Source: Planktothricoides sp. SR001 | GTDB lineage: Bacteria; Cyanobacteriota; Cyanobacteriia; Cyanobacteriales; Laspinemataceae | Direction: 5' to 3' | DNA: 43,712 nucleotides | Assembly: GCF_001276715.1 (NCBI RefSeq) | Contig: NZ_LIUQ01000052.1 | Span: forward strand, 1-43,712 | Shown: one piece after another, positions 1-43,712 of the stretch | Numbering within the stretch: position 1 is the first letter of the stretch | How the letters are laid out: every line of letters starts with the position of its first letter | Program-made: the position numbers and the translations under genes | The notes under the pieces: generated by a model | The model's database searches: none | What the model was told of the DNA's origin: nothing | What the model saw: only the letters and a program-made list of their open reading frames with translations

Positions 1-2
1 AA

Positions 3-659
3 TTGATGACACGCCCTAATATTTGGGATTTGAGTACGGGGCAGGCACTTGGCACCCTCACTGGGCATTCTGGCGTGGTTACTTCTCTCGCCATTAGCCC
101 CGATGGGCAGACTCTTGTGAGTGGCAGTGAGGACCAGACGATTAAGATTTGGGAGTTCGGCACGGGGTGGGAACTTCGCACTCTCAACGGACATTCTAGC
201 CAGGTTAATTCCCTCGCCATTAGCGCCGATGGGCAGACTCTTGTGAGTGGCAGTCGGGGCCAGACGATTAAGGTTTGGGAGTTGAGTACGGGGCACGAAC
301 TTCGCACCTTTTCTGAGCGGTTTAGTCGCCTTGCTATCAGTCCCGATGGGCAGACTCTTATCAGTGGCAGTGCTGACAATACGATTAAGATTTGGCAGTT
401 GAGTACGGGTAAAGAACTTCTCACCCTCACTGGGCATTCTCACGGGGTTACTTGCCTCGCCATCAGTCCCGATGGGCAGACTCTTATCAGTGGCAGTGCT
501 GACCGCAGGATTAAGATTTGGGATTTGAGTACGGGGCAGGAACTTGGCACCCTCACGGGACATTATGGCACGGTTACTTGCCTCGCCATTAGCGCCGATG
601 GGCGGACTCTTGTGAGTGGCAGTGAGGACCAGACGATTAAGGTTTGGCGGGTGGTGTGA
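3..659 (+). CDS. WD40 repeat protein, C-terminal part (5' partial)
   Basis: The 218-residue reading frame contains five consecutive WD40 repeats ending in IKIW/IKVW, with LAISPDGQTL and SGSEDQTIKIW-type strands, after a partial repeat (NIWDLSTGQ). The repeats are very alike at DNA level, which points to recent internal duplication. Repeat 3 is shortened: the usual GHSxxVxSLAIS is reduced to ERFSRLAIS. WD40 repeats form beta-propellers that act as protein-docking platforms; in cyanobacteria they are often fused C-terminally to NB-ARC, kinase or caspase-like domains, which would lie upstream of this window. The TTG/ATG near the left edge is probably not the true start. Frame 2 reads I-D-D-T-P-stop (stop at 17-19) exactly where a DDTIKIWDL motif would be expected, so a frameshift there may have broken a longer gene. 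The frame ends at a TGA straight after the last strand. Confidence 0.85.
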   Translation: MMTRPNIWDLSTGQALGTLTGHSGVVTSLAISPDGQTLVSGSEDQTIKIWEFGTGWELRTLNGHSSQVNSLAISADGQTLVSGSRGQTIKVWELSTGHELRTFSERFSRLAISPDGQTLISGSADNTIKIWQLSTGKELLTLTGHSHGVTCLAISPDGQTLISGSADRRIKIWDLSTGQELGTLTGHYGTVTCLAISADGRTLVSGSEDQTIKVWRVV

Positions 660-694
660 GTAAAGAAACCGGGTTGAAGAAAGAAACTGAAGAA

Positions 695-1100
695 AGAAAC
701 CGGGTTTCTATTAGCGTTGTTGGTTGGTAGCAAAGGTTAACGCAAGAAACCCGGTTTCCCACCGCCCCAGGGACAAGAAACCGGGTTTCTTAAGTCAACC
801 TTTGCCACCCCACCGGCCCCTCCATAGAAACCCGGTTTCTAACCTCTCCCGGCTGCCCCTGCCCCAAGGACAAGAAACCGGGTTTCTCTAAGAAACCCTT
901 GCCACCCCACCGACCCCTCCATAGAAACCCGGTTTCTAACCTCTCCAGGTTTCTAAGCGCTTCAGGTGTTGGGGCTATTTGACTTCGGCTTTCCAAGAAA
1001 CCGGGTTTCTATGATGGTTGTTGGTTGGTGGCAAAGGTTTCTTAGAGAAACCCGGTTTCTGGTCACCCCCCACCGGCCCCTACATAGAAACCCGGTTTCT
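695..1100. repeat. Cluster of nine palindromic 15-mers in REPIN-like pairs
   Basis: Nine copies of AGAAACC-N-GGTTTCT start at 695, 745, 776, 826, 873, 923, 996, 1046 and 1086 (the 745 copy ends in C instead of T). The central base gives each an orientation: G, C, G, C, G, C, G, C, C. Each G/C pair starts exactly 50 bp apart with a 35-nt spacer. Spacers of pairs 1 and 4 resemble each other (GTTGGTTGGT.GCAAAGGTT) and resemble the reverse complement of spacers 2 and 3 (CAACCTTTGCCACC), so whole 65-bp units occur in both orientations. The 1086 copy looks like a truncated unit. No convincing gene is seen in 660-1226. Confidence 0.9.
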
Positions 1101-1226
1101 CACCGCTTCCGGTTTCTCAGAGGATAGTTAAACAACAAACCTGTTGCGAAAGTGCAAAAATAATAGTTAAATCGATCTAATCTATGAAACGCTATAGATA
1201 TAGTCACTTTGAGGTAAACCATCAGC

Positions 1227-3434
1227 ATGACCAGCACAGCACCAGCCCCCACCACAGTTCCGGCATTTTGCGAAGGCATCCAATATTTTGGCGAACCGTT
1301 GCCCGGATTTGACAAATATGGCCAAGAACCCGCGATCGCCCCTGGGACAAAAGCGATCGCCTCTCCGTCGGATCCTGCGGCGGTCTTTCAAACCCTTCTC
1401 GTTGCCGACGCCCTGCGTTACCTAACCATGCAAGTCACCGCCAGCAAAGCATCCGGGCACCCTGGTGGATTTGCCAGCAAAGCCGAAGTTTATGCCGCCT
1501 TGGTCATGCTGGGTTACAAAAATATCCTCACGGAAGTGGGCCACCATGCCCCCGGATTTTATAGTGCCATGTTCCTCGATCGCTCCTTAGAACAGATGGA
1601 TATCGATAACGTGCAACAAATGCGCGATCGCTTCCGGGAACACAAAGGACTCCTCGGCCACCTTTCCGGGCAAATTCCGGGACTCCTCGGACCTGCAGGC
1701 CCATTGGGACAAGGGCAACACTTCGCAATGGCTGGCGCCAAACTCCACCCCGGCGTCCTATTCCCTGTCACCATTGGCGACGGTGGACTCGGCGAACCCT
1801 ACATTATGAGTAGCATGGCCCACTTCCACACCGCCTATCCCAACGTCACCAACTTCCTGCCCATCCTGGTTTGGAACGGCTACTCCCAGGAACATCACAG
1901 CATGGTTTCCACCAAACCCAACCAGGAAATGATCGAATATTGGGAAGGCAACGGCTTCCAAGAAATCATCCTGGTCAACGCCAAAGACTTCGACGACCAA
2001 AACCAGCCCGGTGACTATGTAGACAGCACCGAATTCTCCCTAGAACAACGGCTAAAATTCACCCAAGCGGTGCTCGAAGGCGTAGACAAAGCCGCTAAAT
2101 CCGCCCTATCCGGCAAACTCACCGTCTTTATCATCAAACAACTCAAAGGGGCCGGAGTCCACGCCCGGGGCGCCAAATCCCACAACCTCTACGCCCATCA
2201 CACCCTGGACAACGCAGAAATCGTCAACGCCCTGAAAACCCGCGCCCTGTCCCCAGAAGCATGGCAACTCGTCCGCACCAACTGCGAACGGGCGGGTGGT
2301 GGTCCGGCAGTGAAAACCGTGGTGACAGAATTTGAACTACCCTTACCCGAACTGGGTCAACTACCCCTGGAAGAATATGCCGTTGGGGACAAGCAAGTCG
2401 CCACCACCGCAATGGGTGAATTAGTCGCCCATGTGGGCAAAACTGACCCCAGTTTCATCGTCTCCAACGCTGATGGTAACGCCGCTTCGGGGATTAATAA
2501 TATCAACGTTGCCCTCAAAATTGCCCACCCCACCATTGACGAAATTTACTATCAAGGGCCAGAGGGTCAAGTTTACGAACCCCTGAGTGAAGATGCTTGT
2601 GCCGGTTTAGCCGCAGGATTAGCCTTATTTGGGTCGCGGACTCTTTGGTGTTCTTATGAATCTTTTGCTATCAATGGTTTACCAATTTGGCAAACGGTGA
2701 CTCAAGCAATGGCCGAATTGCGCCGGTCTACTCCCTCCACCATTATGTTATTAACTGCCGGGGCATTAGAACAAGGACGCAACGGTTGGACGCACCAACG
2801 GCCTGAAATCGAAAACTACTTTGCCGCCATGATGCGGAATGGCAATGTGTTCCCCTTATTCCCCACCGATGCTAACAGTATTCAAGTCTGTTATGACTGG
2901 GCATTAACCACCAAAAATAAGGGCATTGTGATTATTGCCAGTAAGTCGCCGTTACCGATTTACACCACCTTTGAACAAACCCGCGAAGGCTTAGAAAAAG
3001 GGGCGATACTTCTCCAAGAAATTCCCGGAGAAAAGACCGTAGTTTTCCCAGTGGTCGGGGATATGGTTTTAGCCCCAGTGTTTGCCGCTGCGGAACAATT
3101 AAAAGCCCAAGGAATTGGCTCGAAAATTATCTCAGTTATCAATCCCCGTCGCTTATATCGTGATAGCGATACTGCCTGGGCAACCTGTTCCGAACCCGAT
3201 GGTCTTTTCTTAGAAGATGCTGACTTTGAAAAGTTCTTTGGTGGCGATGCTTTAATTGCCGTTACCGGGGGAACTTCCGCCATGTTAGAACCGATTATGT
3301 TGCGTTCTACTGCCAAGCGGGATATCTTTGCTTGGAAGCGGGGCGAAACTGCTGCCAGTGCCAATGAAGTGTTAAATATGAATGGCATTACCGCAGAAAA
3401 TATGGTCAAACGAGCCCATGAATTGTTAGGGTAA
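1227..3434 (+). CDS. Phosphoketolase/transketolase-like ThDP-dependent enzyme
   Basis: The 735-residue protein is a thiamine-diphosphate enzyme of the transketolase/phosphoketolase superfamily. Visible motifs are SGHPGG (76-81), GHHAPG (105-110), the ThDP/Mg motif starting GDG at 184-186, PILVWNGY about 30 residues later, and a pyrimidine-domain segment with NGWTHQRPE. The last resembles the NGFTHQDPG motif of phosphoketolases more than any transketolase motif, and PILVWNGY resembles the phosphoketolase PILHLNGY. Family members cleave sugar phosphates (xylulose 5-P or fructose 6-P) to acetyl phosphate, or transfer two-carbon units. Cyanobacteria carry a divergent paralogue often annotated simply as transketolase, and I think this is it; substrate is not deducible. 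The ATG is preceded by GAGGT at 1211-1215. The gene appears monocistronic and is bracketed by REPIN-like repeats on both sides. Confidence 0.75.
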   Translation: MTSTAPAPTTVPAFCEGIQYFGEPLPGFDKYGQEPAIAPGTKAIASPSDPAAVFQTLLVADALRYLTMQVTASKASGHPGGFASKAEVYAALVMLGYKNILTEVGHHAPGFYSAMFLDRSLEQMDIDNVQQMRDRFREHKGLLGHLSGQIPGLLGPAGPLGQGQHFAMAGAKLHPGVLFPVTIGDGGLGEPYIMSSMAHFHTAYPNVTNFLPILVWNGYSQEHHSMVSTKPNQEMIEYWEGNGFQEIILVNAKDFDDQNQPGDYVDSTEFSLEQRLKFTQAVLEGVDKAAKSALSGKLTVFIIKQLKGAGVHARGAKSHNLYAHHTLDNAEIVNALKTRALSPEAWQLVRTNCERAGGGPAVKTVVTEFELPLPELGQLPLEEYAVGDKQVATTAMGELVAHVGKTDPSFIVSNADGNAASGINNINVALKIAHPTIDEIYYQGPEGQVYEPLSEDACAGLAAGLALFGSRTLWCSYESFAINGLPIWQTVTQAMAELRRSTPSTIMLLTAGALEQGRNGWTHQRPEIENYFAAMMRNGNVFPLFPTDANSIQVCYDWALTTKNKGIVIIASKSPLPIYTTFEQTREGLEKGAILLQEIPGEKTVVFPVVGDMVLAPVFAAAEQLKAQGIGSKIISVINPRRLYRDSDTAWATCSEPDGLFLEDADFEKFFGGDALIAVTGGTSAMLEPIMLRSTAKRDIFAWKRGETAASANEVLNMNGITAENMVKRAHELLG

Positions 3435-3450
3435 AATAACGCCGTGGTAA

Positions 3451-3516
3451 AGAAACCGGGTTTCTATGAGTCTTTGGGCTGGGTGACAGATACTTAATCA
3501 AAGAAACCCGGTTTCT
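3451..3516. repeat. REPIN-like inverted pair after the phosphoketolase-like gene
   Basis: A G-centred 15-mer (3451-3465) and a C-centred 15-mer (3502-3516) are separated by 36 nt, starting 17 bp after the upstream stop codon. The arms are perfect reverse complements and could form a hairpin in the 3' UTR. The spacer differs from those in the 695-1100 cluster. The rest of 3435-3644 holds an AT-rich segment but no gene that I can see. Confidence 0.85.
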
Positions 3517-3644
3517 GACCTCTGAAAATATGGTTTCCATGTGAACTAACCACAGAGGCACAGAGAACACAAAAAATCTAAAGATAATCTACCATACTTT
3601 CTGCTTTTTTATAATATAAAACTTAATTTATGCTGGAGAAAAAC

Positions 3645-4937
3645 ATGGCAAAAATTGAGTAATTTAGAGTTAAAAATTATCAGGTTTTAAGAAATATAAC
3701 AATTGGTAGATTATGGAATACAGGAAACCTAGAACCAATTACCCCATTAACCGCAGTTATTGGTAAGAATGGGGTAGGAAAAAGCACTCTTTTTGATGCG
3801 TTTGGTTTTCTCGCCGATTGTTTAAAGCTTGGGGTGGAGGAGGCTTGCGATGCTAAAGGGCGTGGGGGATTTGGGAAATTACGCTCTCAAGGAATTAATG
3901 AGCCAATTGAATTTGAAATTTACTATAAACAAGATCGGAATGCTCGCCCAATTACCTATGAACTGTCGATTGATATTGATAGCTTCGATCGCCCTTATGT
4001 GAAAAAAGAACGACTGCGGCAGAGGCGCAAAGGTCAGCGTTATGGTTGGCCGTTTTCGTTTTTGGTACTGAATGAGGGGACAGGTGTTGTCTGGAAAGGG
4101 GAAGAAAATGGACAACAGATCGAGGAAGGCGATCGCAATTTTGATTTATTCCAATTAATCAAAGACATAGAAATGTCCGACGATCGAGAAGAAAGTAAAA
4201 AAACTGAATTCGTTGAACTTGACGATAAGCGTAAGTTGGGAATTGCCACCCTGGGGTCTTTGAAACAACACCCCAGAATTTCTGCATTTCGTCAGTTTAT
4301 TGAAGGATGGTATCTGAGTTATTTTACTCCTGATGCGGCGCGAAGCTTGCCATTAGCAGGGCCGCAAAGACACCTGAATATACACGGAGATAACTTAGGG
4401 AATGTAGTTCAATTTATGGAAAGGGAGCATCCCAAACGATTTAAAGCGATTCTAGAACAAATATCAAATAAAATTCCCGGTATAGAAAGAATCAGTACAG
4501 AAAAAACTCCCGATGGCCGACTATTACTCCAGTTTAATGACCGAGGATTCACCGATCCATTTTATTCGCAAAAAATGTCCGATGGCACATTGAAAGTATT
4601 TGCATACCTTCTGCTTCTGGAAGACCCCAGCCCGTCTCCATTTATCTGTATCGAAGAACCGGAAAATGGCTTGTATCATAATTTACTAGAAACTTTAGTC
4701 GCTGAATTCCGCGCCCATGCCACGGGTCGTAAAAGTGATTCACAGATATTTCTGACGACTCATCAACCTTATTTAGTAGATGCTTTGGAACCATCAGAAG
4801 TCTGGGTTCTAGAAAAAGGGGATGATGGCTTTGCCAAAATTAAAAGATCCAGTGAAGATCCCATAATTAATAATATGGTGAGTGAAGGCTTACCCCTGGG
4901 AAGTCTTTGGTATAGTGATTATTTAGATGTCAGGTAA
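3645..4937 (+). pseudogene. AAA (SMC/OLD-like) ATPase with nonsense codon 6
   Basis: From the ATG at 3645 (GGAG at 3635-3638 as ribosome binding site) the frame reads M-A-K-I-E, stop (TAA 3660-3662), then FRVKNYQVLRNI and continues open to 4937. The continuous frame has a Walker A motif, GKNGVGKST, at codons 40-48, a signature-like SDGTLKVFAYLLL, a Walker B EEPENGL and a switch histidine in TTHQPYLVDAL. This is the AAA_21-like ATPase family that pairs with nuclease- or TOPRIM-like partners in phage defence. The only later candidate start before the conserved core is GTG at 3834, which lies beyond Walker A, so a protein made from it could not bind ATP normally. A single base change (CAA or GAA to TAA) explains the lesion. 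The 3' end overlaps the start of the decayed DUF4276 gene, as in a translationally coupled operon. A sequencing error at 3660 is the alternative. Confidence 0.8.
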
Positions 4938-5595
4938 TCCGATGCACTTGGAAATTTGAGGATCAGTCTGGTAAAAAGGCATTAGATATTTTAGTTCCTA
5001 ATATAATCGGCCCTAACCATACATTTGTGGTTCGGGCTTACAAAGGAATCGGACGTTTACCAAAAAACTTAAAAGGAACGAGCGATCCCAGCAAGCGAAT
5101 ATTGCTCGATCAACTCCCTAAGTTATTAAGAGGATATGGTAAAATGCCGCATACGGTAAAAATTACCAGGCTGCGGTGATTGTTATCTGCGATCTGGATG
5201 ACTAATGTTTAAAAAGGTTTAAGCATGAATTGCTCAAACTATTAAATGAATGCGATCCTCAACCATTGACTCGCTTTTGTCTGGCTATTGAGGAAGGAGA
5301 AGCATGGTTTCTGGGTGATTTAGATGCGATCGCGAAAGCTTACCCAGATGTTAAGTCAGATATTTTGAATTCATACATTAATGACTCTGTATGTGGCACA
5401 TGGGAAATATTAGCAGATGCGATTTATCCAGGAGGATCAAAAAAACTCTTAGAGCGTGGGTGGCAAGAGGTTGGTAAACAAAAGTCACTGTGGGCAGATA
5501 ATATTGCTCCTCACATGAATGTCTCTGAAAATAAGTCTCCTAGTTTTCGTTATTTTTATAGCCAAATTATTGATTTATTAAATGATGCAATATAG
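4927..5595 (+). pseudogene. DUF4276-like partner of the AAA ATPase, multiply broken
   Basis: Reading across frames reconstructs one protein. It starts M-S-G-N-P-M-H-L-E-I (4927-4956, then TGA), moves to frame 2 from 4958 (EDQSGKKALDILVPNIIGP... to RGYGK), then to frame 1 (YQAAVIVICDLDD, TAA at 5203-5205, CLKRFKHELLKLL) and stays open to TAG 5593. So there are two frameshifts and one internal stop. The EDQSGKKAL, GIGRLPKNL and IEEGEAWFLGD segments match what I remember of DUF4276, a family encoded directly after AAA ATPases and suspected to be TOPRIM-like nucleases; the family name is from memory. The start overlaps the ATPase stop codon. With the nonsense codon in the ATPase, the whole two-gene module appears dead. 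Confidence 0.75.
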
Positions 5596-5677
5596 ATGAT
5601 CATAAAAATCATAACTTTTATGATTAACAATAATTACCAAAATCAGATAAACTTAAACGATAATTAAAGAGAACTTT

Positions 5678-6664
5678 ATGCTTTTTTCTTCGCTCATTGG
5701 CCAACCCCAAGCAATAGCATTACTGACTCAGGCGGTCACGAAAAATCGCATTGCCCCAGCTTATTTATTTGCCGGACCTGATGGGGTGGGACGGGCTTTG
5801 GCGGCCATATGTTTTGCCAATGTAATCTTGGAAGTCGCCGCTACTAAGTCACAAAAACATCGGGATTTGAAAAATCACCCAGATTTTCTCTGGGTGGAAC
5901 CTACTTATATGCATCAAGGGCAAAGATTGACTAGCGCGGAAGCAACGGAAACCGGACTAAAACGCAAGGCGCCGCCACAAATTCGCTTAGAACAAATTAG
6001 AGAAATTAGTCAATTTTTAGGCCGTCCGCCGTTGGCAGCGAGTCAAGCGGTGGTGGTAATTGAACAAGCGGAAACAATGGGGGAAGCACCCGCGAATGCG
6101 TTGCTTAAAACTCTGGAAGAACCGGGAAGGGCGACGTTAATTTTAATTGCTCCGTCGGTGGAGTCGCTGTTGCCTACTTTGGTGTCCCGGTGTCAGCGGA
6201 TTCCCTTTTATCGCTTGGAAGAAGAGGCAATGGTGCAAGTGTTGCAGCGAGTGGGCAAGGGTGAGGTAGCTGAGGATAAAGCAGTGATAGCAATGGCTCA
6301 GGGTTCTCCCGGTCGAGCGATCGCCTGTTGGGAACAATTGCAAGAAATTCCCGAAGACTTGTTAAGGGCGATCGCTCAAAAGCCCTCGACGGTCAAACAA
6401 GCCTTAGAACTTGCCAAACAAATCAATAAAACTCTGGATACCCCCGCCCAATTGTGGTTAATTGATTACTTACAACAGTTATATTGGCAGCAACAACATC
6501 ACGATCCTTTTCGCGATACTTTTCCCATTCAAAAATTAGAAAATGCCCGCAGCTATTTACTGAATTATGTGCAACCCCGTCTGGTTTGGGAAGTCACCTT
6601 AATGGAAATTAGCGCCGGGGTCAACAATTCCCCGACGCCGAGCGTGCTAATAGGTAAAATTTGA
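5678..6664 (+). CDS. holB: DNA polymerase III delta' subunit
   Basis: The 328-residue protein begins with the family's typical SLIGQPQAIALLTQAV and AYLFAGPDGVGRA. The P-loop position reads GPDGVGRA with Arg in place of the catalytic Lys, which fits delta', the clamp-loader subunit that does not hydrolyse ATP. Later come a LEEPG segment (ALLKTLEEPGRATLILIAP) and the SRC motif (LVSRCQRIPF), which acts in trans on neighbouring clamp-loader subunits. The four-cysteine zinc module seen in many homologues is not evident. In the cell it works with DnaX and HolA to load the beta clamp at the replication fork. Genes on both sides are unrelated. The stop codon (6662-6664) lies inside the first unit of an 11-bp tandem repeat, so the last residues (IGKI) are partly written in repeat sequence. 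Confidence 0.9.
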   Translation: MLFSSLIGQPQAIALLTQAVTKNRIAPAYLFAGPDGVGRALAAICFANVILEVAATKSQKHRDLKNHPDFLWVEPTYMHQGQRLTSAEATETGLKRKAPPQIRLEQIREISQFLGRPPLAASQAVVVIEQAETMGEAPANALLKTLEEPGRATLILIAPSVESLLPTLVSRCQRIPFYRLEEEAMVQVLQRVGKGEVAEDKAVIAMAQGSPGRAIACWEQLQEIPEDLLRAIAQKPSTVKQALELAKQINKTLDTPAQLWLIDYLQQLYWQQQHHDPFRDTFPIQKLENARSYLLNYVQPRLVWEVTLMEISAGVNNSPTPSVLIGKI

Positions 6665-6721
6665 GGAAAATTTGAGGAAAATTTGAGGAAAATTTGAGGA
6701 AAATTTGAGGAAAATTTGAGT
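6656..6721 (+). repeat. 11-bp tandem repeat, six copies, at the holB stop
   Basis: Six head-to-tail copies of AAAATTTGAGG start at 6656, 6667, 6678, 6689, 6700 and 6711; the last has T instead of the final G. The TGA in unit 1 is the holB stop codon. Slippage could change copy number without altering the protein. Between the array and the tRNA lies a GC-rich inverted stretch (aaggccat-cgcgatcg-gcctt, about 6744-6765) that may help end holB transcription. Confidence 0.95.
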
Positions 6722-6786
6722 GATTCTATGCTTGTCAGGATTAAGGCCATCGCGATCGGCCTTAATCCGCAAGTAGATAAGTAAAA

Positions 6787-6859
6787 TGGGCAGTGCAGGA
6801 GTTGAACCCGCCTAAGGCGAATTATGAGTTCGCTGCCTCAACCGCTCGGCCAACCGCCC
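6787..6859 (-). tRNA. tRNA with CAU anticodon, probably tRNA-Ile2 (or Met)
   Basis: The minus strand folds into a full cloverleaf: acceptor GGGCGGT/ACTGCCC with one G-U pair, D stem GCC/GGC, anticodon stem GCGAA/TTCGC with loop CTCATAA, a 5-nt variable loop, and T arm GCGGG-TTCAACT-CCTGC. Discriminator is A and CCA is not encoded. The CAU anticodon fits elongator Met or the Ile2 tRNA whose C34 becomes lysidine. The D arm (TGGCCGAGCGGTTGAGGC) and the AACTCATAATT context resemble chloroplast trnI-CAU more than trnM, so I favour Ile2. A T-rich stretch follows the 3' end. Confidence 0.92.
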
Positions 6860-7157
6860 AAAGATTCCCCGATCCGAGGATTTACGGAGATTTTTGTGAT
6901 ACAGATTACGTCAAAGATACTTTGATTGTATCCTAAATTGGTAGGATATGTCTAGCGATCGCCGAATTAATTTTATCGGCTCCTGACGGAATCTGTCCCA
7001 GCCTTGGTGTAATAAAGTAAAAAGGTGAGATATGCTGTAGCCTGGATTCGCTGACGAGAAAGCGGGATTGGCATCTTGGCCGCCACTGTCTAAATCCGTG
7101 GTCAAAAGCAGATCAGCCATTTTCCACCATATTAATTGAGACGTTGTACTATCACCG

Positions 7158-7850
7158 ATGAGAATTAATCCGACTGTTATTTTGACCTTATTGCTTTTAG
7201 GGATGATGTTTGCGGCTGGTGCCACCAGTGCCCAGTTGGGCTTAAAACTGGGGACTGATGCCCTCAAAGAAATTACCCAGCCGGAAATCAGTCCTACCAG
7301 AAACCGCAAAGAACAAGAAGAAGGGTTAGGCAAAGGAAACGCCATCTCTTTTTTGAGTGAGGACAAAATTCTTCAGCGAGTCAAGGCGATCGAAGAAGGC
7401 AAAGTTCCCGCCGAAAAATCCCCAGAAAACAAAGCCGAAGCGAAAAAACCGGACAAAGCTGCTGCTGAACCTGAGAAAGCACCGGAACCGAAAAAAGCAG
7501 AGGGTAACTTTCCTCTGACCAGCAAAAGTCAGGATGTGACTTTGAATATCAACTCGGTGCAAAAAGATGGATCTTGGCTGATCATGGATGTCAGCTTAAA
7601 AAATGATAGCGATCGCTCCGTGCAGTTTTTGTATAGTTTTCTGAATATCACTGACGAGCAAGGTCGGGCATTGAGTGCCACCACCGAGGGTTTACCCGGT
7701 GAGTTGCCTGCGGATCAAAAAAATTATTCGGGCAAGATTAAAATTTCTACGGCTTTACTAGATAATGCCAAACAGCTTTCTTTGACTCTGACGGATTACC
7801 CAGATCAACAGTTGCAATTGCAACTTGCCAATATTCCAGTGGTGAGATAA
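7158..7850 (+). CDS. Exported or membrane-anchored hypothetical protein
   Basis: I do not recognise a named family. The 230 residues begin with a likely signal peptide or anchor (MRINPTVILTLLLLGMMFAAGATSA). A polar segment follows, then an Ala/Lys/Glu/Pro-rich linker (about residues 85-120), then a compact C-terminal domain from about 122 rich in alternating hydrophobics (DVTLNINSVQKDGSWLIMDVSLKN) that reads like an immunoglobulin-like beta sandwich. The layout suggests a periplasmic or thylakoid-lumen protein held from the membrane by a flexible tether. It sits alone between the tRNA and a CNNM-type gene on the same strand, about 100 bp upstream of the latter. The 6860-7157 gap holds no gene that I can support. 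Confidence 0.6.
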   Translation: MRINPTVILTLLLLGMMFAAGATSAQLGLKLGTDALKEITQPEISPTRNRKEQEEGLGKGNAISFLSEDKILQRVKAIEEGKVPAEKSPENKAEAKKPDKAAAEPEKAPEPKKAEGNFPLTSKSQDVTLNINSVQKDGSWLIMDVSLKNDSDRSVQFLYSFLNITDEQGRALSATTEGLPGELPADQKNYSGKIKISTALLDNAKQLSLTLTDYPDQQLQLQLANIPVVR

Positions 7851-7948
7851 TCCAGGTTTAATTCAATCGTTGAGGTTCTCTAATCAGGTTGGGCAATGTT
7901 TAATCTCCAGGAAAATCTGCTAAATATTGAAGGCATGAAGCAATCACC

Positions 7949-9532
7949 ATGAATTTGATGCTGGAGCCTTCAATATTTTTACTAAGATTAGCAATGGCTG
8001 CGGAAACAGCTTGGCCGTCGGATATTGTTCTGCGTTTATTATCCGTGTTGGCGCTGATTGCGATTAATGGCTTTTTTGTCACCGCTGAATTTGCTATGGT
8101 GTCGGTGCGGCGATCGCGGATTAATCAGTTGGTGGATTCTGGGAATATTCCAGCGAAAACCGTGCAAAACTTACAACGAAATATTGAGCGACTGCTCTCC
8201 ACCACCCAGTTGGGCATTACTCTTTCCAGTTTAGCCCTGGGTTGGATTAGCGAAAATACTATGGCGATTGTGGTCGCTAGAGCGATCGCCCACTTGCCGA
8301 TCCCTGACCCACTCAACCAAACTCTAGCCCATTCTTTAGCCATTCCTCTGGCATTTTTGCTGGTGGCTTACCTGCAAATTGTGCTGGGGGAACTATGTCC
8401 GAAATCTTTGGCCATGTTGTACTCAGAACAACTGGCTTTATTATTAGGCCCACTAAGTTTAGCGATCGCCCGTTTTTTTAATCCCTTCATTTGGATTCTC
8501 AATCAATCCACCCGCTGGTTATTACGTCTGGGAGGAATTCGTTATACCCCAGGCAGTTGGTACAATCGGGTCACCCCCGAAGAACTGCAAATGATTATTG
8601 CCACGGAAAGAGAATCCACAGGATTAGAAGCGGAAGAACGAGAATTACTCAGTAATGTCTTTGAATTTGGGGATGTCTTAGTCGGTGAAGTCATGGTTAC
8701 CCGTACCCAAATTCGCGCCCTTTCTTATGAGGGCAATTTTAAAACTTTACTCAATGAAGTGGTCAGCAGCGGTCACTCCCGTTATCCGGTCATGGGAGAA
8801 TCTTTAGATGATATTCGGGGGATTATTGATTTCAAAAAATTAGCCGAACCGTTGTCAAAGGGGATGCTGGGTTTAGAAAGTCCGCTCGCTGAATGGGTGC
8901 GACCAGCCCGGTTTGTCCAAGAATATATGCCATTAAGTGAATTATTACCCTTAATGCAGCGATCGCAGCAAGCAATGGTGATGGTGGTTGATGAATTTGG
9001 GGGGACGGCTGGATTAGTCACCATTAATGATTTAGTGGCAGAAATTATCGGCGATCGCCATGAATTAGAAAGACCAGAAACGGCGATCGTGCAAATGATC
9101 GACGATCAAACCTTCCTAGTTCAAGCCCAAATTGACATTGAAGAACTCAACGAACTTCTCAATCTCAATTTTCCCATCAATGATGAATACCAAACCTTTG
9201 GCGGTTTTATCATTTATCAACTCCAAAAAATTCCCAACCAGGGAGAAACCTTCATCTATGATGGCCTAGAAATTACCGTCATCGCTACGGACGGCCCCCG
9301 TTTAAACCAAATTCAAATCTACCGTCCTGAAAACACTCAATTGCCTCAAGACCAAGAATTCGTTGAACATTTAGCGGAGATTTGCGACCCCGATACTTTT
9401 GCCTCAGAAGCGGCAGCAGAATTGTCACAAAAGCTATCCACCGATGATGTAACTATAGATGAATTTAGCCTAACTTTAGACAGTGAAAACCGGGAAAATA
9501 CTGAAAACCGGGAAAATACTGAAAGCCGGTAA
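7949..9532 (+). CDS. CNNM/CorC-HlyC family membrane protein (DUF21 + CBS)
   Basis: This 527-residue protein has the standard order of the family. An N-terminal DUF21 domain with several membrane segments (about 25-205) contains the conserved NGFFVTAEFAMVSVRRSRI stretch. A CBS pair follows (about 225-350, including VMVTRTQIRAL and VVDEFGGTAGLVT), then a CorC_HlyC domain (about 365-445). Family members are linked to Mg2+ or Co2+ handling; older annotation calls them hemolysins, which is misleading. The C-terminus ends in a short DNA tandem repeat, two 18-bp units at 9485-9502 and 9503-9520 plus a partial third, encoding ENRENTENRENTESR, probably disordered. The ATG at 7949 is preferred because the hydrophobic domain begins soon after. 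No partner gene is adjacent. Confidence 0.88.
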   Translation: MNLMLEPSIFLLRLAMAAETAWPSDIVLRLLSVLALIAINGFFVTAEFAMVSVRRSRINQLVDSGNIPAKTVQNLQRNIERLLSTTQLGITLSSLALGWISENTMAIVVARAIAHLPIPDPLNQTLAHSLAIPLAFLLVAYLQIVLGELCPKSLAMLYSEQLALLLGPLSLAIARFFNPFIWILNQSTRWLLRLGGIRYTPGSWYNRVTPEELQMIIATERESTGLEAEERELLSNVFEFGDVLVGEVMVTRTQIRALSYEGNFKTLLNEVVSSGHSRYPVMGESLDDIRGIIDFKKLAEPLSKGMLGLESPLAEWVRPARFVQEYMPLSELLPLMQRSQQAMVMVVDEFGGTAGLVTINDLVAEIIGDRHELERPETAIVQMIDDQTFLVQAQIDIEELNELLNLNFPINDEYQTFGGFIIYQLQKIPNQGETFIYDGLEITVIATDGPRLNQIQIYRPENTQLPQDQEFVEHLAEICDPDTFASEAAAELSQKLSTDDVTIDEFSLTLDSENRENTENRENTESR

Positions 9533-9701
9533 AATATTGAATTAAAATCGCGAAAGCATTTTCATTCCTGGAATTATCCCTCATCTAATTCATATAACTC
9601 ATAAATTCAAAGGGAGATATCATACCATTAAAACTTATGCAATTAACAATCAAAACAAAAAACACATTATATTATGTCATCAATTAAATAAAAACCGATA
9701 A

Positions 9702-9851
9702 TTATTCAGATTTTTTCTGAGGTTTTGGTAAACGCTTAATATAATTCCTAATTACTTCCGACATGGAAACTTGACGGTTTTGGGCGACTGCCTTTAAACG
9801 TTCTAGTTCCTGAGTGTTCAGCCGAATTCGCAGCATATAATCTCTAGGCAT
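9702..9851 (-). CDS. 49-residue ribbon-helix-helix (CopG-like) protein
   Basis: On the minus strand an ATG at 9851 opens a frame of 49 codons to TAA at 9702. It begins MPRDYMLRIRLNTQELERLK and continues AVAQNRQVSMSEVIRNYIKR before a basic tail. A beta strand with alternating Arg (MLRIRLN), then a helix, a short turn and a second helix starting at Ser (SMSEVIRNYI), is the ribbon-helix-helix fold of CopG/Arc repressors and many type II antitoxins. AAGGAG and AAAAGG lie just upstream. No toxin gene is adjacent: the left neighbour is the CNNM gene on the other strand and 9852-10397 holds none. It may be a stand-alone repressor or an orphan antitoxin. The rest of 9533-9701 is AT-rich and featureless. 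Confidence 0.72.
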   Translation of the reverse strand: MPRDYMLRIRLNTQELERLKAVAQNRQVSMSEVIRNYIKRLPKPQKKSE

Positions 9852-9982
9852 ATCCTTTTAATTCTCCTTACATTCTTAGAGTACCTATTTCTCGCAAATT
9901 ATGACAAGCGGCCATAATTCAAAAAGAAACACCCTAGAGAATGTGATTCACTTCATCAACCGACATCAAGACGTAGCAGCAC

Positions 9983-10088
9983 AAAGCTGGGGAAGCATTT
10001 GAAATGGAAACTATTTGCACAATATTTGCAAAATGCCTCAACCATAAAGAATAGTTTATAGTAAATTCCGGTTCCCCAGCTTTTTTGC
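9983..10088 (+). ncRNA. Possible small RNA closed by a 12-bp stem and T-run
   Basis: AAAGCTGGGGAA at 9983-9994 is the exact reverse complement of TTCCCCAGCTTT at 10072-10083, and the right arm runs into TTTTTT before GCTT. The span is about 100 nt in a non-coding gap. A closing stem followed by U residues is how some bacterial small RNAs end, but the interior shows no clear structure and no promoter was identified, so this is tentative. Confidence 0.3.
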
Positions 10089-10234
10089 TTAAATCAATCT
10101 GGTTTTAATGTTGTCTTTATTTTGCGATCGCCGATAAAATAATTAAGACCCTTCAAATTTATGAGCATAATCCTGATTTAGCAAGTTTTTTCGCGGGCTT
10201 GAACATTTTCCCCGAATTCTCATTTATAACTATT

Positions 10235-10341
10235 ATTGGTTATTCGTTATTGGTTATTAGTTATCGCTTATTAGTTATCGCTTAATGCTGATTGGTGATT
10301 TGAAGAAATAGCGTTCAAATAACCAATAACGAATAACCAAT
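10235..10341. repeat. 24-bp inverted repeat of TTATTGG-type short repeats
   Basis: ATTGGTTATTCGTTATTGGTTATT at 10235-10258 is the exact reverse complement of 10318-10341, with a 59-nt loop that itself holds TTAGTTATCGCT repeats. It lies just upstream of the response-regulator start (10398) and resembles the short heptamer-type repeats of cyanobacterial intergenic DNA. A similar inverted array lies at 32730-32875. Confidence 0.9.
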
Positions 10342-10397
10342 AACCAATTAATCTGTATTCAGAATTACAAAACTTTTAATGTTTAGCAATTGCTCTA

Positions 10398-11075
10398 ATG
10401 AAAATCCTGGTAGTAGAAGATGATAAGCTCCTCAGTCAAGCACTAGCCGAAGCGCTGAGGGATCAGCACTATATTGTTGACGTGATTTCCGATCCGGAAC
10501 AGAGTTGGAAATATCTCAACACGGGCAAATATGACTTAATTTTACTCGATATTCTATTACCTAAACTTGATGGAATCACTCTCTGTCGCCGACTACGGGC
10601 TGATGGTTACTCCATGCCGATCCTGATCCTCACAGCCCTGAGTGGTAGTACCGATAAAGTGCGTGGATTGGATGCAGGCGCCGATGATTATTTAGTCAAA
10701 CCCATTGATTTTCAAGAGTTATTCGCCAGAGTGCGGGCGGCATTACGTCGAGAGGTGGCTACAGCCTCACACAAATTGTATTGGGATGGACTAGAACTCG
10801 ATCCGATCACTTATGACGTGACCTATCAGAAGCAGCCTTTGCACCTCACCCCGAAAGAGTATTCTGTCCTAGAGTTGTTGATGCGTAACGGTCGCCGAGT
10901 CCTTAGTCGTAGCATTATTATTGAACATCTTTGGAATAGCGACGATCCACCCGGAGAAGAAACGGTCAAAGCTCACATCAAGCGGTTAAGAAAAAAACTG
11001 CACGCGGTTGGTGCGCCGAAAAATTTGATTGAGACCGTTCACAGCTTGGGTTATCGCCTCAAACAATTTTCTTAA
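10398..11075 (+). CDS. OmpR/PhoB-family response regulator
   Basis: The 225 residues form a receiver domain (1-120) plus a winged-helix DNA-binding domain (about 128-223). The acidic pocket (E7 D8 D9), phospho-acceptor D51, T79 and K101-P102 are all present. The output domain shows the typical LTPKEYSVLELLM, RSIIIEHLW and ETVKAHIKRLRKKL helices and the wing (IETVHSLGYRL). It should be a DNA-binding transcription regulator switched by phosphorylation. No histidine kinase is adjacent, so it is an orphan in this window; the GAF kinase at 31.2 kb is too far away to assume a pair. The start codon lies at the edge of an AT-rich inverted-repeat leader. After the stop, TCTTAAGATTTT is repeated, followed by T-rich sequence. 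Confidence 0.93.
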   Translation: MKILVVEDDKLLSQALAEALRDQHYIVDVISDPEQSWKYLNTGKYDLILLDILLPKLDGITLCRRLRADGYSMPILILTALSGSTDKVRGLDAGADDYLVKPIDFQELFARVRAALRREVATASHKLYWDGLELDPITYDVTYQKQPLHLTPKEYSVLELLMRNGRRVLSRSIIIEHLWNSDDPPGEETVKAHIKRLRKKLHAVGAPKNLIETVHSLGYRLKQFS

Positions 11076-11367
11076 GATTTTCTTAAGATTTTTTTTAGAT
11101 TCTCGATCGCTGATTGTCCCGATTTTTTCCCGATTTTTTACCCAAAATCTTCTGATTTTGGGAGTACGGTGACAATAGGTGAACAAAAAACCAGTGATTT
11201 GGCAGTCAGTTTAGGGATTTATCCTATTTGATGCGGCCAAAATCATCGTTTTTTGTTGAAATTCAGGATTTACGGATCGCCGATCTGGTAGCGGTGATTC
11301 GGTTTATCACCCCGACTTAAAAGGGTTAAAGATCCAAGTTTGTCTCAGGTCTTACATCCTGTTTAGT

Positions 11368-11413
11368 ATCACTTTTTGAGCAAAATTTGCTCAAAATTTG
11401 CTCAAAAAGTGAT
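11368..11413. repeat. 17-bp perfect hairpin between genes
   Basis: ATCACTTTTTGAGCAAA (11368-11384) pairs perfectly with 11397-11413 across a 12-nt loop. It lacks a clean T-run on either side, so it is not a standard terminator, though it could still block transcription from the regulator into the next gene. Apart from this the 11076-11483 gap is T-rich with no gene seen. Confidence 0.85.
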
Positions 11414-11483
11414 GCTGATTACCAGAAACCGGGGAGATTTGAATCGTCTATTTTGATTGTCATCGTCAGTTTAACCTTGAATT

Positions 11484-11795
11484 ATGTATCAAATTACCGA
11501 AAAATGCCTGGATAAAATCAGCTATCAAATCGTTATTGAAGAGGTTGAAAATGCTTTAGCATCCTATCCAGAGTGTTGTAAATCTAATCAAAATTTACGT
11601 GATTTTAGACAAGAAGTCATCACCGATGTGACTGAAAAAATCTTGTCAAATCGATTGTTGCAAAAACGTGAAAAATCCTCGTTTCAAAGATTGCCTTATA
11701 GATCGCTAGAATTGCGCTTACTGATTGAGGACTATGCACACGCAGCCATTAAATTCAGATTGCAAGGACACCAATTCAATAAATTGAGTGATTGA
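11484..11795 (+). CDS. Small hypothetical protein
   Basis: I do not recognise this 103-residue protein. It is mostly predicted helical and mixed-charge, with a CC pair (YPECCKSNQNLRDF) near residue 30, a DVTEKILSNRLLQKR helix in the middle, and a basic hydrophobic C-terminus (SLELRLLIEDYAHAAIKFRLQ). There is no signal peptide or membrane segment, so it is probably cytoplasmic. No strong ribosome binding site is visible. It lies on the same strand as the response regulator upstream and the DUF1830 gene downstream, with gaps of about 400 and 180 bp, so an operon is doubtful. Confidence that it is a real gene is moderate, based on codon pattern and an uninterrupted frame in an AT-rich area. Confidence 0.5.
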   Translation: MYQITEKCLDKISYQIVIEEVENALASYPECCKSNQNLRDFRQEVITDVTEKILSNRLLQKREKSSFQRLPYRSLELRLLIEDYAHAAIKFRLQGHQFNKLSD

Positions 11796-11973
11796 CTGAA
11801 TTGCAATCTGACCCGCGATCGCTCTATGACCTTAATATCATCTGTTAGACCATATGCCAGATTTTCACCTTTTTCAAATACGCCAAACCCTTTTTTTATT
11901 ATACTTTTTAGGTAATTTTACGAGGGTAATAAATTCATTAATAGAGGCTAATTAACCGGGGGATAGTCATTGT

Positions 11974-12258
11974 ATGAATATGCAAAATGCCTATAATGAA
12001 AAAATTCTTTGCTACTATTTTAATCCTAGTAGTGAACTACAAATTATCACAGTGAAAAACCTAGCGGAAAAACACTATCAAAGAGTAGTTTTTCCTAAGC
12101 AAAGATTGTTTTTTGAGGCTTTTCCCAATTCTTTTTTAGAAGTTCATCGCCAAACATTTACCGGCACCGATTTAGTAGACAAGATTAGTTGTCAAACTTT
12201 GCAGGTTTTAAACGAAGACAATGTTAAGGGAATCGATAATCTAAGCACGGTGCAATGA
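11974..12258 (+). CDS. DUF1830 family protein
   Basis: The 94-residue protein carries the pattern I associate with DUF1830, a small family of cyanobacteria: ILCYYFNPSSELQIITVKN near the N-terminus, then the diagnostic RVVFPKQRLFFEAFP, then LEVH and a short DKISCQTLQVL tail. Function is unknown. It is probably cytoplasmic, with no signal or membrane segment. The GGGGGATAG stretch about 15 bp before the ATG could serve as a weak ribosome binding site. A strong terminator lies about 110 bp downstream and would end this transcript before the transporter gene. The family call is from memory of the motif. Confidence 0.75.
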   Translation: MNMQNAYNEKILCYYFNPSSELQIITVKNLAEKHYQRVVFPKQRLFFEAFPNSFLEVHRQTFTGTDLVDKISCQTLQVLNEDNVKGIDNLSTVQ

Positions 12259-12368
12259 GCGTTTAACCGAAAACAAGAGCAAAAACGCTGATTCGCTTGC
12301 TGTATTCGTCAGGAAAATTTGATGCGATCGCCTTGTAATCCCTTTATATCTGCTTCAATAGTGAAGAT

Positions 12369-12394
12369 GTAACCCATAGTGGGTTACTTTTTTT
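12369..12394 (+). terminator. Rho-independent terminator
   Basis: GTAACCCA (12369-12376), loop TAG, then TGGGTTAC (12380-12387) forms a perfect 8-bp stem with a 3-nt loop, followed directly by seven T. It should end transcription from the DUF1830 gene and insulate the transporter 42 bp downstream. Confidence 0.9.
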
Positions 12395-12436
12395 AGATAG
12401 ATGAGGGAGTGTTTCCAGTAGGAGACTACTAGATCG

Positions 12437-13861
12437 ATGAATTTAACCTTAAATTTAATTTCCTTTCTGGGAATTTTTGCGCTTTGCTTCGTGGCATGGC
12501 TGGGAAGCGAAGATCGCAAAGCATTACCAATCAAAGTGATTGTTTGGGGTATTGCTCTGCAATTGGTGCTGGGGTTGTTGGTGTTTCAAGTCCCCATCAC
12601 CCGCAATCTAATCGCCAATTTGGGCGATTTGTTTAATGCCTTAATTGACGCGGCTGATACCGGGGCTCGGTTTCTGTTTGGGGACTTGATTGTGCCCAAG
12701 ATGGAATCCGTGGGGCCTGGAGCCGCCGGACGCTGGATTACTAGGGCATTACAAAATCCTTATGTGGCAGTTCCGGGCGATCGCCTAGGCAACAACTTTC
12801 TGGACTTTGGTTATATTTTCGCGTTTCGGGCATTGCCCCAGGTGGTTTTCTTCTCTGCACTGGTCAGTTTGTTGTACCGTTTGGGATTAATTCAACCCAT
12901 TGTTAAATTATGTGCCATAGTCTTTCGGGCCACGATGGGAATTAGTGGGGCTGAATCTCTATCCGGGGCAGCGAATATCTTTGTGGGGATTGAATCGGTG
13001 ATCGCCGTCAAGCCATTTTTGGCCGATATGACTCGGAGTGAAATCTGTGCCATTTTAACCAGTTGTTTTGGTTCGATCGCCTCCACGGTGTTGGGACTCT
13101 ATGCGGGTTATTTGCGGGGGACATTTCCCAATATCACCGCTCACTTGATGTCGGCTTCGTTTATCACCATTCCTGCTTGCTTTGTCATCGCCAAGATCCT
13201 GGTGCCAGAAAAAGAAGAACCAAAAACATTGGGGACAATTCCCGAAGAACCAGAGGATGACAGCCAAGAAAAACCCAGCCCAATGGACAGCTTAATTGTG
13301 GGCGCCCTGGATGGAGTGAACATGGCCACCGGGATTGCTGCGGTGTTAATTGCGATTATTGGGTTGGTGGCAATCTTAAATAATATGTTTGGTAGTTTAG
13401 CCGGTCTTTCCCAGAGTTCTTTTGCCCCTTGGCAATTGATCGGCAACTTGTTTTCTGTCGTCACTCTGAATAATATCTTTGGGGTGTTATTTTTCCCCTT
13501 AACTTTGTTAACTGGGGTTTCCTTAAATCCCCCAGAAATTTGGCAAGCTTCGGTGTTAATTGGCCAACGGGTGCTGCAAACTTCAATTCCGCCTTATATT
13601 GAACTCGCCCGACTGAATTCACAACAACTCATTAGCGATCGCGCCATGTTGATTGTCAGCTATGTGCTTTGTGGCTTTGCCCACATTCCTTCCTATGGGA
13701 TTTTCGTCGGCGGTTTGGCCAGTCTAGTCCCCTCTCGGCGCAATGAAATCAGTTCTCTGGGTTGGATATCCTTATGGGCTGCCACATTAGCCACCTTAAT
13801 GACCGGATGTATTGCGGGGGTTTTCTTCTTCGGCGATAGTGCATCGATTTTGGGCAGATAA
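12437..13861 (+). CDS. CNT (NupC-type) concentrative nucleoside transporter
   Basis: The 474-residue membrane protein has many hydrophobic segments and the CNT signature in its middle: a re-entrant region with GISGAESLSGAANIFVGIESVIAVKPFL, then MTRSEICAILTSCFGSIASTVLGLYAGYL. The glutamates and asparagines in this stretch form the nucleoside and cation sites in characterised CNT proteins, so Na+- or H+-driven uptake of nucleosides across the inner membrane is expected; specificity cannot be read. A charged loop rich in Glu/Pro (about 255-285) separates the two halves. The second half has the matching repeat (SLNPPEIWQASVLIGQRVLQTSIPPYIELARL). The ATG is preceded by a GTAGGAG stretch some 15 bp upstream. 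The next gene starts only about 18 bp after the stop, so the two are likely cotranscribed. Confidence 0.9.
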   Translation: MNLTLNLISFLGIFALCFVAWLGSEDRKALPIKVIVWGIALQLVLGLLVFQVPITRNLIANLGDLFNALIDAADTGARFLFGDLIVPKMESVGPGAAGRWITRALQNPYVAVPGDRLGNNFLDFGYIFAFRALPQVVFFSALVSLLYRLGLIQPIVKLCAIVFRATMGISGAESLSGAANIFVGIESVIAVKPFLADMTRSEICAILTSCFGSIASTVLGLYAGYLRGTFPNITAHLMSASFITIPACFVIAKILVPEKEEPKTLGTIPEEPEDDSQEKPSPMDSLIVGALDGVNMATGIAAVLIAIIGLVAILNNMFGSLAGLSQSSFAPWQLIGNLFSVVTLNNIFGVLFFPLTLLTGVSLNPPEIWQASVLIGQRVLQTSIPPYIELARLNSQQLISDRAMLIVSYVLCGFAHIPSYGIFVGGLASLVPSRRNEISSLGWISLWAATLATLMTGCIAGVFFFGDSASILGR

Positions 13862-13879
13862 AATATCGGAGTGGAGAAT

Positions 13880-14542
13880 ATGAAACGAAAACAATTGTGG
13901 TTTATCGGTTTAGCTTGGATCACTTCCATGCTGCTGATTTTTAGCACCGTAGAGCCCTCTACCTCAGCAGTTCAAAATTTTTTTAGGGCAGCAGCACCTG
14001 CGTCCCCCGGAGTTTCCGTAGCCCCAGCTACCACTTCCAACCCGCCTGCGGCAACCCTCTCAGCCCCGACCCTGCCACTGAGTGAGGCACCGTACAAAGA
14101 TCCCCAGGGTCGATTTGAAGTGGGAATTCTGGAAAACTACAAAGTTAGCGCGATTCCGCAAAGCGGATCGCCTTCGCGAATCGCCGATGCACCATTAATC
14201 GAATCACCGGATGGAAATCTGGCTTATACCGTAGTTGTGCAAGCCAAAATTACCACCGAATCATTCACCAATGAAGCATTGGCACAAATGGCCAGCAATC
14301 AGTTTCAACGGGGAGAAGGATTTCAACCAAATCAGTTAAAAATATTATCCCCCGGAGAAATTTTAATTCCCTGGACAGGTAGCCTCACCATTGGCAAAAA
14401 TAAACAGCCGATAACAGGTGAAATCTTGGTGCGACAGAATCAAGATCAAATTATCATGTTACTGGTGTCAGCCACCGAAGATGCCAAGGACAATATTCCT
14501 AGTGCGATCGGCACATTATCGGATTCTCTTAAATCACTTTAA
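13880..14542 (+). CDS. Exported hypothetical protein, possibly PsbP/Mog1-like fold
   Basis: From the ATG at 13880 the 220-residue protein has a basic N-terminus and one hydrophobic stretch (QLWFIGLAWITSMLLIFSTV), so it is exported or membrane-anchored. An Ala/Pro/Thr-rich linker follows, then a globular domain from about residue 70 (PYKDPQGRFEVGILENYKVSAIP). The FEVGILENYKV opening and the later ATEDAKDNIPSAIGTLSDSLKSL helix resemble the PsbP/Mog1-like lipoproteins of cyanobacteria, but this is a weak analogy. The upstream GTG at 13871 is in frame, but ATG is preferred because GGAG at 13868-13871 is well spaced for it. It probably shares a transcript with the nucleoside transporter. A short MITE-like element starts 17 bp after the stop. 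Confidence 0.65.
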   Translation: MKRKQLWFIGLAWITSMLLIFSTVEPSTSAVQNFFRAAAPASPGVSVAPATTSNPPAATLSAPTLPLSEAPYKDPQGRFEVGILENYKVSAIPQSGSPSRIADAPLIESPDGNLAYTVVVQAKITTESFTNEALAQMASNQFQRGEGFQPNQLKILSPGEILIPWTGSLTIGKNKQPITGEILVRQNQDQIIMLLVSATEDAKDNIPSAIGTLSDSLKSL

Positions 14543-14558
14543 AATAGGGAACCCACTT

Positions 14559-14646
14559 CAGGACTTACGCCAAAATTATAAAACGGCGATTCGTGAATTG
14601 CTCCGACAAGGGCTGGTAAAAACCCCATTAGAAAGCGTAAGTCCTG
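14559..14646. mobile_element. 88-bp MITE-like element with 12-bp inverted ends
   Basis: CAGGACTTACGC (14559-14570) and its perfect reverse complement GCGTAAGTCCTG (14635-14646) bound an 88-bp segment without a gene. A GGACTTACGC-type end recurs on insertion sequences and small non-autonomous elements of cyanobacteria as I remember them. No clear target-site duplication is visible. It separates two convergent transcription units. Confidence 0.65.
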
Positions 14647-14652
14647 ATTAGA

Positions 14653-15579
14653 TTACCTAAAAGTGGATAAAACTTGTCTCAGTTTATCCAAATTTTCTAA
14701 ATCACCCACAATTTTTCTCATCGGCAATGGCCAAATTTTTACCAAAGTCGGAGTAGCAGTAATTTGATAAATTTCTGTTTGTTCTGGATGCCGGGAAATA
14801 TCAATAACTTTTAAAGTGTAAGTCATCCCCAAAGAATCTTCTAAAATTTGATGCAAAATTTCCATAGTTCGCTGGGTAATCGCCGACCGACCGGATACAA
14901 ATAAATGAAATACATATTCTTGGGTTGATTCTTGAAGGGACTCTTGATTTGCCGATACAATAATAGAAACTTTACCCGATTTATCCGCTGAGTTGTTAGA
15001 GGCAAAACTGAGAAAATTTTCCGGAGGGTCGCAGCGAAAAATAAACTGGTGAGTTTGCCAAAGAATCGGGAATTTTTGATGATACTTACCCAATACCATT
15101 GGATAAAATAAATCTTCAGGCCAATGAGAACAAGCCCAAACTAAATCACCCGTATCAAATAAAAGATTAAGTAATCCTTGATGACGAATTACCGGGGGAT
15201 AAGCCTCCGCAAAAACTTTAACTTGCTGCGTGCGCGGATCGAGCCATCGATCAACGGTTGCTGTATAACCTGGAACCAAGAAATGTGGAGGTTCAGATAA
15301 GCCCAGATATTCTTGCAAAGCGGCACATAAATGCAGATGCCATCTACCTTGTTTATTAGCATCGATACAATAAATGACATCTCCTCCAGGAGTAAATAGG
15401 GCAATTCCTTTAAAGGATTTCGGAATTTCTGTAGTTTTTTTCGTAGTCAATGGATTCTCGATAAATCTGTGAAAAGTGTGTGAAAAGTAATAAAAAGTGA
15501 AATAGAAAAACTCAACCCTATCGAGAAAGTCTGGAAGTCTGACATTCCGCCAAAACTTCCAGGGACTTGCCAGCATCAT
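14653..15579 (-). CDS. KaiB-like (thioredoxin-fold) protein in a pilT operon
   Basis: The 308 residues end in a KaiB/SasA-N-type domain (about 222-308) with LFVSGRS, then LKVIDISRHPEQTEIYQITA, then ATPTLVKIWPLPMRKIVGDL, close to the KaiB ATPTL.K..P.P.R.I.GDL signature. The N-terminal two thirds (from about residue 45, SFKGIALFTPGGDVIYCID) form a different, unrecognised domain with HLHLCAALQEYLGL and TVDRWLDPRTQQV. KaiB-fold proteins act in clock output or stress; here the fold is C-terminal and no kinase domain follows. Residues 1-43 are aromatic-rich and may not be translated: a TTG at codon 44 is an alternative start. The annotated ATG lies 4 bp after the pilT stop, so cotranscription with pilT is very likely and suggests a role in motility or surface behaviour (inference). 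Confidence 0.78.
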   Translation of the reverse strand: MMLASPWKFWRNVRLPDFLDRVEFFYFTFYYFSHTFHRFIENPLTTKKTTEIPKSFKGIALFTPGGDVIYCIDANKQGRWHLHLCAALQEYLGLSEPPHFLVPGYTATVDRWLDPRTQQVKVFAEAYPPVIRHQGLLNLLFDTGDLVWACSHWPEDLFYPMVLGKYHQKFPILWQTHQFIFRCDPPENFLSFASNNSADKSGKVSIIVSANQESLQESTQEYVFHLFVSGRSAITQRTMEILHQILEDSLGMTYTLKVIDISRHPEQTEIYQITATPTLVKIWPLPMRKIVGDLENLDKLRQVLSTFR

Positions 15580-15583
15580 GCAC

Positions 15584-16888
15584 TTAGATCCGACCCCGCA
15601 ACATTTGACCCATTTCGTTAGGAGTGGGAGACTGTTCTAAGGCAATTTCTTCAGTAATTTTACCGGCTTGATAAAGCTCATAAAGCGATCGGTTCATCGT
15701 CGTCATACCTTCAAAAGTATCTTTCAGCATTATTTGTTGAATTTCCTCATACTGTTCTTTGACGATGTATTCCTTAATCACGTCGGTATTAATTAAGATG
15801 TCGTGAAACGCAGCCCGTTTCCCATCCGCAGTTTTACAGAGTAGCTGGGCAATAATTGCCACCAGAGATTCGGAAATTGATTTTCTCAAGGGAGGTTTTT
15901 CTTCTGGGGGAAACATATCCAAAATCCGAGTCAAGGTTCCCACGGCACTGTTAGTGTGCAGGGTTCCCGCCACCAAGTGACCTGTAGAAGCCGCTTTGAG
16001 AGCAATTTGCATCGCTTCCGCGTCCCGAATTTCTCCCACCAGCATCATGTCCGGGTCTTGTCGCAGCGCCCCTTTCAGGGCGTTCATAAATTTCAGCGTA
16101 TGTCGTCCGACTTCCCGGTGCTTAATCAGCGACTTTTTACTCTCATGGACGAATTCTACCGGGTCTTCAATGGTGATAATGTGATGGGCAAACTCCTTAT
16201 TAATGTAGTCAATCATTGCCGCCATCGTGGTAGACTTGCCTGAACCCGTCGGTCCCGTCACCAAAATCAGCCCCTTGTGGTAGTGACAGACTTTTTTAAA
16301 CACTGGCGGTAAGCTCAACTGCTCCATCGTCAATATTTTCGCCGCAATCAGTCGGAATACCACCGCAGGACCGGCTAAGGAGTCAAAGGCACTGATCCGG
16401 ATCCGCACAAACCCAAAGTCAAACACCCCGTCAAAGTCCAAGTTTTGTTGGAATTGTTGAATTTCCTCTGGGGTCATGCATTCCCGCAACCAGGACATAA
16501 AGGTATTCAAATCGGTTACGGGATAACCAGCGTCAGTAATTTCACCGCGTTTACGAAACCGGGGAAGCTCGTTTACACCAAGGTGAACGTCAGAAATCCC
16601 TTCTTCATTGGCTCGCCAGATAATATCTCTCAAGGTTGGCTGTCCCGGACCAAGACCCGAACTTGCCGGAGTTGCCGGGGCTGCCGGTTGACTAGCTTGA
16701 GGCGGGCGGGCGGCTGCCGGGGCGGGGGCGGGGGGGGCGGGTACGCTGGGCGCCGGTGGTTTTGCAGGGGGCGCGGTGGGGGGAGGCCCAGCAGTGGGAG
16801 GAGATGGAGGCCGACCCGCCATCGGCGGCGGCGGTACGGGCGGGCGTCCGGCGGGGGGCGGGGGTGGTGCTGGGCGCTTTGATGTCAT
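15584..16888 (-). CDS. pilT: Type IV pilus retraction ATPase PilT
   Basis: The 434-residue protein is a secretion/twitching ATPase. Walker A is GPTGSGKST at 212-220. The Asp box (ITIEDPVEF), Walker B (MMLVGEIRD) and His box (GTLHTNSA) follow in order. The AGEIRD-type hexapeptide (VGEIRDAE) and the T/H-rich retraction region are typical of PilT, which powers pilus disassembly at the inner-membrane face of the machine. Unusual is a long N-terminal extension of about 80 residues made almost wholly of Pro, Ala, Gly and Ser, encoded by GC-rich DNA (about 16.66-16.88 kb) unlike its surroundings. It is probably disordered and could dock partners. The core starts near residue 84 (PTLRDIIWRANEEGISDVHL). 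It heads an operon with the KaiB-like gene. Confidence 0.94.
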   Translation of the reverse strand: MTSKRPAPPPPPAGRPPVPPPPMAGRPPSPPTAGPPPTAPPAKPPAPSVPAPPAPAPAAARPPQASQPAAPATPASSGLGPGQPTLRDIIWRANEEGISDVHLGVNELPRFRKRGEITDAGYPVTDLNTFMSWLRECMTPEEIQQFQQNLDFDGVFDFGFVRIRISAFDSLAGPAVVFRLIAAKILTMEQLSLPPVFKKVCHYHKGLILVTGPTGSGKSTTMAAMIDYINKEFAHHIITIEDPVEFVHESKKSLIKHREVGRHTLKFMNALKGALRQDPDMMLVGEIRDAEAMQIALKAASTGHLVAGTLHTNSAVGTLTRILDMFPPEEKPPLRKSISESLVAIIAQLLCKTADGKRAAFHDILINTDVIKEYIVKEQYEEIQQIMLKDTFEGMTTMNRSLYELYQAGKITEEIALEQSPTPNEMGQMLRGRI

Positions 16889-17110
16889 AACAGGCTCCTA
16901 AGTTGACGATACAGACATCGGATAGCAATATTTTCACCGATCTGTTTCCAGATGGATGAATTAATTAAAAAATTTAGGGTCATTGTCAGACGGTCAAGCC
17001 GTTGACTGTTTACACTAAATTTGATTTGGCTTTTTTGTGACGTTTCTCAGAATTTTAGACGATCTGTCAGAATTTTAACGGTTTCAATATTTACTGGTGA
17101 GTTTATTCAT

Positions 17111-18232
17111 ATGTCAAAATCCCCGATTAAGATTTGTATTACCCTGGGAACTCGCCCGGAAGCGATTAAACTGGCTCCCGTGATTAGCTTGTTTCAGCGA
17201 TCGCCAGCTTTTACCACTCAGGTGGTCTTAACCGGGCAGCATCGGGAAATGGTGGATCAAGTGATGCAACTATTTGATTTAGCCGCTGACTCGGATCTGA
17301 AGATTATGCAGCCCAAACAAACCCTGACGGATATTACCTGTCGGAGTTTAAAAGGACTCGAAGAGTTGTTTACTCAGGAAAAACCCCAACTGGTTTTGGT
17401 GCAAGGGGATACAACCACTGCGTTTGCTGCGGCTTTGGCGGCATTTTATCAACAAATCCCCGTGGGTCATGTGGAAGCCGGGTTAAGAACGGATCATTTA
17501 TTTAATCCCTATCCCGAAGAAGCCAACCGACGTTTAATTTCCCAGATCGCCCAGCTTAATTTTGCCCCCACCACCCAATCGGTGGTAAATCTCCAACGTT
17601 CTGGGATTGCTGGGGCGATTCACCAAACCGGCAATACGGTGATTGATGCGTTGCTGACCGTTGCCCAGGGACAACCTGATTGTCCCGTTGAGGGGTTGGA
17701 CTGGCATAAATACCGGGTATTGTTAGCTACGGTTCATCGCCGGGAAAATTGGGGCGAACCCCTGCAAGGAATTGCCCAAGGATTTTGCCAAATTTTAGAG
17801 AAATTTCCCGATACTGCGTTGTTGTTGCCATTACATCGCAATCCCACGGTACGGGAACCTTTGCAAGGGATCTTAGGAGATCATCCTAGGGTTTTTTTAA
17901 CCGAACCCCTGGATTATGGTCAGTTAGTTGGGGCGATGCAGCGCTGTTATTTGTTATTGAGTGATTCTGGTGGATTGCAAGAAGAAGCTCCCGCTTTGGG
18001 TAAGCCGGTGTTGGTGTTGCGAGAAACTACGGAACGGCCAGAAGCGGTTGAGGCGGGAACTTCCAAGCTGGTGGGGACTGAACCAGGGGGGATTCTAGCG
18101 GCTGCCAGTGAGCTACTCAGTGACACGGCGGCTTATGAGAAAATGGCCAAGGCCGTAAATCCGTTTGGGGATGGTCATGCAAGTGAGCGGATTTTGCAAA
18201 TTGTTAGTGATTATTTCGGTTTAGACTCTTAG
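17111..18232 (+). CDS. wecB: UDP-N-acetylglucosamine 2-epimerase (non-hydrolysing)
   Basis: The frame from ATG 17111 gives 373 residues, the usual WecB length. It opens KICITLGTRPEAIKLAPVI, the family N-terminus, and has VQGDTTTAFAAALAAF, VGHVEAGLRT, a PEEANRRLISQIA segment, TVHRRENWG, LLPLHRNPTVREPL, and SDSGGLQEEAPALGKPVLVLRETTERPEA with catalytic and UDP-binding residues in place. It interconverts UDP-GlcNAc and UDP-ManNAc for surface polysaccharides. The frame is open upstream to 17021, but the extra residues do not match the family, so 17111 is chosen. It is transcribed divergently from the pilT operon. No polysaccharide genes are adjacent. Confidence 0.95.
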   Translation: MSKSPIKICITLGTRPEAIKLAPVISLFQRSPAFTTQVVLTGQHREMVDQVMQLFDLAADSDLKIMQPKQTLTDITCRSLKGLEELFTQEKPQLVLVQGDTTTAFAAALAAFYQQIPVGHVEAGLRTDHLFNPYPEEANRRLISQIAQLNFAPTTQSVVNLQRSGIAGAIHQTGNTVIDALLTVAQGQPDCPVEGLDWHKYRVLLATVHRRENWGEPLQGIAQGFCQILEKFPDTALLLPLHRNPTVREPLQGILGDHPRVFLTEPLDYGQLVGAMQRCYLLLSDSGGLQEEAPALGKPVLVLRETTERPEAVEAGTSKLVGTEPGGILAAASELLSDTAAYEKMAKAVNPFGDGHASERILQIVSDYFGLDS

Positions 18233-18410
18233 GGTGTAGGGTCTGGGGCCGCCATCGGTGTAGGGGAGCGGAGGGGATGAGGGGCAGAGGAGCTTCAGGA
18301 GCAGAGGAGACCGCCGTCGGCAGAGGAGTTTCAGGAGCAGAGGGGCAGAGGAGATGAGGAGAAAAATATCCCCCCTGCACCCCTGCACCCCCGCTCCCCC
18401 GCTCCCCATG
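18233..18410. repeat. G/A-rich degenerate tandem repeats after wecB
   Basis: About 180 bp built from GAGGGGCAGAGGAG-type and TTCAGGAGCAGAGG units, then a C-rich counterpart (CCCTGCACCCCTGCACCCCC, CCCGCTCCCCCGCTCC). The G-rich and C-rich halves can pair imperfectly, so it may act as a terminator for wecB. No gene is supported in 18233-18542; the reading frames there are low-complexity. Confidence 0.75.
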
Positions 18411-18542
18411 AATATAGCTGGGTAAAATTTCGGGTATTTGAGCCAAATAAAAGCCTGTCGTCTCACGTTTTCCCTGGTTTCTGAGCCAATAATGCCTCCA
18501 GGGGTGAGTTCAACAGGCATGAGATGATCGAAAAAACAAGAC

Positions 18543-18932
18543 TTAATCTAAATAGCCCATCAGGACTTCATAATCATCAATAATATTGGATGCGATCGGG
18601 CGAAGGGCGGTCAGCATCCCAGTAATGTGCAGGGTGCTCGAGGTAATCGGTCGAGTCCCGGAAGCAAACATCGTATCTTGAACTTTGAGGCTTCCGGCGC
18701 CAATTGGGCGAATCCCTGCTTGGTTGAAGGTATCAACCACTACTAAACTACTTGGAGTGACCGGGCGGTTGGCAAACACCATTTTCGGTATGGCTACCTG
18801 AATGGCTGCGGATGTTTTGGTTTCTGCTGGATTCTCGTTAATGGTTTTTTCCTCAGTTTTCTTTACAGTCTTTTTTTCTTCAGGGCTGCTGGTTTTGCTT
18901 GTCCCTTTAGCTTCCTCAGTGCTGGTGGTCAC
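18543..18932 (-). CDS. Hypothetical protein with four RP[VI]-type repeats
   Basis: I do not recognise this 129-residue protein. The first 40 residues are Thr/Ser/Glu/Lys-rich and probably disordered. From about residue 44 there are four similar units of about 17-22 residues, beginning RPVTPSSLVV, RPIGAGSLKV, RPITSSTLHI and RPIASNIIDD. They are separated by short stretches such as VDTFNQAGI and QDTMFASGT, and the protein ends DYEVLMGYLD. The hydrophobic pattern within each unit suggests a small repeated beta or solenoid fold. There is no signal peptide or membrane segment. It is monocistronic, between the wecB 3' region and the TnpB element. A ribosome binding site is plausible (AGAGGAAT upstream on the minus strand). 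Confidence 0.6.
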   Translation of the reverse strand: MTTSTEEAKGTSKTSSPEEKKTVKKTEEKTINENPAETKTSAAIQVAIPKMVFANRPVTPSSLVVVDTFNQAGIRPIGAGSLKVQDTMFASGTRPITSSTLHITGMLTALRPIASNIIDDYEVLMGYLD

Positions 18933-19029
18933 GGTCTATTCCTCTCGATTCGATTTGTGACGCCGTTAGCAATCAAGGAGAACCCTAAAATAACAACAGG
19001 ATTCAGCTTGTGATAACACGCTTACATTA

Positions 19030-19071
19030 GTGAACTACCCACGCCGAATCAAAGATTACGGCGTGGGCTTC
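19030..19071 (-). ncRNA. Right-end hairpin, probable 3' end of the TnpB guide RNA
   Basis: In characterised TnpB systems the omega RNA overlaps the end of tnpB, finishes in the right-end hairpin, and the guide is whatever lies just outside the element. Here the hairpin 19038-19067 is followed on the minus strand by TAGTTCAC and then TAATGTAAGCGTGTTA, the predicted start of the guide (19029 downwards). The 5' end of the RNA is not determined and would lie inside tnpB. Confidence 0.55.
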
Positions 19072-20244
19072 CTATCCAGAAACCTGCGAGACAGTAGAAG
19101 ACTTCCGTCCTTTACTGCCTCGTCTTACAGTTTGACAATAGGCGGAATCCCCCGTTCCAGAGGTCAAAATGCGCAGTCCTTCATCTCGAATATTGATGGC
19201 AGCGTTGATGTCACGATCATGTTTTGTACCGCAACTATGGCACTGCCAAAAACGAACATCTAGGGGAAGGCTGTCAACCCTATTTAAGCATACGTTGCAG
19301 GTTTTAGAAGATGGGAAAAATCTGTCAACTTCCAGATAAACTTTCCCTTCCCATTCTGCCTTGTACTTTAACATGGTGCAAAATTGCCCCCAGCCTACTT
19401 GTCCAATGGACTTGGCTAGGCAATGATTTTGCCTCAGATTTTGTACAGCCAGATTTTCTACCAAAATGACTTGGTTTTCGTCTACTATCCTGCGCGATAG
19501 TTTATGGTGAAAATCCTCTCTGCAACGAGCTATTTTGTTATGGATAGCAGCTACCTGCCGTCTGGTTTTTTCACGATTATTAGACTCTTTTTGGCGGCGC
19601 GATAAACGCTTTTGCTTCCGTTTTAAGTTGCGCTCATGCTTTTCTAACCATCGTGGATTGGCAAATTTTGAACCGTCGCTGGTGACTGCGAAATGGTTCA
19701 GCCCCAAATCAATCCCTATCGCTTTCCCTTCAGTAGATAGCTCAGGAGATTCTTTTCCGTCGTCTACCAAAACAGAAGCAAAATATTGTCCCTTACTGTT
19801 CATAGACACTGTTACGGTTTTGACTGTCCCTTCTAAGTCTCTATGAATAACAGCAGGAACTTCTCCTATTTTGGGGAACTTGATGCTTCTGTCTAGGACT
19901 TTGACGTTTTGAGGGTAACTAATGGATTGATGCCCTCGTTTGGATTTGAACTTAGGATACTTAGCTCGACGTTCAAAGAAGTTAATAAATGCTCTAGATA
20001 AATTAAGAGCAACAACTTGTAGGCATTGGGAATAAGGCTCTAATAACCATTCATGCTCTTTTTTTAAGTCTGTAATGGCTTTTTGAATCGCAAAACGACT
20101 CAGCCCTTTACCTGTATTCTTGTAAGTTTCTTTGACTTGATTCAAGGCATAATTCCAAGCGAACCGACAACAGCCAAACGAGCGTCGAAAATGTAACGCT
20201 TGTTCTGGGGTTGGATAGAGTCGGTACTTTGTTGCCTTGACCAT
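19072..20244 (-). CDS. tnpB: TnpB, RNA-guided nuclease of the IS200/IS605 family
   Basis: The 390 residues show the TnpB layout: an N-terminal MVKATKYRLYPTPEQ helix-turn region, a central basic region (RKQKRLSRRQKESNNREKTR), and a RuvC-like domain with its acidic residues in GIDLGLNHFAV, ILVENLAVQNL and HDRDINAAINI. A CxxC...CxxC zinc ribbon (CNVCLNR to CHSCGTKHDRD) lies between the second and third RuvC segments. All catalytic and zinc residues are present, so it is likely active. TnpB is an RNA-guided DNA nuclease related to Cas12 that helps its transposon persist. The last 20 or so residues (RRGSKGRKSSTVSQ) are basic and Ser-rich. The protein is intact although tnpA is absent. Confidence 0.95.
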   Translation of the reverse strand: MVKATKYRLYPTPEQALHFRRSFGCCRFAWNYALNQVKETYKNTGKGLSRFAIQKAITDLKKEHEWLLEPYSQCLQVVALNLSRAFINFFERRAKYPKFKSKRGHQSISYPQNVKVLDRSIKFPKIGEVPAVIHRDLEGTVKTVTVSMNSKGQYFASVLVDDGKESPELSTEGKAIGIDLGLNHFAVTSDGSKFANPRWLEKHERNLKRKQKRLSRRQKESNNREKTRRQVAAIHNKIARCREDFHHKLSRRIVDENQVILVENLAVQNLRQNHCLAKSIGQVGWGQFCTMLKYKAEWEGKVYLEVDRFFPSSKTCNVCLNRVDSLPLDVRFWQCHSCGTKHDRDINAAINIRDEGLRILTSGTGDSAYCQTVRRGSKGRKSSTVSQVSG

Positions 20245-20345
20245 TTGTAAGAAAATGAATTCATGTTAAGTTAACTCTAGCATAAAATGTGGGGGATGTC
20301 CATGTATCCCGATGTTGACCCCACTGGAACGCGGGATTTATTGCC

Positions 20346-20746
20346 TCCCCCACACCCCCACCATTAGTTAAACTTTCGCCCCAAAGGGGAATGCCTGCAA
20401 ATCAGATAGCTGTTATGTTTGCTGGCGATCGCTCCACAATTATCTTTGCCCTGAGAATTTCCCCTCGATGCCCGCTTAATTTCAAGGGAGGCGGTTTTTG
20501 CCTGGGGAAAACATAGTTTCATCGGTCTGTTATACATAGAGAATCTAGATGATGGGAATAAAAATATGCGATCGCTCTCTTAAGAAAAGTTAATATAATC
20601 CCAATCAGAGAAACCGGGTTTTTTCGGGGTGAATTTGCCCCAAAATTGCCAACAAAAAGCCGCCAACTCGGTTTTTTTTGCCTTGGCTAATATATCCCTG
20701 AAGTTAATACATATATTCAGCAATTTGTCAATAGTTCTGAGAAACA
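20346..20746. other. Intergenic gap before uvrB, with one degenerate 15-mer
   Basis: No gene is supported here. A G-centred palindromic 15-mer, degenerate in its last bases (AGAAACCGGGTTTTT, 20609-20623), stands alone with no C-centred partner. Two HIP1 octamers are present. A TATAAT-like hexamer at 20592-20597 lies too far upstream to be assigned to uvrB with confidence. Confidence 0.6.
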
Positions 20747-22753
20747 ATGAAAAACTTTTGTCTCGAAGCCCCATTTCAACCGACCGGCGACCAACCAAAG
20801 GCGATCGCGCAACTGATTGCCAATTTGCAAGGAGGAAAACGCCGCCAAACGCTCCTGGGCGCCACAGGGACCGGCAAAACTTACACTATTGCCAAAACCA
20901 TTGAAAAAATTGGCAAACCCACCTTAGTCCTAGCCCATAATAAAACCTTAGCCGCCCAACTTTGCAACGAATTTAGAAACTTTTTCCCTCACAATGCGGT
21001 TGAATACTTTATTTCTTACTACGACTATTATCAACCAGAAGCCTATATCCCGGTCAGCGATACTTATATTGAAAAAAGTGCGTCCATCAACGATGAAATT
21101 GATATGTTGCGCCATTCAGCCACCCGGTCATTATTTGAACGCCGGGATGTAATTGTCGTCGCTTCAATTAGCTGTATTTATGGGTTAGGAATTCCCGCCG
21201 AATATCTCAAAGCGGCGATTCCTTTATCCGTAGGGGAAGAACTGGATCAACGGCAATTGCTGCGGGAATTAGCCACCCTCCAATATATGAGAAATGACCT
21301 GGATTTAGGGCGGGGACGTTTCCGGGTTAAAGGAGATGTTTTAGAAATTGGCCCTGCTTACGAAGACCGCATTATTCGCGTTGAATTTTTTGGCGATGAA
21401 ATTGATGCCATTCGCTATATAGACCCGGTGACAGGGGCAATTATCCAAAGTTTAGATAGTTTAAATATCTATCCAGCCCGTCACTTTGTCACCCCTCAAG
21501 ATCGACTAGAAGCCGCTTGTCAAGATATTAAAACTGAATTAGAAAATCGATTGGCTGAATTAGAAAAAGCGGGCAAACTTTTAGAAGCGCAACGCTTAGA
21601 ACAGCGCACTCGCTATGATTTAGAAATGCTGTCGGAAGTGGGATATTGTAATGGGGTAGAAAACTATTCTCGGCATTTAGCCGGTCGAAACCCAGGGGAA
21701 CCCCCAGAATGTTTAATTGATTACTTTCCCTCCGACTGGTTATTAGTAGTGGATGAATCTCATGTTACCGTGCCGCAAATTCGGGGGATGTATCATGGAG
21801 ATCAATCCCGCAAACAAGTGTTAATTGAGCATGGATTTCGCTTACCCAGTGCGGCGGATAATCGCCCTTTAAAAGCGGAGGAGTTTTGGCAAAAAGTTAA
21901 TCAATGTATTTTTGTTTCAGCGACTCCAGGGGATTGGGAAATAGAACATTCTCAAGGGGAAATTGTCGAGCAAATTATTCGCCCCACTGGGGTGGTAGAT
22001 CCAGAGTTATTTGTCAGACCGAGTAAGGGACAAGTGGATGATTTATTAGGAGAAATTAACCAGCGAATTGACCGCAAAGAACGGGTACTGGTGACAACTT
22101 TAACTAAACGTATGGCGGAAGATTTGACGGAATATTTCCAAGACCAAGGGGTGCGGGTGCGTTATCTGCATTCCGATGTGAAGTCGATTGAACGGATTGA
22201 AATTATCCAAGCATTGCGTCAGGGCGAATTTGATGTTTTGATTGGGGTGAATTTATTACGAGAAGGTTTGGATTTACCGGAAGTTTCTTTGGTGGCTATT
22301 TTAGATGCGGATAAGGAGGGATTTTTGCGGGCAGAACGTTCTTTGATTCAAACGATTGGTCGGGCAGCCCGTCATGTGCAAGGACAAGCGATTTTATATG
22401 CGGATAATCTGACAGAGAGTATGGCTAAAGCCATTAGTGAAACGGAACGTCGCCGCCAAATTCAATTGGAGTATAATCAAAAACACGGCATTACGCCCCG
22501 GTCGATTGTGAAAACTTCTAGTAATGCAATTTTATCGTTTTTGGAAATTTCTCGGCGGTTGCATACGGATGGGAAAAACCGCGAGGATTTACCGTTAATT
22601 GAACAGTTGCCTTTGGAGGAAATTCCCCAGTTAATTACTCAGTTAGAAAGTGAGATGAAACAAGCGGCTAAGGCTTTGGAATTTGAGCAAGCGGCTCAGT
22701 TGCGCGATCGCATTAAGTTATTGAGAGAAAGACTGGTGGGACATAAAATTTAG
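20747..22753 (+). CDS. uvrB: Excinuclease ABC subunit B
   Basis: The 668-residue protein is UvrB, the damage-verification helicase of nucleotide excision repair. Walker A is GATGTGKT (38-45). The beta-hairpin region that clamps DNA is seen in [13 protein letters not shown]. Walker B is VVDESHV; later helicase motifs include [36 protein letters not shown] and QTIGRAARH. The C-terminal UVR motif that binds UvrC ([28 protein letters not shown]) is intact. Length is normal. The ATG follows GAGAAACA with no strong Shine-Dalgarno, common in cyanobacteria. It is monocistronic. No LexA-type operator was recognised upstream. Confidence 0.97.
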
Positions 22754-22838
22754 CGGAATATAGTTATTTCAATTGTGCTTGAGAGAAGGAATCAGGGGCG
22801 ATCGTAGGGGCTTTTCCGTGGCGGTGGTTGCCCCGCGC

Positions 22839-22906
22839 AAGGGCGCAAGCATTGCGCCCCTACAGCAAATCAAAAAATATTTTAGGGGCGCAATGCTTGC
22901 GCCCTT
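22839..22906. repeat. 24-bp perfect inverted repeat, each arm itself palindromic
   Basis: 22839-22862 is the exact reverse complement of 22883-22906, with a 20-nt loop. Each arm contains GGGCGCAA-GCA-TTGCGCCC, which is palindromic by itself, so the element can fold as one long or two short hairpins. It belongs to the GCGCAATGCTTGCGCCCC repeats common in cyanobacterial spacers. It lies between uvrB and a convergent minus-strand gene and may serve both as terminator. Confidence 0.9.
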
Positions 22907-22985
22907 GATTGATTATCTCAGGTACAATTGAAACAACAAATATCTCTTCATTTTGAGCGATTTGTGTAATATCTGCTTTACTCAT
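22860..22985 (-). CDS. 41-codon frame overlapping the antitoxin stop (doubtful gene)
   Basis: A minus-strand ATG at 22985 overlaps the stop codon of the upstream antitoxin-like gene (ATGAGTAA arrangement), as in coupled toxin-antitoxin pairs. It reads MSKADITQIAQNEEIFVVSI and then runs into the inverted repeat, whose sequence supplies the last 16 or so residues and the stop. The first 26 residues could be what is left of a partner cut short by repeat insertion. They do not resemble a PIN domain, so I make no functional call. It may be chance. Confidence 0.22.
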   Translation of the reverse strand: MSKADITQIAQNEEIFVVSIVPEIINQGRKHCAPKIFFDLL

Positions 22986-23457
22986 AAAAACCTGCTTGTT
23001 GACTAATTTCCATGATTTCATCTAACAGGATTTCCCTTTGTTCATCGCGTTTAATTTTGTAATCTAGTAAATCCTGTAGAGAAATTATCGATGCTGCCTC
23101 CAGATGAATCGCCGGAATCACTTTTGATTCTATAAGCTGCAATAATTCAGCCTGAGATATTTGCAGAATATTGGCGGCCATATCTGTTGTAATTTGATAA
23201 TTTGCTGGTAAAAAATGAAGAATATTACCAGATTCAATTTTTTGAATTATTTTGTGTAAAAAGCTATAAATATCTTCAGTTATTATCAATTCTTCTCCAT
23301 TTTTTAGGATTAATTTTGTTGCCGGATTTTCTGAATTAAATAATTGAGACAATTTGGCAATTGCTTGTAGATTTTTTGTGGGAAACAAAAAATTTGTTTT
23401 TGATATTGTCTGGTCTAGCATCTGAAATATTCCTCTTTTAATATGGTTCGTTCGCAA
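22978..23457 (-). CDS. Antitoxin-like protein with MerR/excisionase-type HTH
   Basis: The 159-residue protein has a variable N-terminal part and a C-terminal DNA-binding region: TTDMAANILQISQAELLQLIESKVIPAIHL, then IISLQDLLDYKIKRDEQREILLDEIMEISQQAGFYE. This matches the pattern of cyanobacterial excisionase-fold antitoxins, which run from a helix-turn-helix at 'AA.IL.IS...L..LIE...IP' to 'DLL.YK..RDEQR...LDE...SQ..G.YE'. Those proteins usually precede a PIN-domain (VapC-type) toxin. Here no PIN gene follows; instead there is a short frame running into an inverted repeat. The second methionine (MLDQTIS) is an alternative start. It may now be an orphan antitoxin. Confidence 0.7.
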   Translation of the reverse strand: MRTNHIKRGIFQMLDQTISKTNFLFPTKNLQAIAKLSQLFNSENPATKLILKNGEELIITEDIYSFLHKIIQKIESGNILHFLPANYQITTDMAANILQISQAELLQLIESKVIPAIHLEAASIISLQDLLDYKIKRDEQREILLDEIMEISQQAGFYE

Positions 23458-23467
23458 TACCTACCAA

Positions 23468-23517
23468 TGTCATTGTAACCGGGCGTAAAACCTGTCATTG
23501 TAACCGGGCGTAAAACC
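23468..23517. repeat. 25-bp direct repeat, two copies
   Basis: TGTCATTGTAACCGGGCGTA plus AAACC occurs back to back at 23468-23492 and 23493-23517, just upstream (on its own strand) of the antitoxin-like gene. Position and tandem arrangement would suit paired operators for that protein, though it may equally be a plain duplication. The remaining gap to 23780 contains no supported gene. Confidence 0.8.
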
Positions 23518-23780
23518 AAGGAGTGTGGGGAACCGCAATCGGCGATCGCGGAGTTTGACGAGTACAATGTTGCTCTACTTGGGGAAACCCCCAAGACCGC
23601 ACTTTTGTTTTGCGTTGGTCTGGTTCGGGGAGCAGCGATCGGGGTTTGGGAGGATGGGGTATAAATTTGCTGCTACGTCCGGTTGGCTAAAAAACGAAGC
23701 ATCGGTTTCTGAATCTGAAGTCGATCGCTCATCATGCCTTAAATTAATCATTATAAGTTGTACAGTCTAATCGTCATATT

Positions 23781-24803
23781 ATGAGCAACCAGCCTGCACC
23801 TGAGTCCAATCCTACTAACGCATCTAATCCCGCACCCCCTGACCCCACATCCAAACGCAGCGCCAAAACGCGGCAAATGTTAGGGATGAAAGGCGCTGAT
23901 GTTAAAGAAACATCGATTTGGAAAATTCGGCTGCAACTGATGAAACCAATCACCTGGATCCCGCTGATTTGGGGGGTGGTTTGCGGGGCCGCCGCTTCCG
24001 GCAACTATGAATGGAAATTAGAACATATATTAATTGCCGCCGCTTGTATGTTGATGTCTGGCCCTCTGTTGGCTGGCTATACTCAAACCATTAATGATTT
24101 TTATGATCGCGACTTAGATGCGATTAACGAACCCTATCGTCCCATTCCCTCTGGGGCGATCTCCGTTCCCCAGGTTGTCACCCAGATTCTGGTGTTGCTA
24201 CTTGCGGGTATTGGGGTGGCTTATGGTTTAGATGTTTGGGCAAACCATGAGTTTCCCACCATTACGGTTTTAGCCTTGGGCGGTTCTTTCTTGTCCTATA
24301 TTTACTCAGCCCCACCGTTGAAATTAAAGAAAAATGGCTGGTTGGGTAACTATGCTTTGGGTGCGAGTTATATTGCCTTACCTTGGTGGGCAGGTCAAGC
24401 CCTGTTTGGCACAATTGATGCCAAGATTATGATCATCACCTTAATCTATAGTCTGGCGGGATTAGGTATTGCGATCGTCAATGATTTTAAAAGTGTGGAA
24501 GGCGATCGCCAACTGGGCTTAAAATCTTTGCCCGTGATGTTTGGGGTAGGAACTGCGGCCTGGATTTGTGTACTAATGATTGATGTATTCCAACTGGGGA
24601 TTGCCGGATACTTACTCAGTATTCATCAAAACCTTTATGCGGTCATATTGATCCTATTAGTGATCCCGCAAATTACTTTCCAGGATATGTACTTCTTACG
24701 CAACCCCCTGGAAAATGACGTGAAATATCAAGCTAGTGCCCAACCCTTTTTGGTTTTGGGGATGTTGGTGACTGCATTGGCGATCGGTCATCAGGTGATC
24801 TAA
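23781..24803 (+). CDS. chlG: Chlorophyll synthase
   Basis: The 340-residue membrane protein is a UbiA-family prenyltransferase. The first Asp-rich motif is NDFYDRDLDAINEPYRPIPSG and the second NDFKSVEGDRQLGLKSLP; both bind Mg-diphosphate and the first, with its EPYRPIPSG ending, is specific to chlorophyll synthases. It attaches phytyl (or geranylgeranyl) diphosphate to chlorophyllide in the thylakoid or inner membrane, the last step of chlorophyll a synthesis. About eight or nine membrane spans follow a roughly 45-residue hydrophilic N-terminus (Asn/Pro/Ser-rich, then KRSAKTRQMLGMKG). Length is normal. It stands alone on its strand, which is usual. Confidence 0.97.
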   Translation: MSNQPAPESNPTNASNPAPPDPTSKRSAKTRQMLGMKGADVKETSIWKIRLQLMKPITWIPLIWGVVCGAAASGNYEWKLEHILIAAACMLMSGPLLAGYTQTINDFYDRDLDAINEPYRPIPSGAISVPQVVTQILVLLLAGIGVAYGLDVWANHEFPTITVLALGGSFLSYIYSAPPLKLKKNGWLGNYALGASYIALPWWAGQALFGTIDAKIMIITLIYSLAGLGIAIVNDFKSVEGDRQLGLKSLPVMFGVGTAAWICVLMIDVFQLGIAGYLLSIHQNLYAVILILLVIPQITFQDMYFLRNPLENDVKYQASAQPFLVLGMLVTALAIGHQVI

Positions 24804-24961
24804 CTGATTTCCTGAAATTTTCTAGCAATTATCCGACTCATCAGATACAGATCCAAAGCTTTGATGCCCGCTTATATGGGAAATTCAAAAAATTTTGTAT
24901 CTTATACGGATGAGAAAAGCGGTATTCTTACGGTTAGATTTTTGATCGTTTATACTTCAAG

Positions 24962-24989
24962 TTAGCCGAAACATCACTGTTTCGGCTAA
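24962..24989. repeat. 11-bp perfect hairpin after chlG
   Basis: TTAGCCGAAAC (24962-24972) pairs perfectly with GTTTCGGCTAA (24979-24989) over a 6-nt loop. There is no T-run after it, so it is not a standard terminator, though a weak termination role for chlG is possible. Nothing else is recognised in 24804-25093. Confidence 0.8.
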
Positions 24990-25093
24990 AACATTATTAA
25001 ATCTATCTCAATGATTTTTCTTTTTGCGAGCAAGCGATCCCGTCTAGCAGGATCCTAGTCTTTCTTAGTCGTGGTGGTGTTTGAGGAGTTGAC

Positions 25094-27535
25094 GTGGCCA
25101 ATTTTTTTGCTAAATTTCCCAAAATCTCTCATAAAGTCAGGATGTCTGAATCTAAGGATGATGCCTTGAGTCCCGAATTACCCTCGATCGATGACAAATT
25201 AGAGGCTGCCAATGGTGTTATGGCATCTTCTCCTGTCGAAGCAGGCGATCGCCCCATTGATGCTGCGGTTGATGCTGCTGTGGATCCCCAAACGGAATTA
25301 TCCCCAGCAACATCGACCCCAGAAGCCGTTCGCCCTCCGGAAAATGTCGATTTAACCACCTGGGATAATCAATCAGATCAATCAGATCAATCAGATCAAT
25401 CAGATCAAAAGCTCGACAATGACGTTGCGGCAACAATGCTTAGTTCAGAAAGTGAAAATCCTGAAAATAATCAGCCGCAAACCGAGGAACAGACCAATCC
25501 TGCCGAAGAAAAGTCAACGGCGAATCAAATACGCAAATGGGCTGTTGTCTTAAAACCATTGTTAACCACTAAAGATGGCAAACCCCGGTATCGCACTGTG
25601 TCATTTTGGGTCTATACCGTGGGTGCGATCGCGGTGACAGGGGGTGTAGGAACCGCCGGCTTTGGCTTATGGTACTTAAACAGCACATTGCCCGATGTGA
25701 GTGAAGTCTTCAGCTTTGTCCGGGATGGCACCGTCACCATCAAAGCCGCTGATGGCACCATACTCCAACAATTAGGCCCTGCCACGCGAGAAAAACTCGA
25801 CATTGAAAAGATTCCTCAACTCCAGATTGATGCCTTTATCGCTTCAGAAGACCGCCGCTTTTACCAGCACAATGGCATCGATTACCAAGGAATTTTCCGA
25901 GCCATGTTTTCTAACCTAAAAGCGGGGGGTGTTGTCCAAGGAGCCAGTACCATCACCCAACAGTTAGCCAGAGTGGTCTTTCTGACTCAAGAACAGACTG
26001 TATGGCGGAAACTGCGGGAAGCCCTGCTGTCCTGGAAACTGGAAAAACATATCAGCAAACAAGATATCTTAGAAAGCTACCTCAATAATGTTTATTTAGG
26101 TTCAGGCGCTTATGGGGTAGCAGATGCCGCTTGGGTTTATTTCAGTAAGTCCGTAGATCAGTTGACCTTACCAGAAATGGCCTTGATTGCCGGTTTACCT
26201 CCAGCCCCTAGTGTCTATTCTCCTTTGGTGAATCAAGACCTGAGCAAAGAACGACGTAATTTAGTCTTGGATTCAATGGCTGAGTTAGGATTTATTACTC
26301 CTGAAAAGGCATCTCAGGCAAAAGCGGAACCCTTGGCGATTAAAGCCAGTTCTCCGAAACGGCTTTATGTGGAGGCGCCGTATTTTACCTCTTATATTCA
26401 AAAAGAATTACCCAAATATATCTCATCAGAAGCTCTGGAACTCGGAGGGCTGACGGTGGAAACCACGGTTAATCCGAAATGGCAGAAAATTGCCGAACAA
26501 ACTATTCGCGAGACGGTGGAAATCGATGGCTATGCCCAAGGATTTGAGCAAGCGGCATTTGTGGCGATCGAACCTGTCACCGGAGAAATTAAGGCAATGG
26601 TGGGAGGACGCAGTTTCAAAGAAAGCGAGTTTAATCGCGTCACTCAAGCCCAACGTCAACCCGGTTCGACTTTTAAAGGGTTGGTTTATACTGCGGCGAT
26701 CGCGGCTGGGTTTTATCCCACCGATGGCTATGAAGACGCCAACTTTACTGTTGATGGCTACAAACCCAAGAACTATGACGGCAAATATCGCGGTTGGATC
26801 ACCATGCGGGATGCCCTGACTTCCTCTACCAATGTGGTAGCGGTAAAAGTCTTAATGGAGGTGGGTTTTGAACCTACCATTAAATTGGCTAATGCAATGG
26901 GGATTAAATCAAAACTTGAACCCATCTATTCTTTAGCCTTGGGCGGTTCCGAAGTCAACCTCTTGGAGTTAACCAGTGCTTACGGCACCTTAGCGGCAGA
27001 AGGTAAATATATCCCACCCCACGGAATTGTCCGAGTGCGCGATCGCCGAGGGGAGGTGATTTATGAGCCTAAGTTCGCTCCCAAACAAGCGGTAGATCGT
27101 GATAGTGCTGCCATTGTCACTTGGATGTTGGAATCAGTGGTTAATGCGGGTACTGGCGGCCCTGCCCAACTGCGCGATCGCCCGGTTGCCGGAAAAACTG
27201 GCACCTCTGATGAAGCCCGTGACCTCTGGTTTATTGGCTATATTCCTCAACTTGTGGCTGGGGTTTGGTTGGGCAACGATGACAGCTATCCCACTTGGGG
27301 CAGTAGCGGCACAGCGGCATTCACTTGGGGGGAATTTATGAATAAGGTACGTGAAGACATTCCTGTGGCAAACTTTCCTGAAGTGCCAAGCTGGGAAGGA
27401 CGGGAACCCACCATCAAAGCCCAACCCGTACAGCCTAATTCTGTGATTTACGGCGATACCACCCCGGATAATGCCCAAAAAGTTGAGAATGTTTCGGTGA
27501 CGAATGACTATGAATACCCACAGGGCTATGAGTAA
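25094..27535 (+). CDS. Class A penicillin-binding protein (GT51 + transpeptidase)
   Basis: The 813-residue bifunctional peptidoglycan synthase has a cytoplasmic N-terminal tail (1-169), one membrane span (about 170-194), a GT51 glycosyltransferase domain with catalytic E252 in ASEDRRFYQHNGID and the ASTITQQLAR motif, and a transpeptidase domain. The penicillin-binding motifs are SxxK in PGSTFKG, SxN in SSTN and KTGT in AGKTGTSDEA. It polymerises and cross-links the wall at the outer face of the inner membrane. The GTG at 25094 is chosen because GAGGAG (25083-25088) sits 5 nt before it; the later ATG at 25142 has no spaced site. The tail is acidic and Ser/Pro/Asp-rich, with a 9-bp DNA tandem repeat (about 25370-25407) encoding SDQSDQSDQSDQ, a likely copy-number-variable stretch. 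Confidence 0.95.
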   Translation: MANFFAKFPKISHKVRMSESKDDALSPELPSIDDKLEAANGVMASSPVEAGDRPIDAAVDAAVDPQTELSPATSTPEAVRPPENVDLTTWDNQSDQSDQSDQSDQKLDNDVAATMLSSESENPENNQPQTEEQTNPAEEKSTANQIRKWAVVLKPLLTTKDGKPRYRTVSFWVYTVGAIAVTGGVGTAGFGLWYLNSTLPDVSEVFSFVRDGTVTIKAADGTILQQLGPATREKLDIEKIPQLQIDAFIASEDRRFYQHNGIDYQGIFRAMFSNLKAGGVVQGASTITQQLARVVFLTQEQTVWRKLREALLSWKLEKHISKQDILESYLNNVYLGSGAYGVADAAWVYFSKSVDQLTLPEMALIAGLPPAPSVYSPLVNQDLSKERRNLVLDSMAELGFITPEKASQAKAEPLAIKASSPKRLYVEAPYFTSYIQKELPKYISSEALELGGLTVETTVNPKWQKIAEQTIRETVEIDGYAQGFEQAAFVAIEPVTGEIKAMVGGRSFKESEFNRVTQAQRQPGSTFKGLVYTAAIAAGFYPTDGYEDANFTVDGYKPKNYDGKYRGWITMRDALTSSTNVVAVKVLMEVGFEPTIKLANAMGIKSKLEPIYSLALGGSEVNLLELTSAYGTLAAEGKYIPPHGIVRVRDRRGEVIYEPKFAPKQAVDRDSAAIVTWMLESVVNAGTGGPAQLRDRPVAGKTGTSDEARDLWFIGYIPQLVAGVWLGNDDSYPTWGSSGTAAFTWGEFMNKVREDIPVANFPEVPSWEGREPTIKAQPVQPNSVIYGDTTPDNAQKVENVSVTNDYEYPQGYE

Positions 27536-27596
27536 GTAAAGTCGATCGCGATCGGTTAATATTTCTTTAAGATTGGAAATTGTTGATTCTTAAGTT

Positions 27597-27620
27597 AGGA
27601 GGTACGGCGATCAATCGCCG
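27597..27620 (+). promoter_or_regulatory. Strong Shine-Dalgarno separated from the ATG by a hairpin
   Basis: AGGAGGT (27597-27603) is 29 nt from the ATG at 27633, too far for normal use. Between them CGGCGAT-CA-ATCGCCG (27605-27620) is a perfect 7-bp hairpin. If it folds, the site is brought to an effective spacing of about 13 nt, which could modulate translation of the next gene. No closer in-frame start exists: the GTG at 27620 runs into TAA. Confidence 0.45.
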
Positions 27621-27632
27621 TGCATTAATTGC

Positions 27633-27842
27633 ATGAATATACTGATCGAGGTTGGGGCTAATCCAGCCACAAATTTTCCCGTAGAATTTGTCGCTGTTTA
27701 TGTAGTGGGATTTATTGCAGCGGTGACGATTGGTTCGATCGCCTGGTATAACTCCAAGCGTCCTCCCGGCTGGGAAAATGCGGAACGTCCTAATATTATC
27801 CCTGACTTAAACACTGAGAAAAACGACCAAAAAGATAGTTAA
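27633..27842 (+). CDS. Psb35-like photosystem II assembly protein
   Basis: The 69-residue protein has one membrane span (FVAVYVVGFIAAVTIGSIAWY) after a short N-terminus, and a polar tail starting NSKRPPGWENAERPNIIPDL. The SIAWYNSKRP-GWE-ERP pattern matches what I remember of Psb35, a small thylakoid protein that stabilises the CP47 assembly module of photosystem II. The name rests on memory of that motif; the single-span topology is seen directly. It lies about 100 bp downstream of the penicillin-binding protein and could be read from its own promoter. A probable upstream Shine-Dalgarno is spaced by a hairpin. Confidence 0.62.
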   Translation: MNILIEVGANPATNFPVEFVAVYVVGFIAAVTIGSIAWYNSKRPPGWENAERPNIIPDLNTEKNDQKDS

Positions 27843-27870
27843 ATATCTCTGAATTGAGATTTTCTTGACG

Positions 27871-27898
27871 GTAGGGGCGAATGGCTATTCGCCCTTAC
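27871..27898. repeat. Imperfect palindrome between convergent genes
   Basis: GTAGGGGCGAAT-GGCT-ATTCGCCCTTAC forms a stem of about 12 bp with one mismatch and a 4-nt loop, of the GTAGGGGCGAATGGC type frequent in cyanobacterial spacers. It lies between the convergent psb35-like gene and rsmB and is a likely bidirectional terminator, without a clear T-run. Confidence 0.75.
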
Positions 27899-27933
27899 AA
27901 ACCGTCAATTTTATTTTGGTCTATTTTGGCAGT

Positions 27934-29340
27934 TTATTGGGTAGTTTTTCTTAATCTCACCATAAAAAATCCATCCATTATATGACGATGAGGCCAAACT
28001 TTTATCCACCCTTCAGGAGTGATAAATTCTGCCGCAGGATTGCCTGCTTTTGGTAGTTCAATTTGCCAGTGATGGTGTTGAGATAAGAAATCGGCGATCG
28101 CCTCTTCATTTTCAGGAGAATAAAGAGTACAAGTGGAATAAACTAAAATGCCCCCTGGTTTGACCCATTGGCAAACTTGCTCTAAAAGTTCCCTTTGTAA
28201 TTGACAAATTTCTTGAATATTTTCTGGGGTTTGTCTCCACCGAATATCCGCACGGCGATGTAGGGTGCCTAATCCCGAACAAGGGGCATCTAAAAGCACA
28301 AAATCAGCGGTTTCTTTAAATTGAGATAATTTGCGACTATCCCCAGTAATAGTTTGAATCGATTTGAGTTGTAATCTATGAGCATTTTCTTTGACTTTTT
28401 TCAGTCGAGAAGGGGTGCGATCGCACGCCCAAATTGTGCCTTTATCTCCCATTAACTCTGCAATATGGGTGGTTTTGCCTCCAGGGGCAGCACAAGCATC
28501 AATTACTACGCTATCTGGTTGAGGATCTAATAAATAAGTGACTAATTGAGCACTACTATCTTGGATAGTCCACCAGCCTTGTTCATATCCGGGGAGAGCA
28601 GCGATCGCTCCCACTTTTCCGGTTAATCTTAATCCTTGGGGCAAAGCAGGCAAACGACTAACCTTAACTCCTCCATCTTGTAATGCCGTTTCCACTTGAT
28701 CCACGGAACTTCGCAATGGATTAACCCGCAAATCAATGGTGGGTGATTGATTAAACCATTCACAAAGTTGCTCAGTTTCTTCTAATCCTAATTGTTCTAA
28801 CCAATTATTCACAATCCAGTCAGGATAACTATGGATAATTCCCAAATGTTTTCCTGGAATAGAACTATCGCCACTGGCTTTGATCAGTCCATCTTCAATC
28901 GTACCAGCTTCGGCCTGCCGAAGATACTGCCGAAGTAAACCATTAACTACCCCGGTTAATCCTGACATCCCATTTGTTTTTGCCAATTCCACCGTAGTAT
29001 CCACCGCCGTAGCTGCGGAAATTTGATTTAAATATCGCAGTTGATAGAATCCTATATGCAGAATAATCCGCAAATCCGGGGGTTGTTTGTCCGCAGGCTT
29101 TTTAGCCAATAAATCAATCAACGCATCCAGCGATCGCATCCTTCTGACACAGCCATAAACCAGTTCGGTCACCAAAGCGCGATTCTCGTTCCGAGACTCT
29201 GCGCGATCGGATTTTATTTCTTCAGCCTTGGATTCGATCTGAACCTGACGCAGCCACTTATCCAAAGCCACATCCGCAAAAGCACCTCGACGATGGATAT
29301 CTCGAAGTATTAGAAACGCTATCTGACGAGAATTTTGCAT
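27934..29340 (-). CDS. rsmB: 16S rRNA (cytosine-967-C5) methyltransferase
   Basis: The 468-residue protein has an N-terminal NusB-like RNA-binding domain (about 1-150; starts QNSRQIAFLILRDIHRRGAFADVAL) and a C-terminal Rossmann-fold methyltransferase. SAM motif I is VIDACAAPGGKTTHIAEL. Motif IV has LLDAPCSGLGTLHRRADIRW, and the catalytic cysteine lies in the YSTCTLYSPENEEAI segment, as in m5C RNA methyltransferases. Length fits RsmB (Sun/Fmu). The leader upstream contains a group II intron of about 1 kb on the same strand whose predicted 3' splice site is only about 26 bp before the start codon, so the promoter of rsmB may be beyond the intron. Confidence 0.93.
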   Translation of the reverse strand: MQNSRQIAFLILRDIHRRGAFADVALDKWLRQVQIESKAEEIKSDRAESRNENRALVTELVYGCVRRMRSLDALIDLLAKKPADKQPPDLRIILHIGFYQLRYLNQISAATAVDTTVELAKTNGMSGLTGVVNGLLRQYLRQAEAGTIEDGLIKASGDSSIPGKHLGIIHSYPDWIVNNWLEQLGLEETEQLCEWFNQSPTIDLRVNPLRSSVDQVETALQDGGVKVSRLPALPQGLRLTGKVGAIAALPGYEQGWWTIQDSSAQLVTYLLDPQPDSVVIDACAAPGGKTTHIAELMGDKGTIWACDRTPSRLKKVKENAHRLQLKSIQTITGDSRKLSQFKETADFVLLDAPCSGLGTLHRRADIRWRQTPENIQEICQLQRELLEQVCQWVKPGGILVYSTCTLYSPENEEAIADFLSQHHHWQIELPKAGNPAAEFITPEGWIKVWPHRHIMDGFFMVRLRKTTQ

Positions 29341-29366
29341 TTTTCATCTCATAATTAAGACTTACG

Positions 29367-30361
29367 ATTAGGGGTCAATAGGGAAATCGCTTTCCCTACC
29401 TACCATTCAGAACGCAACGTGCCACTTTCACCGCCCTGTCGCTCCGGGCGTTACTCGCTTTACTTGGCTCCTACTAGGGTAGCTTGCACTATCCCGTTTG
29501 GCATATTCTTCTCACTTTGACCCGTTGGACGATGCCGCCTTGATGGCTCGGTTCGGGTCGTTCGATGTATTGCATTCATATGCATTGTGGGGGCAATTAC
29601 CTACTCAGCTTTCGCTCACTGTACGCACAATGAATGTTTTAATTTATTCCTACCCTTGCGGGTGGCTGATAACGTATTCAGGTAAACCATGTTAAGACTA
29701 ACTTTACCGCCGTATTCCGTCTGCATATACCAGGCATTATTACCCCAGTCTTTTGCTTCTAGATACATCTGACCCCCACAAAGGTTTGCCCTTACACTTA
29801 TCACTACTCAAATTGCTTTGAGAGCCAAGAGGGGGATACTTCGTTCCGTGGTTTCGGGTTTAATTAGCTAATGGTTCACCCTATGCCCCTGGGTACTTTT
29901 AGGACTTCAGTATCAAAGCATTGTTTACTACTTACTTTGACTTTTGTCGGTTAATCAAATAATTACTCATTTATTCCCCATGTTCATTTTGAACGCAGCA
30001 GATCAACCAGTTTCGCTACTTATTATTAGAGAGGGTTCAGGACGGGCGTTTGCTTGCGCTAACCCACGCCTAACCCTAATTGGATCTTCGGGGATTCCCT
30101 ATCGTGTTAAGAGTTACCAGCAATAAACCCGCTTCACAACTTTTGATGGTGAGTCTCAGCAGTGGGGCGGTTGCCTATTACCCCTGGAATGTAATTATAA
30201 TTCTAGGAAATCCGGGTATTTTCCTCCTTATTGGACAACTTTCACCACAGTTATAAGGGTTTGTGGAGCCGTTCATCGGCTTAGACTCTTCGTTCCTCAA
30301 ACCCACACCAAAAAAACGTTTCAGCCGTTTTGCTTCCACTTTGGAGGGAAACGAATCGCAC
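29367..30361 (-). mobile_element. Group II intron without intron-encoded protein
   Basis: On the minus strand the segment begins GTGCGATTCG at 30361, matching the GUGYG 5' consensus. It ends with a domain V-like segment (GAGCG..., then GCGGTGAAAGTGGCACG, then TTGCGTTC, about 29411-29447) and a domain VI-like hairpin (TAGGGAAA-GCGA-TTTCCCTA, about 29378-29397). The final GACCCCTAAT places the 3' end (AY) near 29367. Length is about 995 nt, enough for domains I-VI plus a residue of domain IV. No reverse transcriptase/maturase frame is present; the small frames inside do not look like protein. The lower domain V stem is imperfectly paired on its 5' side, so the ribozyme may be weakened. The middle (about 29.5-29.9 kb) presumably includes remnants of domain IV. 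Confidence 0.8.
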
Positions 30362-30393
30362 ATTTAAAATGACTATAAAACTAAATTAAACAA

Positions 30394-30483
30394 TAGACAA
30401 TTCTGGCAAAATACCGACGTAGATCCCCCCAACCCTCCGATCCAGCGCCACTCGGGTTTTGAGAATTTTACCAGAATTGTCTA
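30394..30483. mobile_element. 90-bp MITE-like element upstream of the group II intron
   Basis: TAGACAATTCTGGCAAAAT (30394-30412) matches the reverse complement of 30465-30483 with one mismatch (19-bp inverted ends). The interior holds GATCCCCCCAACCC and no gene. The context is the leader that would carry the rsmB promoter on the minus strand and the cNMP-gene promoter on the plus strand. It may be a non-autonomous insertion or simply a long hairpin. The rest of the 30364-30633 gap shows nothing definite. Confidence 0.55.
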
Positions 30484-30633
30484 ATTAAATAATTAAATTT
30501 TCAGGGAAATTGTCTTGCTCAGATAAAACCACAATTCAGCAGCTAGTGGCTAGGGTGAGATGCGGCAGTGTATGATATAAATAGGTTTGAAATAGCGATC
30601 GTCAACCCATTCAACTTGTGAGAGCAAGTGATT

Positions 30634-31185
30634 ATGAAAAAAGTTTTATTTATCCTGAGTGAATTGAGTACGCGGGATATTGACTGGCTATTGACTCATG
30701 GGCAAGTCCAAGAAGTCACCAAAGGCACTGTATTGATTCACGAAGGACTGCCCCTTGATGCTTTGTACATTGTCCTAGATGGCATTTTGACGGTTTCCGT
30801 GGCCGGGTTAGGCAACCGGGAAGTGGCTAAAATTGTCTGTGGGGAAGTTTTGGGAGAAATGTCTTTTGTGGATGGTAGCCCCCCGTCCGCTACGGTGAAA
30901 GCCATTGAAAATTCTTTAGTTTTAGCAATTAATCAAAAAAAATTGAGCCAAAAACTAGAGGAAGATGTGCTGTTTGCTTTGCGCTTTTACCAAGCAATTA
31001 CTAAGTTTCTCTCCTACCGATTACGCGGCACTTTCCAGAGTTTTAGCATGAAGGAATCTTCCGAACCCCAAAATAACGCTTTGGATGATGCAGAGGATGT
31101 GATGGGAGGAGCTAACTGGGAAATGGCCAAGGCTAAATTTGAGCGATTGATTCAAGGGATTAAACAAGGTTCAACATTGGTCTAG
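30634..31185 (+). CDS. Cyclic-nucleotide-binding-domain protein
   Basis: The 183 residues (from ATG 30634; an in-frame GTG at 30628 would add two) form one cNMP-binding beta-roll: GTVLIHEGLPLDALYIVLDGILTVSV, GNREVAKIVCGEVLGEMSFVDGSPPSATVKAIENSLVLAI, then helices (KKLSQKLEEDVLFALRFYQAITKFLSYRLRG). The phosphate-binding cassette keeps the Gly-Glu (GEMSF) but has SPPSATV where cAMP-binding proteins carry Arg, so canonical cAMP binding is doubtful. There is no DNA-binding domain, unlike Crp. The tail (DALDDAEDVMGGANWEMAKAKFERLIQGI) is acidic then helical. It may be a stand-alone regulatory module. The gene is convergent with the histidine kinase 40 bp further on. Confidence 0.85.
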   Translation: MKKVLFILSELSTRDIDWLLTHGQVQEVTKGTVLIHEGLPLDALYIVLDGILTVSVAGLGNREVAKIVCGEVLGEMSFVDGSPPSATVKAIENSLVLAINQKKLSQKLEEDVLFALRFYQAITKFLSYRLRGTFQSFSMKESSEPQNNALDDAEDVMGGANWEMAKAKFERLIQGIKQGSTLV

Positions 31186-31224
31186 ATTAGTCTAATCTCT
31201 AATTCTGCTAAAGATGATATTTTT

Positions 31225-32667
31225 TCAGGGTGTTTTTTTCGTTTCTGGGGTTTCGGTGGTTAGCCAAATCACAAAAGTGGTGCCCGGATCTGGGGTGGGT
31301 AAACGGTTGGCTGGTAGCCACTGGGTCGCGGCAGGGCTAAATACTTCAATATCTGCCTGCATTTCGTTAAGAAGGTCTTGAACGATCGCCAATCCTAATC
31401 CTGTCCCGGGGATGTTGCCGTTGGCTTGGACTCCGCGATAATGTCTTTCAAATAAATGGTCTAAATCCTGTTCAGGAATTCCCGGCCCCGTATCGCTAAT
31501 CGCGATCGCCATGAGCGAGGATGACCCCTGAGACTGAGTTTTGCTGGAGTCAGTTTGTCGATCTGGAAGATTCACTTGAATATAGATATGGCCACCGGGG
31601 GCGGTATATTTCACCGCATTATCGATTAAATTACTTAACACTTCCCGCAAAGCTTGCGGATTTGCCCGAACCGATGGCAAGTTTTCCGGTAAGTCGAGGT
31701 GACAAGAGATGTTTTTGTCGGCGGCGATCGCCTCTGCGGAAACTAGCAACGGTTTAAGCACTGCCGCTACAGAACAGGAGGCGATCGGACTCGGAGGTAA
31801 TAACCGCAACATCCCGGAACTACTCCCTGGGGAAGTTTTGGCATTTTTCTGAATTTTTTCAGGCTCACCAACCAGTTCTAACGGATGAATCGGTTCTGGA
31901 TGATTTAGGTCAATCATCCGATCCATAAGAGTCAGGAATTCTTGCACCCGATCGCTTTCTCGGAGGATATTCGCGGCGATTTGGCGATTGGGATCTTCGG
32001 CGGTAAAACGCTTGAGTAACAATTTACCAAAGGTGCGTAAAGCGGTCAGGGGGCTGCGGAGTTGATGCAGTAAATTATCTAGGAGATCCTGTTGTTGAGA
32101 TTGAATCATTTGTTTTTGCCGTAGCTGATTTTCTAACCAGCCCCCCCGTTGATCCAAAATCCGGGCGATCGCCAATGTATCGGCAATTCGGGAAATCTGA
32201 CTCACTTCGCGGGGTTGCCAAGGGCGATCGCGTCGAGTTGTCACCAACAAACCAATTACAATCCCATCGTGAATTAAAGGCAAAACTAACTGCCGAGTTG
32301 GAGTGGCGTTTTCGGCTTGATTCTGCCCATAAGAGGTGTCATCCGCATCCGCTAAAAACTCTTCCATCGACTCTTCTGCTGGCAGCGATCGCGACAATTC
32401 CGGGGATTTGCCGGCGCTAAGTAACCCGCGAATCGGTTGTTTAGTCAAAGGTTGAACCGGCAACAAACCCATCTCTTGATCTTGTTGCCAAACCACATCA
32501 CTGTCAGGATAGGCCACAACGGGAATCAGTTTGGCCTGTTCTCCTTCCGCCAGTTCCTCGGTTAAATACACCACACTCAATGCCGCTCCCAAAACTTGAC
32601 TTAATAAAGTCATTTGCGATCGGCAGAGTGTCACAAATTCAGAACTGGCAGGCATGAACATGAGCAC
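31225..32667 (-). CDS. GAF-domain sensor histidine kinase (Hik2/CSK-like?)
   Basis: The 480-residue protein has an N-terminal GAF-like sensor region (about 1-170), a dimerisation/phospho-acceptor helix with H201 in LLHQLRSPLTALRTFGK, and an HATPase_c domain with N box (EVLSNLIDNAVKYT), G1 (DTGPGIPEQDLDHLF) and G2 (GTGLGLAIV). There are no membrane segments, so it is cytoplasmic. The N-terminus (PASSEFVTLCRSQMTLLSQVLGAALSVVYLTEEL) resembles what I remember of Hik2, the cyanobacterial relative of chloroplast sensor kinase; treat this as a suggestion. The phospho-acceptor is followed by Gln rather than the usual Glu (HQLRSP), which could lower phosphatase or kinase activity. No response regulator is adjacent. 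Confidence 0.88.
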   Translation of the reverse strand: MLMFMPASSEFVTLCRSQMTLLSQVLGAALSVVYLTEELAEGEQAKLIPVVAYPDSDVVWQQDQEMGLLPVQPLTKQPIRGLLSAGKSPELSRSLPAEESMEEFLADADDTSYGQNQAENATPTRQLVLPLIHDGIVIGLLVTTRRDRPWQPREVSQISRIADTLAIARILDQRGGWLENQLRQKQMIQSQQQDLLDNLLHQLRSPLTALRTFGKLLLKRFTAEDPNRQIAANILRESDRVQEFLTLMDRMIDLNHPEPIHPLELVGEPEKIQKNAKTSPGSSSGMLRLLPPSPIASCSVAAVLKPLLVSAEAIAADKNISCHLDLPENLPSVRANPQALREVLSNLIDNAVKYTAPGGHIYIQVNLPDRQTDSSKTQSQGSSSLMAIAISDTGPGIPEQDLDHLFERHYRGVQANGNIPGTGLGLAIVQDLLNEMQADIEVFSPAATQWLPANRLPTPDPGTTFVIWLTTETPETKKTP

Positions 32668-32729
32668 AAAACTTTACTCTTCCCAATCTCTAGTATCTTA
32701 TCAGACTATCTGTAATTCATCTAATTATT

Positions 32730-32875
32730 TTTGTTATTTGTTATTTGTTATTTGTTATTTGTTATTTGTTATTTGTTGATTTTTGGTTGTTGGTTGTTTG
32801 TTAGGCCGCCTGCCGAATAATGAACAAATGACTAATAAACAATAAATAACAAATAACAAATAACAACAAATAACA
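32730..32875. repeat. Inverted arrays of TTGTTAT heptamers
   Basis: Six to seven tandem TTGTTAT units (32731-32778) are followed by a TTGGTTG stretch, then by the complementary heptamer (AATAACA) repeated at about 32841-32875. The two arrays could form a long hairpin. Such short tandem heptamers are typical of filamentous cyanobacteria. They lie in the divergent spacer between the kinase and the small basic protein; no gene is seen in 32668-33151. Confidence 0.9.
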
Positions 32876-33065
32876 CAACCAGAGCAGATATCCTTTGACC
32901 TAATGACTTAAGTGTTTTTACTGATTAAAAATTTGTAACAAAATCTTTAAATTTATGTATTTTTGTAAAAAAAATCACCATTTATTGGCTATATTTTATA
33001 AATTTAGTCCATTATCGAACCGTAGCATAGCGTTTACAGGTTTTGTATTTCCAAATTAAAAACTG

Positions 33066-33094
33066 TTGACTTTTCTAGCTAAAAACGATATAAT
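33066..33094 (+). promoter_or_regulatory. Near-consensus sigma70-type promoter
   Basis: TTGACT (33066-33071), a 17-nt spacer and TATAAT (33089-33094) match the housekeeping sigma consensus almost perfectly. Transcription would start near 33101, giving a 50-nt leader to the TTG start at 33152. It is the strongest promoter match I found in the window and implies high basal expression of the small basic protein. Confidence 0.8.
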
Positions 33095-33151
33095 CTCCTA
33101 GGTTTTTGTAACTATCACTACAACCGTTGGCTGAAATAGGAGGTAACGAGA

Positions 33152-33493
33152 TTGGCTAGGAGACGTAAGCGGAAAAGCCGTCGTCGCCAAGAGGGGCGTA
33201 GAATTCTCGAACAGGTGCCTCAATATAGTATCGAAAGTGGAGAAGATAAGCCCGTAACGGCTGCCCGCAAATACATTAAAGCAGAAGGGATTACGCCCCC
33301 CGCTTTATTGCTAGTAAAAAGAAATGAACACACCACTGATCGATACTTCTGGGCAGAAAAAGGTTTGTTTGGGGCACAATATGTGGAAGAAAATCACTTT
33401 TTATTCCCTAGCCTTAAATCCATCGAAGTACATACAGATAATTCTCTCACATCTGTTAACACCCGCTCAGAACTAAAAGCAAAAGCTGTATGA
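33152..33493 (+). CDS. Small protein with strongly basic N-terminus
   Basis: The 113-residue protein starts at TTG, chosen because AGGAGGT (33138-33144) is placed 7 nt upstream and a consensus promoter and downstream terminator frame the gene exactly. The first 20 residues (ARRRKRKSRRRQEGRR) are almost all Arg/Lys and likely bind nucleic acid or a phosphate-rich surface. A compact region follows (KPVTAARKYIKAEGITPPALLLVKRNEHTTDRYFWAEKGLFGAQYVEENHFLFPSL). I do not recognise the family. The strong promoter, ideal ribosome binding site and own terminator suggest an abundant monocistronic product. Confidence 0.75.
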   Translation: MARRRKRKSRRRQEGRRILEQVPQYSIESGEDKPVTAARKYIKAEGITPPALLLVKRNEHTTDRYFWAEKGLFGAQYVEENHFLFPSLKSIEVHTDNSLTSVNTRSELKAKAV

Positions 33494-33562
33494 AAAATCC
33501 CGGCAGAGACCGCGCTCTGCTGGTACTGATGAAAATTTAGGTTAGAGCTTTTTATACTGTAC

Positions 33563-33605
33563 TAGCCCCAATCAACCCCAAAGGTTTGACTGGGGCTATT
33601 TATTG
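33563..33605 (+). terminator. Rho-independent terminator of the small basic protein gene
   Basis: TAGCCCCAATCAA (33563-33575) pairs with TTGACTGGGGCTA (33586-33598) with one mismatch, over a 10-nt loop, followed by TTTATT. It lies about 70 bp after the stop codon on the same strand. Confidence 0.8.
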
Positions 33606-33779
33606 ATTGAATAATCTAGTATTTTTGCTCAATGGGGCAATTAGAGATGTTCGGCCAAGCGATGGATCATTGCTCAGATAAAAAGCGGTACGGTTTTCTG
33701 ATGAGCAAATACTCAGAATATCGGGGCAAATTGTCTTGATTGTCTTGAGTTAAACATTCTGAAAAGAGTCGCGATCGCA

Positions 33780-33890
33780 TATTTTTTGGGTTTTTTGGGT
33801 TTTTGTTTTGGGTTTTTTTGGATTTTTTTTGTGGTTTTGTGGCTGTTTTTTCTGGTTTTGTTGTGGTTTTTTTGTGGTTTGTTCCGCCAA
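33780..33890. other. T/G low-complexity tract
   Basis: About 110 bp of GGGTTTTTTGGG- and GTGGTTTTTTTG-type sequence, nearly free of A and C on the plus strand. It follows the 3' end of the minus-strand CCB-type gene, where the transcript would be A/C-rich and unstructured. Reading frames across it are low-complexity and not considered genes. The rest of 33606-33901 shows nothing else. Confidence 0.8.
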
Positions 33891-33901
33891 AGAACTTCAA
33901 A

Positions 33902-34438
33902 CTAATCAGATAACGGCAACTGAAGTGTTTCCCGCAAAACAATTAGTTCATCCCGGTGAGCCGTTACTCTCACCTGACACCCTGACTGCGTATTTTCTAG
34001 CGACTCTGGGGTCTTCACCGTGAGTAACACCTGCTCCAGCCGACCGGCTTTTTGCCAATAGAAAACTCCCGCTAAGGGTGATAGTAACAATAAGCTCAAA
34101 AACAGATTGCCTACATTCGGGAATAACATGGATAACACCAACGCCAAGCAGAGAGTTCCCGCACCGGCCAGAAACGATAAAAATATGGCCAAAAACCAGC
34201 TAGGACTGACAAGCCCTTCAAACTTTACCTGGTGTTCCTGGGGGTTGACCGCCGCGACCCGGTAGGAGCGATCGGTAAAATGTTTTTCTAGTTGTCGAAG
34301 TACAGAGTCTTCCGGCTGCTGGCTGCTAAACTCAAGTTCCTCCGTGCGATCTTTCACCGAAGCCCGAATAAAGAAGACTAGCCCGATCATCATCAATAAG
34401 GTCAATAAGAATGTCGATGAGATAATAGGCGGATTCAT
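33902..34438 (-). CDS. CCB2/CCB4-type cytochrome b6 cofactor assembly protein
   Basis: The 178-residue protein has an N-terminal span (STFLLTLLMMIGLVFFIRASVKDRTE) and a pair of further hydrophobic segments (PSWFLAIFLSFLAGAGTLCLALVLSML and LFLSLLLLSPLAGVFYWQKAGR), with soluble parts between and after. The FFIRASVKDRTE stretch and the VKFEGLVSPSWFLA segment match my memory of the cyanobacterial CCB2/CCB4 family (DUF2930), which helps attach heme c-i to cytochrome b6 in the thylakoid membrane. Family assignment is by remembered motif. It faces away from drmD; the 34441-34640 spacer between them holds G-rich and heptamer repeats. Confidence 0.72.
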   Translation of the reverse strand: MNPPIISSTFLLTLLMMIGLVFFIRASVKDRTEELEFSSQQPEDSVLRQLEKHFTDRSYRVAAVNPQEHQVKFEGLVSPSWFLAIFLSFLAGAGTLCLALVLSMLFPNVGNLFLSLLLLSPLAGVFYWQKAGRLEQVLLTVKTPESLENTQSGCQVRVTAHRDELIVLRETLQLPLSD

Positions 34439-34531
34439 AGCTGTTCACTGTTTAAGGTTTTGGGATTAACTTTACATAAGTTTACAAAGTAACCGGCTTT
34501 GATGCTAGGGGTCAGCCAGAAATTATCTGAA

Positions 34532-34626
34532 GCGGAGGGGCGGAGGGGCGGAGGGGCGGAGGGGCGGCGGGGCGGAGGGGCGGCGGGGCGGCGGGGCAAA
34601 CAACAAACAACAAACAACAAACAACA
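34532..34626. repeat. G-rich 9-mers then AAACAAC heptamers before drmD
   Basis: About seven GGGGCGGAG/GGGGCGGCG nonamers (34532-34597) run directly into four AAACAAC-type heptamers (34598-34626), leading through GCCAACCAACAACA to the drmD ATG at 34641. The G-rich part could form G-quadruplex-like structures on the plus strand. The A/C heptamers make an unstructured leader. Both arrays are of a kind prone to slippage. Confidence 0.9.
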
Positions 34627-34640
34627 GCCAACCAACAACA

Positions 34641-37600
34641 ATGAATCAGTTATCTTTAGGGCAAATTGTTAAAGTCCGATCGCGCCATTATTTAGTTCAG
34701 GAAATTATCCCACCGACGGAAGCAGGAAAGGATGAAAGTGTCAGTTTAGCTTGTGTGGATGATGATGCGATCGGGGAAGAATTGACCGTATTTTGGCATC
34801 GAGAACTTGATGCCAAAATTTTGCCTGAGTCCTCTTGGGATTTAGTGGCAAAAAGAGGGTTTGATCGCGGAAATGATTTTTCCGCTTATTTACATACTTT
34901 GCGTTGGAATTGTGTCACTTCCACGAAAAAAGAATTATTTCAATCTCCCTATCGGGCGGGCATTCAAATTAAAACCTATCAGTTAGAACCCCTGCGCAAA
35001 GCATTATCAATGCCACGGGTTTCTTTGTTTATTGCCGATGATGTGGGATTGGGAAAAACCATTGAAGCGGGCTTAATTTTGCGGGAAATGATTTTGCGGC
35101 AAAAAGTGAAACGAGTAGTGATTTCTTGTCCTCCGTCGGTGGTGCAACAATGGCAAGAAGAAATGGAACATCGCTTTGGGTTGCTGTTTCAAATCTTCGA
35201 TCGCGAATTTATGGCTGGTAAAAGAAGAGAACGGGGTTATGGAATTAATCCTTGGAAAACTCACAACCGATTTATTATTTCTCATGCTTTATTACGGGAT
35301 GAAATTTATGCTTCTCTTTTACGGGATTGGTTAGATAAAGATAATCTTTCTGCCGGTTCTTTGCTAATATTAGATGAAGCCCATCATGCGGCCCCATCTA
35401 GCAGTTCTCGTTATGCCGTGGATTCCCATTTAACCAAAGTTGTCCGGGAAATTGCCCCGAAATTTGAGCATAAATTATTCTTAAGTGCGACCCCGCATAA
35501 TGGCCATTCTAATAGTTTCTCTACCTTATTAGAAATTCTCGATCCGCAGCGGTTTTGTCGCGGTATTTCCGTCGATAAGAGACTATTAGAAGCGGTGATG
35601 GTACGGCGGTTAAAACAAGATTTACGGGCGATCGATCCAGCGGATTTTCCCGAACGTCTGGTGATTCCCATTATCATTGATGGGTTGCCCAAGGATGCCC
35701 CAGAGTTAAAATTAGCGGAATTATTGCAAGCTTATCGCAGTAGTCGAGAAGAACGGTTAAAAACTGCTAAGAAGTCAACCCAAACTACGGCTATTTTGGT
35801 GTTAACTTCTTTGCAAAAACGGCTGTTGTCTTCTATTGAGGCTTTTGCCCGGACTTTGCAGGTGCATCGGCAGTCCATTGAACGGGCAATAGAGAAGTCA
35901 AAATCGACTAATTTATCGAGTTTTTCCGCTTTTTCCGCTGATTCTGGGCGTTATGCTTTATTGCAGGAAAGTATTAGCAGTGATGACGATCGCGCTGATT
36001 TAGCAGAAGCGGAAGTGGAGGCAGAAGAAGAAGCGCAAATGACCGCTGCTTCTCAGGCAATTGCTCAAGATTTGGGGCAAGTTTCTCCCCAGGAGTTACA
36101 GTTATTAGCAACTATGGCGGATATTGCGGACACTGCCCGCTATCAACCCGATAGTCGGATGGTAAAATTAATTGAGTGGATTCGGGAAAACCTTTGTCCC
36201 AATTTAGGGCAACCTGGGGCGCAATGGCACGATCGCCGTGTATTAATTTTTACCGAATATGCGGATACTAAACGCTATTTGGAACGGCAGCTAAAACAGG
36301 CGATCGCGAATTCTGACCAAGCAGAAAACCGAATTGCCACGTTTCATGGGGGTATCGGGGACGATCGCCGCGAGGAGATTAAAAAAGCATTTAATGAGAA
36401 TCCAGCCCAGCATCCGTTACGGATTTTAATTGCTACCGATGCTGCGAGAGAAGGGGTGAATTTACAAAACTATTGCGCCGATTTATTTCACTTTGATTTA
36501 CCCTGGAATCCTAGCCGCATGGAACAGCGCAATGGTCGCATCGATCGCAAGTTGCAACGAGAGACAATTGTCCGCTGTCACTATTTTATTTTGCAGCAAC
36601 GTTCCGAGGATCGGGTTTTGGATGTGTTGGTGAAAAAAACCCAGACTATTTTGCAAGAGTTGGGCAGTTTATCCCCCGTAGTGGAGAAAAATTTAACCCA
36701 AATTTTAGATGCGGGCATTTCCGCAAAAGAAGAGGGGAAACTTACGGAGGCGATCGCCCAATCCAGCGAAACCGGATTTGATGAAAAAACTCGCGTCATT
36801 CAAGGAGAACTGGAACCGATTCGGGAACAACAGCAAAAACTCTATCAGCAGCAGGAAGAATTAGAGGAAATTTTGCAAAAGTCCCGGCAATGGTTAGGAC
36901 TTGATGACATTCATTTTCGCCATGCCCTTTCTGTGTCTTTGCAGTTAATGGGGGCTGAAGGTTTACAGCTTGAAAGTTCCGCCGCGAATTCTGCCGATCG
37001 CTATGTCGATCGCTATATTTTGCCGAACTTAGACCAACAAACTGGGGATGCAACTTGGGCAAATACTCTTGATAGTTTGCGATCGCCGCGAACCAAGGGC
37101 AAAACTCTCTGGGACTGGCGCCGAGAAACTCCGATTCGTCCCGTGGTATTTCGTGACCCTGGAACTTTAGACGGGGAAGTTGTCCATCTACATTTAGAAC
37201 ATCGTTTAGTTCAGCGGTTATTAGGGCGATTTTTATCTCAAGGTTTTGCCCAAGACCAGTTAACTCGCGCTTGCGTTTGCTTCACTAATGATGCTATTCC
37301 TAAAGTGGTTATTTTGGGGCGGTTATCTTTATATGGCGATCGCGCAGCCCGACTCCATGACGAAATTTTGGCCGTTGCTGCCCAATGGAATAACCCAGAA
37401 AGTCGGGGGCGGGGCAAATTACGGCCTTTGTCGGAAACAGAAAAAGCCAATGTCATGGACGAGTTAGAAACTTGTTTGGGCGATCGCCTCTTACGCAATG
37501 TCCCCGACCAGCTATTAGACCGATTTAAGGCTTATGTTTCTCAAGATGTTGCCGAATTAAAAGGGCATTTGGCAAAACGGGCAGAAATTATCAGCGATCG

Positions 37601-37898
37601 GGCCATTCGAGAACTCACCAAACGGGGAGAACAAGAAGCCAAAGAAATGCAGCAACTTTTAACCCAACAACGCGATCGCATCCTCGATCAACAAAAAATC
37701 GAAGCCTATCAACTTTCTCTATTTAATACCGATGAAAAGCGACAAATAGAAGCCGATCGCCGTTACTGGGAAATTCGGTTAGACCAACTAACCGAAGAAA
37801 TTAATACGGAACCGGAACGGATCGAACAAAGCTACCAAGTAAAAGCCATCCGCATAGAACCCGTTGGGGTCGTCTATTTATGGCCGACTTCCAGTTAA
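34641..37898 (+). CDS. drmD: DISARM SNF2-like helicase DrmD
   Basis: The 1085-residue protein is an SNF2-type ATPase with motif I DDVGLGKT (133-140), motif II DEAH (245-248), motif III LSATPHNGH and C-terminal motifs (FTEYADTKRYLE, IATDAAREGVNLQ, NPSRMEQRNGRIDR). The N-terminal VRSRHYLVQEIIPP, HTLRWNCVTSTKKELFQSPYRAGI and PRVSLFIADDVG stretches match DrmD, the class 1 DISARM helicase, as I remember it. The C-terminal 400 residues have a coiled-coil-rich region (PIREQQQKLYQQQEELEEILQ). DISARM restricts phage DNA using host methylation to mark self. Codons for ETGFDEKTRV (about 36767-36797) look like an eroded copy of the local palindromic repeat. No ribosome binding site is evident; the leader is A/C-rich. 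Confidence 0.85.
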   Translation: MNQLSLGQIVKVRSRHYLVQEIIPPTEAGKDESVSLACVDDDAIGEELTVFWHRELDAKILPESSWDLVAKRGFDRGNDFSAYLHTLRWNCVTSTKKELFQSPYRAGIQIKTYQLEPLRKALSMPRVSLFIADDVGLGKTIEAGLILREMILRQKVKRVVISCPPSVVQQWQEEMEHRFGLLFQIFDREFMAGKRRERGYGINPWKTHNRFIISHALLRDEIYASLLRDWLDKDNLSAGSLLILDEAHHAAPSSSSRYAVDSHLTKVVREIAPKFEHKLFLSATPHNGHSNSFSTLLEILDPQRFCRGISVDKRLLEAVMVRRLKQDLRAIDPADFPERLVIPIIIDGLPKDAPELKLAELLQAYRSSREERLKTAKKSTQTTAILVLTSLQKRLLSSIEAFARTLQVHRQSIERAIEKSKSTNLSSFSAFSADSGRYALLQESISSDDDRADLAEAEVEAEEEAQMTAASQAIAQDLGQVSPQELQLLATMADIADTARYQPDSRMVKLIEWIRENLCPNLGQPGAQWHDRRVLIFTEYADTKRYLERQLKQAIANSDQAENRIATFHGGIGDDRREEIKKAFNENPAQHPLRILIATDAAREGVNLQNYCADLFHFDLPWNPSRMEQRNGRIDRKLQRETIVRCHYFILQQRSEDRVLDVLVKKTQTILQELGSLSPVVEKNLTQILDAGISAKEEGKLTEAIAQSSETGFDEKTRVIQGELEPIREQQQKLYQQQEELEEILQKSRQWLGLDDIHFRHALSVSLQLMGAEGLQLESSAANSADRYVDRYILPNLDQQTGDATWANTLDSLRSPRTKGKTLWDWRRETPIRPVVFRDPGTLDGEVVHLHLEHRLVQRLLGRFLSQGFAQDQLTRACVCFTNDAIPKVVILGRLSLYGDRAARLHDEILAVAAQWNNPESRGRGKLRPLSETEKANVMDELETCLGDRLLRNVPDQLLDRFKAYVSQDVAELKGHLAKRAEIISDRAIRELTKRGEQEAKEMQQLLTQQRDRILDQQKIEAYQLSLFNTDEKRQIEADRRYWEIRLDQLTEEINTEPERIEQSYQVKAIRIEPVGVVYLWPTSS
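36767..36797 (+). repeat. Eroded palindromic pair inside drmD
   Basis: GCGAAACCGGATTTGATG followed by AAAAAACTCGCG translates as SETGFDEKTRV. Compare ETGFLKETRFL from the intact 33-bp compact pair in drmMI at 41387-41419. Spacing and residues match with several substitutions, so this is probably an old in-frame insertion that has drifted. Confidence 0.4.
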
Positions 37899-37908
37899 TT
37901 TAAAATCA

Positions 37909-37923
37909 AGAAACCGGGTTTCT
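37909..37923 (+). repeat. Single 15-mer, apparently a REPIN cut by another repeat
   Basis: A G-centred 15-mer 10 bp after the drmD stop is followed by ATTCGGGATAT, the same spacer start as the pairs at 39322 and 39407. It then switches to TAGGGGCAAAGCATTCCGG, the first arm of the 90-bp array. Its C-centred partner is missing, so the array seems to have been inserted into, or to have replaced, the rest of a REPIN. Confidence 0.75.
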
Positions 37924-37935
37924 ATTCGGGATATG

Positions 37936-38278
37936 TAGGGGCAAAGCATTCCGGCGGGTAATTTAATATATAAACGACAATTTATTTACCGGAATGCTTT
38001 GCCCCTACAGCCCTGGTTGTGGGATCAGGGCGAAGCATTCCGGTATTTAGGTTAACGGTTTAAGCAATAATTTATCTGCCGGAATGCTTCGCCCCTACAG
38101 CCCTGGTTGTGGTGTTAGGGCGAAGCATTCCGGTATTCAGGTTAATGTTTTCAGCAATAATTTATCTGCCGGAATGCTTTGCCCCTACAGCCCTGGTTGT
38201 GGGATCAGGGCGAAGCATTCCGGTATTTAGGTTAACGGTTTAAGCGATAATTTATCTGCCGGAATGCTTCGCCCCTAC
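37936..38278. repeat. 90-bp tandem array of hairpins after drmD
   Basis: CCGGAATGCTTYGCCCCTAC starts at 37989, 38079, 38169 and 38259, an exact 90-bp period, preceded by an inverted copy of the arm at 37936. Each unit has that arm, a CAGCCCTGGTTGTGGGAT-type loop, the complementary arm (AGGGCGAAGCATTCCGG) and an AT-rich linker (ATTTAGGTTAACGGTTTAAG). Units are nearly identical, so recent amplification is likely. The gap 38279-38429 has a GGTGCGTTACGGTGCG / CGCACCTAACACACC inverted remnant and no gene. Confidence 0.92.
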
Positions 38279-38429
38279 AAAATATCTTTGTGTTTCTTTG
38301 TGTCTTTGTGGTAAAAAATTAATATGGTGCGTTACGGTGCGGATTTTGATATAATGGTTAATAAATTACATTGTCGCCGCACCTAACACACCCTACGTTT
38401 GTGGGAAAAAATTAACTAAACACCCGCAG

Positions 38430-38780
38430 TTAACCCAAGAAACCGGGTTTCTGAGGACGAATAATTTTAATTAACTGGCAACGCAAAGTTTCTTGACCAA
38501 TAATTGCGTCATTAATACTTGCCGCTTGTCGTTCAATATTTAAGTCTTCTTTACAAAGAATAATCCCAAAATGCTCAGATTGCACTCGGTGTAGTCGTCG
38601 AAAATCATCCCAATTTCGAGTTAAAATTGCCCGTTCATTTTTAATGGCAAATTCTAAAACCTCTTCATCAGGAATTCCTAAGCCAGAATTTCCAGCCTCT
38701 TCCGTGGTCAGGACATCGTGACCCGCTTCTCGCAATAATTTAACAATGGGTAAAGGGAAATTTTCGTCAGCATAAAGACG
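38430..38780 (-). pseudogene. DUF5615 PIN-like toxin, start removed by REPIN insertion
   Basis: On the minus strand the frame from 38780 reads RLYADENFPLPIVKLLREAG, the canonical DUF5615 (Mut7-C/PIN-like) N-terminus with the catalytic Asp in ADEN, then GHDVLTTEEAGNSGLGIPDEEVLEFAIKNERAILTRNWDDF and RVQSEHFGIILC. Family members normally begin M-x-R/K-LYADE. Here the codons directly upstream belong to a palindromic repeat and read QKPGFS with no ATG, GTG or TTG before the next in-frame stop. The first usable start is TTG at 38735, which would omit LYADENF. So the gene is probably inactive, although the rest is intact. Its last residues (KPGFLG) are written by another 15-mer at 38438-38452. Confidence 0.75.
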
Positions 38781-38782
38781 AG

Positions 38783-38846
38783 AGAAACCGGGTTTCTGCG
38801 TAAACTTGGGGACAAAATCACAGATTAATTAAGAAACCCGGTTTCT
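38783..38846. repeat. REPIN-like pair at the antitoxin/toxin junction
   Basis: A G-centred (38783-38797) and a C-centred (38832-38846) 15-mer are separated by 34 nt. The left copy abuts the second codon of the toxin. The right copy encodes the antitoxin's last residues (ETGFL) before the stop at 38825. The spacer (GCGTAAACTTGGGGACAAAA...) resembles that of the pairs at 39240 and 39492. Confidence 0.88.
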
Positions 38847-39199
38847 GAAACATTTTCCTCATTTTCGTCGTTATCCTCATTTCTCTTAATCGCGGCATCA
38901 ATTTCTTCCGGGTGATTGTCCGCATACGCCCAAACATTGACTAAATCTTCGGCGTTTAATTGGGGAAAATCTTGTAATATTTGTAGGTCGGAAGCCCCTA
39001 AACGACGATAATTCACCAACGACCAAACAGGGATACGAGTATTAGCAATTCGCGCATCACCTCCACAAACTCCAGAGGTTTTCTCAATCCCTTGCCAAAC
39101 ATTGCTTAAGCTACGGACTAAAAATTGAATGATTTGGGCTTTTTCATGGGAATTTAAAGCTAACAATTCCCGTTCTAAATCTTTTAGAGTCATTGTCAC
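38825..39199 (-). CDS. DUF433 antitoxin, C-terminus extended by a repeat
   Basis: The 124-residue protein has a 45-residue N-terminal helix region (LKDLERELLALNSHEKAQIIQFLVRSL) and then a DUF433 domain: GGDARIANTRIPVWSLVNYRRLGASDLQILQDFPQLNAEDLVNVWAYADNHPEEID. DUF433 proteins are winged-helix DNA-binding antitoxins of DUF5615 toxins. The tail (DNDENEENV then SETGFLN) is acidic and then repeat-encoded: the last codons are the C-centred 15-mer at 38832-38846, read as ETGFL. The pair lies between drmD and drmMI but on the opposite strand, so it is a separate unit within the defence locus. Confidence 0.85.
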   Translation of the reverse strand: MTMTLKDLERELLALNSHEKAQIIQFLVRSLSNVWQGIEKTSGVCGGDARIANTRIPVWSLVNYRRLGASDLQILQDFPQLNAEDLVNVWAYADNHPEEIDAAIKRNEDNDENEENVSETGFLN

Positions 39200-39239
39200 T
39201 ATTTATTGGGAAATTTTAACTAATTTTTATTATAACCCA

Positions 39240-39554
39240 AGAAACCGGGTTTCTGCGTAAATTTAGGATAAAATCAAAAATTAATTAAGAAACCCGGTTT
39301 CTGAGTCCCCGCGTTAAACCAAGAAACCGGGTTTCTATTCGGGATATTAGAGTTATCTGTGGGATACAAAAAGAAACCCGGTTTCTGAGTCCCCACAGTT
39401 AAACCAAGAAACCGGGTTTCTATTCGGGATATTAGAGTTATCTGTGGGATACAAAAAGAAACCCGGTTTCTGAGTCCCCACAGTTAAACCAAGAAACCGG
39501 GTTTCTGCGTAAATTTAGGATAAAATAAAAAATTAATTAAGAAACCCGGTTTCT
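39240..39554. repeat. Four REPIN-like pairs in tandem before drmMI
   Basis: G/C pairs lie at 39240/39288, 39322/39372, 39407/39457 and 39492/39540, with spacers of 33, 35, 35 and 33 nt. Pairs 2 and 3 are identical in the spacer (ATTCGGGATATTAGAGTTAT) and repeat with an 85-bp period, so tandem duplication is recent. Pairs 1 and 4 share a different spacer (GCGTAAATTTAGGATAAAAT). All four are in the same orientation. They end 48 bp before the drmMI start, so any drmMI leader made upstream would be rich in hairpins. Confidence 0.93.
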
Positions 39555-39602
39555 GAACCCACCAACAACCAACAACCAACCACCAACCACCAACCAACAA
39601 CC
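39555..39602 (+). promoter_or_regulatory. Almost pure A/C leader before drmMI
   Basis: After the last repeat the sequence from about 39557 to the ATG at 39603 is entirely A and C, built of CCAACAA, CCAACCA and CCACCAA units, with no Shine-Dalgarno. An A/C leader of the same type precedes drmD. CAA-rich, unstructured leaders favour initiation without a strong ribosome binding site, a possible role here (inference). Confidence 0.6.
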
Positions 39603-42600
39603 ATGAACATCGATCGCACCTTATTTGAACATAAAGAATGGCTAGGACTGCTGCAACCCATTGGCTTAGTAGTGGCCCCACCGGCATTAATTAAAGCCCA
39701 AGCTAATATAGATCGGGGCAAACTGATCGAATTGCAGCAGAAATTTAAAGAATACTTGGCCCCGGAACCGTTGCCCAACGGTGAACCGTGGATATCAGAT
39801 TTATTAGAAATGGGCAAACAAGTATTAGAGTGGCCCGAAAAAGTCATTGTTCGCGAATTGCCCGCAGAATTAAGCGTATTTTTACGGGACTATGGAGAAA
39901 TTTTACAAGCGGATTATGCATTAAAAAATCGGGAGGGCAACGAGTGGCTATTTTTAATTAAAATAGTCTCACCGGGAACGGATTTAGATCGGGCAGAAAC
40001 GGAGAAACCGGGACAAGGCTGGAAGGCTTCCCCCCAAGCAAAATTTGAACGACTTCTCCGAGAAACCCAAAATCCCATCGGACTCTTATGTAATGGGACA
40101 GAAATTAGATTAATTTATGCCCCCAGAGGTGAATCTTCCGGTTATCTCACTTTTCCCGTAAAAGCTATGACCGAAGTCGCGGGGCGGTTAATCTTAGGGG
40201 CATTAGAAATGTTGCTAGGAAAATCCCGTTTATATACGGTGCCCGCAAAAGATCGACTGCCTCAAATTTTGGCCAACAGTCGGCAATATCAAGCGGAAGT
40301 TTCCACCCAATTATCGGCCCAAGTATTAGATGCTTTGTGGGAATTGTTGCGGGGAATGCAAACCGCAGACGCGGCAGTTCAGGGGCAATTATTAAAGGAA
40401 TTGCGGCAAAATCCAGAGGGAAAAACCCACATTTATGGCGGCTTAATTACTATATTAATGCGGTTGGTTTTTTTACTCTATGCGGAAGATGAAGGATTAA
40501 TGCCCGACGAACCCGTTTATCAGCGTTATTATGCGGTGTCGGGGCTTTATGAAAAGTTGCGAAATGATGCGGGGCAATACCCGGATACGATGGATTTGCG
40601 ATATGGGGCTTATGCGGGATTATTGAGTTTATTTCGCTTAGTTTATGATGGGGGCGGGCCCTATGAAGACTATTTACCAGCCCGACATGGGCAGTTATTC
40701 GATCCTGATGTTTATGGGTTTTTGGAAGGCAGACCGGAAGGGAGTAAATTTAAGGATATACAAGAACCTTTAAATATTCCCCAAATTCCTGATGGGGTGA
40801 TTTATCGCATATTAGATAAGCTGGTGATGTTAAATGGAGATCGCTTATCTTATCGGTCTTTAGATGTAGAAGATATTGGTTCGGTGTATGAGGGAATTAT
40901 GGGGTTTGAAGTGCAAACCGCCCCTGATTTGTCCATTGCCCTATCCCCCCAAGATATTGTGATTAATGTGGCAGAATTGTTGGCGGCAAAACCGGGCGAT
41001 CGCGCAAAATTATTGAAAGATTGGGCTGAATGTAGCCTACCGACCAAAGGGGCAACGGAGTTAAAACAGGCGAAAACCATTGAGGATATTTTAGCAGCAT
41101 TGGGGCGGCGAATTTCTGACCGAACTCATAATTTATTGCCCAAAGGTTCTTTATATTTACAACCGGGAGAAGAACGGCGGAAATCTGGTTCTCATTATAC
41201 CCCTCGCGCCTTAACAGGGCCAATAGTTGCTAATACTTTAAAGCCGATATTAGCACAATTTGGGTCTAATCCAACTGCGGAACAGATATTAAGTTTAAAA
41301 ATATGCGATCCAGCGATGGGGTCTGGGGCATTTTTAGTAGAAGTTTGCCGTCAATTGGCGGAGTTGTTGGTAGTTGCAGACGCCACAGAAACCGGGTTTC
41401 TTAAAGAAACCCGGTTTCTCTCCACGACGCAAATACCCATTATTCAAGCGAGGCGGAAAATTGCCCAACGGTGTTTATATGGGGTGGATAAAAACCCGTT
41501 TGCGGTGAATTTGGCTAAGTTATCTTTATGGTTAGTGACGTTAGCTAAAGATGCGCCATTTACTTTTGTGGATCATGCCCTGAAATGTGGGGATTCTTTG
41601 GTAGGATTGACTACTAAAGAAATCGGCGCATTTGTCGATCCTACGGCGGATTTACCGTTAAGTAAACTATTAAATAATCAGGTGAGAGAATCCGAGGATT
41701 TTCGGTTACAAATTCAGGCAACGGATACCCAGACTGATGCGGACGCGGAGGCGAATGCCGAACGGTGGAATCAGTCAGAATCGGCGTTAGAAAATGCCCG
41801 GTTTGCGGCTTGGGCAAAAGTGGCGGCTTTTTTTGATGGGGCAAGTAAGAATAAGTCGGAAAAAGCAGAAATTGAGGAAAAATATCGGCTATTAGTTGAG
41901 AACAGTTTAAGCGGTGATGGAGACGCCAGAAACCGGGTTTTTTCAAAAAACCCGGTTTCTACCTCCAACGAGGTTTCTATTCCCACCCCGTTTAATTGGG
42001 AGGTGGAATTTCCCGAAGTATTTAATCGCCCCAATCCTGGGTTTGATTGTATTGTGGGTAATCCGCCGTTTGCGGGAAAAAATACGATTATTAATGGCAA
42101 CCCAGAGGGATATGTGGATTGGTTAAAAGAAGTTCATCCCGAATCCCACGGAAATGCGGATTTAGTGGCGCATTTTTTCCGCCGTTCTTTTAATTTAATT
42201 AGAGATTATGGCACCTTGGGATTAATTGCGACAAATACTATTTCTCAAGGGGATACCCGCAGCAGTGGGTTGCGGTTTATTTGTAATCATGGCGGGATGA
42301 TTTATCATGCAACTCAGCGTTATCGCTGGCCGGGAATGGCGGCAGTTGTGGTTAGTTTAGTGCATATTTTTAAGGGAGGGAAAAATATCGGGGTGGGCAC
42401 GGGGGCACCACCCCTACAATTACCCCAACCAATTCTTGATGGTCGTCCGGTGAATAAAATTACCGCATTTTTATTTAATGACGGGGGTAATGATGACCCG
42501 AAACCTTTGTTAGCTAATGCAGAAAAAAGTTTTCAAGGCAGTATTGTTTTAGGGATGGGTTTCACTTTTGATGATAGCAATGCGGACGCGACCCCGATCG

Positions 42601-43694
42601 CGGAAATGCACCGTTTAATTGCCGCAAATCCCCAGAATCAAGAGGTGATTTTTCCCTATATTGGCGGGTCTGAGGTGAATTCTAGTCCGACTCATGCCCA
42701 TCATCGCTATGTGATTAATTTTGGGGAAATGTCTGAACAGGAAGCAAGAGAAGGTTATCCTGATTTGATGCAAATTGTTGAGGCAAAGGTTAAGCCAGAA
42801 CGAGCTAAATTAACTAGAAATGCAATTGGTCGAAAAAGGGCTGATTTTTGGTGGCAATATGGTTCTGCTGCTAAAGAATTATATAAAGCGATCGCACCTC
42901 TTTCCCGCGTCTTAGTTATTGCTTGTGCAGCAACTAAATATTTAGGGTTTGCTTTTTTACCATCAAATATGGTTTTCAGCCATAAACTTGTAGTTTTTCC
43001 ATTGGATAAATTTTCACAATTTACTGTAATGCAATCTCGAATCCATGAAATTTGGTCTATATTTTTTAGCGCAACTTTAGAAGATAGATTAACTTACAAT
43101 CCCACAGACTGTTTTGAAACATTTCCCTTTCCTGAAAACTGGGAAACCGACGCGAACCTAGAACAAATTGGCCAAACCTACTACGAAACTCGCGCCCAAT
43201 TAATGATCGAAAATAACCAGGGACTTACGGACACTTATAACCGCTTTCACGACCCCAACGAAACCGACCCAGAAATCCTGCAACTGCGAGAACTCCATGA
43301 ACAAATGGATCTAGCGGTCCTCTCTGCCTACGGTTGGTCAGACCCGACCCCGGAATGCGGCTTTGCCCTGGACTACCTGGACACAGACCCAGACCACAGC
43401 TATCCCCCGGACATACAAGACCGCATAGATAGCCATGACCTGTTTTTCCCCACCGCCGACGCAGCCCTAGAATTTGCCAACGCGGTCCAAACCGGCAAAC
43501 GCAAATTGCCCTGGCGTCGTCGTTGGGACGAACCCACCCATAACGATATCTTGGCCCGACTTTTGCAACTGAACCAGGAACGCTATGACGCGGAAATTCG
43601 CCTGGGCAAACATAGCCAAGGGAAAAAGAAGCAAACTAAGCCGCCAAGTAAACCGAAAAAGGAGGTAAATAGCGATCAACTTAATCTTTTATAA
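39603..43694 (+). CDS. drmMI: DISARM adenine-specific DNA methyltransferase DrmMI
   Basis: The 1363-residue protein is a large N6-adenine DNA methyltransferase. SAM motif I is in CDPAMGSGAFLVEVCRQLAE and catalytic motif IV is NPPF in CIVGNPPFAGKN. Before them come the N-terminal region typical of these enzymes (DEGLMPDEPVYQRYYAVSGLY) and RRKSGSHYTPRALTGPIV, the SHYTP pre-motif. The C-terminus has a target-recognition-like region and ends in a Lys/Pro-rich tail (KKKQTKPPSKPKKE). Directly following drmD, it fits DrmMI of class 1 DISARM. A PglX-type or solitary type II MTase is the alternative. Two 33-bp compact palindromic pairs are inserted in frame (41387-41419, 41928-41960) between motifs I and IV, giving ETGFLKETRFL and RNRVFSKNPVS. 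The rest of the system would lie past 43712. Confidence 0.8.
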   Translation: MNIDRTLFEHKEWLGLLQPIGLVVAPPALIKAQANIDRGKLIELQQKFKEYLAPEPLPNGEPWISDLLEMGKQVLEWPEKVIVRELPAELSVFLRDYGEILQADYALKNREGNEWLFLIKIVSPGTDLDRAETEKPGQGWKASPQAKFERLLRETQNPIGLLCNGTEIRLIYAPRGESSGYLTFPVKAMTEVAGRLILGALEMLLGKSRLYTVPAKDRLPQILANSRQYQAEVSTQLSAQVLDALWELLRGMQTADAAVQGQLLKELRQNPEGKTHIYGGLITILMRLVFLLYAEDEGLMPDEPVYQRYYAVSGLYEKLRNDAGQYPDTMDLRYGAYAGLLSLFRLVYDGGGPYEDYLPARHGQLFDPDVYGFLEGRPEGSKFKDIQEPLNIPQIPDGVIYRILDKLVMLNGDRLSYRSLDVEDIGSVYEGIMGFEVQTAPDLSIALSPQDIVINVAELLAAKPGDRAKLLKDWAECSLPTKGATELKQAKTIEDILAALGRRISDRTHNLLPKGSLYLQPGEERRKSGSHYTPRALTGPIVANTLKPILAQFGSNPTAEQILSLKICDPAMGSGAFLVEVCRQLAELLVVADATETGFLKETRFLSTTQIPIIQARRKIAQRCLYGVDKNPFAVNLAKLSLWLVTLAKDAPFTFVDHALKCGDSLVGLTTKEIGAFVDPTADLPLSKLLNNQVRESEDFRLQIQATDTQTDADAEANAERWNQSESALENARFAAWAKVAAFFDGASKNKSEKAEIEEKYRLLVENSLSGDGDARNRVFSKNPVSTSNEVSIPTPFNWEVEFPEVFNRPNPGFDCIVGNPPFAGKNTIINGNPEGYVDWLKEVHPESHGNADLVAHFFRRSFNLIRDYGTLGLIATNTISQGDTRSSGLRFICNHGGMIYHATQRYRWPGMAAVVVSLVHIFKGGKNIGVGTGAPPLQLPQPILDGRPVNKITAFLFNDGGNDDPKPLLANAEKSFQGSIVLGMGFTFDDSNADATPIAEMHRLIAANPQNQEVIFPYIGGSEVNSSPTHAHHRYVINFGEMSEQEAREGYPDLMQIVEAKVKPERAKLTRNAIGRKRADFWWQYGSAAKELYKAIAPLSRVLVIACAATKYLGFAFLPSNMVFSHKLVVFPLDKFSQFTVMQSRIHEIWSIFFSATLEDRLTYNPTDCFETFPFPENWETDANLEQIGQTYYETRAQLMIENNQGLTDTYNRFHDPNETDPEILQLRELHEQMDLAVLSAYGWSDPTPECGFALDYLDTDPDHSYPPDIQDRIDSHDLFFPTADAALEFANAVQTGKRKLPWRRRWDEPTHNDILARLLQLNQERYDAEIRLGKHSQGKKKQTKPPSKPKKEVNSDQLNLL
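41387..41419 (+). repeat. Compact 33-bp palindromic pair in drmMI, copy 1
   Basis: Two perfect complementary 15-mers (41387-41401, 41405-41419) flank TAA, giving a 15-bp hairpin with a 3-nt loop. It is read in frame as ETGFLKETRFL after CAGACGCCA; the TAA is out of frame. Compare the 33-36 nt spacer in the intergenic form. Confidence 0.95.
41928..41960 (+). repeat. Compact 33-bp palindromic pair in drmMI, copy 2
   Basis: AGAAACCGGGTTTTT (41928-41942) and AAAAACCCGGTTTCT (41946-41960) flank TCA. The two T-for-C changes in the left arm are matched by A-for-G in the right arm, so pairing is maintained. It follows GAGACGCCA, sharing GACGCCA with copy 1, but is read in another frame as RNRVFSKNPVS. 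Confidence 0.93.
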
Positions 43695-43712
43695 AATCCG
43701 TCGGGGATTAAA

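Follow-up and report, generated by a model that had tools for sequence, protein, structure and literature searches.

The repeat in the window

The window, by which we mean the whole stretch of 43,712 nucleotides analysed here from Planktothricoides sp. SR001, is rich in a 15-nt sequence, AGAAACCNGGTTTCT, and its inverse: 29 matches with at most two mismatches, where chance gives a mean of 0.28. At its left end stands the end of an ORF (3–659), DNA with recurring near-identical stretches that presumably are akin to WD40 repeats. Between 695 and 1100 the preliminary description had reported four pairs of opposed 15-mers—a G arm, then a C arm—held 35 nt apart, and all four are present, at 695/745, 776/826, 873/923 and 996/1046. 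Their order is always G then C, their start-to-start distance 50 and their spacer 35 nt; the single mismatch is in the C arm of the first pair. These and the other units and arms of the window are as follows (strand not applicable throughout):

695..759: doublet 1, 65 bp; 35-nt spacer between the G arm and a C arm that has 1 mismatch
776..840: doublet 2, 65 bp
873..937: doublet 3, 65 bp
996..1060: doublet 4, 65 bp
1086..1100: C arm without partner, the ninth arm of 695–1100
3451..3516: doublet, 66 bp; 16 nt past the stop of ORF 1227–3434
37909..37923: lone G arm; 10 nt past the stop of ORF 34641–37898
38438..38452: lone G arm
38783..38846: doublet, arm distance 49; within the block missing from G011
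39240..39302: array doublet, arm distance 48; within the block missing from G011
39322..39386: array doublet, 65 bp
39407..39471: array doublet, 65 bp
39492..39554: array doublet, arm distance 48
41387..41419: 33-bp form, arm distance 18, 3-nt loop; in frame inside an Eco57I/MmeI-like methylase ORF
41928..41960: degenerate 33-bp form, 1 mismatch per arm; in the same methylase ORF

All seven window units that were folded as single-stranded DNA give a stem that pairs arm with arm (z −5.5 to −7.4). The spacers of the first four doublets had been called homologous in either orientation, and in four of the six comparisons (1–4, 2–3, 2–4 and 3–4) their similarity exceeds all 2,000 shuffles; the other two are weaker, 1–2 being reached by 13 and 1–3 by 75 of the 2,000. 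Rfam, searched at its gathering thresholds, has no match for the repeat, the sole match in the window being a tRNA.

Because 33 is a multiple of three, the shorter form is able to sit inside genes. The methylase ORF that holds both in-frame 33-bp forms is 1,363 aa long and Eco57I/MmeI-like by Pfam. Clean insertion of a 33-bp copy there is unproven: the linker varies among homologues, and here it exceeds that of three of the four by about 3 aa.

Two further observations concern the right part of the window. A block at 38058–39625, with 11 arms and other DNA, is missing from the same-species genome (G011). Another long-hairpin repeat, GTAGGGGCGAAGCATNNCCG ... CGGNNATGCTTCGCCCCTAC, is unrelated to the first and occurs in many copies: at about 37930–38330 in the window, elsewhere in the same genome (G000) on C44 near 24800 and on C20 near 34350, and in G011 and the same-genus genome (G012) too. 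Two units bounded by the 15-mer sit in the loop of this second repeat.

Number, spacing and placement

The organism's own genome (G000; 7.07 Mb in 165 contigs) contains 1,359 exact copies of AGAAACCNGGTTTCT, and none of a reversed control. In the 1.06 Mb that was sampled for spacing, 64 of 81 adjacent G-C steps measure 50–52 bp, and C-G steps have no such peak. The same asymmetry runs through 2.42 Mb of G000, G011 and G012, where 195 G-then-C pairs lie 48–52 bp apart (118 at 50, 52 at 51, 21 at 52, and two each at 49 and 48), against 30 C-G pairs at 48–53 bp, again without a peak. The sharp maximum at 48–51 bp that had been predicted is thus found. A second peak, predicted at 18, is minor in these genomes (six pairs in G000, seven in G011, none in G012); it proved to be a main form in other lineages. 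The 195 doublets are not all independent, since they comprise 167 distinct sequences of which 14 occur in more than one genome. Single linkage at 72% sorts their spacers into 18 groups, the two large ones having 114 and 55 copies; two of 800 shuffled spacer pairs reach 72%, so some chaining within the groups is possible. Only 27 of the 195 doublets are isolated, and most lie in arrays.

Doublets are mostly extragenic: 11 of 68 fall inside a stop-to-stop ORF of at least 200 aa, while such ORFs cover 71% of the sequence. This placement, and the position of some hairpins 10–16 nt past stop codons, is what one would expect of intergenic hairpins retained as transcription terminators or mRNA stabilisers and immobile today. 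We regard that account as very improbable. Tandem arrays and copies within ORFs speak against it, as do a spacer whose length is fixed while its sequence varies and the association with a transposase gene, to which we now turn.

A transposase gene between copies of the hairpin

A Y1-HUH gene of the RAYT (TnpA-REP) kind, flanked by the same palindrome, had been anticipated, and G000 has two complete copies, at C143:6472-7029 and C144:12481-13038. These encode proteins of 186 aa that are 91% alike, and the arms up to 500 bp away number 2+7 and 4+8; at least two arms on each side were found in 0.217% of 100,000 random segments and at both genes. The 186-aa protein scores 84.5 bits against the REP transposase model NCBIfam NF047646 (cut-off 80), and its only sequence match in the PDB at E ≤0.001 is TnpA-REP of Escherichia coli, 4ER8, which is also the top fold match for the predicted model (pLDDT 83) of a close homologue, L090. 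NHYH and Tyr119 are invariant among 30 aligned proteins, and in the 80 listed relatives NH[YF]H occurs in 80, FQ in 76 and Y[IV]HLNP in 71. A Pfam scan of five RAYTs found Y1_Tnp alone in each, with no C-terminal HTH. Judged by these sequence and fold matches, the protein is a Y1/HUH RAYT of the TnpA-REP type.

The PF01797 profile finds six Y1 matches in G000, among them the two complete RAYTs, and a looser model nine RAYT-like ones. Flanks of the other RAYT-like genes were inspected on C5, C44 and C94 (C102, C159 and C82 being left out), and are less closely occupied: one pair lies about 250–300 bp from the C5 gene and one about 500 bp from the C94 gene; on C44, pairs lie about 1 kb from one gene and none near another. 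A different RAYT-like gene, with two internal stops in both strains (G000 C102:148526-148972; G011 C1:6956539-6956985), is apparently a pseudogene.

Hairpins beside RAYTs across cyanobacteria

Relatives of the 186-aa RAYT were collected at no fewer than 80 named loci, 52–93% identical in the best segment; those listed comprise 78 cyanobacterial loci and two from Chloroflexi-labelled MAGs. As hairpins we counted two inverted 15-nt arms, beginning AG and ending CT, with at least 13 of 15 arm pairs and a loop of 3–44 nt, within 350 bp of the gene. Such an inverted repeat is present at 77 of the 80 listed loci, and 57 of the 77 listed loci with at least 120 bp of flank per side have hairpins on both sides of the gene. 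Hairpins number 292 in 54.1 kb near the listed RAYTs, against 34 in 264.0 kb at a distance of 1.5–3.5 kb. The three listed loci without a hairpin of this description are two from Spirulina (13-nt arms, 46 apart) and one from Chlorogloeopsis.

The arms differ from group to group: AGAAACCNGGTTTCT in Oscillatoriales, AGATCCCCGACTTCT in Nostocales, AGACCTCCGAGGTTT or AGGGGTCAGGTGCCT in Leptolyngbya-like forms and AGAAACCCGCTTTCT in Microcystis, for example. The preliminary description knew the sequence as one of Oscillatoriales; repeats of the same kind with other arms extend to Nostocales, Leptolyngbya-like forms, Microcystis, others and the two Chloroflexi-labelled MAGs. The composite arm from 71 listed loci is AGA[TA][CA]CC[CG]G[GA][TC]TTCT, in a set for which AG and CT were required; with that requirement lifted, more arms begin with AG than with any other pair of letters (184 of 332). 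Beyond the arms, the base composition of the next 12 nt at these 71 loci reveals no GTAG-like tag; the sole bias is towards pyrimidines (80%), at position −2. Since arms of the form AG...CT flank RAYT genes, mostly with loops of 3 or 33–37 nt, the 15-mer is one arm of a hairpin that is associated with RAYTs and has a 33-bp and a ~65-bp form.

A different description of these loci would treat the arms as the terminal inverted repeats that bound the RAYT gene—a TIRtron, in which the gene is a TIRYT (PMC3733652)—and the dispersed copies as by-products. The motifs of the protein are those of subclass 2.1, which according to the available part of PMC6006769 probably corresponds to the TIRYTs, and the available part of PMC3733652 mentions TIRs that are self-complementary as well as TIRs that occur as dimers or clusters. 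The TIRYT motif GGGGWSAS occurs in the arms of four of the 75 labelled loci, making the link to TIRYTs real but partial; it is missing from the other 71, and from the arm of the window's genome. (Five of the 80 listed loci are unlabelled, and close variants of arm A, one of the arm types, were lumped as one state.) The C-terminal HTH was not found in the five RAYTs scanned, and at 57 of 77 listed loci a complete hairpin stands on each side of the gene, where a TIR pair would place one half. We consider this description unlikely, if worth keeping in mind; its difference from a REP-like unit is more one of naming than of mechanism.

Two sizes of hairpin

Among the 292 loops near the listed RAYT loci, 99 are of 3 nt and 101 of 33–37 nt, with unrelated arm sequences; the remaining 92 stem in part from pairing across units within arrays. 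The 65-bp pair, proposed earlier as the mobile unit, is accordingly one of two sizes, 33 and ~65 bp. Dispersed copies tend to one or the other, in the same form as beside the RAYT of that genome: among the matches listed, Roseofilum has 15 pairs at 18 and one at 48, and Kamptonema eight at 48–52 and none at 18. For a second arm type, B, 12 genomes were scanned with 20–50 nt between arms. The L151 genome has 53 places, the 48 listed all being 64–67 bp in total, and the L128 genome 16 places, 15 of 64–66 bp and one of 62. Six others have 13 places between them, of which the 11 listed span 51–66 bp, some being nested 33-mers, and in those six the ~65-bp form is thus not sharply defined; four of the 12 genomes have no arm B pair at this spacing. 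When inverted repeats are counted less strictly at the 57 loci with arms other than A, peaks appear near 33–37 and 65–68 bp, above a broad background that is partly cross-pairing in arrays. The ~65-bp size is thus met again where arms and spacers differ, though only in some lineages. Scored by majority per locus, size changes 12 times on the RAYT tree, where 200 shuffles need at least 17 changes.

One might read this as an untagged class of cyanobacterial RAYT element whose transposase gauges the distance between arms, with two interconvertible sizes (~18 and ~50) that were reached repeatedly with unrelated arms and spacers. The gap between these distances is near three turns of B-DNA. We offer the idea tentatively, as a possibility that we rather doubt. 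If true, it would imply that both arms are recognised in register, perhaps by a dimer, whereas E. coli TnpA-REP is described as a monomer.

Arms and RAYTs diverge together

On a tree of 82 RAYTs with 77 labelled rows, the 27 arm states require 26 changes, the minimum, without homoplasy; 200 shuffles of the states need at least 43. The tree is a quick one in which 35 of 79 inner branches are weak, and the absence of homoplasy rests on eight shared states, because 19 of the 27 occur once. Three genomes have two RAYT types, and each type has its own arm.

Copy numbers mostly follow the RAYT type as well, with exceptions. Arm A is present in 14–447 copies in nine genomes whose sampled RAYT has this arm, against 0–61 in 20 others (rank test P 1.7e-5, ignoring shared ancestry); three of these others, with a sampled RAYT of another arm, are exceptions at 61, 34 and 27 copies. 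Arm B, counted on both strands, is present in 3–274 copies in nine B genomes against 0–182 in 20 others (P 1.2e-4, likewise ignoring shared ancestry, and excluding G022, which has both A and B RAYTs). Here two non-B genomes have 118 and 182 copies, and one B genome three. A third arm, C, occurs in four of 30 genomes, namely both C genomes (27 and 16 copies) and two others (17 and 2), the 17 being in a genome with another arm, level with the C genomes. The exceptional genomes may have further RAYTs.

Mobility and distribution

The strain comparison used clusters that have an exact arm and lie at least 200 bp from the end of a stretch. Among the 45 G000 clusters that could be compared, 39 have the same number of arms in G011, five differ and one was called empty, a call that is not clean on inspection. 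For 48 G011 clusters sought in G000 the figures are 37, seven and four, and for ten G000 clusters sought in G012 three, five and two. Several of the 'empty' calls are not clean: one is a partial deletion with an arm remnant, and others are sites replaced by unrelated DNA. Array size, rather than single insertions, makes up most differences between near-identical strains.

One orthologous empty site is convincing. In G000 an unrelated hairpin repeat has the unit at C44:24819-24882 in its loop; in G012 that repeat is present at the orthologous site, on C17, without the unit. The empty site has about 11 nt of extra loop, and differs further to the left; with about 11 nt of the target lost, the G000 insertion is therefore not a precise one. 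It is on dispersal and on this one site, not on observed transposition, that the mobility claimed for the 65-bp pair rests. At 28 isolated doublets, target duplication does not exceed chance (0 nt in 20, 1 in seven and 2 in one; expected 22.1, 4.4 and 1.0). Transposons of the IS200/IS605 family are not known to make target duplications. The mobility data fit an IS200/IS605-like single-strand mechanism, without proving one.

All 14 genomes of the family contain the arm, in 18–1,466 copies, and five contain the RAYT at E ≤1e-10; the looser model finds matches in 12. It finds none in G001 (654 arm copies; a draft of 320 contigs), which has no RAYT-like match at all, or in G008 (115 copies); G002 (283 copies) has weak matches only, the best at 4.6e-8. 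Loss of the RAYT after the repeat had spread, or in assembly, would explain the genomes without one.

The nine RAYT-less genomes, several with hundreds of copies, and the predominance of array-size change between strains are the points in favour of a different history, in which the hairpins owe their spread to recombination, slippage and gene conversion, with the RAYT as a passenger or as a regulator that has hairpins as binding sites. We think this distinctly unlikely. Copies stand at many unrelated loci; dispersed copies share arm and loop form with those beside the RAYT; and arms show no homoplasy on the RAYT tree and go with the individual gene within three genomes.

Relation to known systems

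In Pseudomonas, the REPIN (PMC3116915; Bertels and Rainey 2011) has two conserved 16-nt inverted ends and a spacer, and forms a hairpin; GI doublets there have a start-to-start distance of 71 bp. The preliminary description had likened the window's doublets to gammaproteobacterial REPINs, and much of the likeness stands: inverted arms at fixed distance, spacers homologous to those elsewhere, high copy number (hundreds, in Pseudomonas as here), extragenic bias, a hairpin fold and a RAYT flanked by copies. The GTAG type does not, GT[AG]G being absent from the 5′ foot at the 71 RAYT loci. Unlike in Pseudomonas, as far as that text goes (PMC3116915), the 15-nt arms pair with each other, the spacing is 50 with a second form at 18, doublets lie mostly in arrays and the RAYT motifs differ.

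TIRtrons are the nearest published kin of the cyanobacterial hairpins. They too have a RAYT-like gene between inverted repeats that are not of the GTAG type, some self-complementary and some in dimers or clusters (PMC3733652, in part); the cyanobacterial unit differs in being a whole hairpin of 33 or 65 bp, in more than 1,000 copies, with arms mostly free of GGGGWSAS. No cyanobacterial TIRtron is named in the available text of PMC3733652. By motif alone (NH[YF]H, FQ and Y[IV]HLNP) our RAYT resembles TnpAY1 subclass 2.1, or Bertels group 1, of a 2018 survey (PMC6006769), whose available text gives these genes no nearby REP, a median length of 238 aa and HTH-like C-terminal domains; at 186 aa, and with no HTH match in the five proteins scanned, the RAYT studied here departs from that description. 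E. coli TnpA-REP takes a single-stranded hairpin as substrate and cleaves at CT sites, and the GTAG motif and a bulge in the stem matter to it (PMC8266576, in part). The cyanobacterial hairpins have no conserved tag, and our search for near-perfect pairing would miss bulged arms.

None of the open-access papers listed for the arm strings (in one search, 20 of 48) is cyanobacterial, although prior description in subscription journals is possible, and open-access searches for REPIN, RAYT, TnpAREP or REP with cyanobacteria return a few general papers and unrelated ones. Small mobile repeats in cyanobacteria were reportedly the subject of Elhai et al. in 2008.

Interpretation

The architecture, spacing, dispersal, RAYT association and co-divergence observed here are best explained, and in our judgement probably so, by a hairpin repeat that is non-autonomous and has a matching RAYT. 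Because the hairpins adjoin the RAYT, and related RAYTs have related arms, the two probably cooperate in copying the repeats round the genome. The unit consists of two inverted 15-nt arms, starting with AG and ending with CT, which enclose a loop of ~3 nt in the 33-bp form and of ~35 nt in the ~65-bp form; in silico it folds, as single-stranded DNA, into one hairpin with a 15-bp stem. We infer that the TnpA-REP-type Y1/HUH transposase, encoded between copies of the same hairpin, binds the hairpin formed at replication, cuts at the conserved 3′ CT, and copies or moves it to other single-stranded targets. Specificity would reside in the arms, diverging together with the RAYT, and local growth and shrinkage of arrays would follow.

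If so, an abundant cyanobacterial repeat now has a likely transposase, and a type of RAYT, assigned by motif, that was without REPs in the available text of the PMC6006769 survey gains matching repeats. The dozens of natural pairs of transposase and hairpin, including two types in each of three genomes, offer a test of how RAYTs read DNA and, with two loop sizes that recur, what a RAYT measures becomes testable in vitro.
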